Part shown: positions 1 through 64,000 of the stretch, piece by piece
Numbering within the stretch: the first letter of the stretch is position 1
Layout of the letters: each line of letters starts with the position of its first letter
From: Kribbella sp. CA-293567
GTDB lineage: Bacteria > Actinomycetota > Actinomycetes > Propionibacteriales > Kribbellaceae
DNA length: 64,000 bases
Assembly: GCF_027627575.1 (NCBI RefSeq)
Contig: NZ_CP114065.1
Span: 7,192,001 to 7,256,000 of the forward strand
Direction: 5' to 3'
Notes under the pieces: generated by a model
Databases searched by the model: none
What the model saw: only the letters and a program-made list of their open reading frames with translations
Told to the model about the DNA's origin: nothing
Position numbers and translations under genes: made by a program

Positions 1-1
1 C

Positions 2-565
2 GAGATGCTGGACGCCGTCGGTCTCACGCCGGCCGCCAAGCGCCGGGTCGGTCAGTACTCGCTGGGCATGCGGCAGCGGCTCGGCATCGCGGCCGCGCTG
101 CTCGGTGACCCGGCCGCGCTGATCCTGGACGAGCCGGCCAACGGGATGGACCCCGAGGGCATCCGCTGGATGCGTGGGCTGCTGCAGGACTTCGCTTCCC
201 GCGGCGGCACGGTGATCCTGTCCAGCCACCTGCTCGGCGAGGTCCAGGCGACCGTCGACCGGCTGGTCGTCATCGGCGGCGGCAAGATCGTTGCCGACGG
301 CTCCCTGGAGGAGCTGCTGGCCGGCAGCGGCACGCTCGTTCGTGGTCTCGACCCGATCGGCCTGAACCAGGCGCTGACCGCCGCCGGACTGAACCTCGAG
401 CCGCTGCACGACGGCGCGCTCCGCGTCGACGCCTCCGCCGAGCAGGTCGGCCGTGCCGCCGCTGCCGCCGGCCAGGTCCTGCTCGAACTCCGCGAGAGCG
501 ACGGCGCCGGCCTGGAGGAGCTCTTCTTCCAGCTCACCGCCGCCCCCACCGCCGTCGCTGCCTGA
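2..565 (+). CDS. ABC transporter ATP-binding protein, C-terminal part (5' truncated by window edge)
   Basis: This is the ATPase subunit of an ABC-2 type exporter; the Walker A region lies before the window. The visible part carries the signature motif YSLGMRQRL, Walker B ALILDEPANGMDPEG and the switch histidine in VILSSHLLGEV, in the usual order. The C-terminal ~90 residues form the variable accessory tail typical of drug or bacteriocin exporter ATPases. The permease gene follows 41 bp downstream on the same strand, so the two probably form one operon and one complex at the membrane. The substrate cannot be deduced. The open frame reaches the left edge of the window without a start codon of its own, so only the last ~187 residues are seen. 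Confidence 0.93.
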   Translation, partial: EMLDAVGLTPAAKRRVGQYSLGMRQRLGIAAALLGDPAALILDEPANGMDPEGIRWMRGLLQDFASRGGTVILSSHLLGEVQATVDRLVVIGGGKIVADGSLEELLAGSGTLVRGLDPIGLNQALTAAGLNLEPLHDGALRVDASAEQVGRAAAAAGQVLLELRESDGAGLEELFFQLTAAPTAVAA

Positions 566-606
566 CCCCCAACTTCTTCTTCCTAGACCTTCTGGAGCTT
601 TCCACC

Positions 607-1422
607 ATGGCTGTTTCCGAAATCACTTCTCCGGTCGTCGCGGCGGCTCCGGGCAAGCACCGCGCGGCGGTCGCCACCTCGCTGCCGCCCGCCCGCGGCC
701 AGTCGTTCCTCAAGCTCGTCACGATCGAACTGCGCAAGTCCGTGAACACCCGCAGTGGCCGGTTCCTGATCCTGGGCATCCTGGCCTTGGCGCTGGCCGC
801 GCTGACCTGGCAGCTCACCCACATGGAAGACGGCAAACAGGCGTTCGAGAGCTATCTCGGCGCCGCCGCGACCGGTGTCCTGCTGCTGCTGCCCGTGATC
901 GGCGTGATGGCGATGACGAGTGAGTGGACCCAGCGCACCGCGCTGACCACGTTCACGTTGTCGCCGCGCCGGATCCGGGTGCAGCTCGCCAAGTTCGCCT
1001 CGGCGATCGTGCTCAGCGTCGTGGTTCTGAGCGCCACGGTCGTGCTTTCCCTGGCCGGCACCGCCCTCGGCGGCTCGCTGAGCGGCGACGGAGCGTCGTA
1101 CGCCGGCATCGGGGGTTCCCTGGCCGGCGCCTACCTGACCACCGCGCTGAACGTCGTGATGGGTGCCGCCTTCGGTGCGGTGATCGCCCAGACCGCGGTC
1201 GCGATCCTGGTCTTCTTCGTCGCTCCGACCGCCTGGTCGCTGGCCGGGCCGGCGCTGTTCAAGAGCAACGCCGACTACCTGGACGTGTTCGGCGCCTTCG
1301 GCCGGATCTCCGAGCGCGAGCTGAACGGGATGGTGCCGCAGACGCTCACCGCACTCGCGATCTGGATCGTCCTGCCGACCATCGTCGGACTGTGGGCAAG
1401 CTCACGTCGTGAGGTGAAGTAG
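607..1422 (+). CDS. ABC-2 type transporter permease
   Basis: A 271-residue membrane protein and the partner of the ATPase just upstream. It begins with a ~45-residue polar cytoplasmic leader, then shows about six hydrophobic segments: FLILGILALALAALTW, GVLLLLPVIGVMAM, SAIVLSVVVLSATVVLSLAG, ALNVVMGAAFGAVIA, VAILVFFVAPTAWSLAG and TALAIWIVLPTIVGLWA. This is the ABC-2 permease layout. The ATG has a TGGAG box 8 bases upstream. A strong hairpin follows the stop codon and probably ends the operon. Substrate unknown; such pairs export peptides, drugs or lipids. Confidence 0.9.
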   Translation: MAVSEITSPVVAAAPGKHRAAVATSLPPARGQSFLKLVTIELRKSVNTRSGRFLILGILALALAALTWQLTHMEDGKQAFESYLGAAATGVLLLLPVIGVMAMTSEWTQRTALTTFTLSPRRIRVQLAKFASAIVLSVVVLSATVVLSLAGTALGGSLSGDGASYAGIGGSLAGAYLTTALNVVMGAAFGAVIAQTAVAILVFFVAPTAWSLAGPALFKSNADYLDVFGAFGRISERELNGMVPQTLTALAIWIVLPTIVGLWASSRREVK

Positions 1423-1446
1423 CAGCCCCGTCAGGGGCGAAAGACG

Positions 1447-1488
1447 CGGGAGGCCTGGCCGGTTTGAGGGGACCGGCTGGGCCTCCCG
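1447..1488 (+). terminator. Rho-independent-type hairpin after ABC exporter operon
   Basis: Perfect 9-bp arms CGGGAGGCC (1447-1455) and GGCCTCCCG (1480-1488) enclose a loop that itself pairs CCGGT with ACCGG. It lies 25 bp after the permease stop codon. There is no T-run, as is common in GC-rich actinobacteria. Confidence 0.7.
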
Positions 1489-1639
1489 GCCCTGTTGCCG
1501 GACCTCTTCGGGGGTCCAGTCAGGGGGCGGTGCGTGTGTCGGACACCGGCTCCGGGTAACCTAGAACCACGATTACTGACGACTGATCCGTGGACGCCAC
1601 GCTGCGTACCCGGTTGACTTGTGCGAGGGGGTCGACGCT

Positions 1640-1828
1640 ATGGGGCGCGGCCGTGCAAAGGCCAAGCAGACGAAGGTCGCACGCGACCTGAAGTACCGCA
1701 CCTGGGACACCGACTTGGACCAGCTCAAAAAAGAGCTGTCCGGCGGGGACGAGGGCGGTACCTCTGCGAACGGCAACAACGACGCTGACGTCGGCGATGA
1801 CGCCGACGACTACCACCCCCGTCGGTAA
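1640..1828 (+). CDS. DUF3073 family protein
   Basis: A small acidic protein of 62 residues beginning MGRGRAKAKQTKVARDLKY, the hallmark of the DUF3073 family found across actinobacteria. The basic N-terminus is followed by an acidic tail rich in Asp, Asn and Gly that ends in HPRR. The function of the family is not established. An in-frame ATG seven codons upstream is possible, but the conserved N-terminus and a GAGGGGG box before position 1640 select this start. It stands alone between two hairpins (1447-1488 and 1845-1875) and is probably a single-gene unit. Confidence 0.9.
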   Translation: MGRGRAKAKQTKVARDLKYRTWDTDLDQLKKELSGGDEGGTSANGNNDADVGDDADDYHPRR

Positions 1829-1844
1829 AGCTGCAGCACTTCGA

Positions 1845-1875
1845 CCTGCCCGGCGCCTCGGGGCGCTTGGGCAGG
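1845..1875 (+). terminator. Hairpin after the DUF3073 gene
   Basis: Arms CCTGCCC (1845-1851) and GGGCAGG (1869-1875) with an inner GCGCC/GGCGC pairing, followed by TTGATTG. It starts 17 bp after the stop codon, as expected for an intrinsic terminator. Confidence 0.7.
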
Positions 1876-2061
1876 TTGATTGCGCTTAGCCGACGTAGTT
1901 CCACCACACGGCAGGTCAGGTCTTCCCAGCCTGCCCTTTTCCGAAGCATTGGCAGTCCGGATCGTCCTTCGGCGCCCTGAGCCCAGCCCAGGCACCGAAG
2001 GACCTTTCGCGTGCCCGCCACTGACGAGCACCTCGCGGCTACCTGCGCTACATCAGCCCGC

Positions 2062-2510
2062 GGTAGGCCAACACATCGCCGCTACCCAGCACTGCTGCTG
2101 ATCTCCATCGCCTCAGCCCGCACTGCCGCTCGCCGGAGTTGCGCCAGCCCGTACTGCGGTTGCCGCCGCTGTGCCAGCCTGTACTGCAGCTGCCCACAGC
2201 ATCCGACCGCTTCGGCACCTGCTGTTGCCAACACCGCCGCTACCAGCGCTGCTGCCGATCGCCATCGCCTCAGCCCGCACTGCCGATCGCCGGAGTTGGG
2301 CCAGCCCGTACTGCGATCGGCTGCGCTGCAACTGCCCACAGCATCCACCCGCTTCGGCACCTGCTGTTGCCAACACCGCCGCTACCAGCGCTGCTGCCGA
2401 TCTCCATCGCCTCAGCCCGCATTGCCACTAGCCAGCGATGCGCCAGCCGGTACTGCGTGGCCGCCACTGCACCAGCCGGACCGCGGCCTGCGCCGACCCG
2501 TACGTACTGT
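2062..2510. repeat. Imperfect direct-repeat array, unit about 142 bp, apparently non-coding
   Basis: The 730-bp space between the DUF3073 gene and purM contains no convincing gene. A block beginning CCATCGCCTCAGCCCG recurs at 2105, 2262 and 2404 (spacings 157 and 142). A 53-bp segment at 2208-2260 is repeated exactly at 2350-2402, and a degenerate copy of its second half lies near 2068-2104. A short motif of the form GCCAGCCNGTACTGC also recurs about four times. Neither 142 nor 157 is a multiple of three, so successive copies fall in different reading frames. The Cys-rich open frames across the array are therefore most likely chance translations of the repeat. Confidence 0.8.
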
Positions 2511-2514
2511 GATT

Positions 2515-2550
2515 AGGCCGCCGCCAAGTCAGGTGACGCTGCGGCGGCCT
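2515..2550 (-). terminator. Hairpin terminator downstream of purM
   Basis: Perfect 10-bp arms AGGCCGCCGC (2515-2524) and GCGGCGGCCT (2541-2550) lie 8 bp beyond the purM stop codon on the reverse strand. Probable end of the purF-purM transcript. Confidence 0.7.
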
Positions 2551-2558
2551 CGGGGACT

Positions 2559-3638
2559 TCAGTTGGCGTAGTCGCCCTGGAGCTCGACGCCTGCCTTGGC
2601 GTCGGTTGCCGTGCTGACCTCGCCGCACACCCAGGCGGTGATGTCGCGCTCGGCGAGTGTCGCGATCGCGCGGTCGGCGGCGGCGGGGTCCAGGACGGCG
2701 ACCATGCCGACGCCCATGTTCAGCGTCTTCTCGAGTTCGAGCTGGGGGACGCCGCCCAGCTGACCGACCAGGCCGAAGATCGGGGCCGGGGTCCAGCTGG
2801 AGCGGTCGATCCGGACCGCGAGGTCCTCGGGGATGACGCGGGCCAGGTTGGCCGCGAATCCACCACCAGTGATGTGCGACATGGCATGCAGCGGCTTCTC
2901 ATCAGCAGCGTTCAGCTCGCGGATCAGCTCGAGGCAGTGCTTGGCGTAGACCCGGGTCGGGATCAGCAGCGTCTCGCCGAGCGTGCCGCCGAGCTCGGGG
3001 ACCTCGCGGTCGAGCTGCCAGCCGGCCCGGTCGAAGAACACGTGCCGGACCAGGCTGTACCCGTTGGAGTGCAGCCCGGAGGACGCCATCGCGACCACCA
3101 CGTCACCCGCGCGGACCCGGTCCGCGCCGATCACCTCGTCGGCTTCGACGACTCCGGTGGCCGCGCCGGCCACGTCGTACTCGCCGGCCTCCAGCAGCCC
3201 CGGGTGCTCGGCCGTCTCGCCGCCGACGAGCGCAGTACCGGCCTCGACACAGGCCTCCGCGATGCCCTTGACGATCTGCGCGATCGTCTCCGGCACCACC
3301 TTGCCGGTGCAGATGTAGTCGGTCATGAACAACGGCTCGGCACCGCAGACCACCAGGTCGTCGACAACCATGCCGACCAGGTCGAAGCCGATCGTGTCGT
3401 GCCGGTCCAGCTTCTGCGCGATCGCGACCTTGGTGCCGACCCCGTCGGTGGAGGTGGCCAGCAACGGCCGCCGGTACGCCGTCAGCGCACTCGCGTCGAA
3501 CAGCCCGGCGAATCCGCCGAGCCCACCGACCACCTCGGGACGGGTCGCCTTGGCCACCCATTCCTTCATCAGTTCGACGGCCCGGTCACCGGCCTCGATG
3601 TCGACACCGGCGGCCGCGTAGCTCGCGCCCTCGCTCAC
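2559..3638 (-). CDS. purM: Phosphoribosylformylglycinamidine cyclo-ligase (AIR synthetase)
   Basis: Catalyses the ATP-dependent closure of FGAM to aminoimidazole ribonucleotide, step 5 of purine synthesis, in the cytosol. The 359-residue protein starts VSEGASYAAAGVDIEAGDRA and contains the family motifs STDGVGTK, ALVGGETAEHPG, SSGLHSNGYSL and HITGGGFAANL. The GTG at 3638 was chosen over longer starts because AAGGAG lies just upstream and the SYAAAGVDI start matches the family. It follows purF with a 31-bp gap, so purF-purM is an operon. Length is normal. Confidence 0.97.
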   Translation of the reverse strand: MSEGASYAAAGVDIEAGDRAVELMKEWVAKATRPEVVGGLGGFAGLFDASALTAYRRPLLATSTDGVGTKVAIAQKLDRHDTIGFDLVGMVVDDLVVCGAEPLFMTDYICTGKVVPETIAQIVKGIAEACVEAGTALVGGETAEHPGLLEAGEYDVAGAATGVVEADEVIGADRVRAGDVVVAMASSGLHSNGYSLVRHVFFDRAGWQLDREVPELGGTLGETLLIPTRVYAKHCLELIRELNAADEKPLHAMSHITGGGFAANLARVIPEDLAVRIDRSSWTPAPIFGLVGQLGGVPQLELEKTLNMGVGMVAVLDPAAADRAIATLAERDITAWVCGEVSTATDAKAGVELQGDYAN

Positions 3639-3669
3639 TGTGGTTCTCCTTCTTGGGGGCTTGCGGGCT

Positions 3670-5232
3670 CTACGGCCGCGACAGGGCGTCGGCGGCACCG
3701 GCGCCACCGGACACGGTGGCGAGGCCGTCGACGTCGGTGCTGACCGGTATCTCGAGCAGGTGCTTGCCCAGCTGCTCCGGTTCGGGCAGCGCGACCGGGT
3801 AGACCCCGTCGAAGCAGGCCCGGCAGAGCTGGTCCTTCGGCACCGTGGTGGCGTCGATCAGCCCGTCCAGGCTGACGTACCCGAGGGAGTCCGCGCCGAT
3901 CGAGCGGCAGATCTCCTCGGTGTTCAGGCCGTTCGCGATCAGCTCGGCGCGGCTGGCGAAGTCGATGCCGTAGAAACACGGCCACTTCACCGGCGGCGAC
4001 GAGATCCGGACGTGGATCTCCTTCGCGCCCGACTCGCGCAGCATCTTGATCACCGCGCGCTGGGTGTTGCCGCGGACGATCGAGTCGTCGACGACGACCA
4101 GGCGCTTGCCCTCGATCACCTCGCGCAGCGGGTTCAGCTTCAGCCGGATGCCCAGCTGGCGGATGGTCTGGCTGGGCTGGATGAAGGTCCGGCCGACATA
4201 GGCGTTCTTGACCAGCCCGGAACCGTAGGGGATGCCCGACTCCTCGGCGTACCCGATGGCGCCCGGCGTACCGGACTCCGGGGTGGCGATCACCAGGTCG
4301 GCCTCGACCGGGTGCTCCCGGGCGAGCCGGCGGCCCACCTCGACGCGGGTGGAGTGGATCCGCTGACCGGAGATCTGGGTGTCCGGGCGGGCCAGGTAGA
4401 CGAACTCGAACAGGCAGCCCTTGGGCTCCGGCTCGGCGAACTTGGTGGAGCGCAGGCCGTCCTCGTCGATCGCGACGATCTCGCCCGGCTCGACCTCACG
4501 GATGAAGCTGGCGCCGACGATGTCGAGGGCGGCGGTCTCGCTGGCCACCACCCAGCCCCGCTCCAGCCGGCCGAGCACCAGCGGACGGATGCCCTGCGGG
4601 TCGCGGGCGGCGTACAGGGTGGTTTCGTCCATGAAGACCAGGCTGTAGGCGCCCTTGACCTTCGGCAGCACCTTGGCGGCCGCCTGCTCGATGGTCAGGT
4701 CCGGGTAGCCGGCCAGCATCGAGGTGAGCAGATCGGTGTCGGAGGAGGCGCCGTGTTTGGCGTTCGCCTTCGCGTGCTCGACCTCCAGGTCCAGCCCGAG
4801 ATCGAGGTCGTCGCGCCCGCTCAGCGTCGCGGCCAGCTCACCGGTGTTGGTGAGGTTGCCGTTGTGCCCGAGCGCGATCGAACCGGTCGCGGTGGACCGG
4901 AAGGTCGGCTGGGCGTTGGCCCAGACACTCGACCCGGTGGTCGAGTACCGGCAGTGACCGACCGCTATGTATCCCTTCAGCGAGGCGAGCGTCGCCTCGT
5001 CGAAGGCCTGGCTGACCAGACCCATGTCCTTGTAGACCAGGATCTGACTGCCGTTGCTGACCGCGATGCCAGCCGACTCCTGCCCCCGGTGCTGCAGAGC
5101 GAAGAGTCCGAAATAGGAGAGTTTGGCGACCTCTTCCCCCGGTGCCCAGACCCCGAAGACGCCACAAGCGTCCTGAGGGCCCAGATCCTGCGGGTCAAGA
5201 TCATGAGTGAGCCGACCATCGCCACGAGCCAC
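3670..5232 (-). CDS. purF: Amidophosphoribosyltransferase
   Basis: First committed enzyme of purine synthesis: PRPP + glutamine gives phosphoribosylamine. The 520-residue protein has a short propeptide, then Cys23 in DACGVFGVW, the glutaminase nucleophile exposed after processing. The glutaminase motifs QHRGQESAGI and VGHCRYSTTG are present. The PRPP site RLVVVDDSIVRGNTQR is in the C-terminal half. Cysteines in KGCLFEF, WPCFYGID and QLCRACFDG fit the Fe-S type PurF of Gram-positives. The GTG start at 5232 precedes the propeptide. First gene of purF-purM. Confidence 0.97.
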   Translation of the reverse strand: MARGDGRLTHDLDPQDLGPQDACGVFGVWAPGEEVAKLSYFGLFALQHRGQESAGIAVSNGSQILVYKDMGLVSQAFDEATLASLKGYIAVGHCRYSTTGSSVWANAQPTFRSTATGSIALGHNGNLTNTGELAATLSGRDDLDLGLDLEVEHAKANAKHGASSDTDLLTSMLAGYPDLTIEQAAAKVLPKVKGAYSLVFMDETTLYAARDPQGIRPLVLGRLERGWVVASETAALDIVGASFIREVEPGEIVAIDEDGLRSTKFAEPEPKGCLFEFVYLARPDTQISGQRIHSTRVEVGRRLAREHPVEADLVIATPESGTPGAIGYAEESGIPYGSGLVKNAYVGRTFIQPSQTIRQLGIRLKLNPLREVIEGKRLVVVDDSIVRGNTQRAVIKMLRESGAKEIHVRISSPPVKWPCFYGIDFASRAELIANGLNTEEICRSIGADSLGYVSLDGLIDATTVPKDQLCRACFDGVYPVALPEPEQLGKHLLEIPVSTDVDGLATVSGGAGAADALSRP

Positions 5233-5250
5233 GCCCGGCAGTCTACGGGA

Positions 5251-5391
5251 CTAGAACTGCCAGCAGTTCACGCCGGGTGCGCACTGGGTGGTCCCAGGGT
5301 CCCCGGCCGCCCGGCCGCCCGGACTCGGCAATACCGAAAATGTGGCGACCAGCGCCAGAGCGCCGACTACAGTAAGCCACTTCTTGATCAC
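5251..5391 (-). CDS. Small secreted Cys-containing peptide, candidate signal precursor
   Basis: A 46-codon frame starting GTG at 5391 with a GGAGGG box 7-8 bases upstream. The product begins VIKKWLTVVGALALVATFSV, a basic n-region plus hydrophobic core typical of a secretion signal. It ends AAGDPGTTQCAPGVNCWQF, with two cysteines five residues apart and an aromatic C-terminus. It lies just beyond the start of purF on the same strand and is divergent from the TrmB/LuxR regulator, with 103 bp between start codons. I recognise no named family. Pairing of a tiny secreted peptide with a divergent regulator suggests a pheromone or other regulatory peptide; this is inference. It could instead be a spurious frame, but the start site, signal sequence and position argue against that. 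Confidence 0.6.
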   Translation of the reverse strand: MIKKWLTVVGALALVATFSVLPSPGGRAAGDPGTTQCAPGVNCWQF

Positions 5392-5494
5392 GACTCGGCC
5401 CTCCGAATAATCTGAAACAACCAATATCAAGCGCTCAATGTCGACGCACTCTGTATATGGTCGGTTCCGAACAGACACTGGAGGAGTGAACAAC
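5392..5494. promoter_or_regulatory. Shared divergent promoter region, peptide gene and TrmB/LuxR regulator
   Basis: This 103-bp gap is clearly richer in A+T than its surroundings (for example AATAATCTGAAACAACCAATATCAAG), as expected for promoters. On the plus strand TATATG near 5452 could serve as a -10 box for the regulator. On the minus strand TTGATA-like and GATTAT-like hexamers precede the peptide gene. No clear inverted repeat was seen. Confidence 0.5.
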
Positions 5495-6478
5495 GTGCTG
5501 GAACCGCTGGGTGTGGATGACGCCACCTTCGCGGTCTACCATGCCCTGCTCAGCCGCCCGGACAGTACTCCGGAGCAGATCGCGGCGCTGCTGAACCGGT
5601 CCCTGAGCGACGTGCTGGACACGATGAACCAGCTGCGGAAGCTCGAACTGCTGGTCCCGACCTGGACCGACCCGGGCGCCGAGCACGCGGTCCACCCCCG
5701 GGTGGGCCTGTCCGGGCTGGCCGAGCGCCGCCGCGGTGAACTGACCCAGATGCTCAACGAGCTGAACCAGGCCGAGTCCTCGGCCGACGTGATCGCGGAG
5801 CAGTACAACGAGCTCCTCACCTCCCGCAGCAGCGGTGACATCGAGGTACTGAAGGGCCGCGCGAACGCGTCCCGGCGGATCGAGGAGCTCGGTCTGAAGG
5901 CGAAGAACTCCTTCTGGGGGATGGTGCCGGCCCACATCGACGACGCGCTGCACCCGGTCGAAGGGTCGCCGGACGCGCCGTTGCTCGAGCGCGGGCTGAA
6001 GATGCGCACCATCTACCTGCAGAGCATGACGGTCTCCAAGCCCGGTCTCGACTACGCGGCGATGCTGCACCGCCTCGGCGGCGAGGTCCGGGCGACCCCG
6101 ACCCTGCCGATGCGGCTGCTCATCCTCGACCACGAGATCGCGATCATGGCGATGGACCCGGAGAACCCGACCGCCGGCGCGGTGATCCACCGCAGCCCCT
6201 CGGTGGTCGCACTCGCGCTCGCCCTCTTCGACGCCTACTGGTCCCGCGCCTCGGAGCTCTTCTCCCCCGAGGACCGCGACGACAACAACCCGCTCACCCC
6301 GCACGAGGCCGAGGTACTGCGCCTGCTGGCCGGCGGCGCCAAGGACGAGCAGGTGGCCCGGCTGCTCGGCATCTCGCTGCGCACCGCCCGGCGGATCACC
6401 GCCAACCTCTCCGAGAGGCTGGATGCCACCAGCCGGTTCGAACTCGGAGTGGCCGCCGCGAAACGCGGCTGGGTCTGA
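5495..6478 (+). CDS. TrmB-like / LuxR-type HTH transcriptional regulator
   Basis: A 327-residue regulator. Residues ~5-65 form a TrmB-like winged helix (TFAVYHALLSRPDSTPEQIA). The middle (~105-245) resembles the TrmB effector domain, with ALKGRANASRRIEEL and TLPMRLLILDHEIAIM. The last ~60 residues are a LuxR-type helix-turn-helix (LTPHEAEVLRLLAGGAKDEQ, then ARLLGISLRTARRI). This architecture is common in actinomycetes; ligands are mostly unknown. The start at 5495 (GTG) is chosen because GGAGG lies 10 bases before it; the alternative GTG at 5486 is too close to that box. It is divergent from the small peptide gene and probably controls it. Confidence 0.88.
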   Translation: MLEPLGVDDATFAVYHALLSRPDSTPEQIAALLNRSLSDVLDTMNQLRKLELLVPTWTDPGAEHAVHPRVGLSGLAERRRGELTQMLNELNQAESSADVIAEQYNELLTSRSSGDIEVLKGRANASRRIEELGLKAKNSFWGMVPAHIDDALHPVEGSPDAPLLERGLKMRTIYLQSMTVSKPGLDYAAMLHRLGGEVRATPTLPMRLLILDHEIAIMAMDPENPTAGAVIHRSPSVVALALALFDAYWSRASELFSPEDRDDNNPLTPHEAEVLRLLAGGAKDEQVARLLGISLRTARRITANLSERLDATSRFELGVAAAKRGWV

Positions 6479-6849
6479 TCGCCGAAAAGCACACCGGAAA
6501 TGGCGGCGAATTACTTCGCCGGGACTGGTTGCGGGCCGAGATCGACAATTTCAATTCGCAGAACGGGACTACTCGGTTCCGGTATTTGTGAGTTGCCGTC
6601 ACAGCATGCGGAATTCCGCAGGTACGACAACGGCGAGAGCTGCCTGCAGGGGCGTCCCGCCAGGAGAGCTGGGGATGACGGCACCGCGGACCAGGCCGGT
6701 CCGGCGACCTGCGGACTAGACCAATCAGGCCAGGAATTGCGATCCGATCGAAATGCGGACTGGACCAGGATTCTGCCGGGGATGGCGCCACAACTGAGCG
6801 AAGTGGCCCGGTTCGCTCAGTTGTGGACCGATTTCCGGTTGCCGCGGGG
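6479..6849. other. Intergenic region between convergent regulator and pntB, no gene seen
   Basis: 371 bp of somewhat lower GC than the flanks. Open frames here run into the pntB coding region on the wrong strand and show no protein-like features. The only clear structure is the hairpin at 6788-6826. Confidence 0.6.
6788..6826. terminator. Strong hairpin between convergent genes
   Basis: Perfect 15-bp arms CCACAACTGAGCGAA (6788-6802) and TTCGCTCAGTTGTGG (6812-6826) with a 9-nt loop, 23 bp beyond the pntB stop codon. It probably works as a terminator for pntB and, being symmetric, for the regulator too. No T-run is present. Confidence 0.6.
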
Positions 6850-8216
<1,367 letters not shown>

Positions 8217-8220
<4 letters not shown>

Positions 8221-8522
8221 TTGTGCAGCTCCTTCTTGCGCGCCGCCGGACCGCGGAACATCTGCAGCATCCGGTCGGTGACGACGAATCCGCCGACCAT
8301 GTTCACCGTCGCCAGTACGACGGCCAGCAACCCGACGATCACCACGCCGGTGGACTCGGCCTGGCCGGTGACGATGATGGCGCCGACCAGGATGACGCCG
8401 TGGATCGCGTTCGCGCCCGACATCAACGGGGTGTGCAGGGTCGAGGAGACCTTGCTGATCACCTCGACGCCGACGAACGCCGCGAGCACGAAGATCGTCA
8501 GCAAAGCGATGGTCTCGGTCAT
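8217..8522 (-). CDS. pntAb: NAD(P) transhydrogenase subunit alpha part 2 (membrane)
   Basis: A 101-residue membrane subunit carrying part of the proton channel of transhydrogenase. Hydrophobic helices include IALLTIFVLAAFVGVEVISK, NAIHGVILVGAIIVTG and VVIVGLLAVVLATVNMVGGF. The sequence LHTPLMSGANAIHGVI is diagnostic of this family. It overlaps both neighbours by 4 bp: ATGA with pntAa and GTGA with pntB. The split of the alpha subunit into two genes is the usual arrangement in many actinobacteria and alphaproteobacteria. Confidence 0.96.
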
Positions 8523-9643
8523 GCCATCGGTCCTTCCAGCAACTCGCGGGTCGGCTCGTGCAGCACGGTGCCGTCATGGGTGAGGCAGCAACCGCGGACG
8601 ATCTCGTCGGAGAAGTCGGGGTTGAACTCGGCGTCGCGGGTCATCAGCGTGATCAGGTTCGCGATGTTCTGCCCGTAGAGCCGGCTGGCCGGGCCGGCCA
8701 TCTGGCTGGGCACGTTCGCGCCGCCCCAGACCAGTGCGTTGCCGATCATCAGTTCGGTCCCGGCCACCGAGCCCTCGACGTTGCCGCCGGACTCCGAGGC
8801 CAGGTCGACGACGACCGAGCCGGGCTTCATCTGCTCGACCATCGAGCGCGACACCAGCATCGGCGCCGTCCGGCCGGGCACCGCGGCGGTGGTGATCAGC
8901 GCGTCCGCGCCCGCGATGTACGGCGTCAGCAGGTCACGCTGCAGCTGCGCGCGCTCCTCGGTCATCTCGCGGGCGTAGCCACCCGGCCCGTCCAGCGTGC
9001 CGAGCTCCAGCTCGATCGGCTGGGCGCCCATCGACGCGATCTCCTCGGCGGCGGCGGTGCGGACGTCGTACGCCTTCACCACCGCGCCGAGGCGCTTCGC
9101 GGTCGCGATCGCCTGCAGTCCGGCGACACCGGCGCCCAGCACCAGCACCTGGGCCGGCGGCACCGTGCCGGCGGCGGTCATGTTCAGCGGGAAGAACCGC
9201 GGCAGCCGCTCGGCGGCGACGATGGCCGCCCGGTAGCCGGCCACCAGGGCCTGCGAGGAGAGTGCGTCCATCGACTGCGCCCGGGAGATCCGCGGGATCA
9301 TCTCCATCGCGAACGCCGTCAGCTTGGCCCGGGTCGCGGCCCGGACCACGTCCGGCGGGTTGGTCGGCAGGAAGGACATCAACGCCGTACCGGCGTGCAG
9401 CCGCTGCAGCCGCTCGCGCTCGAGCGGCTGCACCGACACCACCACCGTCGCGGCATGGTCGGCCCCCCAGGCCACCTCGGCTCCCGCCTCGCGGTAGGCG
9501 TCGTCGGAGTACAGCGCGCGCTCGCCGGCCGCGGGCTCGACCGCGACCTCGTAGCCGAGCTGGACGAGCTTGACGACTTGTTCCGGCACCAGGGCCACCC
9601 GGCGCTCGGCCGGTCTGGTCTCTCGCACTACTGCGATCTTCAC
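8519..9643 (-). CDS. pntAa: NAD(P) transhydrogenase subunit alpha part 1 (NAD-binding)
   Basis: Cytosolic NAD(H)-binding domain I of transhydrogenase, 374 residues, beginning VKIAVVRETRPAERRVALVP, which is closely related to alanine dehydrogenase. The Rossmann motif VLGAGVAGLQAIATAKRLGA and the downstream KAYDVRTAA are clear. Start is GTG at 9643 with a weak GGCGA box. First gene of pntAa-pntAb-pntB; the M20 peptidase gene ends 53 bp upstream on the same strand, so read-through from it is possible. Confidence 0.96.
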   Translation of the reverse strand: MKIAVVRETRPAERRVALVPEQVVKLVQLGYEVAVEPAAGERALYSDDAYREAGAEVAWGADHAATVVVSVQPLERERLQRLHAGTALMSFLPTNPPDVVRAATRAKLTAFAMEMIPRISRAQSMDALSSQALVAGYRAAIVAAERLPRFFPLNMTAAGTVPPAQVLVLGAGVAGLQAIATAKRLGAVVKAYDVRTAAAEEIASMGAQPIELELGTLDGPGGYAREMTEERAQLQRDLLTPYIAGADALITTAAVPGRTAPMLVSRSMVEQMKPGSVVVDLASESGGNVEGSVAGTELMIGNALVWGGANVPSQMAGPASRLYGQNIANLITLMTRDAEFNPDFSDEIVRGCCLTHDGTVLHEPTRELLEGPMA

Positions 9644-9695
9644 TCGCCGAAACCTATGCCAAACACACGGTATGCGGAAAGCCCGGTGCCACCGA

Positions 9696-11021
9696 TCAGG
9701 CCAAGTTCCGCAGAAGATGCGCTTCGGCCAGACAGACCTTGGCGAACTCCTCCAGGTGCAGACCCTCGTCGATGCCGTGGGCCCGGGTGTCGGGGTCCTC
9801 CACCCCGGTGACCAGGACGGCGGCGTTCGGGAAGGCCTGCTGGAACTCCGCGATGAACGGGATCGAGCCGCCCATCCCGGTGTCGACCGGCTCCACGCCC
9901 CAGGCCGCGGCGAAGGCCGAACGGGCCGCGTCGTACGCCGTTCCGTTGGCGTTGATCGAGCACGGCTGGCCGAGATCGCCTTCCGTCACAGTGACCTGGG
10001 CTCCCCACGGCGCGTTCTGCTCGAGGTGGTTGCGCAGGGCTTCCATCGCCTTGACCGCGTCGTCGCCGGGGGCCACCCGCAGGCTGACCTTGGCCCGCGC
10101 GACCGGCACCAGGGTGTTGCTCGCGTCGGCGACCCGCGGCGCGTCGATGGCCAGTACGGCGATCGCCGGGCGGGTCCACAACCGGTCGACCAGCGTCCCC
10201 GAGCCGATCAGCTTGACCGAGTCCAGCACGCTCGACTCGGCACGGAACCGGTCCTCGGGATACTCCAGCGCGGCCGCGCGTGTCGCGTGCAGGCCGTCGA
10301 CCGCGACGTCACCTTCGTCGTTGTGCAAGGTGGCGAGCAGCCGGCACAACGCGGTCAGCGCGTCCGGTACGGCGCCGCCGAACAGGCCGGAGTGCACCGC
10401 GTGCTTCAGTGTCCGCACCTCGACGAAGCAGTCGACCAGGCCCCGCAGCGAGACGGTCAGCGCGGGCTGGCCGATCGCCCAGTTGCCCGAGTCGGCGATC
10501 ACGATCGCGTCCGCGGTCAGCTCGTCGGCGTACTCGTCGAGCAACTGCAGCAGGGTCGGCGAGCCGATCTCCTCCTCGCCCTCGACGAAGACCGTCACGC
10601 CCACCGGCAGATCGTTGCCGAAGGCCCGTACAGCGGCGAGGTGGGCGGCGATCCCGGCCTTGTCGTCGGCCGCGCCGCGCGCGTACAGCCGGCCGTCGCG
10701 CTCGGTCGGCTCGAACGGCTCCGACGTCCACTCCTCGAGCTTGCCGGTCGGCTGCACGTCGTGGTGGGCGTAGAGCAGCACGGTCGGCTTGCCGGCCGGC
10801 GCCGGCTTCTTCGCGATCACCGCGGGCGCGCCGTCCCCGGCGCGCACGATCCGCACCGCGAAGCCCTCGGCCTCGAACAGCGCGGCGGTCGCCTCGGCGG
10901 ACCGCTGGACGTCGGCCGCACGGGCCGGGTCCGCACTGACCGAGGGAATCCGGATGAGGTCCTCGAGGTCGGCACGAACACTGGGCAGAACGCGGTCGAT
11001 CGCCGCGGCTAGATCGGTCAT
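9696..11021 (-). CDS. M20 family dipeptidase
   Basis: Zinc-dependent exo- or dipeptidase of the M20 (ArgE/DapE/CPG2) family, 441 residues, cytosolic. Metal-binding motifs are seen in order: [10 protein letters not shown], then [12 protein letters not shown], then [11 protein letters not shown], which supplies the general base and a ligand. The dimerisation insert carries the conserved HSGLFGG. The likely substrates are dipeptides, but the exact one is unknown. ATG at 11021 is preferred to the GTG eight codons upstream because TAGGG lies just before it. It is divergent from the secreted-protein gene at 11104. Confidence 0.92.
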
Positions 11022-11103
11022 GCGCCCTACCGTACTGCGGGTCAATCATTTACTTTCTACCGAGAAGATCCCGAAGGTTACCGCCCGAACCCCGGAGGAC
11101 ATG

Positions 11104-12045
11104 ATGACCCGCCCCTTCGCCATCGTCACCGCCTTCGTCACCACCGCGGCCGCGCTGACCGCCCTCGGTACGCCGGCCAGTGCCGCGATCACCTGCGACA
11201 CCGCGGCCAACACCGGCAGCCCCTTCTACGACGGCCCGTCGGCCTCCAAGAAGTACGACGCCAGGTTCAGCAACAGCGCGAGCATTCCCAACCTCGGCAC
11301 GCACACCCCACAGGGCGCGGGCACTTGGTACAACTGGGACGGCTCCGGCAAGAACCTGCTGCTGGTCACGTCGTACCGCGCGGGCGCCGACTCGCAGATC
11401 TACGGCATCGACCCGGCCACCGGCTCCACGGTCGGCGTGGTGGCCATCGCCGAGGCACACGTCGGCGGGATCACCACCACCAAGGGCTGGGCCTTCGTCG
11501 CCGGTGCGGGCAGCTCCATCCGCAAGTACCGGCTGACCGAGCTCCGCGACGCTCTGAAAGCCGCCGGTACGCCGTACCTGGCGCAGGTGGGCACAGCGCG
11601 AAACGTGGCCGGCTCCTCGTTCCTGACCAGCTACGGCGACTCGGTCTTCTCCGGCAGCTTCAACGAGACCGGTCGCGGCACCATGTACGAGTACAAGGTC
11701 GCCACCGACGGCACGCTCACCACTCAGGCCGGTGCCTGGGAGGTCCCCACCAAGACGCAGGGCCTGATGGTGACGGCCAACCACTTCGTCTACAGCACGT
11801 CGTACGGGCGGGGTAACCGCAGCAACCTGTACGTCGTACGGCGTGGCCAGAAGGATCTGGACGCGGCTCAGCTGAGCTGCTTCCGGGCGCCGAGCATGAC
11901 CGAGGGCATCACCGAGTACAACGGCACGGCGTACCTGGTCTACGAGTCGGGCTCACACCTCTACAGCGGCGACTCGGCCACGCTCAACGTCATCCCGCGG
12001 ATGCACAAGGCCACGGCCTCGTCGCTGACCTCGCTGGTGCCCTAG
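11104..12045 (+). CDS. Secreted protein, probable beta-propeller, function unknown
   Basis: A 313-residue exported protein. MTRPFAIVTAFVTTAAALTA followed by PASA-AITCDTA gives a Sec signal peptide cut near residue 29. The mature part has repeated strands such as LLLVTSYRAGADSQIYGIDP, HVGGITTTKGWAFVAG and QGLMVTANHFVYSTSYG, suggesting a propeller-like fold. No catalytic motif is recognised. GGAGG lies 5 bases before this ATG; the ATG three bases earlier is too close. Its TAG stop overlaps the stop of the convergent kinase gene in a shared CTAG. Confidence 0.82.
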   Translation: MTRPFAIVTAFVTTAAALTALGTPASAAITCDTAANTGSPFYDGPSASKKYDARFSNSASIPNLGTHTPQGAGTWYNWDGSGKNLLLVTSYRAGADSQIYGIDPATGSTVGVVAIAEAHVGGITTTKGWAFVAGAGSSIRKYRLTELRDALKAAGTPYLAQVGTARNVAGSSFLTSYGDSVFSGSFNETGRGTMYEYKVATDGTLTTQAGAWEVPTKTQGLMVTANHFVYSTSYGRGNRSNLYVVRRGQKDLDAAQLSCFRAPSMTEGITEYNGTAYLVYESGSHLYSGDSATLNVIPRMHKATASSLTSLVP

Positions 12046-13526
12046 GGCCGCTTGTAGGAGGACGAACCCAGGACGTCGTTGACCTCGTCCTTGCTGCCGG
12101 CCCTGACCTGGGTCCGCAGCACTCCTACGCCGTTGACCAGTTGGTAGCGCTCACCCACGACCGGCTGGCCGCCGTTGCACTTGTAGAGGTAGATCGCGTT
12201 CTGCTCGGTGTAACCCGGGCCACCGTCCGCTACACAGTTCTCCGTCGGCTTGCCGGCCTTCGGGACCGTGACGCCCTTCTGCAGCTCGAGATAGACACCT
12301 GGTACGTCGCTGCTCTGCCGCCACTGACCGGTGTCGGTGGTGATCAAGAGGGCGGTGCCGTCGGCATTGGTCGACTGCTGGTTCCAGCTGCGGTCGACTG
12401 TCACCGACAACGAGTTCTCGCTGACGGTCACTGGAAGGCTCAAGACGAGCCGATAGCCGCCATAGCCACCACCCGCGGCCAGTAGCAGAGCAAGGACGAT
12501 CGTGACTGCCCATGCCCGGCCGGAGCGCCGTGAGCCCGTCCCAGCCGCCGACACCAGTGCCGCCGGAGCGGTCGCGGCATCCCCAGCGGCCTCACTGACC
12601 GGTGGGACTGTCGGCGCGTTGGCCGCTGAGAGCGCCGTCGGCTGGTCGATTCCGCCCGGCCCCGCCGGGACCGGCAGTTCCTCGGCCGGAACCAGCCCGG
12701 CCGGGATCTCGCCGGTCTCGTGTGCCTCTCGCAAGGCGTCGAGAAAGCTGTCGAGGTCCGGCCAGCGCTTGTCGCGGTCCGGCTCCAGGGCCCGCCGTAC
12801 GACGGCGTCGATCGCGTCCGGTACGTCGTCGCGCAGCGTGCTCATCCAGGGCGGCGGCTTCTCGATCCGCATCACCGCGCCCAGGCTGATCACGCCGTGC
12901 GGTGCCTGGCCGGTGAAGGCCGCGTAGGCGACGGCGCCGAGCGAGTAGAGGTCGGCGCGATGGTCGAGCCGGTCGCCCATCACCTGCTCGGGCGCGACGT
13001 AGGCCGGCGTACCGCCGGGCATGGTCAGCTGGGACACGGTCTCCAGCGACTTGCCCAGTCCGAGGTCGCCGAGCATCGCGCGCTGGCCCGACTCGTCGGT
13101 GCGGAACAGCACGTTGGCCGGCTTCACGTCGCGGTGCAGGACGCCGCGGGCGTGCAGCTGCTTCAGCCCGAGGCCGACCTGGCCGATGACGTCGACGACG
13201 TCGTCGATCGACACCGGTCCGGCCTTGATCCGGTCCGCCAGCGAGCCGCCGTCGGCATAGGTCAGGACGAGATAGGGCCGGCCGTCCTCGGTCTCGCCGA
13301 CATCGTGCACGCCGACCACATGTGGTGAGTCGACCCGGCGCAGGAACCGGCCCTCGGCCAGGAAGCGGCGCCGGACGTCGTCCTCGTCGATCCAGTTGTC
13401 GGACAGGATCTTGACCGCGACCTCGGCGTCGAGCTGCTCGTCGCGGGCCAGCCAGACGGTCGCGAAACCCCCGGCACCCACCCGGCGGACCAGGGAGTAC
13501 CGGCCGATCCGCGGTGGCTGGTCCAT
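12042..13526 (-). CDS. Membrane-anchored serine/threonine protein kinase
   Basis: Eukaryotic-type kinase of 494 residues. Residues ~10-275 are the kinase domain: GAGGFATVW loop, Lys39 in EVAVKIL, catalytic Asp133 in LHRDVKPANVLF, a DLG (instead of DFG) at the metal site, and GGTPAYVAPEQV. A Pro/Ala linker leads to one membrane helix (~343-363, VTIVLALLLAAGG). An extracellular domain of ~130 residues with two cysteines may act as sensor; it is not a PASTA domain. The ATG at 13526 begins the conserved MDQPPRIGRYSLVRRVG. It is divergent from three tandem anchored paralogues. Confidence 0.93.
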   Translation of the reverse strand: MDQPPRIGRYSLVRRVGAGGFATVWLARDEQLDAEVAVKILSDNWIDEDDVRRRFLAEGRFLRRVDSPHVVGVHDVGETEDGRPYLVLTYADGGSLADRIKAGPVSIDDVVDVIGQVGLGLKQLHARGVLHRDVKPANVLFRTDESGQRAMLGDLGLGKSLETVSQLTMPGGTPAYVAPEQVMGDRLDHRADLYSLGAVAYAAFTGQAPHGVISLGAVMRIEKPPPWMSTLRDDVPDAIDAVVRRALEPDRDKRWPDLDSFLDALREAHETGEIPAGLVPAEELPVPAGPGGIDQPTALSAANAPTVPPVSEAAGDAATAPAALVSAAGTGSRRSGRAWAVTIVLALLLAAGGGYGGYRLVLSLPVTVSENSLSVTVDRSWNQQSTNADGTALLITTDTGQWRQSSDVPGVYLELQKGVTVPKAGKPTENCVADGGPGYTEQNAIYLYKCNGGQPVVGERYQLVNGVGVLRTQVRAGSKDEVNDVLGSSSYKRP

Positions 13527-13689
13527 CCCCGCATTATGCTCGATCGCAGGTGCGACCAGGTCGCCGGAGTGCGCGTCCGGGACCGGTACGAGGCTCCCGA
13601 GGTACCCGTCGGCCGCCGGCCCGTTGTTGTGGGGACCTGTCGAACAAAACCGCTGCCGGCGGCGTCCTATCCCGGACGGGGACGAATCG

Positions 13690-14928
13690 ATGGGACGACC
13701 GAACGTGAGATCTGGCAACGGCGTGCTGGCCGCGGCGATGGCTGCGGTCGCAGTAGTGGCTGTGGCTGGCGGCGGGGCCCTTGCGGCCGGCCGCAAGTCC
13801 GTCACGTCCAACTCGGCGCTGGTAGGACCGCTCGCCGTGGGCCCGACAGCTACCCCGACCCCTCGCCCCGGCACCACCTCCCCCACGGCCCGCGCGACCC
13901 CGTCGACAGTGGCCACGACGCCGCCGCCGGCGACTCCGCCCCCGCCGGGCACCCCCACGCCGACCCTGCCGACGGTGAAGGTGGAGCTCGCCCGTCTGCC
14001 ACAGGGCCGCGCTCCTCAGGTGGTCTACCTCGACGGGCGGGTGGTCAAGGGTGGCCTCGGCAGCGACGTCCCGGTGCCCGGCCGGCAGCAGATCCTGCGA
14101 GCCGCCCGGTACGACGGTGACGCGCTGGTCGTCCTCGAGGTCGGTCTGGGGGGCAGCGAGCTCGTCCGCGTCGACAGTCACAGCGGCATCGAGCCCGAGC
14201 GCGTTGCCGATGTCGCCAGCCTGGTCAGCAACGCCGACGAGGACACGGTCGCCTTCGGGACGGCCCGCAGCAACCCGGACCACACCCGGCGCAAGGGCAA
14301 TGTCGTCCACTGGCGCAACAACTACGAGGACCGCAAGCTCGATCGCCCCGGCGACTGGGAGTCGAAGGTGCTGGCGGTGGTCGGCGAGACCGTCTACTTC
14401 GCCGCGCTGACCGATCGGGACGGCCCGGCCGCGACGCTGAACAGCTGGCACACCCGGAGCGGCAAGGTGGAGAAGCTGCGGTCCTTCAAGACCCCCGCGG
14501 GGGTGGACTTCCAGGGCGCGAACGGCGTCGACGAACTGGAGGGCGCCGACCAGACCTTCTGCTCGGCGATCCGTGAGCTCGGCAGTGGGAAGCAGCTCTG
14601 GCGGACCTGCGAGCACTCGCTGGACGGCTTCACCCCGGACGGCCGGACCGTCTTCGCGACCCCTGACTTCCACGCCGGTGGATCCGACCCGTGGACCAGC
14701 GCGATCGACACCGCGACCGGCACGGTACGGCGCCAGTGGACCGGCGTGCAGTTCCTCAGCGCCACCGCCGAGGACGACAACCACCTGCTGATGGTCGTCG
14801 CCAACGGTGAGCGGACGCCTGGTGCGATCATCAGGTGCAGCATCGACTCCGGCGCCTGTGAGCTGGCGACGAAACCCGCGCGGACGGCCGAACGGGACCG
14901 GCTCCGGCTGATGGGAGGGTGGGGATGA
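13690..14928 (+). CDS. Membrane-anchored extracytoplasmic protein, paralogue 1 of 3
   Basis: 412 residues: a short cytoplasmic start, one hydrophobic segment (LAAAMAAVAVVAVAGGGALA), a Pro/Thr-rich stalk (~45-95) and a ~310-residue outer domain. The outer domain shares marks with the next two genes: an RAPQVVYLDGRVVKGG start, a SGKQLWRTCEHSLDGFTPDG block, AEDDNHLLMVV and a C-terminal AIIRCSIDSGACELA. These look like propeller blades. Function is unknown. The next gene's ATG overlaps its TGA (ATGA). It is divergent from the kinase gene, 163 bp between starts. Confidence 0.8.
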   Translation: MGRPNVRSGNGVLAAAMAAVAVVAVAGGGALAAGRKSVTSNSALVGPLAVGPTATPTPRPGTTSPTARATPSTVATTPPPATPPPPGTPTPTLPTVKVELARLPQGRAPQVVYLDGRVVKGGLGSDVPVPGRQQILRAARYDGDALVVLEVGLGGSELVRVDSHSGIEPERVADVASLVSNADEDTVAFGTARSNPDHTRRKGNVVHWRNNYEDRKLDRPGDWESKVLAVVGETVYFAALTDRDGPAATLNSWHTRSGKVEKLRSFKTPAGVDFQGANGVDELEGADQTFCSAIRELGSGKQLWRTCEHSLDGFTPDGRTVFATPDFHAGGSDPWTSAIDTATGTVRRQWTGVQFLSATAEDDNHLLMVVANGERTPGAIIRCSIDSGACELATKPARTAERDRLRLMGGWG

Positions 14929-16160
14929 AGCAGCAGAACGCCCTACTGGCCATCATCGTCGCCGCTGTGACGGTCGCCGCGGTCGTCGCGGGTGGCGTCC
15001 TGGCCTCCCGCCAGGTGCCGCGAGCCGAGGCCGTCGCCGACGCCGTACCGCTGCCGGCGCTTGCCACGACGCCACGGCCGACCACTCCGCCGGTCCCTCC
15101 GCCTGCGACCGGTACTCCGCCCGCCGCGCCGTCCACAACACCGCGACCGCCCTCGACCGCACCGTCGGTTCCCTCGTCCGTTCCGGTGGCGACTCCTGGG
15201 AAGACGGCGACCTCGACCGGACCGACCAAGATCACCCTGGCCGTCGACAAGCTCGTCCGTGGACGGCTGCCGCAGATTCCCTACCTGGTCGGCCGGGAAG
15301 TTCGCGGAGGCGCCGGAGCTCCGCTCAGAATCCCCGGTACGGCGGACATCCTCGAGATCGCGCGAGTGAACGGCGCCGTACTGGCCCTGACCACCGATGT
15401 GAACGGCAGCAGAGTTCTGCGACTCGGCGGCGACGATCCGAAGAGCGTCCCGAACGTCAACCGGATGAAGATCAACGAGGAGCAGACCGGCGCCGCCTAC
15501 GCGGCCTCAGGCCCGAGCGGGTCCCCGGTGGAGGGTGGCACGCTCTATGCCGACTCCGGCGACCAGTTGAGGTCGCTCAAGGTGACCACCGGCTGGAACT
15601 TCCAGGTCCTCGCCTATGTGAAGGGGAAGGTCTACTTCCAGTCCGCCAGTCACCTCGGCACGGGCGGCACGACGAGCACGTACCAATGGACTCCCGGCGC
15701 GGCCGAGGCCGAATCGGTCCCGACCGTTCCGCGGCTGACGACGCTCAGCGCGGACGCCGAGGTGGCCGCCACGATGGTGCTGCTCAACGACGCCGGCAGT
15801 TGCTCGGCGATCACCGAGGTCGCGACCGGCAAGCGGCTCTGGAAGACCTGCGACTACTACCTCAACGGCTTCACGCCCGACGGCGCCACCACGTTCGGCG
15901 TCCAGTCGGGCGACGAAGGTTATTGCAGCCTCTCCCAGGTAGCCCTGGACGCGAAGACCGGCCGGCTGATCCGCGAGTGGAAGGGTTGCTTCCAGCAGGT
16001 CACGGCCGAGGACGACGAGCACCTGCTGATGGTCGCGGTCGCGGCGGGCGGTGGCGGGGATGACGCGGACCTGGCGATCATCCGGTGCGCGATCAGTACC
16101 GGCGACTGCGAGCTGGCCGTTCCCGTCAGCCCGAAGACCCGACTGAGGCTCGCCAAATGA
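14925..16160 (+). CDS. Membrane-anchored extracytoplasmic protein, paralogue 2 of 3
   Basis: 411 residues with the same plan as its neighbours: MKQQNALLAIIVAAVTVAAV membrane anchor, Pro/Thr/Ser-rich stalk to about residue 100, then an outer domain starting LPQIPYLVGREVRGGAG. Shared blocks are GKRLWKTCDYYLNGFTPDG, AEDDEHLLMVA and AIIRCAISTGDCELA. Cysteines occur at the same places in all three paralogues and probably form disulfides. ATG at 14925 has a strong GGGAGGGTGGGG box and overlaps the previous stop. Function unknown. Confidence 0.8.
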   Translation: MKQQNALLAIIVAAVTVAAVVAGGVLASRQVPRAEAVADAVPLPALATTPRPTTPPVPPPATGTPPAAPSTTPRPPSTAPSVPSSVPVATPGKTATSTGPTKITLAVDKLVRGRLPQIPYLVGREVRGGAGAPLRIPGTADILEIARVNGAVLALTTDVNGSRVLRLGGDDPKSVPNVNRMKINEEQTGAAYAASGPSGSPVEGGTLYADSGDQLRSLKVTTGWNFQVLAYVKGKVYFQSASHLGTGGTTSTYQWTPGAAEAESVPTVPRLTTLSADAEVAATMVLLNDAGSCSAITEVATGKRLWKTCDYYLNGFTPDGATTFGVQSGDEGYCSLSQVALDAKTGRLIREWKGCFQQVTAEDDEHLLMVAVAAGGGGDDADLAIIRCAISTGDCELAVPVSPKTRLRLAK

Positions 16161-16192
16161 CGCAGGTCCCCCCGACGGTCCGGAGGCCGGAG

Positions 16193-17383
16193 ATGAAGAA
16201 CAAGAACGGCCGGCTGGTCGCGCTGATCGCCTCGGTCGCGGTGGCGGCGGTAGCCATCGGCGGCGGCCTCGCCTACAGCAAGGGCCCGAGCGACGGTGCC
16301 GGCGCCGCGGTTCCGCTGGCGGCACCGACCACTCCGGCCCCGACGCCGGGCCCGACTTCGGCGCCGACTCCGAGCACTCCCCCGGTCCCGGGCAGCAAGA
16401 CCCCTACGCCGTCGGGGACCCCGGTCAAGCCCGCCGGACCGGTCAAGATCACGCTCGACCTCGCCAAGCTGTCCAAGGGCCGCGATCCGCAGGTGCCGTA
16501 TCTGGTCGGCCGGGTGGTGCGCGGCGGCGCGGGCGGCGAGCGGACCATCCCCGGCAAGGCAGCCATTCACGCGGTGGCCCGGGCCAGGGACCAGGTGTTC
16601 GCGATCGTCGAGAAGGGGCTGGGAACCGAGCTGGTGAAGCTCGGACCGGGCGACGGTCAGGCCGTGCGGGTGCCGGATGTCACCGCGCTGGTGTCGAGCG
16701 CCGACGGCGCCGCGGCGGCGTACTCCACGACCCGGATCGGCGAGCAGGGCGAGGAGCTCCAAGGCGCCACGGTGTACGCCGAGGACGTCGACGGAACACA
16801 GAAGCTCGCCCTGCCGAAGGCGTGGGGCGTCCGGGTCCTCTCCGTGGTGAACGGCAACGTGTTTTACGAAGCCAACGACACGCAGGGCGGCGCGTCCGAG
16901 CTGCACTCCTGGACGCCTGGTGAGCCGAAAGCCCAGCAGATCAAGGCCAGTTCGCCCACCGGTGTCTCTCCCGACGGCCGGCTGGTCGCTTCGATGGGTC
17001 TGATCAGCGACGGTGGCTCGTGCACCGACGTCGCCGAGATCGCCACCGGCAAACGGCTCTGGAAGACCTGTGAGAGCAGCATCTCGGGCTTCACCCCCGA
17101 CGGCCGGACCGCATTCGGAGGCGATGCGTACGCCGACGGCTACTGCTCCGGGACCACATCGGCACTCGATGCGACGACCGGGGTGAAACTGCGCGAATGG
17201 ACCAGCTGCTTCTTCCAGACCGTGCCTGAGGACGACCAGCACCTGCTGCTCGTCGTCGATGCCGAGAACGGCGGCGGCGCCGACGGCAACGGGCAGCGCG
17301 CGATCATCCGCTGTGACATCACCACCGGGACCTGTGAGCTGGCGACCCCGCTGAGCCGGTCCGGAGTGCGCATCGGCGAGTGA
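16193..17383 (+). CDS. Membrane-anchored extracytoplasmic protein, paralogue 3 of 3
   Basis: 396 residues from the ATG at 16193, which has GGAGG six bases upstream and gives MKNKNGRLVALIASVAVAAV, matching the N-termini of the paralogues. A second possible start is the ATG at 16157, which overlaps the previous stop and adds 12 residues. After the Pro/Thr stalk come DPQVPYLVGRVVRGGAGG, GKRLWKTCESSISGFTPDG, PEDDQHLLLVV and AIIRCDITTGTCELA. It is last in a three-gene tandem array. The outer domain may be a WD40 or PQQ-like propeller; no enzyme motif is seen. Confidence 0.8.
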   Translation: MKNKNGRLVALIASVAVAAVAIGGGLAYSKGPSDGAGAAVPLAAPTTPAPTPGPTSAPTPSTPPVPGSKTPTPSGTPVKPAGPVKITLDLAKLSKGRDPQVPYLVGRVVRGGAGGERTIPGKAAIHAVARARDQVFAIVEKGLGTELVKLGPGDGQAVRVPDVTALVSSADGAAAAYSTTRIGEQGEELQGATVYAEDVDGTQKLALPKAWGVRVLSVVNGNVFYEANDTQGGASELHSWTPGEPKAQQIKASSPTGVSPDGRLVASMGLISDGGSCTDVAEIATGKRLWKTCESSISGFTPDGRTAFGGDAYADGYCSGTTSALDATTGVKLREWTSCFFQTVPEDDQHLLLVVDAENGGGADGNGQRAIIRCDITTGTCELATPLSRSGVRIGE

Positions 17384-17443
17384 CGGCGTCTGCTCGCAGC
17401 TAACGAGCGCCCTGCCAGGAGTGATCGGCGGCAGACTGCTCCT

Positions 17444-18178
17444 ATGGAGCGAGTGGTGGTGCTGGCGGACATTCACGGCGTACTGCCTGCGTTGGAGGCG
17501 GTACTGGCCGAACCGGACGTGGCAGCGGCCGATGTGGTGGTGCTGGCTGGGGACCTCGCCAGTGGGCCGCAGCCGGTGGAGACGCTGGATCTCCTGCTGG
17601 GGCTGGGCGAGCGGGCCGTGTGGGTGCGCGGCAACGCCGACCGAGAGCTGGTGGAGCTGGCTCGCGGCTCGTACGCCGCGGAGCCACCTGACGAGGTCAG
17701 CCCCTGGGCGGCGAGGCAGCTCCGGCCGGACCAGGTGGAGCTACTGGCCAGCCTGCCGACCACTGTGACGATCGGCGACACCCTGTTTTGCCATGCGACC
17801 CCTCGCGACGACGAGGAGGTAGTGCTGATCGACAGTCCGATCTCCCGGTGGGCAGCGGTGCTCAGCGGCGTACCGGAAGAAGTCAGGACGATCGTCTGCG
17901 GGCACACGCACATGCCGTTCGCCCGGCAGGTCGACCGGCGGCTGGTGGTCAACGCAGGCAGCGTCGGCATGCCGTACGGCGCTCCTGGCGCCAGCTGGGC
18001 TCTGCTGAGTCCGGCCGGCGTCCAGCTACGCCGTACTGCGCTGGACCCGGCTGTCGCCGACAGGCTCGCCAGAGAGTCGTCGTACCCGGGGGTCGAGGAG
18101 TGGCTGGACGCGTACCTGCGCTCCAACTACTCCGACACCGAGGCACTTGAGGCGTTCAGAGCACGCTCCGAGGTCTGA
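17444..18178 (+). CDS. Metallophosphoesterase
   Basis: Calcineurin-like phosphoesterase, 244 residues. The metal-binding signature is complete: DIHG at the N-terminus, VLAGDLASGPQP, VRGNADRE (GNxD), a mid-protein FCHATP and C-terminal CGHTHMPF, followed by VNAGSVGMPYG. This resembles YfcE/MJ0936-type small phosphodiesterases. The natural substrate is unknown. No signal peptide, so cytosolic. It starts 60 bp after the paralogue array and ends 17 bp before the sensor kinase gene, so it may be co-transcribed with the two-component system. Confidence 0.9.
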   Translation: MERVVVLADIHGVLPALEAVLAEPDVAAADVVVLAGDLASGPQPVETLDLLLGLGERAVWVRGNADRELVELARGSYAAEPPDEVSPWAARQLRPDQVELLASLPTTVTIGDTLFCHATPRDDEEVVLIDSPISRWAAVLSGVPEEVRTIVCGHTHMPFARQVDRRLVVNAGSVGMPYGAPGASWALLSPAGVQLRRTALDPAVADRLARESSYPGVEEWLDAYLRSNYSDTEALEAFRARSEV

Positions 18179-18195
18179 GCGGCTACCGTCGGGGC

Positions 18196-19326
18196 ATGTT
18201 TGCCCGGCGACGGAAGCACTTCGGCACCTCGGCCGACAAGGCGACGTACGCGACCCTGCACACCGCCTCACTGGCGACGCCGAGTCTGCGCGAAGGCCTG
18301 ACTCCCGAGGCGGCGACCAAGGCGAGCAAGCACCTCCGTGACCTGCTCGGTACTGCGGCCATCGCGATCTGCGACTCGACCAGTGTGCTGGCCTGGGACG
18401 GTGTCGGCGGCGCGTACGAGGACTATCACCGTGGCGTGGCAAGGACAATCGCTGCAGCTACCCTGCGCACCGGCCGGACCGCAGTTCTAGGTGCTCATGA
18501 TGTCGCCTGCGGTGATCCCCAGTGCCCGATCCGTACTGCGGTGGTCGCGCCGATCGTCACCGAAGATCGCGTAGTAGCCGTCCTGCTCGCCTACAGCCCA
18601 CGCTCGTCGGCAGCGCTTGTTCGGGCCACCGAAGAGGTCGCCAGGTGGGTTTCCGGCCAGGTCGAGCTCGCTGAGCTCAACAAGGAGCGCACCCGGGCCA
18701 TGGAGGCCGAACTGCGGGCACTGCGGGCGCAGATCAGCCCCCACTTCATCTACAACGCGCTGGCCGCGATCGCGTCCTTCGTCCGGACCGACCCGGAGCG
18801 CGCCCGCGAACTGCTGCTCGAGTTCGCCGACTTCTCCCGCTACGCGTTGCGCCGCGGCGGCGAGTTCACCACGTTGTCCGACGAGTTGCGCAACGTCGAG
18901 CGGTACCTCGTGCTGGAGCAGGCCCGGTTCGGCGACCGGCTCAAGGTCTCGCTGCTGATCGCCCCCGAGGTGCTGTCGGTGGCGATCCCGTACCTGGTCG
19001 TGCAGCCGTTGGTGGAGAACGCCGTCCGGCACGGACTCGACGGCACGACCGGGATCGGCAAGATCACCATCCGGGCCCAGGACCGCGGACTGGAGGCGGA
19101 GATCAGCGTCGAGGACGACGGCTCGGGCAGCGACCCCGAGGTGATCCGCGCTGCCCTCGCGGGCGAGTCGGCCGGCGACTCGGTCGGCCTCGGCAACGTC
19201 GACGCCCGGCTCCGCCAGGTCTACGGCGACGCCTACGGCCTGGTGGTCGAGACCGCTCCGGGAGCGGGCACAAAGGTCAGCTTCCGGGTGCCCAAATACT
19301 CCTCAGGCGTGCATGCGTCCGCTTAG
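18196..19326 (+). CDS. LytS-type sensor histidine kinase
   Basis: 376 residues. Residues ~25-155 look like a GAF-type sensing domain (LLGTAAIAICDSTSVLAWDG, then ACGDPQCPIRTAVVAPI); its cysteines could bind a ligand or metal. The kinase core is of the His_kinase/LytS class: H183 in RAQISPHFIYNALAAI, LSDELRNVERYLVLEQ, the N-box VVQPLVENAVRHGL and VEDDGSGSDPE. No membrane segments are evident, so it is probably cytosolic. It is followed by a LytTR response regulator (10 bp between stop and start) and symporter genes, which suggests control of carboxylate uptake. Confidence 0.92.
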   Translation: MFARRRKHFGTSADKATYATLHTASLATPSLREGLTPEAATKASKHLRDLLGTAAIAICDSTSVLAWDGVGGAYEDYHRGVARTIAAATLRTGRTAVLGAHDVACGDPQCPIRTAVVAPIVTEDRVVAVLLAYSPRSSAALVRATEEVARWVSGQVELAELNKERTRAMEAELRALRAQISPHFIYNALAAIASFVRTDPERARELLLEFADFSRYALRRGGEFTTLSDELRNVERYLVLEQARFGDRLKVSLLIAPEVLSVAIPYLVVQPLVENAVRHGLDGTTGIGKITIRAQDRGLEAEISVEDDGSGSDPEVIRAALAGESAGDSVGLGNVDARLRQVYGDAYGLVVETAPGAGTKVSFRVPKYSSGVHASA

Positions 19327-19336
19327 TCTGTCGCCC

Positions 19337-20083
19337 ATGACCGACTCTCCTTTGCGTGCCCTCGTCGCCGACGACGAGGAGCCGGCGCTCGCCGAGCTGG
19401 TCTACCTGTTGTCCCAGGACGCCCGGATCGGCCCGGTCAGGACCGCCTCGAACGGGCCCGAGGCGCTGAAGATCCTGCAGGCCGCCGAGCTGGACGTGGT
19501 GTTCTGCGACATCAAGATGCCCGGCCTGGACGGGCTCGACCTGGCCCGGGTGCTGTCCAACTTCAAGCGCCCGCCGCAGATCGTCTTCGTCACGGCGTAC
19601 GACGAGCACGCGGTGGCCGCCTTCGAGCTGCACGCCACCGACTACGTGATGAAGCCGGTCCGCGCCGAGCGGCTGGCCGAGGCGGTGCGCCGGGTGATCA
19701 ACGCCCGGACCCCCACCGCCGCGCCGCCGCAGGAGGACTCCGAGGACGAGACGATCCCGGTCGAGCTGGCCGGCGTCACCCGGTTCGTGCAACGCTCCAC
19801 CGTCCGGTACGTCGAAGCGCAGGGCGACTACGCCCGGCTGCACACCGGGCAGAACTCGCACCTGGTCCGGATCCCGCTCAGCACCCTGGAGGAGCGCTGG
19901 CGCGAGGCGGGCTTCACCCGGATCCATCGCAGCACCCTGGTCGCGCTCGCCCATGTCGACGAGATGCGCGTCGACGGCGGCCGCTGCGCCGTCCGGGTCG
20001 GCGACGACTGGCTGCCGGTCAGCCGCCGGCACACCCGCGAGCTCCGCGACCTGCTGGTCCGCTCGACCACCTTGCGGGGCTGA
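19337..20083 (+). CDS. LytTR-family response regulator
   Basis: 248 residues. The receiver domain (~7-125) has ALVADDEEPALAEL, phospho-acceptor D58 in VVFCDIKMPGLDG and the conserved VFVTAYDEHA and DYVMKPV. The LytTR DNA-binding domain (~145-245) is seen in VRYVEAQGDYARLHT, FTRIHRSTLVALAHVDEM and LPVSRRHTRELRDLL. It is the partner of the upstream LytS-type kinase and likely activates the DUF485/symporter genes that follow; a matching LytTR direct repeat lies at 22038-22067. ATG at 19337 is used because the receiver starts right after it. Confidence 0.94.
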   Translation: MTDSPLRALVADDEEPALAELVYLLSQDARIGPVRTASNGPEALKILQAAELDVVFCDIKMPGLDGLDLARVLSNFKRPPQIVFVTAYDEHAVAAFELHATDYVMKPVRAERLAEAVRRVINARTPTAAPPQEDSEDETIPVELAGVTRFVQRSTVRYVEAQGDYARLHTGQNSHLVRIPLSTLEERWREAGFTRIHRSTLVALAHVDEMRVDGGRCAVRVGDDWLPVSRRHTRELRDLLVRSTTLRG

Positions 20084-20084
20084 G

Positions 20085-20465
20085 ATGAGTACGCCGGAGC
20101 CACCGCGGCGGGTTCGCGTCACGAGCCCAAGGACGAGCGCGGCCCGGCGTACCACCGCGCACGCCGGCACCCGGGAGATCGACGAGCAGACCCGGGTCGG
20201 CGAGGTCTACATGAATTCGCTGATCCAGTCGCAGCTGCGGCTCGCGCTCGCGGTGATCGGCAGCGCCGCGGTCTTCCTCGGCGGCCTGCCCCTGCTCTTC
20301 GTCCTCGTCCCGGCCACCCGCACCCTCTCCGTCTTCGGCCTCCCCCTGCCCTGGCTGCTGCTCGGCGTCGCCGTCTATCCGGTCGTCTATGTTGCCGCCC
20401 GCATCTACGTCCGGCAGGCCGAGCGGATCGAAGCCGAGTTCACCGAGTTCGTCGGGCGTAAATAG
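20085..20465 (+). CDS. DUF485-like small membrane protein (symporter partner 1)
   Basis: 126 residues with an N-terminal polar region rich in Arg and Thr, then two hydrophobic helices (LALAVIGSAAVFLGGLPLLF and PWLLLGVAVYPVVYVAARIY) and a charged end RQAERIEAEFTEFVGRK. This is the layout of DUF485 proteins that sit beside sodium:solute symporters. It starts one base after the response regulator stop and ends directly before the symporter ATG, so the genes form one operon. The N-terminal ~40 residues are an extension compared with short DUF485 proteins. Confidence 0.78.
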   Translation: MSTPEPPRRVRVTSPRTSAARRTTAHAGTREIDEQTRVGEVYMNSLIQSQLRLALAVIGSAAVFLGGLPLLFVLVPATRTLSVFGLPLPWLLLGVAVYPVVYVAARIYVRQAERIEAEFTEFVGRK

Positions 20466-22013
20466 ATGAACTCGGCGATGAGCTTGACCGCGATCGGGTT
20501 GGTGATCGCGGCGACCATCGGGATCGGTCTGTTCGGACTGCGGATCTCCCGCACCACCAGCGATTTCTACGTCGCCAGCCGGGCGGTCAGCCCACGCTGG
20601 AACGCCTCCGCGATCAGCGGCGAGTACTTGTCGGCGGCATCTTTCCTCGGTATCGCCGGCCTGGTGCTGGTGAACGGCGCCGACATGCTGTGGTTCTCGG
20701 TCGGCTACACCGCGGGCTATCTGATGCTGCTGGTACTGATCGCCGCGCCCCTGCGGCGTTCTGGTGCCTACACCCTGCCGGACTTCGCCGAGACCCGCTT
20801 CGAGTCCGCCGTCGTACGGCGAATCTGTTCCTGCCTCGTCGTCGGAATCGGCACTCTCTACCTGCTGCCCCAGTTGCGCGGCGCCGGGCTGACCGTCCAC
20901 ACGGTGACCGGCGCACCGCCCGCGATGGGAGCAGCGCTGGTCGCGGTGATCGTGGTGATCAACGTCGCCGCCGGCGGAATGCGCTCGATCACCTTCGTGC
21001 AGGCCTTCCAGTACTGGCTCAAGCTCTTCGCGCTGGCCGCCCCGATCTTCGTCATCCTGGTCGCCTGGCGTTCGTCCGGCCACCCGATCGGCGTCCTGGA
21101 GTCCCTGCAGGGCGCGGGGGCCGAGTGGGCCGAGCCGTTGTCGACAGCGGGGGGCCGCGACCACCCCCTCTACGCCACCTATTCGTTGCTCTTGGCCCTT
21201 TGTTTCGGCACCATGGGCCTGCCGCACGTGCTGGTCCGGTTCTACACCAACCCCGACGGCCGCGCGGCCCGGCGTACGACGGTCGTGGTGCTCGCGCTGC
21301 TCAGCGCGTTCTACCTCTTCCCGCCCCTGTACGCGATCCTGGGCCGCAGCTTCGCCCCCGAACTGATCGGCAGCGGCGCGGAGACCGTGGTCCTCCAACT
21401 GCCCGGCCGCATCTTCCCCGGCACGGTCGGCGATCTCCTCGGCGCGCTGGTCGCCGCCGGAGCCTTCGCGGCGTTCCTGTCCACCTCCTCCGGCCTGACC
21501 GTCGCGATCGCCGGGGTGATCGACCAGGACCTGCTGCGCAACCGGCTGCACCGCCTGACCGGCGGCGACTACCTGGCCGTCAACAGCTTCCGGATCGCCG
21601 CCCTGCTGGCCATCGCGATCCCGTACCTGTTCTTCAACCTGACCGGAGCGTTGAGCCTGGCCGACACGGTCGGCCTGGCCTTCGCCGTGGCCGCCTCGAC
21701 CTTCTGCCCACTGCTGGTGCTGGGGATCTGGTGGCGCAGGATGTCGGTCGTCGGCGCCGCGGCCGGCCTGGTGGTCGGCGGAGTGGCCGCGATCGCCGCG
21801 GTCCTGATCAACGTGATCGATCCGCCGCGGTCCGGCTGGCCCAAGGCGCTGATCGCCCAGCCCGCCGCCTGGACCATGCCGCTGGCCTTTCTCACCGTGA
21901 TCGTGGTCTCCAAGCTCACCCCGCGCAAGATCCCCCGCGGCACCGCCCGCAGCATGGTCCGCCTGCACACCCCCGAAGCCGTCGACGTCGACCGGGGACT
22001 GCCACCGGGCTGA
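20466..22013 (+). CDS. Sodium:solute symporter, cation/acetate (ActP-like) type 1
   Basis: 515-residue inner-membrane transporter of the SSS family with about 13 hydrophobic segments. Landmarks are SRTTSDFYVASRAVSPRWNA, then AISGEYLSAASFLGIAGLV and GLPHVLVRFYTNPDGRAARR, which match acetate/pyruvate-type members. It couples Na+ or H+ flow to uptake of a short monocarboxylate. The ATG follows directly after the DUF485 stop (TAG-ATG), so translation is coupled. It is distinctly diverged from the second symporter downstream and may have another substrate. Confidence 0.9.
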   Translation: MNSAMSLTAIGLVIAATIGIGLFGLRISRTTSDFYVASRAVSPRWNASAISGEYLSAASFLGIAGLVLVNGADMLWFSVGYTAGYLMLLVLIAAPLRRSGAYTLPDFAETRFESAVVRRICSCLVVGIGTLYLLPQLRGAGLTVHTVTGAPPAMGAALVAVIVVINVAAGGMRSITFVQAFQYWLKLFALAAPIFVILVAWRSSGHPIGVLESLQGAGAEWAEPLSTAGGRDHPLYATYSLLLALCFGTMGLPHVLVRFYTNPDGRAARRTTVVVLALLSAFYLFPPLYAILGRSFAPELIGSGAETVVLQLPGRIFPGTVGDLLGALVAAGAFAAFLSTSSGLTVAIAGVIDQDLLRNRLHRLTGGDYLAVNSFRIAALLAIAIPYLFFNLTGALSLADTVGLAFAVAASTFCPLLVLGIWWRRMSVVGAAAGLVVGGVAAIAAVLINVIDPPRSGWPKALIAQPAAWTMPLAFLTVIVVSKLTPRKIPRGTARSMVRLHTPEAVDVDRGLPPG

Positions 22014-22037
22014 ACCGGTTCGCAGGCCCGGCGGGCG

Positions 22038-22067
22038 ACCGTTCGTCGTACGGTTCCGACCGTTCAC
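22038..22067 (+). promoter_or_regulatory. Candidate LytTR response-regulator binding site
   Basis: Two direct repeats, ACCGTTCGT (22038-22046) and ACCGTTCAC (22059-22067), are 21 bp apart start to start. The LytTR consensus is a pair of 9-mers [TA][AC][CA]GTTN[AG][TG] about two helical turns apart. The first matches at all nine positions, the second at eight. A third half-similar copy (ACGGTTC, 22050) lies between. The site is 155 bp before the second DUF485 gene, and a LytTR regulator is encoded nearby. Confidence 0.55.
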
Positions 22068-22221
22068 CGTGGCCGGGTTCACCGCCGGTCGAGAGGTGGG
22101 CGCCGCTGGGCGCTCGATGCTGTCCGGTGCTGTCGGCGCGACAGTGACCTGGACCACAGTACGGACCAGCAACCCTGCGTGCCGGTTTCCGCCCGGCCTG
22201 ATCCTGTCTGGAGGTCCCGCG

Positions 22222-22566
22222 ATGAGCGATACCAGCCGCGCGGCCGGCGATCCGGAACTGACGACGTACCGAGACGTCCAGCTGTCACCGGACTTCTCCG
22301 AACTGCGTCGCCGGTTCCGGCGCTTCGTTTTCCCGATGACCGGCCTGTTCCTGGCCTGGTACTTCCTCTACGTCCTGCTCGCCGACTACGCGCCCGGCTT
22401 CATGTCGCACAAGGTGGCCGGCAACATCAACATCGCGCTGATCATGGGGCTGGGTCAGTTCGTCTCCACCTTCGCGATCACCCTGCTCTACGTCCGCTGG
22501 GCCGACCAGAAGTTCGACCCGGATGCCAAGAACCTGCGGGAGCAGATCGAGGGAGAGACCCCGTGA
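22222..22566 (+). CDS. DUF485 family membrane protein (symporter partner 2)
   Basis: 114 residues: an N-terminal soluble part (YRDVQLSPDFSELRRRFRRF) and two membrane helices, FVFPMTGLFLAWYFLYVLLA and INIALIMGLGQFVSTFAITL, then YVRWADQKFDPDAKNLREQI. This is a canonical DUF485 protein. Members are almost always encoded beside acetate-type symporters and are thought to assist them. A GGAGG box is 7 bases before the ATG. Its TGA overlaps the symporter GTG (GTGA). Confidence 0.93.
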   Translation: MSDTSRAAGDPELTTYRDVQLSPDFSELRRRFRRFVFPMTGLFLAWYFLYVLLADYAPGFMSHKVAGNINIALIMGLGQFVSTFAITLLYVRWADQKFDPDAKNLREQIEGETP

Positions 22567-24209
22567 GCGCGCCACTATTGTTGCCGCAAGCAACCACTGT
22601 CGGTGACCCCAAGGTCAACATCGCGATCTTCGCGCTGTTCGTGGTGGCCACCCTGGCGATCGTCATCCGGGCCTCCCGCAACAACAAGAGCGCGGCCGAC
22701 TTCTACGCCGGTGGCCGCTCCTTCACCGGTCCGCAGAACGGCATCGCGATCGCCGGCGACTACCTGTCCGCCGCGTCGTTCCTCGGTATCGCCGGCGCCA
22801 TCGCGCTGAACGGCTACGACGGCTTCCTGTACTCGATCGGCTTCCTGGTCGCCTGGCTGGTCGCCCTGCTGCTGGTCGCCGAACTGCTGCGCAACACCGG
22901 CCGGTTCACGATGGCCGACGTGCTGTCCTTCCGGCTCAAGCAGCGCCCGGTCCGGATGGCCGCGGCCATCTCGACCCTGGGTGTCTGCTTCTTCTACCTG
23001 CTGGCCCAGATGGCCGGTGCGGGTGGTCTGGTGGCGCTGCTGCTGGGCATCGACAACCGGGCCGGCCAGAGCCTGGTGATCGCCGTCGTCGGCATCATCA
23101 TGATCACCTACGTGCTGGTCGGTGGCATGAAGGGCACCACCTGGGTGCAGATCGTCAAGGCGGTCCTGCTGGTGATCGGCGCCGGCATCATGACGCTGTG
23201 GGTGCTGGCGAAGTACACCTTCAACCTGTCCAGCCTGCTGGGCGCCGCTGTCGACAAGAGCCCGGCCGTGGGCGAGAAGATTCTCAACCCGGGCCTGCAG
23301 TACGGCGCAACGGGGATCAGCAAGCTCGACTTCATCTCGCTCGGCCTGGCCCTGGTGCTCGGTACGGCGGGGCTGCCGCACGTCCTGATGCGCTTCTACA
23401 CCGTGCCGAACTCGCGCGAGGCCCGTCGCAGCGTGAGCTGGGCGATCTGGATCATCGGCATCTTCTACCTGTTCACCCTCGTCCTCGGGTACGGCGCCGC
23501 CGCGCTGGTCGGCCCCGACGCGATCCGGGCGGCCCCGGGCAAGGCGAACTCGGCCGCGCCACTGCTGGCCTACGAACTCGGCGGCGAGATCCTGCTGGGC
23601 GTGATCTCGGCGGTCGCCTTCGCCACCATCCTCGCGGTGGTGGCCGGTCTGACCATCACCGCGAGCGCGTCGTTCGCCCACGACATCTACGGCCAGGTGA
23701 TCAAGAAGGGCCAGGTCAGCGGCGACGGCGAGGTCCGGGTGGCCCGGATCACCGTGCTGGTGATCGGCGCGGTCGCGATCATCGGCGGCATCTTCGCCAA
23801 CGGCCAGAACATCGCGTTCCTGGTGGCGCTCGCCTTCGCGGTGGCCGCCAGCGCCAACCTGCCGACCATCCTGTACTCGCTGTTCTGGCGGCGCTTCAAC
23901 ACCCGCGGCGCGCTGTGGAGCATCTACGGCGGCCTCGGCTCGGCGATCTTCCTGATCATCTTCAGCCCGGTCGTCTCGGGCAAGGTCGACGCCAAGACCG
24001 GCGCCAGCCTGTCGATGATCACCGACACCGGGATCGACTTCCACTGGTTCCCGCTGGACAACCCCGGCATCGTCTCGATCCCGCTGGCGTTCGTGCTCGG
24101 CATCGTCGGAACGCTGACCAGCAAGGAAGGCACCAACGTCGACAAGTTCGCCGAGATGGAGGTCCGCTCCCTCACCGGCGCGGGCGCCGAGAAGGCGTCC
24201 GAGCACTGA
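22563..24209 (+). CDS. Sodium:solute symporter, cation/acetate (ActP-like) type 2
   Basis: 548 residues, ~13 membrane helices. Diagnostic stretches are RNNKSAADFYAGGRSFTGPQ, then AIAGDYLSAASFLGIAGAIA, GLPHVLMRFYTVPNSREARR and ASASFAHDIYGQVIKKGQ, close to ActP and MctC of actinobacteria. It imports acetate and possibly propionate or pyruvate. Start is GTG at 22563, overlapping the DUF485 stop. A hairpin pair follows the stop codon. The gene pair duplicates the upstream pair (20085-22013), and is probably under control of the LytS/LytTR system. Confidence 0.94.
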   Translation: MSAPLLLPQATTVGDPKVNIAIFALFVVATLAIVIRASRNNKSAADFYAGGRSFTGPQNGIAIAGDYLSAASFLGIAGAIALNGYDGFLYSIGFLVAWLVALLLVAELLRNTGRFTMADVLSFRLKQRPVRMAAAISTLGVCFFYLLAQMAGAGGLVALLLGIDNRAGQSLVIAVVGIIMITYVLVGGMKGTTWVQIVKAVLLVIGAGIMTLWVLAKYTFNLSSLLGAAVDKSPAVGEKILNPGLQYGATGISKLDFISLGLALVLGTAGLPHVLMRFYTVPNSREARRSVSWAIWIIGIFYLFTLVLGYGAAALVGPDAIRAAPGKANSAAPLLAYELGGEILLGVISAVAFATILAVVAGLTITASASFAHDIYGQVIKKGQVSGDGEVRVARITVLVIGAVAIIGGIFANGQNIAFLVALAFAVAASANLPTILYSLFWRRFNTRGALWSIYGGLGSAIFLIIFSPVVSGKVDAKTGASLSMITDTGIDFHWFPLDNPGIVSIPLAFVLGIVGTLTSKEGTNVDKFAEMEVRSLTGAGAEKASEH

Positions 24210-24227
24210 TCGGCACCCCTCCGAGAC

Positions 24228-24271
24228 CTGTCAGGCAGGCCCTGCGCACCACTGGCGAACCTGCCTGACAG
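24228..24271 (+). terminator. Hairpin after second symporter gene
   Basis: Perfect 12-bp arms CTGTCAGGCAGG (24228-24239) and CCTGCCTGACAG (24260-24271), 19 bp after the stop codon. Confidence 0.65.
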
Positions 24272-24285
24272 CTTCACCCCGAGAC

Positions 24286-24314
24286 GGGGGACCCGGCAGC
24301 CGGCCGGGTCCCCC
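24286..24314. terminator. GC-rich hairpin between convergent genes
   Basis: Perfect 12-bp arms GGGGGACCCGGC (24286-24297) and GCCGGGTCCCCC (24303-24314) with a 5-nt loop and a T-rich stretch (GATTCTCATTT) after it on the plus strand. It lies between the convergent symporter and CYTH-CHAD genes and may terminate both. Confidence 0.75.
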
Positions 24315-24319
24315 GATTC

Positions 24320-25801
24320 TCATTTGAGGGTCGGCCACAGCTCCAGGAAGGCGAGCCGGGAGGCCTCACCGCGCTGCTCCTCGGCCGCGTGCAGGCGGCC
24401 GAACGTGAAGGCGTTGCCGCCGTCCAGATACACCTGGACCGCGAGGTCGCGCAGCAGGTTACGCGCCACCACGCTGTCCTGGTGGTCGCCCAGCACCTCC
24501 TGTACCTCCTTCGCCCGCGTGACCAGCCCGTCGGCCTGGTCATCCAGCGCGGGGATCGCCGACTCGGCGGCGTACCGGAGTCGCTTGGAGGCCTTGCGGA
24601 CCTCGTGCAGCTCGTGGTCGCGGGTGGCGGCGTCCTCGGCGTTCTCCATCCGGCGGACCGCCTTGCTCATCCGCTTCCAGTCATGATCCAGCAGCTCGGG
24701 CAGCTGCTTGGTGGCCTTGCGCGTCTCGCCGACCAGCGGCGGGTCGACGAGCAGCTCGTCCAGCGCGTCCAGCAGGCGGAAGTACCGCTCGCTCTCCAGC
24801 GCGGCCAGTGCCTTGACCCGGCCGGACTTGTAGACCGACCGCAGATGCGTGTCGATGAAGCCACCGACCTTGCCCATCACCAGCTCGACCGGCTGCGCGT
24901 CGACCGCCGTACTGAAGTGCTCGCGCAGTACTTCGGCGTCACGCGCGTCGCCCAGCTCGCCGGCGAGCCATTTCAGCTCGGCGCGGAGCTCGTCGCCCGC
25001 AGCACGGTCGACCACCGGCCGGTACGTCGCCAGCGCGGATCGCAGCCGGCGGGTCGCCACCCGCATCTTGTGGACCGAGTCAGCCAGGTCACGCCGTACC
25101 TCGGGGTCGCGCTGCTGGATCGCCTTGACCTGCTCTGCGGCGTAGAGGCGGAACAGGTCGGCCGTCGACGGCTTCTTCGGCAGCTCCCACTTCTCCCGCA
25201 CCGGCACCCGGTCACCGAGCGCCCGCGCGAGCTTGCTCGGCCCCGAGGCCGGCTCGGCGCCCGCGGCACGCAGTACGGGTTCGGTGGCTTCGAGCAACGA
25301 CATGTCACCGTTGACGAGCTCGGCCTCCCACTCGCGCCAGGTCTGCGACTCGCCGTCGACCGTCGCGGTGACCTGGTCGTCGGCGATCTCGGCGAGCACC
25401 TCGCCGTCGGCGTCCAGCAGCCGGTGCACGATCCGCCGGGTCGCCAGGGTCACCACCGGCACCAGCTCCCGGTCGCGAACGTGCACGCGGATACTCCGGA
25501 CCACCTGGAGCGGCACCTTGTGCACCGACTTGCTGAGCGGATGCTGGATCTCCAGCCGCTCACCCGACGACACCGGCAGCTTCACGTGCCAGCCGTCGTC
25601 CTCACCGCCCGTCCGGCGCCGCAGCGTCACCTTGGCCGCGGCCAGGTCGAGGGCGACGGTGTCGAAGTACACGGCCTCGAGGTGCAGCTCGATCGGCTGG
25701 GCGACGCTCGCCACCCCGGGCAGTTCGTGCAACGCGGGCAGCATCGCGTGTTCGTCGACGTCGTACTTGGTCTCGATCTCGAGTTGCTCAGTCGGCGACA
25801 T
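24320..25801 (-). CDS. CYTH and CHAD domain protein
   Basis: 493 residues. The N-terminal ~200 residues are a CYTH (triphosphate tunnel) domain with the ExExK motif in LEIETKYDVDE and basic strands such as KVTLRRRTGG and WHVKLPVSSGERLEI. The C-terminal ~270 residues are a CHAD helical domain with histidines in DSVHKMRVATRRLRSAL and HELHEVRKASKRLRYAAE. CHAD domains bind inorganic polyphosphate, and CYTH domains act on triphosphates. The protein is likely linked to polyphosphate metabolism; the exact reaction is unknown. Cytosolic; convergent with the symporter and divergent from the MocR gene. Confidence 0.92.
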   Translation of the reverse strand: MSPTEQLEIETKYDVDEHAMLPALHELPGVASVAQPIELHLEAVYFDTVALDLAAAKVTLRRRTGGEDDGWHVKLPVSSGERLEIQHPLSKSVHKVPLQVVRSIRVHVRDRELVPVVTLATRRIVHRLLDADGEVLAEIADDQVTATVDGESQTWREWEAELVNGDMSLLEATEPVLRAAGAEPASGPSKLARALGDRVPVREKWELPKKPSTADLFRLYAAEQVKAIQQRDPEVRRDLADSVHKMRVATRRLRSALATYRPVVDRAAGDELRAELKWLAGELGDARDAEVLREHFSTAVDAQPVELVMGKVGGFIDTHLRSVYKSGRVKALAALESERYFRLLDALDELLVDPPLVGETRKATKQLPELLDHDWKRMSKAVRRMENAEDAATRDHELHEVRKASKRLRYAAESAIPALDDQADGLVTRAKEVQEVLGDHQDSVVARNLLRDLAVQVYLDGGNAFTFGRLHAAEEQRGEASRLAFLELWPTLK

Positions 25802-25882
25802 GCCTCTTGTTTACCAGTCCGGGGCAATTCGGCGTACTCGATCCTGGGTCACGGCTGCCGTCGGTGCGGTGACAATGGTCCG

Positions 25883-27433
25883 GTGAGCCGATCCGAACCA
25901 GGTGCCGACGGGAGAGCCGAAACCGCAGGCACGGACTTTCTCCAGCTGCGACCGGAAGAAGCCCCGGCCGGCGGGCTGGCCGAGTGGCTGGCCGGAGAGT
26001 TCCGGGCGGCGATCGCGGACGGCCGGCTCCCCCTCGGCAGCCGCCTCCCGGCGACACGTCAGCTCGCCGCGGAACTCCAGGTGTCCCGCGGAGTGGTGAC
26101 CGAGGCCTACCAGCGCCTCAGCGAGGACGGCCACGTCACCGGCCGAGGACGGGCCGGGACGATCGTCGTCGCGACACCGATCGGGACCACCCGATCAGGC
26201 TCGGCGGGCAGCGGCGGATCGCCGAACCGGGCACCCAGCGCCGATGGCCGACCCAATACGCGACAGCGCCGCGAGCCGGCGCCGCTCCGGCCGCTGCCTG
26301 CGCTGGACGCACCGGGCCAGGAGATCTTCGACGCGATGCGGGCGGCCGAGGCGCGAATCGACCTGACTCCCGGCGTACCGGATCTGGCTGCGTTTCCTCG
26401 CGCCGCCTGGCTCAGGGCAGAACGTGCCGTCCTGAGCGACCTGTCGGCCTCGGCCTTCGGCTACGGAGACCCAGCCGGTACGCCGGCCCTGCGGCTGGCC
26501 GTCGCGAACTGGCTCGCCCGCAACCGCGGCATCAAGGCCGACCCCGCCGACTTGATCATCGTCGCCGGAGTCTCGCAGGCCCTGGCCCTGATCGCGCAGG
26601 TCTTCACCCGAGCGGGGATCACCGAACTGGCCGTCGAGGACCCCGGCTCGCTGGGCACCCGTCAGCACCTGCAGCTCTGGGGCATGCGCACCCCTCCCGT
26701 CGCGGTCGACGCCGACGGCCTACGGATCGACGTACTGCGAGGCAGCGGTGCACCCGCCGTCCTGGTCACTCCTGCCCATCAGTTCCCCACCGGCGTCGTG
26801 CTGGGCGGAGAACGCCGTCGCGAACTGATGCAGTGGGCAACCGATGGCGGGCTGATCGTCGAAGACGACTACGACGCCGAGCACCGCTACGACCGGCCGC
26901 CGGTGCCGGCCCTCCGGGCCATGCTCACCGAGCAGGTGATCTACACCGGCAGCATCTCCAAACTGCTCGCCCCGGCGCTGCGGATCGGCTGGATGCTGCC
27001 GCCACCGCGCTTCCATCGCGATCTGGTCGCCGCGAAACGCCAGGCAGATCTCGGCAACGCCGGCCTGCCGCAGCTGACCGTCGCCCACCTGATGAAGTCC
27101 GGCGACCTCGAACGCCAGCTCCGCTTCGTCCGCCGTCGCCACCGGGCCCGCCGCGACGCGATGATCACCGCGATCGCCAATCATTTGCCGACAGCAACGG
27201 TTCATGGAGCTGCCGCCGGCTTGCACCTCACCATCACCTTCGACGAGGCGAACCTGTCCGACCTGGACCTCGTCACCGCGGCCCTGGAGCTGGGGGTCAA
27301 GACCCAGCCCTTGTCCTGGCACTGTCAGCGGCCACTGCAGCCTGGCCTGGTCCTCGGCTACGCCGCCCGCACACCCACCGAGGTCGCCGCGGCCGTCGCC
27401 ACCATCGGCGAAGCCCTGGCAACCCTGTCCTGA
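25883..27433 (+). CDS. MocR/PdxR-type PLP-dependent transcriptional regulator
   Basis: 516 residues. An N-terminal GntR winged helix (~25-95) shows DGRLPLGSRLPATRQLAAEL and VSRGVVTEAYQRLSEDGHVT. A variable linker leads to a fold-type I aminotransferase domain with DPAGTPALRLAVANWLARNR, VEDDYDAEHRYD and the PLP lysine in GSISKLLAPALRIGWML. Such regulators sense PLP or amines and often control pyridoxine, GABA or amino-acid genes. The true start is the GTG at 25883; the frame upstream is antisense to the CYTH-CHAD gene. No obvious target gene is adjacent except possibly itself. Confidence 0.92.
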   Translation: MSRSEPGADGRAETAGTDFLQLRPEEAPAGGLAEWLAGEFRAAIADGRLPLGSRLPATRQLAAELQVSRGVVTEAYQRLSEDGHVTGRGRAGTIVVATPIGTTRSGSAGSGGSPNRAPSADGRPNTRQRREPAPLRPLPALDAPGQEIFDAMRAAEARIDLTPGVPDLAAFPRAAWLRAERAVLSDLSASAFGYGDPAGTPALRLAVANWLARNRGIKADPADLIIVAGVSQALALIAQVFTRAGITELAVEDPGSLGTRQHLQLWGMRTPPVAVDADGLRIDVLRGSGAPAVLVTPAHQFPTGVVLGGERRRELMQWATDGGLIVEDDYDAEHRYDRPPVPALRAMLTEQVIYTGSISKLLAPALRIGWMLPPPRFHRDLVAAKRQADLGNAGLPQLTVAHLMKSGDLERQLRFVRRRHRARRDAMITAIANHLPTATVHGAAAGLHLTITFDEANLSDLDLVTAALELGVKTQPLSWHCQRPLQPGLVLGYAARTPTEVAAAVATIGEALATLS

Positions 27434-27458
27434 CCATCAGCAATCAACGGCCGACTGA

Positions 27459-27554
27459 ACACAACGACAGGCAGTAGTCCTGCTGCTGCGTTCTCCGCCC
27501 GCCTGCTGCTGCCTGCGCCAAGCCTTCGGAGGCAACTACTGCCTGTCGTTGTGT
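27459..27554. repeat. 96-bp palindromic-end element, copy 1
   Basis: Perfect 20-bp inverted ends (ACACAACGACAGGCAGTAGT at 27459-27478 and its reverse complement at 27535-27554) enclose a 56-nt core. A second element with the same ends (one base different) and the same 96-bp length lies at 43921-44016, but its core differs. Here it sits between the convergent MocR and ABC ATPase genes. It looks like a REP/MITE-type dispersed palindrome and could also act as a terminator. Confidence 0.8.
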
Positions 27555-27584
27555 ACGGGCCGGCCCGCCTGCGCTGCCCGTTGT

Positions 27585-28370
27585 CTAGAGTCGGCGAGGA
27601 CGCGGCAGTACCAGCGGCGTACCGGTGAGCGGGTCGGCGATGACTTCGCAGGACAGGCCGAAGACCTCCTCGACCACCGCGGCCGTGACCACCTCAGCAG
27701 GGTTGCCTGAAGCAACTACCTTGCCGTGCTTCAGCGCGATCAGGTGATGCGCGTACCGCGCGGCCAGGTTGAGATCGTGCAGGACGAGCACGATCGTCTT
27801 GCCGCGGTCGCGGTTGAGGTCGTGCACCAGGTCGAGGATCTCCAGCTGGTGCGCCAGATCCAGGAACGTCGTCGGCTCGTCGAGCAGCATCGTCTCCGCG
27901 TCCTGCGCCAGCGCGAGCGCGATCCACACGCGTTGCCGCTGACCACCGGACAACTCGTCGAGGGAACGGTTCGCCAGATCCTCGGTGCCGGTGGCCTGCA
28001 ACGCCGCCGCGACCACCCGCTCGTCCTCCTTCGACCACTGCCGGAACCACCGCTGGTGCGGATGCCGCCCACGACCGACCAGGTCGGAGACCGTGATCCC
28101 GTCCGGTGCCACCGGCTGCTGCGGCAGCATGCCGAGCCTGGCCGCCAGCGCTCCGCCGGAGAGCTGAGCCAGGTCGGCGTCGTCCAGGTAGACGGCTCCG
28201 CCCTTCGGGGTGAGCAGCCGCGCCAGCCCCCGCAGCAAGGTGGACTTGCCGCAGGCGTTCGCGCCGACGATGACGGTGATCCGGCCGGCCGGGATCTCGA
28301 CGGACAGCTCCGAGACCACCGGCGTTCCGCCGTACGCCAGGGTCAGGTTCTCGGTCCGGAGTACGGGCAT
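27585..28370 (-). CDS. ABC importer ATP-binding protein (FecE/BtuD type), probable corrinoid uptake
   Basis: 261-residue ATPase of a class II metal-chelate importer. Walker A is VGANACGKSTLL, the signature is LSGGQRQRVWIALAL, Walker B is TMLLDEPTTFLDLAH and the switch His is in VLHDLN. The ATG at 28370 follows the permease stop by one base, with GGAGG upstream, so it is the last gene of the four-gene importer operon. Sequence alone would suggest siderophores. The cobalamin riboswitch at the head of the operon makes vitamin B12 or another corrinoid the better guess. Confidence 0.93.
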   Translation of the reverse strand: MPVLRTENLTLAYGGTPVVSELSVEIPAGRITVIVGANACGKSTLLRGLARLLTPKGGAVYLDDADLAQLSGGALAARLGMLPQQPVAPDGITVSDLVGRGRHPHQRWFRQWSKEDERVVAAALQATGTEDLANRSLDELSGGQRQRVWIALALAQDAETMLLDEPTTFLDLAHQLEILDLVHDLNRDRGKTIVLVLHDLNLAARYAHHLIALKHGKVVASGNPAEVVTAAVVEEVFGLSCEVIADPLTGTPLVLPRPRRL

Positions 28371-28371
28371 G

Positions 28372-29400
28372 TCAGCCTCCTCGCCCGACGCGGTTCGCGC
28401 GGGCCATCAGGATCAACAGGTATGGCGCACCGAGGAACGCGGTGACGATCCCCACCGGCAACGCGGTCGGCGCGAAGATCTCCCGGGCGACCAGATCCGC
28501 GGCCACCACCAGCAGCCCACCGATCGCTCCGGCCGCGAGCAGTCCCGCGACCCGCTCGGCGACCAGCCGCCGGGCGATCTGCGGGGCCACCAGCGCGACA
28601 AAGGCGATCGGGCCCGCCGCTGCGGTCGCCAGGGCGGCCAGGCCGACACCGATGGCGATCAGCAGTCCCCGCGACAGCTCCACCCGGCCGGCCAGAGTGC
28701 GCGCCAGGTCGTCGCCCAGTTCCAGCAATCGAAGTTGCCGCGACGAGGCCAGCGCAGCCGGGACCAGCACCAGCAGGCTGACGCCGATCAAGGTCGCGTG
28801 CGGCCAGCTCCTGCCTGCCAGGCTGCCGGCCAGCCACATCGTGGCGCTCCTGGCGGTGTAGATGTCGGCGAGGGTCAGCAGGTAGACAGTGATCGAACTG
28901 ACCATCGCGGTGATCCCGATCCCGACCAGCACCAACCGGTAGCCGGTGATGCCCTTCTTGTACGCGAGCAGATAGATGACGACGGCGGTCAGCACCGCTC
29001 CGATCAGCGCTCCGGCCGGCAGCCAGCCGGAGCCGGCGCCGATCACGGTGATCACCAGCACCGCGGCCAGCGCGGCACCGGAGTTGATCCCGATCAGGTC
29101 GGGGCTGACCAGCGGGTTGCGCGCCAGCCGCTGGAAGACGGCACCGGAGACACCGAACGCGACGCCCACTCCGATTGCCACCAGCACTCGTGGCAGCCGG
29201 TTGTTGACCACGACGTCGGTCAGGATCAGCGATCCGTTGCCGGCCAGCGTGTCCAGCACCTTCGGCAGCGGGATCTCGTAGTCGCCGATCGTCAGCGACA
29301 CCGCGCCGATCGCCGCCGTCGCCGTCAGCGCGACCACGGTCACCACGATGCTGGTCAGGTCGATCCGGGTGGAGACCGGCCCGATCCGCAGCGCCTTCAC
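28372..29400 (-). CDS. ABC importer permease (FecCD/BtuC type) 2
   Basis: 342-residue membrane permease of the FecCD family. The family motif VFQRLARNPLVSPDLIGINSG is seen near residue 90, with hydrophobic helices throughout and a C-terminal FAPTALPVGIVTAFLGAPYL. It starts GTG at 29400, overlapping the TGA of the first permease (GTGA). It probably forms a heterodimer with permease 1; two different permeases in one system are typical of Fec/Fep-type importers rather than the BtuC homodimer of E. coli. Confidence 0.93.
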   Translation of the reverse strand: MKALRIGPVSTRIDLTSIVVTVVALTATAAIGAVSLTIGDYEIPLPKVLDTLAGNGSLILTDVVVNNRLPRVLVAIGVGVAFGVSGAVFQRLARNPLVSPDLIGINSGAALAAVLVITVIGAGSGWLPAGALIGAVLTAVVIYLLAYKKGITGYRLVLVGIGITAMVSSITVYLLTLADIYTARSATMWLAGSLAGRSWPHATLIGVSLLVLVPAALASSRQLRLLELGDDLARTLAGRVELSRGLLIAIGVGLAALATAAAGPIAFVALVAPQIARRLVAERVAGLLAAGAIGGLLVVAADLVAREIFAPTALPVGIVTAFLGAPYLLILMARANRVGRGG

Positions 29401-30419
29401 AGCTCGGCCAGCTTCCGTCGGCGGACCAGCGCGATGAACAGCGGCGCACCGATCAGCGCGGTGACGATGCCGACCTGCAGCTCGTCCGGCCGGGCGACGA
29501 ACCGGCCGGCCACGTCGGCGAGCAGCAGCATCGTCGGAGCGAGGACCAGCGACCATGGCAGGATCCAGCGGTAGTCGGCGCCGACCAGCGCCCGAGCGAC
29601 GTGCGGTACGGCGAGGCCGACGAACGCGATCGGTCCGGCCATCGCGGTCGCCGTACCGGCAAGCAGCACGATCGCCAGAGCGGCCAGGACGCGGACCACA
29701 CCGACGCGGGTGCCGAGGCCGGCTGCCAGTTCCTCCCCGAGTGCGATCTGGTTCAGCGAACGGCCCAGCAACAGCGCCAAAACGGTGCCTATGGCAACGA
29801 ATGGCAGGCTCTGGACGACGATCCCACCGGTCGCCAGGGTGAGTGACCCGACCACCCAGAACCGGAACTCGTTCAGCGCGGTGAGATCCAGCAGGGTGAT
29901 CGCCGAGGTGACCGATCCGAGCAGCGCCGAGAACGCGGCACCGGCCAGTGCGAGCTTGACCGGAGTCGCGCCGCCCCGGCCGGCCGAACCGACCAGGTAG
30001 ACCACGACCGTGGCCACCAGCGCGCCACCCATCGCGAACCAGACATAGCCGGTCAACGACTGGACGCCGAGCAGCCCGATCGCCGCCACGATCGCCAGTG
30101 CCGCTCCGGCGTTGACGCCGAGGATGCCCGGATCGGCCAGCGGATTGCGGGTGATGCCCTGCATCACGGCACCGGCCAGGCCCAGCGCCATTCCGGCCAG
30201 CACGCCGACGGCGGTCCGCGGGAACCGCAGGTAGCGGATCACCCGGTCCGTGTCGGAGCCGGTGAAGTCGGCTGCCGCGACATACACGTCGTGAGGCCCG
30301 AACCACTGGTTGCCGGCCAGCATCGACAGCAGCACGGCGACCAGCAGCACGGCGACCGCCACCAGCAGACCGGCGGTTCGGGAGCCACCGTGCCGCAGCA
30401 GGGCCGGCTCGGACCTCAC
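29397..30419 (-). CDS. ABC importer permease (FecCD/BtuC type) 1
   Basis: 340-residue FecCD-family permease with the motif VMQGITRNPLADPGILGVNA and a C-terminal ARPDELQVGIVTALIGAPLF. About nine to ten membrane helices. The GTG start at 30419 overlaps the stop of the binding-protein gene (GTGA); longer starts would run into that gene. It is the first of two permeases in the riboswitch-headed operon and shares its overall fold with the second one, but the two are clearly diverged. Confidence 0.93.
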   Translation of the reverse strand: MRSEPALLRHGGSRTAGLLVAVAVLLVAVLLSMLAGNQWFGPHDVYVAAADFTGSDTDRVIRYLRFPRTAVGVLAGMALGLAGAVMQGITRNPLADPGILGVNAGAALAIVAAIGLLGVQSLTGYVWFAMGGALVATVVVYLVGSAGRGGATPVKLALAGAAFSALLGSVTSAITLLDLTALNEFRFWVVGSLTLATGGIVVQSLPFVAIGTVLALLLGRSLNQIALGEELAAGLGTRVGVVRVLAALAIVLLAGTATAMAGPIAFVGLAVPHVARALVGADYRWILPWSLVLAPTMLLLADVAGRFVARPDELQVGIVTALIGAPLFIALVRRRKLAEL

Positions 30420-31435
30420 TTGACCAGATCGGGGTGAATGATCCTGGCGATCAGCTCGGTCGACCCGGCGCCACGGACGCCGGCCGAGTGGTGGGCGAAC
30501 AGCCACGGCACGACGCGCTTGTTCCGCACCGACTTCAAGTTGGCGAAGGCAGGGTTGGCCAGCAGTTTCTGTACGTCGGGCTGCACCTTCGCCTCGGTCA
30601 GGTCGGCCTCACAGCAGCCGCTGATCAGGACGTAGTCGGGATCACGCTTGATGAACTCCTCGACGCTGATCTTCACGTTCCGCTTCGAGGTGAGGTCGGC
30701 GAACGCGTTCACCCCACCGGCCTGTCGGATCAGCACCGTGCCGAAGTCCGGGCCGCCGGACACCGTCAGGCCACCGCCCTCGAGGCCGGGCCGGAGGATC
30801 GCCACGGTCGGCCGGTCCGCGCCCTTCACCTTCGCCTCCACCGCCGCGATCCGCTGCTGCTGGTCGGCGATCACGGCCTCGGCCTTCTCGCCGGCACCGA
30901 ACAGCCTGCCGAGGTCGCGCAGATCGGCGTACACGTTGTCCATCGAGACCGTCGCCGGGTCGATCGCCTCGTCGCCCTTGCCGTCCGCGGTCGGGCAGAG
31001 CGGGCCGAAGATCCAGGTCTGGACACCGAGGTCCGCCAGGCTCTTGCGGGTGCCGAAACTGCCGTCGCTGCCGGCGCTGGCGAAGACGTCGTTGAAGCCG
31101 GAGAGCACGAAGTCCGGCTCCTGGCTGAGCAGTTCCTCGCGACTCGGCAGGTTCTGGTAGTACTTGCGGTCGCGCTGCGCCGCGGCGTACGCCGGCAGCA
31201 CCTCCGCGTCCAGGTACGCCGTACCGACCAGGCGGTCGGAGATCCCCAGCGCGTGCGCCATCTCGATGGCCGGCTGGTACGCCGCGAACACCCGCTTCGG
31301 CGGGCCGTCGACGGTGACGTCGACCCCGCAGTTCTTCACCGTCACCGCATCGGCGGCAGGCCCCGCTTGCGCGGCAGCTCCGCTACAGCCGGTGACCAGG
31401 GACAGTACGACAACAGCAGCAGCCAGCGTTTTCAC
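30416..31435 (-). CDS. ABC importer substrate-binding lipoprotein, probable corrinoid binding
   Basis: 339-residue lipoprotein of the periplasmic-binding family 2 (BtuF/FhuD fold). The signal VKTLAAAVVVLSLVTGCSG has a lipobox with Cys17. The mature protein has KRVFAAYQPAIEMAHALGIS, then REELLSQEPDFVLSGFND and FIKRDPDYVLISGCCEADL; the adjacent cysteines in GCC are unusual. GTG at 31435 has GGAGG six bases upstream. It is the first gene of the importer operon and lies directly downstream of a cobalamin riboswitch, so expression should fall when B12 is plentiful. Specificity for B12, cobinamide or another corrinoid is not resolved. Confidence 0.92.
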   Translation of the reverse strand: MKTLAAAVVVLSLVTGCSGAAAQAGPAADAVTVKNCGVDVTVDGPPKRVFAAYQPAIEMAHALGISDRLVGTAYLDAEVLPAYAAAQRDRKYYQNLPSREELLSQEPDFVLSGFNDVFASAGSDGSFGTRKSLADLGVQTWIFGPLCPTADGKGDEAIDPATVSMDNVYADLRDLGRLFGAGEKAEAVIADQQQRIAAVEAKVKGADRPTVAILRPGLEGGGLTVSGGPDFGTVLIRQAGGVNAFADLTSKRNVKISVEEFIKRDPDYVLISGCCEADLTEAKVQPDVQKLLANPAFANLKSVRNKRVVPWLFAHHSAGVRGAGSTELIARIIHPDLVK

Positions 31436-31469
31436 GCGCGCCTCCAGCACCTCGTGGACGGTGTGACAC

Positions 31470-31650
31470 GCCGTGGCCGGTCTCCTGGCTGACGGGTACC
31501 GCATCCCTGGGCCTGACCTTCCCAGCCGACTTAGGCCAGTGGTCTCCGTCTCCGGATCACCCAGGAACATCCCGATCACAGTGGCGAGGGCCGCACCGGC
31601 ATCACACCGGTTTCCCGAACACCACGACGCGGTAAAGGTAACCCACCTGC
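31470..31650 (-). promoter_or_regulatory. Cobalamin riboswitch
   Basis: Read on the minus strand, the region contains GGGAAACCGGTGTGATGCCG, then GCGGCCCTCGCCACTGTGAT and, further downstream, GTCAGCCAGGAGACCGGCC, whose core is the B12 box. These are the conserved blocks of the AdoCbl riboswitch, in order and with usual spacing. It ends about 35 bp before the binding-protein start. The exact 5' boundary is uncertain. It should switch off the four-gene ABC importer when cobalamin is abundant. Confidence 0.92.
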
Positions 31651-31709
31651 AACCTCGTCGCAGGAAGCGGCCCTGTCGTCCAGCCGGCACGGCTGCCGGC
31701 CGGGGCGCA

Positions 31710-32681
31710 TCAGCGGGTGTAGAGGCCGGACATGGCGAGGGCGAAGGCGACCATGTCGTCCTTGTCGGCGGTGCCGGCCGGGAGGGGGACGAGGTCGACG
31801 ATCTTGTCGGCGCCGACGCGGATGACGCCGCGGCCGCTGGCGGTGTCGATGTAACCCTCGTCGCCCAGCGGGACCGACTGGGAGGTCGCGGCCTTGCGGG
31901 TGGGGGCGATGACGGCTTCGGCGTCGGCCACTCGACGGACCGTGGAGTAGAGGACGCGGGTCCTGGTGATCCAGCCGCAGACGATGTCGCCCGCCTCGGT
32001 CTCACCGTCGCGGCGGATGGCCGCCTCGACGCCCATCGCGATCGCGGCGGACTTGGTGCCTCGCTCGCACTCCGGCCGGATGATCAGCGGCTCGCTGTCC
32101 GGCAACCCGTCGGCCTGCTGAGCCGCTTCCTCCCCCAGTACGACGTACTTCGCCAGCGTCGCGGGCGGTCCGCTGACCTTGAACAACTTGCCCTCCAGCA
32201 GGAACACCACGAACCGGCTGGTCCCGAAACCACCCTGGCCGATCGTCACCACCTTGGCAGCCTCGCCCTTGGTCGCCTCGTAGGCCTTCCGCGCCGCAGC
32301 GAGGTCTGCCGGGGTCGACGGGAAGACAGAGGTGCCGACTCGCAGTACGGGACCGCTGGCACTCGTGCTGAGCCTCAACTGGCACACGTCGTACGACGGG
32401 AACCCGAACTCCGCGGGCGCCGGCTTCAGCTGAATCTGTACGGCGGGGGCGGCCAGGGCGCTCTGCACGAGCGTCTGGTCCATTCGCGTGCACAGGGTGT
32501 CTGCCACCTTCGCGGTGGGCGGGCTGCTGGGCGTCTCGCTCGGCGTAGGTGTGGTCTCGGTCGGAGTCGTGCTGATGGAGACGAGTGGCGGCACGCTAGG
32601 AGCGGTCTCGCCGCCAGGACCGCCGCAGCCGGCCAGGAGCGCAGTACTGCCGAGCAGAGCTACTACCGAGCGGGTACGCAT
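31710..32681 (-). CDS. Putative lipoprotein of unknown function
   Basis: 323 residues starting MRTRSVVALLGSTALLAGCG, a lipoprotein signal with the lipid-modified Cys at 19. A Thr/Pro/Ser linker (~25-60) is followed by an outer domain with scattered cysteines (LCTRMDQ, DVCQLRL, RPECERG, IVCGWI), possibly a DUF3558-like fold. No enzyme motif. It starts at 32681, only 11 bp from the end of the MFS gene on the same strand, so it is likely co-transcribed with the exporter. The longer frame upstream is antisense noise. Confidence 0.75.
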   Translation of the reverse strand: MRTRSVVALLGSTALLAGCGGPGGETAPSVPPLVSISTTPTETTPTPSETPSSPPTAKVADTLCTRMDQTLVQSALAAPAVQIQLKPAPAEFGFPSYDVCQLRLSTSASGPVLRVGTSVFPSTPADLAAARKAYEATKGEAAKVVTIGQGGFGTSRFVVFLLEGKLFKVSGPPATLAKYVVLGEEAAQQADGLPDSEPLIIRPECERGTKSAAIAMGVEAAIRRDGETEAGDIVCGWITRTRVLYSTVRRVADAEAVIAPTRKAATSQSVPLGDEGYIDTASGRGVIRVGADKIVDLVPLPAGTADKDDMVAFALAMSGLYTR

Positions 32682-32692
32682 GGTGACAGAGC

Positions 32693-33997
32693 CTACGTCT
32701 TGGACCCAGGTCCTGGCTCGGTGCGAAGTTCGCGCTCGCGGACGGCGTGCTCGTCGGTGCGGGAGTCGTAACGCCAGAACTCGTTCAGCCAGACCGCCGT
32801 GCCGACCACCCCCACGACGCAGAGCGCTCCACCGCTGACGATCGCCGTCCGGACGCTGGTGGCGTCGGCCACCAGACCGGAGCGGGCCTGACCGCCGAGC
32901 GGCCCGAGGGAGTAGCCGAGCATCTCGATCCCGGCCAGCCGGCCGCGCATCTCGTCGGGGATGGTCTGGTTCCAGATCACCGACCGGAACAGCACCGAGA
33001 TCATGTCGGCGCCCCCGGCGATCGCGAAGAAGCCGACCGCGAACCAGATGTTCGGCGCCAGCCCCGCGATGCCGACCGACGCGCCCCAGACCATGGTCGC
33101 GATCACCACCGCCCGGCCCTGGTGGTGCACGCGTCTGGCCCAGCCGCTGGTCAGGCTGGCGCACATCGCGCCGATCGCCTCGGCGCTGTAGAGCAGCCCC
33201 AGCAGCTTCGGTTCCTTCAGGATCTCGGTCGCGAAGGCCGGGAACAGCACGATCGGCATCGCCAGGAACATCCCGACCATGTCGACCAGATAGGTGGCCA
33301 GCAGGTCCTTGCGGCGATAGGCGTAGCTGATCCCCTCGCCGATCCCGCGCAGGCTCGGCGGTCTGCTGTGCTCACTGGTCTTGTACGACCCCAGCCCGGC
33401 GTACAGGACGGTCGCGATCACCAGGCCGGCCAGCTCGATCGCGAACGCCCAGGTCACCCCCGCCGTGCCGACCAGTACGCCGCCCAGCGCGGGGCCGGCC
33501 AGCTGGCCGACCTGCATCGTCACCGAGGTCAGCGCGACCGCGGCGGCCATCTCGTCGTGCTTGACCACTCGCGGGAACAACGCCTCGCGGCTCGGCCGCT
33601 GCAGCGAGGTGGCGATCGCGTTGAGAGCGCCACAGACGTAGATCAGCCAGATCTGCGGGTTGGACAGCAGCGAGTTGGCCAGCATCAGCGAGCAGATCGC
33701 CGCCTGCGCGACGCCGGTCGCGATCAGCATCTTGCGGCGATCGACGTGATCGGCCAGCGCACCGCCGTACAGGCCGAAGACGACCAGCGGGACGATCGTC
33801 ACCAGCCCCATCGCGCCGACCGCGAAGTTGGAGCCGGTCAACTGATAGAGCTGGTACGGCAACGCCACGTAACCGACCATGCCGCCGAGGAAGAAGACCG
33901 AGCCCGAGATCACCAGGATCCGGAAGTCCCGCGACCCGCGCCACGGGGTCAGATCGATCTTCAGCCGGTCCAGCCGGGTCCGGAAACTTGTTGCCAC
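32693..33997 (-). CDS. MFS transporter (exporter-type)
   Basis: 434 residues with 12 expected membrane helices, of the MFS exporter group that includes enterobactin exporter EntS. Motif A is seen in LYGGALADHVDRRKMLIATG and a second cytoplasmic-loop motif in ALNAIATSLQRPSREALFPR. Start is uncertain: GTG at 33997 or 34003. It is divergent from a lectin-like gene remnant, whose ATG (34004) lies only 6 bp from this start. The transported compound is unknown. Confidence 0.88.
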   Translation of the reverse strand: MATSFRTRLDRLKIDLTPWRGSRDFRILVISGSVFFLGGMVGYVALPYQLYQLTGSNFAVGAMGLVTIVPLVVFGLYGGALADHVDRRKMLIATGVAQAAICSLMLANSLLSNPQIWLIYVCGALNAIATSLQRPSREALFPRVVKHDEMAAAVALTSVTMQVGQLAGPALGGVLVGTAGVTWAFAIELAGLVIATVLYAGLGSYKTSEHSRPPSLRGIGEGISYAYRRKDLLATYLVDMVGMFLAMPIVLFPAFATEILKEPKLLGLLYSAEAIGAMCASLTSGWARRVHHQGRAVVIATMVWGASVGIAGLAPNIWFAVGFFAIAGGADMISVLFRSVIWNQTIPDEMRGRLAGIEMLGYSLGPLGGQARSGLVADATSVRTAIVSGGALCVVGVVGTAVWLNEFWRYDSRTDEHAVRERELRTEPGPGSKT

Positions 33998-34003
33998 TGG
34001 CAC

Positions 34004-34156
34004 ATGGTGACACTCGAAGTGACCCTTGGACGAACCTGTTTCGCCTCTACTGTCACCAACCGCAAGGCCTCGACCATCGTCATGCAGAAGGACGGCAACC
34101 TGGCCGTCATCTCCGGCCGTACGCCGGTCTGGGCGATTGGCACCGGCGGCCGCTGA
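34004..34156 (+). pseudogene. Remnant of a bulb-lectin-like gene
   Basis: A 50-codon frame whose last ~32 residues (STIVMQKDGNLAVISGRTPV, ending WAIGTGGR) resemble LVMEKDGGLSIVHGRTKYW of the intact lectin-like protein encoded 124 bp downstream. It has no signal peptide and abuts the MFS start codon, so it appears to be a broken, partial copy of its neighbour. It could in principle still be translated as a small protein. Confidence 0.55.
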
Positions 34157-34174
34157 CCCTGCCGCGGCCGGCGG

Positions 34175-34202
34175 CCACTGTTGCAGGTAGCTGCAATAGT
34201 GG
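34175..34202. promoter_or_regulatory. Operator-like palindrome upstream of lectin-like gene
   Basis: CCACTGTTGCAG-GTAG-CTGCAATAGTGG: 12-bp arms with one mismatch, 79 bp before the ATG of the secreted lectin-like gene. The length and symmetry fit a dimeric repressor site; a terminator for the lectin remnant is the alternative. Confidence 0.5.
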
Positions 34203-34280
34203 CTGCCGACCCAACGCGGGACCCCCTTTCTTGTGTCTAACTCATAGAGAGCTTTCTTCGACCAAAGGGGACCCACCCGC

Positions 34281-35084
34281 ATGATCAAGACCACACTGCG
34301 CTCCGTCGCCACACTCGCTGCGGCCGTGGCCACCGTCGCCACCGGCACTGCGCTGACGACCGCGCCGGCGCAGGCAGCCACCACCTCCAGCGTCTCCAGC
34401 GCCGCAACCACGGCGATCTCCAACACTCTGCTGCCCGGCCAGCGGCTGCTGTCGGGGCAGTACATCCGCTCCACGGATCGCCAGTGGACACTGGTGATGC
34501 GCGCGACCGGCAACGTCGAACTGGTCAGGACCGGGACCGGCAGGGTGTGGGAGACCGGCACCGCCCGCGCGGGGTCCGTCCTGGTGATGGAGAAGGACGG
34601 TGGCCTCAGCATCGTCCACGGCCGGACGAAGTACTGGATCGGTGGCGCGAAGGCCAGCCCGAACGCCAAGCTCGTGCTGCCGACCGACGGCCTGCTGACG
34701 ATCCAGAACACGGCCGGCCGATCGGTCTGGAACTACAAGATGATCATCGAGACGATGTCACCGGGCAGCCGGATCTACTCCCCGGGCGGCAGTTGGGGCC
34801 CGGTGGTGCTGTTCTCCCGCAGCCGGGTCTACTCGCTGCAGATGCGCCCGACCGGCGCTCTGCAACTGCTGCAGAACAACAAGACCGTACTGTGGACGGC
34901 GCCGTACAAGCCGTTCGTGGACTACTGGGCCTTCCTCTCCCCGGCCGGCACCTTCGGCGTCGAGGAGACCTTCGGCTCACCCTGGGCGATCGTCACCAAG
35001 AAGCCCGGTACCGTCCTGCAGCTCCGCGACGACGGCAAGCTGCTGCTGATCCACGGCCGTACCGTGGTCAAGGCCCTGCACTGA
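34281..35084 (+). CDS. Secreted bulb-type lectin-like protein
   Basis: 267 residues with a Sec signal peptide (MIKTTLRSVATLAAAVATVA, cut after PAQA). The mature part has repeated beta-prism-like strands with the pattern LVMEKDGGLSIVHGRTKYW, YSLQMRPTGALQLLQNNKTV and LQLRDDGKLLLIHGRTVV, reminiscent of bulb-type mannose lectins, whose QxDxNxVxY sugar site is only loosely kept here. Likely a carbohydrate-binding or adhesion protein. An AAAGGGGA box precedes the ATG. A partial copy lies just upstream (34004-34156). Confidence 0.75.
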   Translation: MIKTTLRSVATLAAAVATVATGTALTTAPAQAATTSSVSSAATTAISNTLLPGQRLLSGQYIRSTDRQWTLVMRATGNVELVRTGTGRVWETGTARAGSVLVMEKDGGLSIVHGRTKYWIGGAKASPNAKLVLPTDGLLTIQNTAGRSVWNYKMIIETMSPGSRIYSPGGSWGPVVLFSRSRVYSLQMRPTGALQLLQNNKTVLWTAPYKPFVDYWAFLSPAGTFGVEETFGSPWAIVTKKPGTVLQLRDDGKLLLIHGRTVVKALH

Positions 35085-35099
35085 CCCTCGGTGGTTCTC

Positions 35100-35498
35100 T
35101 CAGTGCTCGAAGAGCGGAAGTAGTTCGGTCAGGTCCGTGCGTTCCCCCGACGCGCGGACCTTTCCGGTGGCGCGGGCGGCCGCCCAGGTGATCCGTCCCA
35201 GCGCGAGGTCGATCCACATCTCGGCGGGCATCTCGATCACCGCCTTCGGCGTACCGCGGGTGTGGCGTGGACCCTCGATGCACTGCACCGCGCCGTACGG
35301 CGGGACGCGTACCTCCACCGCGTGGCCGGGCGCCTTGGCGACCAGAAGCTTCAGCAGCTCCTTCACCAGCAGCTTGAGTTCCGCCCGGCCGGCCTCGCCG
35401 TCGTCGTACGAGCGCAGCGCTTCGTCCATCTCCACAGGCGGAAAGGGTACGCGGGTTTCGCCGACGCCCCCTTCGTACCCGATAATCGAGAAGCGCAC
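35100..35498 (-). CDS. Sterol-carrier (SCP2-like) family protein
   Basis: Up to 132 residues. The conserved core is VEVRVPPYGAVQCIEGPRHT followed by TPKAVIEMPAEMWIDLALGR, typical of the small actinobacterial sterol-carrier family proteins, which resemble the maleylpyruvate isomerase/SCP2 fold. No enzyme residues are evident; a lipid- or ligand-binding role is assumed from the family. Start is uncertain: GTG at 35498 leaves only 23 bp to the divergent gene at 35522; GTG at 35435 would leave room for a promoter. Confidence 0.75.
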   Translation of the reverse strand: MRFSIIGYEGGVGETRVPFPPVEMDEALRSYDDGEAGRAELKLLVKELLKLLVAKAPGHAVEVRVPPYGAVQCIEGPRHTRGTPKAVIEMPAEMWIDLALGRITWAAARATGKVRASGERTDLTELLPLFEH

Positions 35499-35521
35499 CG
35501 AGACGCGGAAGTGAGGTCGGG

Positions 35522-36148
35522 ATGCTCACGCCCAGGCACCAGGCGCTGCTGGCGACACTTGCGGGAATGACCGTCGGGGTGGCCGTCTTCGGCACCGTTC
35601 TGGCGATCAACGGCAACTTCTCCGGCGACGACCCAGCCGCCACCAAGGTGGTCGCCAGTCAGCCGACTCAGACCCCCACCAGTGGCGACGGTCTGCAGGC
35701 CGATTCGCTCCAGTTCTCCTCCCAGCCCTTCGGGGCCGACAACGCGCCGGCGACCGCCGAGGTGCCGTCGACCTGGAAGAGCAGCAGCGGCGGCACCAGA
35801 CCGAGGTACGTCGATCCGACCGGGGTCTGGCAGATCCGGTTCGACACCCGGGGCAGCAGCCAGTCGCCGGACCAGCTGGTCGACAACCGCGCCCGCAGCA
35901 TCGAGGAGCGCGACCTCAAGGTGATCAGCCGCGACAACGGCACCCTGATCTACACCTACACGGACCAGACCCGCGGTCCGCGGATGGGGCTTTCCAGCTT
36001 CCGGCCCAGCGAGGACGGCAAGCGCACGCTGGTCGAGATCACCGTCGGCGGCCGCCCGCAGGACGAGGCCGGCCTCCGGACCGTCCTCCAGCGCGCCACC
36101 GACAGCCTGCAGCTCAGTGCGGGCGCGGGCGACACGAGGCCCAACTAG
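35522..36148 (+). CDS. Membrane-anchored protein of unknown function
   Basis: 208 residues: MLTPRHQALLATLAGMTVGV begins an N-terminal membrane anchor (~8-30), followed by a Thr/Ser/Gln-rich linker and an extracytoplasmic domain (~75-200) containing WQIRFDTRGSSQSPDQLV and LIYTYTDQTRGPRMGLSSF. No family recognised. A GAGG box lies before the ATG. It is tightly divergent from the SCP2-like gene and convergent with the TAP-type hydrolase gene. Confidence 0.75.
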   Translation: MLTPRHQALLATLAGMTVGVAVFGTVLAINGNFSGDDPAATKVVASQPTQTPTSGDGLQADSLQFSSQPFGADNAPATAEVPSTWKSSSGGTRPRYVDPTGVWQIRFDTRGSSQSPDQLVDNRARSIEERDLKVISRDNGTLIYTYTDQTRGPRMGLSSFRPSEDGKRTLVEITVGGRPQDEAGLRTVLQRATDSLQLSAGAGDTRPN

Positions 36149-36188
36149 CGCGCGGTACCGCGGCGCCGGCGCGGGGCCGGCGTACCGA

Positions 36189-37724
36189 TCAGCACTTGAT
36201 GTCGGACGCCGGCGCCGTACCCTTCAGCAGGTAGGTCTCGATGGCGTCGTCGACGCACTGGTTTCCTTCGTTGTACCCGGTGTGACCGTCGCCGTCGCGG
36301 GTGATCAGGACGCCGCTGTCCAGCTGGCCGGCGAGCCCGACGGCCCAGTCGTACGGCGTCGCCGGGTCGCGGGTGGTGCCGACCACGACGATCGGCTTCG
36401 CACCGGTCGCCTTGATCGTGTGCGGCTTGTCCACCGGCTTCACCGGCCAGTTCGCGCACGGCAGCGAGCCCCAGAGCAGGAACGAGCCGAACCGCGGCGA
36501 GGCGGCCTTGTACTTCGGCTCGTCGGCCTTCGCCTCGGCGACCGAGGTGAGGTCCGGGCGGTCGATGCAGTTGACCGCGTAGATCGCCTCGTTCTGGTTG
36601 TTGCCGTAGCCGCGCGGCGTACGGTCGGTGTACTCGTTGGCGAGCGCCAGCAGCCGGGCGCCCTTGCCGGCCAGCCCGTCGACCACCGCGTCCTCGAGCC
36701 GCGGCCAGTAGTCCTTCACGTAGAGCGGGAAGATGACGCCCAGTACGACCAGCGCCTGGGTCACCTCCCGATCGCCGTCGCCCGGCAGCGGCTTGGCGTC
36801 GGACTCGGTGATCAGCTTGTCGACATTGGCGAGCACCTCGGCCTTGGAGCTGCCCAGCCGGCAGGACCGCTGCGCGCAGTCCTCGGCGAAGGCCTCCAGC
36901 GCGGTGTCGAAGCCCTTCGCCTGGGCCATGTTGTTCTCTTGGGCCGAGTTCGACGGGTCGACCGCGCCGTCGAGCACCAGCCGGCCGACGTTCTTCGGGA
37001 ACAGCTCCGCGTAGGTGGCGCCGAGCATCGTCCCGTAGGACATCCCGAGGTAGTAGAGCTCGGAGTCACCGACGATGCCCCGCAGTACGTCGATGTCGCG
37101 GGCGGAGTCCTTGGTGGAGACGTGCGGCAACAGCTCGCCGGAGCGCTGCTGACAGCCGTCGGCCAGGGTCTTGGCCTGGGTGTTCAGCGCCTCGATCTCG
37201 GCCTCGTCGTCCGGGCTGCCGTCCGCCTCGATGAACTTGTCCAGCTGCTCGGCGTCGAGACAGCGCACCGGCGTCGAGTCGGCCACCCCTCGTGGGTCCC
37301 AGCCGATCACGTCGAACTTCCGCAGCAGCGGAGCGCCGAGCACGAACCCGGCCGAGGCCGCGAACTGCTGCCCGGAGGCACCCGGCCCGCCCGGGTTGAT
37401 GAACAGCGTGCCGATCTTGCCGGCCCGGTCCCGCGCCGGCACCTTGCGGGCCCGCAGTTCGATCGTCTTGCCGTCCGGCTTGCTGTAGTCGAGCGGCACG
37501 TTGATGGTGGCGCACTGGTTGCCCTGCCCGCAGCGCTCCCAGTTCGGCTGCTGGCTGTAGATCTTCTCCAGCCCCGCCGGCACCGGCCCGGCCGGTCCTG
37601 TCGGCCCGGCGCTCGGTTGTGTCCCACCCGGCCCTTCGGCATCCTGCGCCCGGCTGGCCACCCCGCATCCACCGGCCAGGAGCGCGAAGCCCGTCACCAC
37701 CACGGTCGTCCTGCGCATCTTCAC
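36189..37724 (-). CDS. Secreted alpha/beta hydrolase, tripeptidyl aminopeptidase-like (TAP)
   Basis: 511 residues, exported as a lipoprotein (TGFALLAGGCGVASR). The catalytic domain has an oxyanion loop in LFINPGGPGASG, nucleophile S229 in YLGMSYGTMLGA, Asp in VVGTTRDPATPYDWA and His in GDGHTGYNEGNQCV, the TAP C-terminal region. This matches Streptomyces SlpD/E and mycobacterial esterase/peptidase homologues that release N-terminal peptides or esters outside the cell. GTG at 37724 overlaps the stop of ricT; ATG two codons later is an alternative. Confidence 0.92.
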   Translation of the reverse strand: MKMRRTTVVVTGFALLAGGCGVASRAQDAEGPGGTQPSAGPTGPAGPVPAGLEKIYSQQPNWERCGQGNQCATINVPLDYSKPDGKTIELRARKVPARDRAGKIGTLFINPGGPGASGQQFAASAGFVLGAPLLRKFDVIGWDPRGVADSTPVRCLDAEQLDKFIEADGSPDDEAEIEALNTQAKTLADGCQQRSGELLPHVSTKDSARDIDVLRGIVGDSELYYLGMSYGTMLGATYAELFPKNVGRLVLDGAVDPSNSAQENNMAQAKGFDTALEAFAEDCAQRSCRLGSSKAEVLANVDKLITESDAKPLPGDGDREVTQALVVLGVIFPLYVKDYWPRLEDAVVDGLAGKGARLLALANEYTDRTPRGYGNNQNEAIYAVNCIDRPDLTSVAEAKADEPKYKAASPRFGSFLLWGSLPCANWPVKPVDKPHTIKATGAKPIVVVGTTRDPATPYDWAVGLAGQLDSGVLITRDGDGHTGYNEGNQCVDDAIETYLLKGTAPASDIKC

Positions 37725-38836
37725 AGCGAGCCGTCCCCCGTACCGTCGTCCAACCCGTCCCGTACCGCGCTGTCCTGCGAGTTGTCGCCTTCACCCTGAC
37801 TCAGCCTGCGGCGGCGTCGCGGCTTGCGGCGGCGCCTGGCCGACGCGGCTGACTCCTCGTCCGCCTCGTCCGTCTTGCCGGCCTCGTCCTGCGACACCGC
37901 GTCAACTGTCGGCGCCGGAGCTAGCTCTGCCTCGACAGGGGTCACAGCTGCCTGCGGTACGACCGGCAGCGGCAACTCCACCGGAACGACGGGCGGGGCG
38001 TCCGGGGTAGTGGTGTCGGATGCTTCGTACTGCTGGCGTGGGGAGCAGACGTCCGCTCGGCTGCAGGCGCAGCGGCGACCGGAGGCGGCAAGGCGGACCA
38101 CCACGGTATCGCTGGGGACGTTGTGCCCGACGACCACGCCGTCACCCGCCGGCGTTTCGACCGGCGTACCGGTGGCGGGGGCTTTGGCGTTGAACTCCTG
38201 GTAGAGCGGGTGCTCGTACTTCAGGCAGCACATCAGCCGCCCGCACGCGCCGGAGATCTTCAGCGGGTTGAGCGGCAGATCCTGGTCCTTCGCCATCCGC
38301 ACGCTGACCGGCTCGAAGTCCTTCAGGAACGTCGCGCAGCACAGGTCGCGCCCGCACGGCCCGATCCCGCCCTGCAGCCGGGCCTCGTCGCGGGCACCCA
38401 CCTGGCGCAGCTCGATCCGCGCCCGCAGTCCGCGGGCCAGATCCCGGACCAGCTCCCGGAAGTCCACCCGGTGCGGCGCGGAGAAGTAGATGATCACCAA
38501 CTGGTCGACGTCCGGCCGGCGATCCACGAAATCGATCCCGACCACCTTCATCGGCAGCTTGTGCTCGCGGACCAGCCGCTTGGCGATCAGCCGCGCGTCG
38601 GCCCGGCGCTGACGGTTCTGCTCGTCGCGGTCCAGGTCGGCCGTGGTCGCGACACCCTCGCACAGCGGCAGCCCACCGATCTCCTCGGTGACGTACTGCG
38701 GGGCCCAGACGCACTCGGCCACCTCCGGACCGTCATCGGTCGGGACCAGCACCTTGTCCCCGACTCGCGGTCTGTGCGAACCGGGGTCGAGGTAGTACAG
38801 CCGCCCGTAGCGCTCGAACGACACCGCCATCACCAT
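37721..38836 (-). CDS. ricT: PSP1 domain protein, RicT-like
   Basis: About 371 residues. The PSP1 core (~1-240) carries the cysteine clusters GPCGRDLCCATFLKDF and ISGACGRLMCCLKYEHP typical of RicT (YaaT), an Fe-S component of the Y-complex that affects RNase Y and RNA processing in Bacillus. Another cluster, RRCACSRADVC, follows. The C-terminal ~110 residues are Pro/Asp/Glu-rich and end in a very basic RRRRKPRRRRR stretch, an actinobacterial addition of unknown role. Start is ambiguous (38842, 38836 or 38830). Nearness to holB and tmk echoes the tmk-holB-ricT order of Firmicutes. Confidence 0.9.
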   Translation of the reverse strand: MVMAVSFERYGRLYYLDPGSHRPRVGDKVLVPTDDGPEVAECVWAPQYVTEEIGGLPLCEGVATTADLDRDEQNRQRRADARLIAKRLVREHKLPMKVVGIDFVDRRPDVDQLVIIYFSAPHRVDFRELVRDLARGLRARIELRQVGARDEARLQGGIGPCGRDLCCATFLKDFEPVSVRMAKDQDLPLNPLKISGACGRLMCCLKYEHPLYQEFNAKAPATGTPVETPAGDGVVVGHNVPSDTVVVRLAASGRRCACSRADVCSPRQQYEASDTTTPDAPPVVPVELPLPVVPQAAVTPVEAELAPAPTVDAVSQDEAGKTDEADEESAASARRRRKPRRRRRLSQGEGDNSQDSAVRDGLDDGTGDGSL

Positions 38837-38926
38837 GCCCACCGCGCCAGACTACGTGCACAACCCACACGGCACTCGCTTTCGCGCCTCCTGGGCGGCG
38901 CTTCGACCAGTGCCCGGCGTGCCTCG

Positions 38927-39853
38927 CTACCGCTTGCTGTCCTTGACGGTCCCGGTCAGCGCGTCGTCGTCGGGGCCGTAGACGGCACAGATGACCAGGC
39001 GGTCACCGTGGTCCCAGTTGTCCTCCGACGGCACCCAGTAGTCGGACTGCAGTTCCGACTTCTGCACCGTGGTGCCGACGTACTTGCCGAACTCGATGTC
39101 GCAGCGGTTGCGGGCCAGGTCCTCCAGCGGTCGTTCACCGGGGTAGGGAGTGGCCGGCAGGGTGACGTTCGAGATCAGTTCGCCGTCGTGCGGTGTGGCG
39201 CAGGACCGCCGGTGCACCTCGTCCTCCTCCCACGCGTCGTCGTAGCACTCGCCGACCGCCAGCGAGTCGACGTACGTGGTCTGTCCCGAACGGTCGCCGG
39301 ATCCCTGGTAGTCGTCGGAGTTGGCGCCGATGATGATCAGGATCGTCAGCAGCGCGACTCCGAAGAGGGTGAGCAGCCCACCGATCACGATGCCCGCGAT
39401 CGCCTGACCCTTGCCGGACTCGCCGCTCTTCTTGATCTGCGCCAGCGCGGCGATCCCCAGCGCGACGCCGACCGGTGCGCTCAGGCCGATCACCAAACCA
39501 CCCAGCGCGCAGATCAGCGCCGCGATCGCGAGGCCGTTCGTCTTGGTCTGCTGGTGCCCTGGATACCCGTAGCCGTAGCCGTAGGCCGCCGGATACTGCG
39601 GCTGGCCGTACTGAGGTTGCCCGTACTGGGTTTGCCCGTACTGCGGCTGCTGCGGTTGCCCGTACGGCGCCTGCTGCTGCGGGTACGGCGGCAACTGCTG
39701 CGGCGGCTGCCCGTACTGCGGCACCTGTTGCCCGAACTGCGGCTCGTAGGAACTCGCCGACTCAGGCGGCCGCCCGTACGTCGGCAGTCCCGGAGCCGGA
39801 TCCCGCGGCACGTCCTGCGGCCGATTCGGGTCTGACCCCGGTGGATAACTCAC
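38927..39853 (-). CDS. Septum-formation-like membrane protein with PYGQ-rich N-terminus
   Basis: 308 residues. Residues ~1-110 are low-complexity repeats of PYGQPQ and QYGQ type. Two membrane helices follow (LAIAALICALGGLVIGLSAP and AIAGIVIGGLLTLFGVALLT), the DUF4190 layout. The outer C-terminal domain (~200-308) has VGECYDDAWEEDEVHRRSCA and PHDGELISNVTLPA, resembling the septum-formation domain found in actinobacteria. GTG at 39853 has a GGGGGAGG box. A shorter homologue is encoded directly upstream (39879-40544). Confidence 0.8.
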   Translation of the reverse strand: MSYPPGSDPNRPQDVPRDPAPGLPTYGRPPESASSYEPQFGQQVPQYGQPPQQLPPYPQQQAPYGQPQQPQYGQTQYGQPQYGQPQYPAAYGYGYGYPGHQQTKTNGLAIAALICALGGLVIGLSAPVGVALGIAALAQIKKSGESGKGQAIAGIVIGGLLTLFGVALLTILIIIGANSDDYQGSGDRSGQTTYVDSLAVGECYDDAWEEDEVHRRSCATPHDGELISNVTLPATPYPGERPLEDLARNRCDIEFGKYVGTTVQKSELQSDYWVPSEDNWDHGDRLVICAVYGPDDDALTGTVKDSKR

Positions 39854-39878
39854 AGCTGCCTCCCCCTGACACGGCGCA

Positions 39879-40544
39879 CTAGCGCTGAGATCCGCGCATG
39901 GAGCCCGCCAACTGCTCTCCGGGCTTCCCGACCATGCACAGGATGTTGCCGTCAGCAACGGCACGATCTTCCAGCACCACGTAGTACATGTCCAGTTCCG
40001 ACCGCTCGTACGGCTTGCCGACGAAGGTCTGGAAAGCCGTCGCGCACTGCTGCGTCGCGGCCGTGCCCTTCTGCTCGGTGGACAGCCCGGTCAGCATCGC
40101 CCGGACCTTCGCGTACGCCTCACCGGTGTGCGGCGTGGCACAGTCCGCGATCTTCACCTGGCGCAGCGTGTCCACGTCCAGGTCGGCGTCGAAGCACTGC
40201 TGGACCCGCACCTCCGAGATCACCGTCGTACGGCCGATCCCCGCGCGCTGCTCACCCCGCAGGTTGAGCGCGGCGGCGACCCCGATCGCGATCAGCCAGC
40301 ACCCGCAGATCACCAGCGCGCCGATCGCCAACCTCCGCCCCCGTACTCCGGACCGCCGGGTCCGTGGCAGCGCGATCAGTCCGAGCACCGCCGCGATCGG
40401 CACCAACCCCGGCAGGCTGGTCACGAACGCCGCGACGGCATAGCGATCCAGCCGACGTTGCGCGGGCGTCGGCACGCCCTCCAGCCAGGACTCTGCCGAC
40501 GGGAGCGGCGTCCGCACAGGCTGGATCGGCGGAGGTTGGGTCAA
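39879..40544 (-). CDS. Septum-formation-like membrane protein (short paralogue)
   Basis: 221 residues: polar N-terminus (MTQPPPIQPVRTPLPSAESW), two membrane helices (AVAAFVTSLPGLVPIAAVLG and LAIGALVICGCWLIAIGVAA) and an outer domain with VQQCFDADLDVDTLRQVKIA and CATPHTGEAYAKVRAML, matching the C-terminal domain of the neighbouring protein. The start appears to be TTG at 40544, with AAGGA six bases before it; no other start is well placed. It ends 25 bp before its paralogue, so both are likely co-expressed. Confidence 0.78.
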   Translation of the reverse strand: MTQPPPIQPVRTPLPSAESWLEGVPTPAQRRLDRYAVAAFVTSLPGLVPIAAVLGLIALPRTRRSGVRGRRLAIGALVICGCWLIAIGVAAALNLRGEQRAGIGRTTVISEVRVQQCFDADLDVDTLRQVKIADCATPHTGEAYAKVRAMLTGLSTEQKGTAATQQCATAFQTFVGKPYERSELDMYYVVLEDRAVADGNILCMVGKPGEQLAGSMRGSQR

Positions 40545-40649
40545 GGAGCGTCCTTACGAAGCAGTACGCCGGCCTGGCGGGCCAGCCACCCACGTATCGG
40601 CAGGGCCCTGGCCTTCGTTACAGCCGCGTCCGCACCCCAGACGCGCGTC

Positions 40650-41819
40650 TCAGCCCTCGAACAGGGAGATCGTCATCGCCTCGAGGGCGAGCAGCGGCGC
40701 GACGTTGCCCTCGATCGCCTCGCGGCAACCGGTGAGCGCGTCGATCCGGCGTACCGTCGACTCGGGGCTGGTCCGGCCGGCCAGCCGCTCGATCTCCTGC
40801 CGCAGTTCGGCGTTGATCAGTTCTGCTCCCGCACCGGTCTGCACGACCAGAACATCGCGATACAAGGCCATCAGGTCGACCAGTGACCGGTCCAGCACGT
40901 CGCGCTCCCAGCGTTTCGCCCGCGCCTTCTGCTGGTCCTCCAGCTCCTTCAGCGCCGCGCCGGCTTCCCGGGGTCTGGCGCCCTTGGTGCCGACGCCGAG
41001 CGCCTGCTCGAGATTGGTCCGTTCCTGCTCGTCGACCTTCGCGGCGCTCGCCTTCGACTCGATCTTCGCCGCCTCGACCAGCCGCTGCGCCGCGTTCAGG
41101 CAGGCGCCGATGTCGTGCAGCTCGAACGGGACCTCCAGCACCTTGCTCCGCCGGCCGCGGACCTCCTCGTCCCGGGCCAGCGCCTTCGCCCGGCCGATGT
41201 GTCCCTGGGCCGCCCGAGCAGCGAAACCGGCCAGCTCCGGCTCGATCCCGGACTGCCGGGTCAGCATCTCGGCGACCGCGGCCACCGGCGGAGTTCGCAG
41301 TACCAGCAGACGGCAGCGCGACCGGATCGTCGGCACGACGTCCTCGACCGTCGGCGCGCAGAGCACCCACACCGTGCGTGCCGCCGGCTCCTCGATGCTC
41401 TTCAGCAGCGCGTCCGCGGCCTGGTCGGTCAGCCGGTCGGCGTCCTCGATCAGCATCACCTGCCAACGGCCCTGGGTCGGGCTCATCGCGGCCCGGCGTA
41501 CCAGTTCGCGGATCTCGCTGACCCGGATCGACAGCAGCTCCGTGCGGATCAGCGTCACGTCGGGGTGCGCGCCGTTGAGCGCGGTGGCGCAGACCGCGCA
41601 CTCGCCGCAGCCCTCGGTCAGGCACTGCAGCGCGGCGGCGAAAGCCCTGCCCGCATTGGACCGGCCGGACCCGGGCGGGCCGGTGATCAGCCAGGCGTGC
41701 GTCATCCCGTTGGTGGCCGTGCCGCCCTCGCCCCGCAGGCGCGCCGACGCGCCCGACACGGCCTTGCGCAGTACGGCGACCGCGGGCTCCTGGCCGACCA
41801 GGTCGTCCCAAACCGTCAT
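40650..41819 (-). CDS. holB: DNA polymerase III subunit delta'
   Basis: 389-residue clamp-loader subunit of the replicase. MTVWDDLVGQEPAVAVLRKA starts the AAA+ domain; Walker A is ITGPPGSGRSNAG (Ser/Arg variant, as in delta' subunits). The zinc-finger cysteines are in CLTEGCGECAVCATALNGAH, sensor 1 is in LLKSIEEPAARTVWVL, and the SRC motif is in IRSRCRLLVLRTP. ATG at 41819 has GAGGAGA upstream. It follows the MFS-Tmk fusion gene by 68 bp, the conserved tmk-holB pairing. Confidence 0.95.
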   Translation of the reverse strand: MTVWDDLVGQEPAVAVLRKAVSGASARLRGEGGTATNGMTHAWLITGPPGSGRSNAGRAFAAALQCLTEGCGECAVCATALNGAHPDVTLIRTELLSIRVSEIRELVRRAAMSPTQGRWQVMLIEDADRLTDQAADALLKSIEEPAARTVWVLCAPTVEDVVPTIRSRCRLLVLRTPPVAAVAEMLTRQSGIEPELAGFAARAAQGHIGRAKALARDEEVRGRRSKVLEVPFELHDIGACLNAAQRLVEAAKIESKASAAKVDEQERTNLEQALGVGTKGARPREAGAALKELEDQQKARAKRWERDVLDRSLVDLMALYRDVLVVQTGAGAELINAELRQEIERLAGRTSPESTVRRIDALTGCREAIEGNVAPLLALEAMTISLFEG

Positions 41820-41887
41820 CGGACCTGTCTCCTCATTCCGTGCCGTCGCGAACGGGTGCTCGGCGGCGCAGCTCGATCCGGCACGAC

Positions 41888-43900
41888 CTACCCCACCTTC
41901 GGCAGCAGCGGCAGCAGGCGAGCCCGGATCTGCGCCGCGATCTCGGCCCGGTCCTGGCTGCCGTCGAGGACCAGGTAGTGCTGCGGCTCGGCCGCCGCGA
42001 GCTCCAGGAACGCCGTCCGGACCCGTTCGTGAAACTCGGCGGACTGGGCCTCGATCCGGTCTCGCTCCTCGAATCGGCCGAGCCCACTCTTGGGGGGCAG
42101 GTCCAGCAGGATCGTCAGGTTGGGCCGCAGGTCGTCGGTCGCCCAGCGGTTCACCCGCTCGACCTCGTCCAGCTTCAGGTCCCGCCCGGAGCCTTGGTAG
42201 GCCAGCGCGGAGTCGACGTACCGGTCGGTGATGACGACGGCGCCGGACTTGAGCGCCGGTTTGATCACCTTGTCGACGTGCTCCGCCTTGTCGGCGGCGT
42301 ACAGGAGGGCTTCGGCGCGGTGCGAGATGTCGCCGGTCGCCGGGTCGAGCACGATCTGGCGCAGCGTCCTCCCCAGGTCGGTGGCGCCCGGCTCGCGGGT
42401 GAGCAGCACCTCCTGGCCCTGCTCGGTCAACCACTCGACCAGCAGGGCGGACTGCGTCGACTTGCCCGCGCCTTCGCCACCCTCGAGCGCGATGAACAGG
42501 CCGGTGGTCGGATAGACCCCGGGAGTCTTGCCGAAGCTGCGGCGCAGGTCGCGCCAGAACGGTACGCCGGGACGGTCGTCCATCTGCCGCCAGGCGACCA
42601 CCCCGATCACGGTGGCCAGCACCGCGGCGATCAGCATCGTCATCGCGGCGCCGTTGTAGCTGATCGAGCGGCCACCGGCCGACACCGTCCGGCGCCCGAT
42701 CGCGCCCGCGACGAACGGCGCGATCGCCAGCGTGACCGCGAGCACCGTCCGGACCGCGGACTGCACGAACGCGAAGGTCCGGCCACGCACCGCGTCCGGC
42801 ACCTCGAGCCCGAGCAGCGTGTAGCCGGAGACCCAGGAGGCGCCGGCGCAGAAGCCGAGCAGGATCGCGATCATGGTGGCGATCTCGATCTGCTGGATCA
42901 GCGCCAGGCCGGCCAGCCCGATCCCCGACCCGACCAGGCCGGCGGAGAACAGCCGGCGGCGCGACAGGCCGGAGAAGATCCGCGGCGCGAACCCCATCCC
43001 CAGCGCGAGACCGCCGAAGACGGCGCCGAAGAGCACGCCGTACCCGGGATCGCCCGCGTCCAGGTCCTCGACGTAGGTCCGGCCGAGGCCGATCACGACC
43101 GCGCCGGCCGCGAAGGCGCCCGAGATGCCGACCACCAGGCCACGCACCACCGGCGTACCGGTGACGTAGGACCAGCCCTCGACCATCGTGCGCCACAGGG
43201 TCGGATGGCCCTCGTGGTCGTGGCGGCCGGAGCGGCCGATCTCCGCGACCGAGATGATCGCCAGGCCGGAGATGAAGAAGGTGGCCGCGTTCACGTAGAC
43301 GGCCAGGTTGATCGAGAAGTTGCCGCCCAGACCGCGGGTGGCCAGCGTGATCGCGGTGAAGATCGCGGCCGCCGGCAGCGCCGACCCGTAGGTGGTGATC
43401 AGGCTCAGCTGGTTGGCCGCCTCCAGCCGGTGCCGGGGCACCAGGTTGGGCACGCTGGCGTCCTTGGCCGGGCCCCAGATCAGGCTGACGATCTCGATCA
43501 GCACGGTCGCCACCAGCACCCAGGTGAGGGTGCCGACGATCGGGATGCTGACGAAGAACGCCGCCCGGACGAAGTCGCCGATGATCATCGTCGCGCGCCG
43601 GTCCAGCCGGTCGGCGACCCAGCCGGCCACCGGTCCCATCACCAGCGCGGGCAGCACCCGCAGGAACAGCACGCCACCGATCGCGAAGTTGGCCGCCTGG
43701 TAGTCGTCGCCGGCGAAGGACTTCGCCATCGCGGTCAGCGCCAGCAGCCCGATCCAGTCGCCCAGGCTGGACAGCCCGAACCCGATCCAGAGCCGCCGGA
43801 ACGCCTTGATCCGCAACACCGCGCGCACGTCGTGCGCCGGTGCAGGATCAGTCAGCGGGTCGTATACCTCCGGCACACCCAGAAGCCTAGTCGGGCGCAT
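41888..43900 (-). CDS. tmk: MFS transporter fused to thymidylate kinase
   Basis: 670 residues. Residues ~1-440 are an MFS domain with 12 helices (WIGFGLSSLGDWIGLLALTA, GPVAGWVADRLDRRATMIIG). Residues ~465-670 are a complete dTMP kinase: P-loop ALEGGEGAGKSTQ, LLTREPGATDLGRTLR, VITDRYVDSALAYQGSG and a LID-like GRFEERDRIE. There is no stop or start between them, so this is a real fusion. The kinase makes dTDP for DNA synthesis; the transporter's role is unknown, possibly nucleoside- or drug-related. ATG at 43900 has GAGG upstream; GTG at 43876 is an alternative. It lies next to holB. Confidence 0.93.
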   Translation of the reverse strand: MRPTRLLGVPEVYDPLTDPAPAHDVRAVLRIKAFRRLWIGFGLSSLGDWIGLLALTAMAKSFAGDDYQAANFAIGGVLFLRVLPALVMGPVAGWVADRLDRRATMIIGDFVRAAFFVSIPIVGTLTWVLVATVLIEIVSLIWGPAKDASVPNLVPRHRLEAANQLSLITTYGSALPAAAIFTAITLATRGLGGNFSINLAVYVNAATFFISGLAIISVAEIGRSGRHDHEGHPTLWRTMVEGWSYVTGTPVVRGLVVGISGAFAAGAVVIGLGRTYVEDLDAGDPGYGVLFGAVFGGLALGMGFAPRIFSGLSRRRLFSAGLVGSGIGLAGLALIQQIEIATMIAILLGFCAGASWVSGYTLLGLEVPDAVRGRTFAFVQSAVRTVLAVTLAIAPFVAGAIGRRTVSAGGRSISYNGAAMTMLIAAVLATVIGVVAWRQMDDRPGVPFWRDLRRSFGKTPGVYPTTGLFIALEGGEGAGKSTQSALLVEWLTEQGQEVLLTREPGATDLGRTLRQIVLDPATGDISHRAEALLYAADKAEHVDKVIKPALKSGAVVITDRYVDSALAYQGSGRDLKLDEVERVNRWATDDLRPNLTILLDLPPKSGLGRFEERDRIEAQSAEFHERVRTAFLELAAAEPQHYLVLDGSQDRAEIAAQIRARLLPLLPKVG

Positions 43901-43920
43901 CGACAACCTCGTACTTGCGT

Positions 43921-44016
43921 ACACAACGACAGGCAGTGGTCACCCGGTCGGCTGCCCGCCAGGCGTAGGCCAGGGCCGGGTCAGCTGTCTGAGCCGACCA
44001 CTGCCTGTCGTTGTGT
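43921..44016. repeat. 96-bp palindromic-end element, copy 2
   Basis: Perfect 20-bp inverted ends (ACACAACGACAGGCAGTGGT at 43921-43940, reverse complement at 43997-44016) around a 56-nt core. Ends differ by one base from copy 1 (27459-27554), with the change compensated in the opposite arm, so pairing is kept. It begins 20 bp upstream of the MFS-Tmk start codon and ends 5 bp from the lacZ stop, so it covers the only space for a tmk promoter or lacZ terminator. Confidence 0.8.
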
Positions 44017-44021
44017 TCGCG

Positions 44022-47322
<3,301 letters not shown>

Positions 47323-47336
47323 TGGCAAGACGCAGG

Positions 47337-47783
47337 CTATTGAGCGCTGCAGTCCTTGCAGACCCCCACCAGCGCGACCTGCTCCGGCGCCAGGTGGAAG
47401 CCCAGCTCACGCAGCAGCTTGCGCCGCACGGGATCCAAAATGTCCCCCGCCACATCCACCACTGTCCCGCACTCGCTGCACCGCAGATGCAGATGCCGGG
47501 GGGCCAGCTCACCCGCCAAGTGGTACGTCGTACCGGCGCGCCCGAGGTGGACGTGCGTCACCAGGCCGAACTCGCCCAGCGCGTCCAGCGCCCGGTAGAC
47601 CGTTGCCCGGTGGATGCCCGGCCGCAGTTCCTCGGCCCGTTCGCCGATCTGCTCGGCGCTCAGGTGTTCGTCGGTGGCGGCCAGTACCTCGACCACGGCG
47701 AGCCGGGCCGGGGTCACGCGTTCGCCTCGTTCTCGGAGGCGTTGCGCGGTGACCTCGGCCGGGCCCTTCGCAGTACCGGGCAT
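47337..47783 (-). CDS. Fur-family transcriptional regulator
   Basis: 148-residue metal-responsive repressor. The winged helix (~10-85) has TPARLAVVEVLAATDEHLSA and GIHRATVYRALDALGEFGLV. The dimerisation domain has AGELAPRHLHLRCSECGTVV and a C-terminal CKDC, the two CxxC pairs of a structural zinc site, with histidine metal ligands. It could be a Fur, Zur or peroxide-type sensor; the Zur/Fur choice is not settled by the visible residues. Its ATG overlaps the topA stop (ATGA), so it is coupled to topA. Confidence 0.92.
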   Translation of the reverse strand: MPGTAKGPAEVTAQRLRERGERVTPARLAVVEVLAATDEHLSAEQIGERAEELRPGIHRATVYRALDALGEFGLVTHVHLGRAGTTYHLAGELAPRHLHLRCSECGTVVDVAGDILDPVRRKLLRELGFHLAPEQVALVGVCKDCSAQ

Positions 47784-50581
47784 CAGGCCTTCTTCGCCGC
47801 CGTCTTCTTCGCGGCGCCGGCCGCCGTGGTGGTCTTCTTCGCCGCCGTCTTCTTGGTGGCGGTCTTGGCCGCGGTCTTCTTCGCGGCCGTCTTCTTGGCC
47901 GTCGTCTTCTTCGCGGTGGTCTTCTTGGCCGCCTTCTTGGCCGGTGCCTTCTTCTTCACCGGTCCACGAGCCCGCTTGTCCGCCAGCAGTTCCGACGCGC
48001 GCAGCAGCGAGATCGTCTCGACCGAGTCGTCCTTGCGCAGGGTCGCGTTGGTCTCGCCATCGGTGACGTACGGCCCGAAGCGGCCTTCCTTCACCACCAC
48101 CGGCTGACCCGACTCCGGGTCCTCGCCCAGCTCCTTCAACGGCGGCGCGGCGGCACGACGCCCCCGCTGCTTCGGCTCGGCGTAGATCTTCAGCGCTTCC
48201 TCGAGGGTTATGTCGAACATCTGCTCCTCGGTCTGCAGCGACCGCGAGTCCGTGCCCTTCTTCAGGTACGGCCCGTAGCGCCCGTTCTGCGCGGTGATCT
48301 CGTCCCCGGTCTCCGGGTCCTTGCCGACCACCCTCGGCAGCGACAGCAGCCGCAACGCATCTTCCAAAGTCACCGTGTCCAGCTGCATCGTCGACAGCAG
48401 CGACCCGGTCCGCGGCTTGGCGCTCTTCGGCGCGTCCTCCGGCAGCACCTCGGTCACATAGGGCCCGTAACGACCGGCCTTCGCGACCACCTTCAGCCCG
48501 GTGTCCGGCGTCGTACCGAGCTCGAGCTCGACTCCGGAAGGCTGCGAGAGCAGCTCCTTGGCCCGCTCGACGGTCAGCTCGTCCGGCGGCAGGTCCTCGG
48601 GCACGTTCGCCCGGGTCTCATCCGGCCCTTCGACGTACGGCCCGTACCGCCCGACCCGGACGACGATCCCGCTGTCGGCGTCACCGACCGGGAAGGTCGA
48701 CATCTCCCTGGCATCGATGTCGCCGAGGTCACTGACCATGGACTGCAGGCCCTCGACGCCGTCGTCACCGAAGTAGAACCGCCCGAGCACACCTTCGCGC
48801 TGCAGGTTGCCGGCGGCGACGTCGTCCAGCACGTCCTCCATCGAGGCCGTGAACGCGTAGTCGACCAGCCGGGTGAAGTGCTGCTCCAGCAGTCGCACCA
48901 CGGCGAAGGCCAGCCAGGCCGGCACCAGCGCGGTGCCCTTCTTGTACACGTAGCCCCGCGCCTGGATCGTGCCCAGGATCGACGCGTACGTCGACGGCCG
49001 GCCGATCTCGCGGTCTTCCAGCTGCGCGATCAGCGTCGCCTCGGTGAAGCGCGACGGCGGCTTGGTCTCGTGGCCGGAGGCGAACACCTCGGTGGCCGGC
49101 AGCACGTCGCCCTCGGCCACGTCCGGGATCTGCGTCTCGCGGTCGTCGGTCTCGTGCGACGGGTCGTCCGCACCCTCGACGTAGGCCTTCAGGAAGCCGT
49201 GGAAGGTGATCACCCGGCCGGACGAGGTGAACTCGCAGTTCTCCCCGGTCGAGGCCAAGGCGCCGATCTTGATCGAGACGCTGTTGCCGGCCGCGTCCTT
49301 CATCTGGGACGCGATCGTGCGCATCCAGATCAGCTCGTACAGCCGGTACTCCGAACCGCTCAGACCCGTCTGGGCCGGCGTCTGGAAGTGCTCACCGGCC
49401 GGCCGGATCGCCTCGTGCGCCTCCTGCGCGTTCTTCACCTTGGAGGTGTAGACCCGCGGCTTGTCCGGCAGGTACGACGCGCCGTACAGCTCGCGGACCT
49501 GCGCCCGGGCCGCGGTGATCGCGGTGTCGGACAGCGTGACGCTGTCCGTACGCATATAGGTGATGTTGCCGTTCTCGTACAGCCGCTGCGCGATCTGCAT
49601 CGTCTGCGAGGCGGACATGTTCAGCTTGCGCCCGGCCTCCTGCTGCAGCGTGGTGGTCCGGAACGGCGCGTACGGCTTGCGGGTGTAGGGCTTGGACTCG
49701 ATCGAGCGGACCTTGAACGTCGACTCCTGCAGCGCCGCGGCCAGCGCGGTGGCGGTCGTCTCGTCCAGGTGGACGGTGTTCTCGCTCTTCAGTTCACCGG
49801 TCGAGGCGAAGTCGCGGCCCTGGGCGATCCGGCGGCTGTCCACCGAGACCAGCCGGGACGGGAAGATCCGCGGTGTCTTGCCCTCGCCGGCGTCGAGCTT
49901 GGCGTCCAGGTCCCAGTACGACGCGGAGCGGAAGGCGATCCGGTCGCGCTCGCGATCGACCACCATCCGGATCGCGACCGACTGCACCCGGCCGGCCGAC
50001 AGCTTCGGCATGACCTTCTTCCACAGCACCGGCGAGACCTCGTAGCCGTACAGCCGGTCCAGGATCCGCCGCGCCTCCTGGGCGTCGACGAGCGCGTCGT
50101 TGATCTGCCGCGCGCTGCCGACCGCGTCCTGGATCGCCTTCGGCGTGATCTCGTGGAAGACCATCCGCTTGACCGGGATCTTCGGCTTCAGCTCGTCCAG
50201 CAGGTGCCACGCGATGGCCTCGCCCTCGCGGTCCTCATCGGTGGCCAGGTAGAGCTCGTCGGCGTCCTTCAGCAGATCCTTCAGCTTGCGGATCTGCGCC
50301 TTCTTGTCCGCCGGTACGACGTACAGCGGGTCGAAGTGGTCCTCGATGTTCACCCCGAGCCGTGCCCAGGGCAGGCCCTTGTACTTCGCCGGGATCTCGT
50401 CGGCGCCCTTCGGCAGGTCCCGGATGTGACCGAAACTCGACTCCACCACATAACCGGCGCCCAGGAAACCGGCGATCATCCGGGCCTTCTTCGGCGACTC
50501 GACGATCACCAGCCGACGCTGACCCGCAGCCGCCGTCGACGACTTACCGGACGATTTCTTGGTCCCTGTTGCCGCTGCCAC
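47783..50581 (-). CDS. topA: DNA topoisomerase I
   Basis: 932-residue type IA topoisomerase that relaxes negative supercoils. The TOPRIM domain starts RRLVIVESPKKARMIAGFLG; the catalytic Tyr342 is in NGNITYMRTDSVTLS. The C-terminal half has several GRYGPYV-type repeats (VGRYGPYVEGPDE, AGRYGPYVTEVLPE, NGRYGPYLKKGTD, EGRFGPYVTDGET) instead of zinc fingers. The last ~60 residues are a KKTAAKK-type lysine tail, as known for actinobacterial TopA, which aids processivity and DNA binding. GTG at 50581 has AAGGAG upstream. Confidence 0.97.
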   Translation of the reverse strand: MAAATGTKKSSGKSSTAAAGQRRLVIVESPKKARMIAGFLGAGYVVESSFGHIRDLPKGADEIPAKYKGLPWARLGVNIEDHFDPLYVVPADKKAQIRKLKDLLKDADELYLATDEDREGEAIAWHLLDELKPKIPVKRMVFHEITPKAIQDAVGSARQINDALVDAQEARRILDRLYGYEVSPVLWKKVMPKLSAGRVQSVAIRMVVDRERDRIAFRSASYWDLDAKLDAGEGKTPRIFPSRLVSVDSRRIAQGRDFASTGELKSENTVHLDETTATALAAALQESTFKVRSIESKPYTRKPYAPFRTTTLQQEAGRKLNMSASQTMQIAQRLYENGNITYMRTDSVTLSDTAITAARAQVRELYGASYLPDKPRVYTSKVKNAQEAHEAIRPAGEHFQTPAQTGLSGSEYRLYELIWMRTIASQMKDAAGNSVSIKIGALASTGENCEFTSSGRVITFHGFLKAYVEGADDPSHETDDRETQIPDVAEGDVLPATEVFASGHETKPPSRFTEATLIAQLEDREIGRPSTYASILGTIQARGYVYKKGTALVPAWLAFAVVRLLEQHFTRLVDYAFTASMEDVLDDVAAGNLQREGVLGRFYFGDDGVEGLQSMVSDLGDIDAREMSTFPVGDADSGIVVRVGRYGPYVEGPDETRANVPEDLPPDELTVERAKELLSQPSGVELELGTTPDTGLKVVAKAGRYGPYVTEVLPEDAPKSAKPRTGSLLSTMQLDTVTLEDALRLLSLPRVVGKDPETGDEITAQNGRYGPYLKKGTDSRSLQTEEQMFDITLEEALKIYAEPKQRGRRAAAPPLKELGEDPESGQPVVVKEGRFGPYVTDGETNATLRKDDSVETISLLRASELLADKRARGPVKKKAPAKKAAKKTTAKKTTAKKTAAKKTAAKTATKKTAAKKTTTAAGAAKKTAAKKA

Positions 50582-50882
50582 TGCGCTCCTTGCCTGTCAA
50601 CGCCGTCAATGCTTCAACCCTGCAGCCGGACTGCCTTGTTCCCCCGAACCCAAAACCGCACCGTCCGAGGACAGAGTACGGCCGACAGCAACGCATTTCT
50701 CAACGCACGGTAACCGCTCGGGGCGCCGCCGACCTCATCAGGGTTTCAGAAACCGGCCGGGGAACACGGTCGGCGCGAGTCGCGGGCAGCTCACCGGCAC
50801 CTCCGGATCGACCCTTCCGGGACCCTCGGTGACGACCTCGGGCGGGATACCCGGGGCGCGTGCGAGTCCTCCGCCGGTGTGA
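50582..50882. other. Intergenic region upstream of topA, no gene seen
   Basis: 301 bp between the topA start and the end of the PAF-AH-like gene. Open frames here are short, Pro/Arg-rich and overlap topA antisense. The topA promoter is presumably within it; no clear hairpin or repeat was noticed. Confidence 0.6.
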
Positions 50883-52226
50883 TCAGCGGACGAACTCGAC
50901 CTCCGGAAAGTCCTTCGACTCCTTCTTCAGCAACGGCTGGGACTGCTCCTTGAGGAAGCGGTCGAAGAAGGCGGTCAGGTAGGCGCGCTGAGCGGCCAGC
51001 ATCCGCCGGCGGTCGAGGATGCCGGTGACGTTGGCCTGGACCTGGACCGCGCCGTCCTCGTCCTGGGTGAGTCCGTAGAAGACGTCGTAGAAGAAGAACT
51101 GGTAGTCCGAGAAGCCGAGGTGGTTCGATCCCGGCAACTGCAGGTTCAGCTTCCAGCTGCGCTGGTTCTTCCAGAAGGCCGCCCAGGACATGTCGTAGTC
51201 GCCCGCGCTGGCGGAGTCGGTTCGCTGCCTGTCGTCGGAGCCGAAGAGCAGGAACGGCCGGTCCAGACCACGCTCGGCGGCGGGCCCGAGCGGTCCTGCC
51301 TGCAGGTCGTAGGCGAGCGTGCCGTCTAGATTCGCGCCGGCCTTGATCCGCCCGTCGGCGGCGATCGCGTTGGCCGCCGTGTGGCCACCGGCCGCGAAGC
51401 CGAACATCCCGACCTTGCGCAGATCCAGCGCCTGCCGCAACCCCGAAGGGAGATCGCGCCGCCCGGCGTCCGGGTTGAACCCGCGCGCCAGCAGCGTCAG
51501 CTGGTCGAGCACGAACCGCGTGTCCGCCACCCGCGTGTCCACGAACGCCTTGGTCTCCGCCGCGGTCGGCAGCACGAGGTCGGTGCCCGGCGCGAACCGG
51601 CCGCCGGGAAACTCGACCGGTCCCTCGTGCGTGTGGTCGATCGTGACGACGACGTACCCGCGGCTGGCCAGCTCCTCCACCTGGGCCGTGCCGTAGAACC
51701 GGCTGAGCGGGTAGCCCGGCGAGTACAGGACCACCGGGTGCCTTCCCAACTGAGCCGGTACGCCGTCCCGCGCCTGCGTGTCGCTACCAGCGAAGTCGAA
51801 CAGCGGCTCCCTGAGCCCGAAAGTTGCCTTCGACAAGCTTCGGCTCAGCGCGTCCGCGGTCTTCGCCGGCATGTACTTGGCGAACGGACCCTCCGCTCGC
51901 GGCCGGGCGGGGTACCAGACACTCACCATCAGTTCCCGCCGGCCGCCCGGCGCACGCTCGTCCCTGCGCTCGCGGTCGACCAGGTGGAGCTCCGTCGTAC
52001 CGATCCTGTTCGGCCCGGTCGGCGCGGGCACCTTGATCTTCGTCGGCGGGTACGTCGGCGCGGTGGCGGCCGCGGCGAGCGTGCTGCCGGCGGCGGTCCC
52101 GCGATCGCGCTCGTCCACCGGGTATGCGCTCGCTGCCGCGGGGGTCGACAAGATCAAGCCCGCCGCCAGGCCGGCGGTGACGATCCGGCGGCGGCTGAAG
52201 CTTTGATAGTTCGTCATGCGAATCAT
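50883..52226 (-). CDS. Tat-exported PAF-acetylhydrolase-like protein lacking the nucleophile serine
   Basis: 447 residues of the alpha/beta-hydrolase fold, related to platelet-activating-factor acetylhydrolases (HPVVLYSPGYPLSRFYGTAQ, VVTIDHTHEGPVEFPGG, AGANLDGTLAYDLQ). A twin-arginine signal, SFSRRRIVTAGLAAGL, sends it out folded. The nucleophile elbow, usually GHSxGG, reads GMFGFAAGGHTAAN: the Ser position is Ala278. The expected Asp (NLDG) and a His region (SNHLGFSDYQF) remain. It may be inactive as a hydrolase. Start may be ATG 52226 or 52217. Confidence 0.85.
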   Translation of the reverse strand: MIRMTNYQSFSRRRIVTAGLAAGLILSTPAAASAYPVDERDRGTAAGSTLAAAATAPTYPPTKIKVPAPTGPNRIGTTELHLVDRERRDERAPGGRRELMVSVWYPARPRAEGPFAKYMPAKTADALSRSLSKATFGLREPLFDFAGSDTQARDGVPAQLGRHPVVLYSPGYPLSRFYGTAQVEELASRGYVVVTIDHTHEGPVEFPGGRFAPGTDLVLPTAAETKAFVDTRVADTRFVLDQLTLLARGFNPDAGRRDLPSGLRQALDLRKVGMFGFAAGGHTAANAIAADGRIKAGANLDGTLAYDLQAGPLGPAAERGLDRPFLLFGSDDRQRTDSASAGDYDMSWAAFWKNQRSWKLNLQLPGSNHLGFSDYQFFFYDVFYGLTQDEDGAVQVQANVTGILDRRRMLAAQRAYLTAFFDRFLKEQSQPLLKKESKDFPEVEFVR

Positions 52227-52380
52227 CGTCGCCGCCCGCTCGGTGCCGCGATCCCCCCACTCGGCGGAGACCGCGTCTCAACTTCATGACGACGAGTCCG
52301 CCCCCAACTAGTGACAACCGGACACCGGGTGGGTTATCAATAGCCCAATCCTGTTCATAGATGCGTGAAGTGAGGCACTC

Positions 52381-55300
52381 GTGAGCATCTTTGTCCGCGT
52401 TAAACGTTCAGTAGTCATCGCCGGGACATCCCTGGCCTTAGTTGCGGGTGCCCTGGCCAACGCCGTCGCTCCCGCCAGCGCAGAAACCGCCGCAGCGACG
52501 GCAGGCACCGCCCTCGGAGCAGTGACCGATTTCGCCGCCGACACCGCGCAGTACACGCTCACTGCGGGTACTGCGAAGGTGCGGGTCGTGTTCGTCAAGG
52601 ACGACGTGTTCCGGATCTGGCTGGCGCCGGACGGCACGTTCACCGACCCGGCCAACACGCCACCGACCGACCCGACCGCACCGGCGTCGAACATCGTCGT
52701 CAAGACCGACTACCCCAAGCCCGCCACCAATTGGGCCGACAAGGGCAGCTACTACTCGCTGACGACCGGCAAGATCGAGGTCCGGGCCAACAAGTCACCG
52801 CTGCGCTTCTCGCTCTACCGGGCGAACGGCCAGCAGGTCTGGTCCGAGACCGCGCCGCTGACCTGGACCGACACCGCCGCCAGCCAGTCGCTGAGTCGCG
52901 GCGCCACCGAGCAGTTCTTCGGCGGCGGCATGCAGAACGGCCGGTTCTCCCATCGCGACCAGACCATCACGGTCGCTCGCGACTTCAACTGGGAGGACGG
53001 CGGCAACCCGAACGCCTCGCCGTACTACATGAGCACCGCCGGGTACGGCGTACTGCGGAACACCTTCGCCCCGGGCAGCTACAGCTTCACCACCCCCGTC
53101 GTCACCAAGCACGACGAGAAGCGGTTCGACGCGTACTACTTCGTCGGCGACCTCAAGACCTCACTGAACCGCTACACCGAGCTCACCGGCCGGCCCTTCA
53201 TGCCGCCGATCTACGGACTCGAGTACGGCGACTCGGACTGCTACAACCGCGGCCACTACGCCACCGACCCGGACCCCAGCAACGACTGGAAGGTGAATCC
53301 GGACAAGGTGACCACGCTTGACGCAGTGAAGGTCGCGCAGCGGTTCCAGGACGAGGACATGCCCGGCGGCTGGATGCTGGTCAACGACGACTACGGCTGC
53401 GGCTACTCCGCCAACACCGAGTCGGAGCAGGTCGAGGGCACCTGGTGGGGCAAGCGGGAGATCCCCGCGCTCAAGCAGACCGGCGACGAGCTGCGCAAGC
53501 GGAACATCCAGATGGGCCTGTGGACGCAGTCGTCCCTGGATCGCCAGCCCGAAGAGGTAGGCGACGCGGGAGTCCGCGTACGCAAGCTGGACGTAGCCTG
53601 GGTCGGCCCGGGTTACCGGTACGCGCTCAGTGCCTGCGACACCGCGCACAGCGGCATCGAGCAGCACAGCAACGCTCGCGGCTACGCCTGGATGGTCGAG
53701 GGCTGGGCAGGAGCACAGCGCTGTGCAGTGCAGTGGACCGGCGACCACAGCGGTTCGCTGGACGCGATCAAGTGGCAGATCCCGGCCATCACCGGTTCCG
53801 GCAACTCCGGGATCGCCTACAGCGCGGGCGACGTCGACGGGATCTTCGGCGGCTCCCCGACCAGCTACACGCGAGACCTGCAGTGGAAGGTGTTCAACCC
53901 GGCGTTCATGACCATGTCGGGGTGGGCGACACCGGCGTACAAGCAGCCGTGGACGTACGGCGAGCCGTACACCTCGATCAACCGCAAGTACCTCAAGCTG
54001 CGCGAGCGCCTGCTGCCCTACTTCTACTCGTACGCCGCCGAGGCGCACGCCACCGGCGCTCCGCTGAACCGCTCCCTGGTGCTGGAGTACCCGGACGACC
54101 CGAAGACCTGGGACGACACGGCGAAGTACGAGTTCCTGGCCGGCAAGGAGTTCCTGGTGGCGCCGATGTGGGGCGCCGACGACGTGAAGAGCGGCATCTA
54201 CCTGCCCAAGGGCAACTGGGTGGACTACTGGACCGGCAAGGTCCACCAGGGGCCGACCACGGTCAACGGCTACCACGCACCGCTGGACACACTGCCGCTG
54301 TTCGTCAAGGCCGGCGCCGTCGTACCGATGTGGAAGAGCGGGATCAACAACGCGGCCGAGCAGGGCTTCGGCGACCGGCTGACCATCGACGTCTACCCGG
54401 AGGGCAAGTCGTCGTTCAGCCTCTACGAGGACGACCGCGTCACGCGGGACTACAAGCAGGCCAAGTCGGCCACGCAGTTGCTGGAGGTCACCGCACCTGT
54501 CGCCGCCCGCGGTGACGTCACCGTCAAGATCGGCGCCAGCAAGGGCTCGTACGCCGGCAAGCCGAGCTCGCGTCCCTACGAGCTGACCGTCCACACCGGC
54601 ACCGCCCCGCGCGACGTCTCGGTGGACAACGTGCAGCTCAACAAGCACGCCGACAAGGCCGCGTACCTCGCCGCATCCACCGGCTGGTTCTACGAGAACG
54701 GCGTGGTGCTCGTGAAGACCGCGTCCGTCTCCACTGCGAAGGACGCCACTGTGCGGCTGGCCGGCACCACCTCGGTCGGCGGCGGCAAGGCAGTACTCGA
54801 GTCCACCGGTACGCCGGAGCTCTCCTCCCCCGCACTGTGGAACGCGCCGGGACAGGCCACCGAGCTGACTGCCACCTTCACCAACCCCAGCGCGGCGACC
54901 ATGCGCAACGTGCGCCTCGCCCTGGACCTGCCGACGGGGTGGACTGCTACTGGTACCAGCACTTTCGCCAAGGTGGAGCCGGGCAGGACAGTCACCACCA
55001 AGCTCGCGGTGACACCGGCGGCATCGGTCAAACCGGCGGCCTTCACGCTGCGCCTCGACGCGACGTACCAGGTGCACGAGGACAGCTACGGCAACAGCAC
55101 TGTCGCCACGGCGCAGTTACCCTACGGATCGTTGTCGCAGGCAGCGACAGTGGTCGGCGTCAGCGATGCGAAGACATTTGCTCAGGGCAACTTCGATGGC
55201 TCCGGCAACAGCTTCAACGGCGAGGCGCTGGCCGGCGGGGGTTTCACGCCGGGCGCCAAGGTAACTGTGCAGGGCGCTGACTTCACCTGGCCGACCGGAG

Positions 55301-56139
55301 CCCCCGGTACGCCGAACCTGGTCAAGAACCAGTCCGCCCCGATCCTCGTCTCCGGAACCGGATCGCACCTGGCCCTGCTCGGTGCGGGCGCGAGCCTGAA
55401 CGCGAAGGGCAGCGTGACGGTCATCTACACCGACGGCACCGAGTCCCAAGCGCCTCTGCAGTTGCCGAACTGGTGCTGCCAGGACCCGGCCACCGGCGGC
55501 GCGAAGGTCGCCGCCGCCGTGAAAGGCCGGTACACCGCCGCCGGCTTGGCCAACACCACCACGGACTACCGGGTGTTCTACACAGCCGTTGCGCTGACGC
55601 CCGGCAAGACGGTGAAGGCGATCAAGCTGCCTGGCGGCGGTCTCGGCTTCTTCGCCGCGACCCTGGCGGACAAGCCGTTGCCTCCGGCGCCGACCGGTCA
55701 GCCCTGGGTGAGCGATCTGGAGTGGGTCGACTCGGCCAACGGCTGGGGCCCGGTCGAGCGGGACAAGAGCAACGGCGAGGACGGCGCCGGTGACGGAGCG
55801 GCCCTGACCCTCGACGGAACGCAGTACGCCAAGGGCCTGGGAACGCACGCGGCGTCGTCGGTGACGGTCCGGATCGGCGGCAACTGCACGGCCTTCACCG
55901 CCAAGGCCGGGATCGACGACGAGGTGGCGGATCGTGGCAAGGTGAGCTTCAAGGTGCTGGTCGACGGTGTGGCGAAGTACACATCCGATCTGCTGACCGG
56001 GAACTCGCCCACCGTGCCCATCACGGTCGACACGACCGGCGGACAGTTGCTGACCCTGCAGGTGACCGATGCCGGTGACGGTGTCACCAGCGACCATGCG
56101 GACTGGGCGGAGGCACGACTGGTCTGCAAGAGCGCCTGA
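52381..56139 (+). CDS. Secreted glycoside hydrolase family 31 enzyme with NEW3 and NPCBM domains
   Basis: 1252 residues. A Sec signal (~1-33, ends PASA-ETAA) is followed by the GH31 N-terminal beta domain and (beta/alpha)8 barrel (~270-620): nucleophile D404 in RVRKLDVAWVGPGY and acid/base D455 in CAVQWTGDHSGSLDAIKWQ. A NEW3-type domain (~820-905) and a C-terminal NPCBM domain (~1107-1252, TQYAKGLGTHAASSVTVRIG) bind polysaccharide. Likely an alpha-glucosidase, alpha-galactosidase or related exo-enzyme acting on external glycans. GTG start at 52381; single-gene unit ending in a strong hairpin. Confidence 0.92.
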   Translation: MSIFVRVKRSVVIAGTSLALVAGALANAVAPASAETAAATAGTALGAVTDFAADTAQYTLTAGTAKVRVVFVKDDVFRIWLAPDGTFTDPANTPPTDPTAPASNIVVKTDYPKPATNWADKGSYYSLTTGKIEVRANKSPLRFSLYRANGQQVWSETAPLTWTDTAASQSLSRGATEQFFGGGMQNGRFSHRDQTITVARDFNWEDGGNPNASPYYMSTAGYGVLRNTFAPGSYSFTTPVVTKHDEKRFDAYYFVGDLKTSLNRYTELTGRPFMPPIYGLEYGDSDCYNRGHYATDPDPSNDWKVNPDKVTTLDAVKVAQRFQDEDMPGGWMLVNDDYGCGYSANTESEQVEGTWWGKREIPALKQTGDELRKRNIQMGLWTQSSLDRQPEEVGDAGVRVRKLDVAWVGPGYRYALSACDTAHSGIEQHSNARGYAWMVEGWAGAQRCAVQWTGDHSGSLDAIKWQIPAITGSGNSGIAYSAGDVDGIFGGSPTSYTRDLQWKVFNPAFMTMSGWATPAYKQPWTYGEPYTSINRKYLKLRERLLPYFYSYAAEAHATGAPLNRSLVLEYPDDPKTWDDTAKYEFLAGKEFLVAPMWGADDVKSGIYLPKGNWVDYWTGKVHQGPTTVNGYHAPLDTLPLFVKAGAVVPMWKSGINNAAEQGFGDRLTIDVYPEGKSSFSLYEDDRVTRDYKQAKSATQLLEVTAPVAARGDVTVKIGASKGSYAGKPSSRPYELTVHTGTAPRDVSVDNVQLNKHADKAAYLAASTGWFYENGVVLVKTASVSTAKDATVRLAGTTSVGGGKAVLESTGTPELSSPALWNAPGQATELTATFTNPSAATMRNVRLALDLPTGWTATGTSTFAKVEPGRTVTTKLAVTPAASVKPAAFTLRLDATYQVHEDSYGNSTVATAQLPYGSLSQAATVVGVSDAKTFAQGNFDGSGNSFNGEALAGGGFTPGAKVTVQGADFTWPTGAPGTPNLVKNQSAPILVSGTGSHLALLGAGASLNAKGSVTVIYTDGTESQAPLQLPNWCCQDPATGGAKVAAAVKGRYTAAGLANTTTDYRVFYTAVALTPGKTVKAIKLPGGGLGFFAATLADKPLPPAPTGQPWVSDLEWVDSANGWGPVERDKSNGEDGAGDGAALTLDGTQYAKGLGTHAASSVTVRIGGNCTAFTAKAGIDDEVADRGKVSFKVLVDGVAKYTSDLLTGNSPTVPITVDTTGGQLLTLQVTDAGDGVTSDHADWAEARLVCKSA

Positions 56140-56198
56140 GCCAGCAGCCGGCCGGATCGAACGCATCCGACTTTCGGCTGAACTTCCCCTGAGCTACC

Positions 56199-56248
56199 CC
56201 GGAACCCACCTGTCAGCCGTCCCAGGGGACGGTACAGGTGGGTTCCGG
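56199..56248 (+). terminator. Long hairpin terminator after GH31 gene
   Basis: Perfect 15-bp arms CCGGAACCCACCTGT (56199-56213) and ACAGGTGGGTTCCGG (56234-56248) with a further inner stem CCGTCC/GGACGG. It lies 59 bp after the stop codon. Confidence 0.75.
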
Positions 56249-56442
56249 TGGTTTCCGGGCCCTCGTCCATGACAAGGTCTGAGCTGGCAACACCGAGCAA
56301 CGCCATGGCCCCCTCCCATGGTGGTGCCAACGCCACTGCATCAGTAGTGCCAACACCATCAGATCTGGTCCCCACTGCCGCTACTTTCGAAGTAGCCGAA
56401 AGCCGTCGGGGGCAGCAGTTTCAGAGAGGGCGCGTGGGAGTC

Positions 56443-57747
56443 ATGGTTGCGACATACCTGAAGAGATGGGTCGGCAGCCGGGTGCTGAACCGGACCACCC
56501 GCAAAGGTGGTCTGAACCTGTCGAAGATGCGGGTGTTCCCGCGCCAGGTCTCGATGCCCCTACGGCGCGAGGGCCTCGACCCGGTGCCCGAGCTCGGCAC
56601 GATCCGGGAGGTCGAGCCGGTGCACAAGCTGGCCAACCTGTTCGGGCTGAACGTCTGGATGGTCACCGGTCACGCCGAGGCCAAGGCGGTCCTGGCCGAC
56701 TCGACCAACTTCAGCAACGACATCCGGCCGATGATCGGCTCGGACCCGAACAAGCCGGCCGAGGGCATCGGCGGCCTGGGCTTCACCGATCCACCGGACC
56801 ACACCCGGCTGCGCAAGCTGCTGACGCCGGAGTTCACCAAGCGCCGGCTGGCCCGGCTGGAGCCGATGATCGAGAAGATCGTCAACGACCAGCTCGACCT
56901 GATGGAGGCCAAGGGCCCGGTCGCCGACATCGTCGCCGACTTCGCCTTCAACGTGCCGTTCCTGCTGATCGCCGATCTGCTCGGTGTGGAGGAGTCCGAC
57001 CGTGATCGGTTCCGGGCCCTCGGTCCGGCCCGGTTCGACCTGTCCGGCGGCGGGATCGGCGTCTTCGGCTCGGCCAGCGAGTCGCGCGAGTTCCTGTTCG
57101 AGATCGTCGGCAAACAACGGCAGCACCCCGGTGACGGCCTGATCGGCTCGATCATCCGCGAGCACGGCGACGGGATCGACGACATCGAGCTCGGTGGGCT
57201 CGCTGACGGCGTCTTCCTCGGTGGCTACGAGACCTCCGCGAGCATGCTGGCGCTCGGCACCCTGGTGCTGCTGCGCGACCCGGAGAGCTTCGCCCGGCTG
57301 CGGGACGAGCCGGAGTCGGTGGACGAGATCGTCGAGGAGCTCCTGCGCTACCTGACGGTGGTCCAGGTCGCCTTCCCGCGGTTCGCCAAGCACGACCAGG
57401 AGCTGTTCGGTCAGCAGGTCAAGAAGGGCGACCTGGTCGCTGTCTCACTGTCCGGCGCCGACCGCGACAAGGCCGTCTTCGGTGGCGACGCGGAGGACTT
57501 CTGGCCCCGGCGCGCGCCGGCCGCCCATCTGGCCTTCGGTCACGGCATGCACCGCTGCGTCGGTGCCGAGCTGGCCCGGATGGAACTGAGAGCCGCCTTC
57601 AGCGCCCTCGCCAACCGCTTTCCCGACCTGTCCCTGGCCGTCGCCGAGGACCAGCTCCGCTTCCGCGACTTCTCCATCGTCTACGGCGTGGAGTCGCTGC
57701 CGGTCCGGCTGCACGCCGTCGCCGCCGCCCAACAAGCCGCCGGCTGA
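56443..57747 (+). CDS. Cytochrome P450
   Basis: 434-residue soluble heme monooxygenase. The heme ligand is C372 in LAFGHGMHRCVGAELARME, the I-helix oxygen site is GVFLGGYETSASML (Gly-rich, with the Glu-Thr pair), and ExxR is in VEELLRYLTVV. TDPPDHTRLRKLLTPEFTKR is the usual C-helix region. It is a CYP105/107-like bacterial class I enzyme and would need ferredoxin partners, which are not encoded nearby. Substrate unknown. The ATG at 56443 was chosen because GTG 56434 and earlier starts lack a well-spaced box and add atypical residues. Confidence 0.93.
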   Translation: MVATYLKRWVGSRVLNRTTRKGGLNLSKMRVFPRQVSMPLRREGLDPVPELGTIREVEPVHKLANLFGLNVWMVTGHAEAKAVLADSTNFSNDIRPMIGSDPNKPAEGIGGLGFTDPPDHTRLRKLLTPEFTKRRLARLEPMIEKIVNDQLDLMEAKGPVADIVADFAFNVPFLLIADLLGVEESDRDRFRALGPARFDLSGGGIGVFGSASESREFLFEIVGKQRQHPGDGLIGSIIREHGDGIDDIELGGLADGVFLGGYETSASMLALGTLVLLRDPESFARLRDEPESVDEIVEELLRYLTVVQVAFPRFAKHDQELFGQQVKKGDLVAVSLSGADRDKAVFGGDAEDFWPRRAPAAHLAFGHGMHRCVGAELARMELRAAFSALANRFPDLSLAVAEDQLRFRDFSIVYGVESLPVRLHAVAAAQQAAG

Positions 57748-57847
57748 CCCGTGACAGAGGACTCCGGCGCGGTCACAATGGGCGGTCTGAGCTAAGAGGG
57801 TGTCTGGGAACTCCGCGCCTCGACAGCGGATAACCAAGGGGGGCGGG

Positions 57848-59401
57848 ATGGAGGCAGGGGTGTTGTCCGCGCGGATCGCAGCGGCCATGACGCTTGCCCA
57901 GTCGGGCGGCCATGTCGTCGCGGCCGCTCAGCTCGAAGCCATCCGCGCCGAGCTCGGCGGCGTACCGAGTTATGAGCTGGCAGCGGCGGAGTACGTCCGC
58001 GGAGTGACGGCTCACCACGCCAGCGACGCCGACGAGGCGCTCGCGGCAGTGGCGGAGTGCCTGGCCGTCGCCCGCGCGATCGACGAGCCGGGCTGGGAGG
58101 CCAACGCGCTCCCGATCCGGATCATCACCCTCGCGAGAAGCGGCCGTGGTGGCGACACCATCAGCGACCTGGTCGCCGCCGAGCACGCCCTGAGCCGGAC
58201 CACCGACCCCGGGCTGCGTGGCTGGGCCCACACCGGCCTCGGCTACGCGTACGACGTACTGCGGCTGTTCGAGCTCTGCGTGCCGCACTACGAGATCGCC
58301 ACCGGGATCGACGCCGACGCTCTCGAGCTGGCCGAGTCTCCCGCGATCGACCGGCTCAACCTGGCCGAGACCCATCTGCGCTGGGCTCACGAGCTCGAGC
58401 GGCTCGGCGATCCGTCGTACCAGGGCGAGGTCGGCAAGTTGCTCGCGGCCGCCGCGCACTGGGCCCGCGAGGCCGAGAAGGTGATCGTCGACGACGAGAG
58501 CCAGGAGTACTGGCGGGTGAGCGCCCGGCTCTGGCTGGCAGCGGCCGCGACGTCGACCGATCCGGCAGCGGCGATCGACGACCTGACCAGATGCCGCGAC
58601 GAGATCAGCAAACTCGGCGAGACCGAGCGGCTGGCCATCGCCGGTGCCTATCTGGCCAGGGCATTCGCTGCCCAGGGCAACGGTGACGAGGCCCGGGCCG
58701 CTGCCGACCGCGCGATCGACGACCTGATTCCGCTGGCCGATCCGGCCACCCACGTCCTGGTCCTGCAGACGCGGTCCGAGCTTGCCGCCGGCTCGGGTGA
58801 ACCTGGTGCCACCGCCGCACTCGAGTACGCCCGTTCGGTCGCCCGCGCCTGGTGGAAGGAACGCCGGCGCGCGCTGAACGCCGTGCGGCACGCGCTGGTG
58901 GCTCATGACCTCTCGGCCCGCCATGATGCCGAGTGGCACGCGGCCCGCCAGGATGCTCTGACCGGGATCGGCAACCGCCGGGCGATGGACGAGCGGCTCA
59001 CCGCGGCTCGTGACTCGCAGCGCGCGGTGACCCTGCTGGCCATCGACGTGGACGACCTGAAGGTCGTGAACGATACTTTCGGGCATGCTTGCGGCGACGA
59101 GCTGCTGCAACTTGTGGCAGAACTGCTGGTGGAACAGGCACGTGCCACCGATGCCGTGATTCGATCGGGAGGCGACGAGTTCTTCGTGGTGCTGGACCAG
59201 CCCGACGCCAAAGGTGGCGCTCAGCTGGCCGAGCGGGTGCGGGCCGCGGTGGCCCTGGTCGCGAGTACGACGGCGAAGCCCTGGCTGAAGAAGCTGAGCG
59301 TGAGCATCGGGTACGCCGCGACCGCGGAGGGCGCGGCGGTGGAGTCGCTGATCCCGCTGGCGGACAGCCGGCTGTACGAGGACAAGCGGCGTTCCAGGTA
59401 G
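57848..59401 (+). CDS. Diguanylate cyclase with TPR-like N-terminal domain, copy 1
   Basis: 517 residues. The N-terminal ~350 residues are helical repeats (TPR-like), with conserved ARAIDEPGWEANALPIRIIT and WAHTGLGYAYDVLRLFELC. The C-terminal GGDEF domain starts DALTGIGNRRAMDER and keeps the active site RSGGDEFFVVL and the metal Asp in LLAIDVDDLKVVND. An inhibitory-site RATD lies five residues before GGDEF, so feedback by c-di-GMP is expected. No membrane segment: a cytosolic c-di-GMP synthase. Tandem copy follows. ATG at 57848 has AAGGGGGG upstream. Confidence 0.93.
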   Translation: MEAGVLSARIAAAMTLAQSGGHVVAAAQLEAIRAELGGVPSYELAAAEYVRGVTAHHASDADEALAAVAECLAVARAIDEPGWEANALPIRIITLARSGRGGDTISDLVAAEHALSRTTDPGLRGWAHTGLGYAYDVLRLFELCVPHYEIATGIDADALELAESPAIDRLNLAETHLRWAHELERLGDPSYQGEVGKLLAAAAHWAREAEKVIVDDESQEYWRVSARLWLAAAATSTDPAAAIDDLTRCRDEISKLGETERLAIAGAYLARAFAAQGNGDEARAAADRAIDDLIPLADPATHVLVLQTRSELAAGSGEPGATAALEYARSVARAWWKERRRALNAVRHALVAHDLSARHDAEWHAARQDALTGIGNRRAMDERLTAARDSQRAVTLLAIDVDDLKVVNDTFGHACGDELLQLVAELLVEQARATDAVIRSGGDEFFVVLDQPDAKGGAQLAERVRAAVALVASTTAKPWLKKLSVSIGYAATAEGAAVESLIPLADSRLYEDKRRSR

Positions 59402-59429
59402 GCGATCGGCAGGACGAAAGGAAGACCGG

Positions 59430-60995
59430 GTGCGGGAAACGTCGGGGGTGACCGCGCGAATCGCGGCTGCGATGACGCGGGCCCAGTCGGGAGACCCGGC
59501 CGGTGCGGCGACCGACATCCGGTTGCTGCTGGCCGAGCTCGGCCCGGAGCCGACCAGCGAACGCGCCGCCGCGGAGTACGTGCGAGCCGTTGCCGCGCAC
59601 CACGCCGCCGACGCCGAGACGGCGCTGGACGCGGTCGACGGTTGCATCCGGGTCTCCCGCGCGATCGACGAGCCCGGCTGGGAGGCGAACGCGCTCGCGG
59701 TCCGGATCGTCACCCTGATCCGCACCGGTGAGGGTGGCGACTCGGTAGCCGACCTTGTCGCCGCGGAGAACGCCCTGGCGAGGACCCGGGACGCGGGGCT
59801 GGCCAGCTGGGCTCATACCGGCCTCGGCTACGCCTATGACCTGCTGCGCCTGTTCGAGCTGTGCATCCCGCACTTCGAGCTCGCTGCCGCGGCCGGCGTG
59901 GATCCGCTCGGACTGCCCGAGTCGCCCGCGATCACCCGGCTCAACCTGGCCGAGTCCAATCTCCGCTGGGCGCACGAACTGGAGCGGCTCGGCGACCCGG
60001 AGTACGACGAGGAGATCAAGCGTCGGTGCGACGAAGCCAGGCGGTGGGCGGCCGAGGCGAACGAGGTGATCGTCCGCGCGAACCTGATCGGCTACTGGCC
60101 GATGACCGGACGGCTGTGGCTGGCGGCCACCGACTTCGACACCGATCCGGCCGAAGCCGCGGTGATTTTGAAGGACTGCCGTGAGCAGCTGACCAAGCTC
60201 GGCTCCCTCGAACTGGCTGCCATCGCGGGCGCCTACCTGGCAATGGCCTACGCGTCGGCCGGCCGGCTGGACGAGGCGATGGAAGCCGCCGCGCGGTCCG
60301 CGACCGACCTGCCACCCACCTCGGATCCGCCGGTCGAAGCGCTGGTGCGCCACACCGCGGTGCGGATCGTCGCCGACTCCGGCGACATCGGCGCCGCCTC
60401 CGGCCTGCAGTACGCGCGAGCCATCGCGCGTGGTTGGTGGGCGGAGCGGCTGCGCGGTCTGTACGCCGTACGGAGCGCACTCGCGACCCATGACCTGTCC
60501 ATCCGGCACGACGCCGAGTGGCGAGCCGCCCGCGAGGACCCACTGACCGGCGTCGGCAACCGCCGCGCGCTCGACGAGCGGATGAGCGCGGCGCTGGAGT
60601 CGGGCCGCTCGATCGCGGTGCTCGCGATCGACGTCGACAACCTGAAGGTCGTCAACGACAGCCACGGCCACGCCTGCGGCGACGAGGTACTGCGCCGCGT
60701 CGCCCAACTGCTGACCGAGCAGTGCCGCGCCGACGACCTCGTCGCGCGAGCAGGCGGCGACGAGTTCGTCGTCGTCCTGGACAACCCCGACGACCGCGGA
60801 GCCGGCGAGCTGGTCGAACGGATCAAAACGGCCGCCGAACGGGTGGCCCGCGGCGCCGTCGAGCCGTGGTTCGCCATGCTCAGGCTCAGCATCGGCCACG
60901 CCAGCAGCACCGAAGGCACCCCCGTCGCCGACCTGCTCACCGCCGCCGACAGCCGCATGTACGAAGAAAAGCGTCACCGCCGTCCCCGCACCTGA
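59430..60995 (+). CDS. Diguanylate cyclase with TPR-like N-terminal domain, copy 2
   Basis: 521 residues, homologous along its whole length to the preceding protein: VTARIAAAMTRAQSGD, RAIDEPGWEANALAVRIVTL and WAHTGLGYAYDLLRLFELC. The GGDEF domain (~360-515) starts DPLTGVGNRRALDER and keeps RAGGDEFVVVL, with RADD five residues before it as inhibitory site. Both copies look active. GTG at 59430 has AAGGAAG eight bases upstream, 28 bp after copy 1, so they form an operon. The helical domain probably senses a partner protein. Confidence 0.93.
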   Translation: MRETSGVTARIAAAMTRAQSGDPAGAATDIRLLLAELGPEPTSERAAAEYVRAVAAHHAADAETALDAVDGCIRVSRAIDEPGWEANALAVRIVTLIRTGEGGDSVADLVAAENALARTRDAGLASWAHTGLGYAYDLLRLFELCIPHFELAAAAGVDPLGLPESPAITRLNLAESNLRWAHELERLGDPEYDEEIKRRCDEARRWAAEANEVIVRANLIGYWPMTGRLWLAATDFDTDPAEAAVILKDCREQLTKLGSLELAAIAGAYLAMAYASAGRLDEAMEAAARSATDLPPTSDPPVEALVRHTAVRIVADSGDIGAASGLQYARAIARGWWAERLRGLYAVRSALATHDLSIRHDAEWRAAREDPLTGVGNRRALDERMSAALESGRSIAVLAIDVDNLKVVNDSHGHACGDEVLRRVAQLLTEQCRADDLVARAGGDEFVVVLDNPDDRGAGELVERIKTAAERVARGAVEPWFAMLRLSIGHASSTEGTPVADLLTAADSRMYEEKRHRRPRT

Positions 60996-61061
60996 CCCCA
61001 CATCTCAGGAGTCACTCACTGGAGACCGTCTTTGCGGTCGTTCGCCTTGGTCCACCGGGCG

Positions 61062-62522
61062 TCAGCCCTCGGCCGTCAGGAAACCTTCGGTGACGAGGTT
61101 CGCGATCTTCGGCAGGTACTCGGCGTGCAGATCGTCGCGCTGCAGCAGACTGGCGAGCGCGTCGAGGATCTGACCGACGCTCAGCTCCCCGTCGCAGGCA
61201 CCGACGAACCCGGCGAGCACCGTGTCCACCTGCTCGGCCCGGCGCATGCCACGCTGCCGCCGCAGCACGATGGTCGCCGGGTCCTCGGCGCCCGGCTGCC
61301 CGGCCGTCTCCTGCACCAGGTCGTCGGCCATCGTCAGGTGCAGCCCGGTCAGCTCAGCCGGCAACCCTTCGATCCGCTCGAACCTGTCGAGCACGTGCGG
61401 ACCGATCGGTTGCTCGATCTCGTACGGCCATTCCTCGGCCTGCGTGCTGCCCGCCGTGTTGTGCAGATTGATCCAGCCCATCCCGATCGCCTCGACCTGT
61501 TGCTCGTCGAGCCACCGCAGCCAGGCGTCGTACCGGCTCGTGTACTCCGGACGCCCGTGCAAACCGGCGTCACGCAACCACAGCTCGACGTACTCCGCGG
61601 GGTCGAGCTGCTCGCGTTGCACCGCCCAGCTGGATCTGTCGCCGGTCCAGCCGGCGACCCGCTCGCGCCAGTCCTGACCACGGACGCAGGTCCAGTTGGC
61701 GAGCAGCTGACACCAGCCACCTTCGGTCAGATGCTGCGGTGCTTGCCGAACCAGTTGCTCGACCACCGCATCTCCAGCGAACCCCGTCTCGCGGTAGGTG
61801 AGCCGCGCGTCGGCAGCCGGTGGCGCGATCACGTACGGCGGATTGCTCACGATCAGGTCGAACCGCTCTCCCGCGACCGGCTCGTAGAGACTGCCGTCAC
61901 GCACGTCCAGCTCGACGCGGTTGAGGGCGGCGGTCCATCGGGTCAGCCGAAGCGCGCGCGGATTCACATCAGTGGCGACGAGGTGGCCGATCCGGTCGGC
62001 GAGGTGCAACGCCTGGATCCCGCAGCCGGTCCCGACGTCGAGCGCCCTCCCGGCCTTGATCGGCACGGTCAGCTTCACCAGACTCAGGCTCGCCGGCGCG
62101 ATTCCCAGCACGTAGTCCGGCCGCATCGGCTCGCGCCGGCCGTCCAGCCCCGGCGTCAGATCCGCGATCACCCACCAGTACCGGTCGTCTTCCGCGTACG
62201 GCCGCAGATCGAGCGCCGCCGCCAGCTGATCCTCGGCCACATTTAAGATGCCTAGGGCAACCAAATCACCGACCACGCCGGGGAACGCCTTCTCCACCGA
62301 CTCCAGCGGCACGACCCGTTGCAGCAGGAACAACCGGATCATCGTGTCCAGCGGATCACCCGCGCCGGTCCGTTGGAAGGCAAGCGTCGTCTCGTTGCGC
62401 GCCAACGCACCGTTGGCCTGCGGCCCCAACCGCTCCGCCACTCCGTCGACCGTGTACGCCGCTGCCTCGAAGGCACCGCGCAACCGCTCGACCAGCTCCG
62501 CACCCAGCACTCGCTCGTCCAT
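61062..62522 (-). CDS. Class I SAM-dependent methyltransferase (HemK/RlmG-like)
   Basis: 486 residues. The N-terminal ~130 residues are a helical DUF7059-like domain (LDTMIRLFLLQRVVPLESVE). The Rossmann methyltransferase core has GRALDVGTGCGIQALHLADR and ATDVNPRALRLTRWTAALNR, and the catalytic NPPY in DLIVSNPPYVIAPP, typical of N-methylation of glutamine, adenine or guanine. A long C-terminal domain (~320-486) is typical of the actinobacterial group. Target unknown, perhaps rRNA, a protein or a small molecule. It is convergent with the second diguanylate cyclase gene. Confidence 0.9.
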   Translation of the reverse strand: MDERVLGAELVERLRGAFEAAAYTVDGVAERLGPQANGALARNETTLAFQRTGAGDPLDTMIRLFLLQRVVPLESVEKAFPGVVGDLVALGILNVAEDQLAAALDLRPYAEDDRYWWVIADLTPGLDGRREPMRPDYVLGIAPASLSLVKLTVPIKAGRALDVGTGCGIQALHLADRIGHLVATDVNPRALRLTRWTAALNRVELDVRDGSLYEPVAGERFDLIVSNPPYVIAPPAADARLTYRETGFAGDAVVEQLVRQAPQHLTEGGWCQLLANWTCVRGQDWRERVAGWTGDRSSWAVQREQLDPAEYVELWLRDAGLHGRPEYTSRYDAWLRWLDEQQVEAIGMGWINLHNTAGSTQAEEWPYEIEQPIGPHVLDRFERIEGLPAELTGLHLTMADDLVQETAGQPGAEDPATIVLRRQRGMRRAEQVDTVLAGFVGACDGELSVGQILDALASLLQRDDLHAEYLPKIANLVTEGFLTAEG

Positions 62523-62653
62523 GTCCCCATCCTCGCAGGCCGCCCCACCAGCTGCCCGAAGTTATCCACAGCTTTCGGATTCCTCCGTTCCGGCGGCCGC
62601 GACGCTGGCAGAATTCCCAGTGTCAGAAGTCAGCAATTCAAGGGGGAAACGCG

Positions 62654-64000
62654 ATGAAGACGCGAGTGGGGTGCACGCTGGCCGCCGGGCTGCTGGCGGT
62701 GTCGGGGTGCGGGGCGTCAGGTCTGCAGACGGGTGCGGGCACGGTCGAGAAGAAGACTGCCTCGGCCTTCCTCACCACCGCCGAGAGCGACTGGCACCGG
62801 CAGGTCGACACGGAGCCCAACCAGAACCTCAGCCCCCAGGCCCGGTGCTACTTCGTCACCGGTGCCGACGGCAAGCAGTCGCTCGGCACGATGGCGTGCG
62901 GCCCACTGCGTCGCCTCGGCACCGCCGAGCGTCAGGTCTGGGACATCGCCCGGATCGAGCCCACAGGCGGTGACAAGCCGGGCCTCGAGCTGGCAGACGA
63001 CGAGCAATGGAAGCGGTCACAGCTCCGTCCTGACAGCAGCGCCTTCTGGCGGCCGGACGACAAGCCGGCCGACGGCAACGCCGACGCGCTGGCTGCGCCA
63101 CCCGCCCCTGCCGCGAAGACCGGCCTGACCTCGGTCAGCGGCAAGCGCGAGGTCCTCGACCTGAAACCTGCCACGGACAAGCTGGTCGTCCCCGACGGGA
63201 CTCTCACGCTCAAGGGCGTCGCCACTCCGGAGATCTTCGGTAGCGGCACCGAGGTGCTGGCACCCGCGAGCGGTGAGAAGTTCGTCGCCGCCGTCTTCGG
63301 GACCAGCCCGACCCTTGATCCGCTGACCAACGGCCCGGCGTACGTTCCGGGGAAGACCAAAGGCACCCCGGTGACCAAGTGGACGGTGGACGTCGGCGGT
63401 GAGCAACGTCCGGTGACGGTCTTCTCCGAGGACAGCTCGGCGGCGACCGTCGAGCAGACCTTGCTCGTCTCCGTGCCGAAGGACAGCGCGGAGATCTTGC
63501 TGACCGCGACCAGCGGCTCGGTCGTGCAGTCACTGTCGCTGACCACTGGCAAGCGAACAACGCCCGAGGTCGCCGCCGCGTACTACCGCGCAGGCACTTC
63601 CACCGAGCTGAACAAGGCGCTGCCGACCACCGCCCGAAACCAAGGTCAGTACTTCAAGAGCTCCTTCTCGCTCTCGCTCAAGAAGGCCGTGCTGACTCCC
63701 TGGGATCCGGCCCGCGGCTGGGCACCGCAGGGGAAGGCCTGGGTGCGGGTCGAGATCGGCTCCCGGCTCGACTACACCTACGTCATCTACAGCAGCACCT
63801 GGGTGTCCCCCTTCCTGACGGTGACCGCGGATGGCGCGCCGATCCCTGCCACACAAGGCAATCCGGACGCCGACGTGATCACCTTCGCGGTCCCGGCCAC
63901 CACCAAGACGGTCCAGCTGACCACGAACAGCACGTTGAAGTTCACCAGCAACACGTCCGGTGCCGACCCGATGGCAGGCGCCGTCACCTTCCCGCCGCTG
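62654..64000 (+). CDS. Putative lipoprotein (3' truncated by window edge)
   Basis: An open frame of 449 codons to the right edge without a stop. MKTRVGCTLAAGLLAVSGCG is a lipoprotein signal with lipobox Cys19 (VSGCG). The mature protein has a Pro/Ala linker near residue 150, then SVSGKREVLDLKPATDKLVV and VKTV/TTNST strands that look beta-rich. No family recognised. AGGGGGAAA precedes the ATG. It is divergent from the methyltransferase gene, with 131 bp between. Confidence 0.8.
   Translation, partial: MKTRVGCTLAAGLLAVSGCGASGLQTGAGTVEKKTASAFLTTAESDWHRQVDTEPNQNLSPQARCYFVTGADGKQSLGTMACGPLRRLGTAERQVWDIARIEPTGGDKPGLELADDEQWKRSQLRPDSSAFWRPDDKPADGNADALAAPPAPAAKTGLTSVSGKREVLDLKPATDKLVVPDGTLTLKGVATPEIFGSGTEVLAPASGEKFVAAVFGTSPTLDPLTNGPAYVPGKTKGTPVTKWTVDVGGEQRPVTVFSEDSSAATVEQTLLVSVPKDSAEILLTATSGSVVQSLSLTTGKRTTPEVAAAYYRAGTSTELNKALPTTARNQGQYFKSSFSLSLKKAVLTPWDPARGWAPQGKAWVRVEIGSRLDYTYVIYSSTWVSPFLTVTADGAPIPATQGNPDADVITFAVPATTKTVQLTTNSTLKFTSNTSGADPMAGAVTFPPL

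Follow-up and report, generated by a model that had tools for sequence, protein, structure and literature searches.

What might three tandem genes of a single design do for the receptor-type Ser/Thr kinase from which they diverge, and has the kinase always had such partners? The question is raised by a locus of Kribbella sp. CA-293567, lying in a window of 64,000 nucleotides (the whole stretch of DNA that was analysed). In the first-pass annotation, the locus was read as an envelope-sensing module formed by membrane-anchored paralogues and the kinase.

The layout described there is seen in the sequence (table 1): three overlapping paralogues share one plan and diverge from a Ser/Thr kinase, F2 and F3 being 34% and 41% identical to F1, with overlaps that read ATGA at both junctions. 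The similarity of F3 to F2 (E 6e-80 in a search of the source genome) is not a matter of chance. Of the sequence blocks quoted as shared, GKxLWxTC, FTPDG, EDDxHLL and AIIRC...CELA are common to F1, F2 and F3, but PYLVGRxVRGG is exact in F2 and F3 only. An alternative start of F3 at 16193 gives a better fit to the N-terminus of the family. The source genome contains nine matches to this family (hereafter F), three of which are F1–F3; in the six others (E 3e-5 to 0.5), the likeness is confined to hydrophobic and/or Pro/Thr-rich stretches. A simple scan of the divergent region returned no sigma-70-like promoter match.

Table 1. Features of the F–kinase locus, in positions of the window.
Feature	Position	Strand	Basis and remarks
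F1, paralogue 1 (hydrophobic N-terminus, Pro/Thr stalk, outer domain)	13690-14928	+	sequence
F2, paralogue 2	14925-16160	+	sequence; overlaps F1 by 4 bases
F3, paralogue 3	16157-17383	+	sequence; overlaps F2 by 4 bases
F3 outer domain, predicted beta-propeller	16439-17380	+	AlphaFold pLDDT 91.0, pTM 0.89; Foldseek/Z-score matches
Receptor-type Ser/Thr kinase	12042 to about 13526	-	Pfam Pkinase, motifs, hydrophobic segment
Kinase catalytic domain	about 12765-13499	-	Pkinase E 2e-40; HRD, DLG and APE motifs
Kinase membrane segment	about 12459-12515	-	hydrophobic segment
Kinase outer domain	12045-12458	-	model pLDDT 85, Mog1/PsbP-like
Divergent region between the start codons of kinase and F1	13527-13689		sequence; 163 bases

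This pairing is kept throughout the genus. F and the kinase were each found in 38 of 38 Kribbella genomes, and the kinase lies within about 5 kb in 46 of the 52 F loci, 37 of which show the divergent arrangement of the window (the main locus) and nine a convergent one (the second locus, convergent in 9/9). One of the remaining loci is split between contigs and hence undecidable; in the other five, of which one is fragmentary and another partial, a kinase is absent over about 4 kb. The figure of 52 stands for at least 52, as genome searches score part of the candidates, and it leaves aside a weak partial match in one genome (G037, C1:1162384, E 4e-6). At the main locus, kinase and F are divergent in 37 of 38 cases, the last being split over two contigs (L090, L091). 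In one fetched stretch (L085), a 5 kb gap separates kinase and F. The order peptidase, kinase, F, phosphoesterase, histidine kinase, LytTR regulator, symporter recurs wherever the fetched stretch extends. Counting copies of 300 bases or more, the 37 main loci carry one F gene (8 loci), two (21), three (4), four (3) or six (1). Since all F-linked loci go back to two arrangements, however, the 46 linked loci do not count as 46 independent observations.

The N-terminus suggests that F proteins are exported. Its hydrophobic segment, which ends in a conserved GGxLA, is the best conserved part of the 79 main-locus copies (mean column identity 0.55; propeller 0.42, stalk 0.38) and contains an invariant Ala-Gly-Ala series with a spacing of four. 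Such a series would fit helix packing, and the closing GGxLA would fit a signal-peptidase site too; thus, of the term ‘membrane-anchored’, the hydrophobic N-terminus stands and the permanence of the anchor is left in doubt. Cysteine is absent from the first 45 matched residues in 79/79 main-locus copies, and F proteins are accordingly not lipoproteins. In an alignment of 21 sequences, two cysteines are invariant and two nearly so, which would be compatible with an exported, disulfide-containing domain. Among the 82 main-locus F open reading frames, 44 of the 58 cytosolic tails that could be parsed contain neither Ser nor Thr, so that F proteins would make poor substrates of the kinase.

For the outer domain of F3, AlphaFold (21 sequences) returned a confident model with 27 strands that fits a beta-propeller, a fold defined as a ring of four-stranded blades; the model covers F3, and F1 and F2 are taken as its homologues. 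Z reached 5 or more in all 981 chains aligned from Foldseek's best 1000, and 8 or more in 963. The best match, at Z 17.7 (rmsd 3.4, 260 residues), is the propeller of an S9 peptidase, and WD40 chains come within 1 of this score. Indeed, an enzymatic role was considered, as peptidase and thiocyanate dehydrogenase propellers are among the best folds, and was rejected: because WD40 chains score within 1 of these enzymes, the fold of F3 shows no enzyme activity. No family reached its Pfam or NCBIfam cut-off in F1–F3. The curated scores of the TolB, WD40 and PQQ families were not attained, F3 alone matching one of them (PQQ_2, 16.1 bits versus a cut-off of 27.6), and a Pfam scan of F1 and F2 at E 1 gave no propeller family; nor did any PDB sequence match the F profile at E 1. 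The reservation attached to the sensing proposal, that the outer domain might prove an ordinary enzyme, is thus not borne out, as far as the F3 model and the absence of a recognized enzyme family can tell.

The kinase, whose gene lies outside 13690-17383, carries the motifs VAVKIL, HRDVKPAN, DLG (in place of DFG) and APE in its catalytic domain, which make it a candidate active Hanks-type kinase, followed by one hydrophobic segment and, at its end, an outer part of 138 residues, in agreement with the approximately 130 announced. AlphaFold models of this outer domain (8 sequences) are less secure, a single one of five reaching a pLDDT of 85 and the four others 63-70. VIA-align placed the best model closest to cyanobacterial PsbP (Z 10.9, rmsd 3.9 over 122/138 residues), followed by TiME (9.4), Mog1p (9.1) and LpqN (7.1); Foldseek gave nothing at E 0.001 or less, its best match being PsbP at 0.007. 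The domain thus appears Mog1/PsbP-like over most of its length, an assignment less secure than that of the propeller. A Pfam scan of the outer domain at E 1 gave no family, Lpp-LpqN included. The kinase does not group with PASTA kinases (Stk1/PknB), as NF033483 gave 202.7 bits versus a cut-off of 450 (residues 11-388 of 497) and no PASTA match was found by Pfam. Nor is it of the PknD type, with a propeller fused to the kinase, as it stops after the 138-residue domain modelled as Mog1/PsbP-like.

Outside Kribbella, F relatives occur in another setting. Weaker relatives were detected with profile A2 in an order sample (26 of 158 genomes, E 1e-10) and in a class sample that shares some of its genomes (seven of 147, E 1e-12). 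We examined 24 of these remote loci (18 of 32 places in the order sample and 6 of 7 in the class sample), several of which rest on partial matches, some perhaps reflecting generic propeller likeness. No kinase-domain match was present in the fetched stretches of 24/24, whereas a sigma factor lies directly upstream of the propeller in 18/24; both upstream sigma factors tested reached the SigE-family cut-off (2/2). Where the start is readable, about 40-55 residues precede a hydrophobic segment and then the propeller. These relatives thus look like membrane regulators of the sigma factor, and the pairing with a kinase belongs to Kribbella. Accordingly, the objection that the paralogues might be widely found without the kinase applies to the remote relatives (0/24 linked) but fails within the genus.

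The kinase has a wider family of its own, which the first-pass annotation lacked; elsewhere in this family, the kinase is accompanied by a sigma factor and by a stalked partner of another kind. A tree of 64 kinase domains, with a genus of the same order as its root (g6, which we take to be Nocardioides), unites the main- and second-locus kinases in one clade (100/98) and places a third Kribbella kinase as sister. Among the sampled kinases, F is found beside this F-linked clade only. In the F tree, the second-locus propellers form one clade, and four orphans long enough for inclusion are placed among main-locus subfamilies. One or two stalked proteins of a family other than F lie near the third kinase in 6/6 loci (6 of 23 places sampled) and near the g6 kinase in 11/12 (12 of 32 places sampled); these partners are convergent with the kinase in 17/17 cases, at 6-490 bases in 16 and at 2.1 kb in one. 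An ECF-type sigma factor is located no more than about 2.1 kb from the kinase in 6/6 loci of the third kinase, 12/12 of g6 and 9/9 of the second locus. The same distance holds for 5/5 intact loci found in other families within the class (6 of 9 class-level matches outside the order examined, one being cut by a contig end). At the main locus no sigma factor stands beside the kinase; two of 38 stretches (L068, L092) hold one, beyond the phosphoesterase.

The second locus runs sigma factor, kinase, convergent F, and the relatives run sigma factor, kinase, convergent small stalked protein. As the two orders match, the propeller occupies the place of the small stalked family, and at this locus the kinase seems, from gene order and phylogeny, to have exchanged its partner. 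Main-locus F genes lie on the opposite side of the kinase. A possible, still doubtful history would be that the kinases of one receptor family retain their outer domain and swap a separately encoded stalked co-receptor, and that in Kribbella a propeller of the sigma-linked type replaced the ancestral small partner and then multiplied into alternative co-sensors.

A membrane segment common to F, kinase and small partners is a lead only. In a search of 7981 open reading frames with a profile of the small-partner anchor, membrane segments of F and of the kinase filled the first 16 rows after the small partners (E 0.0007-0.036; two pairs are the same locus found twice, and the next other open reading frame is at E 0.1). 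The reverse profile, built from F, returned neither kinase nor small partner below E 1, and the profile–profile match of F with the small partners (E 2e-5, probability 78%) extends no further than the hydrophobic anchor and the first part of the stalk. Separately, the idea that small partners share the fold of the kinase outer domain is weak and was set aside (hhalign probability 12.5%; LpqN at 15.8 bits versus 22.4, in one of four scanned).

Rates of divergence were compared in 26 main-locus genomes, 11 of 37 having been discarded for want of one of the eight proteins and the split genome (L090/L091) having been left out beforehand. The kinase outer domain and the best F pair have median pairwise identities of 0.47 and 0.50, respectively, versus 0.87 for the kinase domain, 0.84 for the secreted neighbour and 0.79-0.94 across five further neighbours. 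With species distance removed, partial Mantel tests of outer domain against F were non-significant (r 0.08, p 0.24; r 0.13, p 0.10). The kinase domain and outer domain of one protein, taken as positive control, did not correlate significantly either (r 0.10, p 0.18), and the test is therefore weak and decides little. Kinase domain and F do correlate (partial r 0.51, p 0.0005), in part through a locus effect, since the phosphoesterase correlates with both (0.35, p 0.004 with the kinase domain; 0.35, p 0.003 with F). The rapid divergence of F fits surface proteins under other pressures too.

We tentatively favour, while holding it far from settled, a receptor-kinase module in which the kinase shares extracytoplasmic sensing with exchangeable co-sensors encoded by genes of their own. 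The kinase would contribute its small Mog1/PsbP-like outer domain, and the stalked propellers, present in several copies, would be separate partners. Once exported, they would recognize a ligand in the envelope or outside the cell and engage the outer domain and/or the membrane segment of the kinase; their occupancy would alter its dimerization and activity, and several fast-diverging copies may widen or tune the range of ligands. This reading draws on the linkage in 46/52 loci with one orientation per locus type, on the grouping of F-locus kinases in one clade apart from sampled F-less kinases and of second-locus propellers in another, and on the gene order that the second locus has in common with the relatives. 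It also draws on the similar divergence of outer domain and F (0.47, 0.50), on the signalling setting, of another kind, in which remote propellers follow a SigE-type sigma factor, and on the poor quality of F proteins as substrates. Against it stand the non-significant correlation between outer domain and F, the five F loci without kinase and the fact that there are only two ancestral arrangements.

The proteins could also be outputs, that is, surface proteins whose expression is controlled by the kinase pathway and which are kept beside their regulator. Linkage and divergent starts at the main locus would fit a regulator next to its target, a copy number of 1-6 and rapid divergence would suit variable surface proteins, and the five F loci without kinase agree with this. 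We nevertheless consider it unlikely, as the pair includes no transcription factor, second-locus F genes are convergent with the kinase (9/9) and have no promoter region in common with it, and the remote relatives stand in a regulator-like layout behind a sigma factor (18/24). The second locus also weakens positional hitchhiking, in which F would merely reside in a conserved chromosome block without any functional tie to the kinase. The block from peptidase to symporter is indeed conserved at the main locus, and the outer domain and F show no significant correlation; however, kinase and F are adjacent again at the second locus, where the flanking genes and the orientation differ (9/9), and F is confined to the F-linked clade among sampled kinases, so that hitchhiking appears distinctly improbable.

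Variable copy number, low identity and the use of propellers as a common binding scaffold could equally point to fast-evolving recognition or attachment proteins (contacting, for example, wall, glycan or phage), with the kinase as an independent reporter on that surface. No binding family scored up to its cut-off, though, and the conserved linkage to the kinase is left unexplained by this reading alone, to which we give very little credence. As for the sensing role proposed from the window, genus-wide pairing and a propeller without enzyme family speak for it, and the lack of a nearby kinase in 24/24 remote loci speaks against its generality. The role is plausible, with more support than the window alone gave it and with a corrected picture of the origin of the module.

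Several known systems resemble the proposed one, and the following comparisons draw on parts of the cited papers. PknD of Mycobacterium tuberculosis is a membrane Ser/Thr kinase working with an extracytoplasmic sensor, a six-bladed propeller whose ligand is given as unknown in the part drawn on here (PMC3601408). The PknD propeller is fused to the kinase, whereas that of Kribbella is separate and multi-copy, beside a kinase with a different outer domain. Bacterial Ser/Thr kinases with PQQ, NHL or WD repeats, including PkwA, likewise tie propellers to kinases; in the sections used, these are single-polypeptide fusions, unlike F (PMC1262709, PMC6113231). In the GlnH-GlnX-PknG system of Corynebacterium, a separate exported protein, GlnH, senses the ligand for a Ser/Thr kinase, as proposed here for F, but GlnH is described there as a binding-protein lipoprotein and GlnX as a separate membrane protein (PMC9769921). 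By analogy, the most economical view would be a mixture of two known plans, a kinase with its own outer domain (as in PknD) and a separate exported sensor (as GlnH). PknG itself presumably lacks a membrane segment. LpqB has a propeller and binds MtrB. MtrAB-LpqB and SigE-CseA-CseBC, in which a separate lipoprotein is encoded with the sensor kinase, combine histidine kinases with a single lipoprotein in the portions consulted (PMC10714768, PMC8999054), unlike F, which is expanded and has no N-terminal Cys (0/79). Pairs of sigma factor and Ser/Thr kinase such as EcfP-PknT are described as well (PMC8999054, in part), and the wider kinase family similarly has an ECF sigma factor nearby in every locus examined other than the main one. 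Unlike EcfP-PknT, the main-locus kinase is not flanked by a sigma factor, and the related sigma factor retains the DAED motif that EcfP lacks. Among the papers listed by a literature search covering few subscription papers, there was no account of the F–kinase pairing.

To our knowledge, few receptor Ser/Thr kinases of bacteria have a known signal. A kinase family with an adjacent partner gene and a seemingly natural exchange of partner at one locus would offer a genetic handle on the signals that are read, and two protein families that fall below every Pfam cut-off here would gain a testable role.

The receptor-type Ser/Thr kinase of the window has a further close neighbour, a predicted secreted protein (see the table below), which was recovered from 32 of the 37 main Kribbella loci, i.e. 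those in which the kinase stands divergent from the stalked β-propeller paralogues (F). Its family matches are weak only, and that it may be a further propeller is a guess. In one Kribbella locus (L085, genome G031, about 6200–9620), kinase and F are set apart by approximately 5 kb with several additional genes in between, and visual inspection suggests an ABC transporter for one of these genes and a signal peptidase for another. Another locus, L014 (NZ_JAAGLV010000016.1), is recorded as Streptomyces sp. SID13031 and is probably a misnamed Kribbella.

Additional features of the window
Feature	Position	Strand	Remarks
Predicted secreted protein	11101–12045	+	convergent with the kinase; 3′ ends of both genes overlap
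Additional small-partner family protein	35522–36148	+	profile A6, E 2e-18

The small-partner family is a family of stalked proteins distinct from F, found convergent with related kinases elsewhere. Its member in the window lies approximately 22 kb from the kinase, and a kinase-domain search of the 64-kb window found no second kinase. In other families of the class, an ECF sigma factor is located near kinases whose outer domain is of the same type (L198, L200–L203), and these loci gave no small-partner match.

Outside the genus, in several loci of remote F relatives (L127, L130, L211–L216 and others), the gene that follows a SigE-type sigma factor encodes a protein in which a hydrophobic segment is combined with an F-like propeller. 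These SigE-linked proteins could possibly constitute an uncharacterised family of membrane regulators in actinomycetes.
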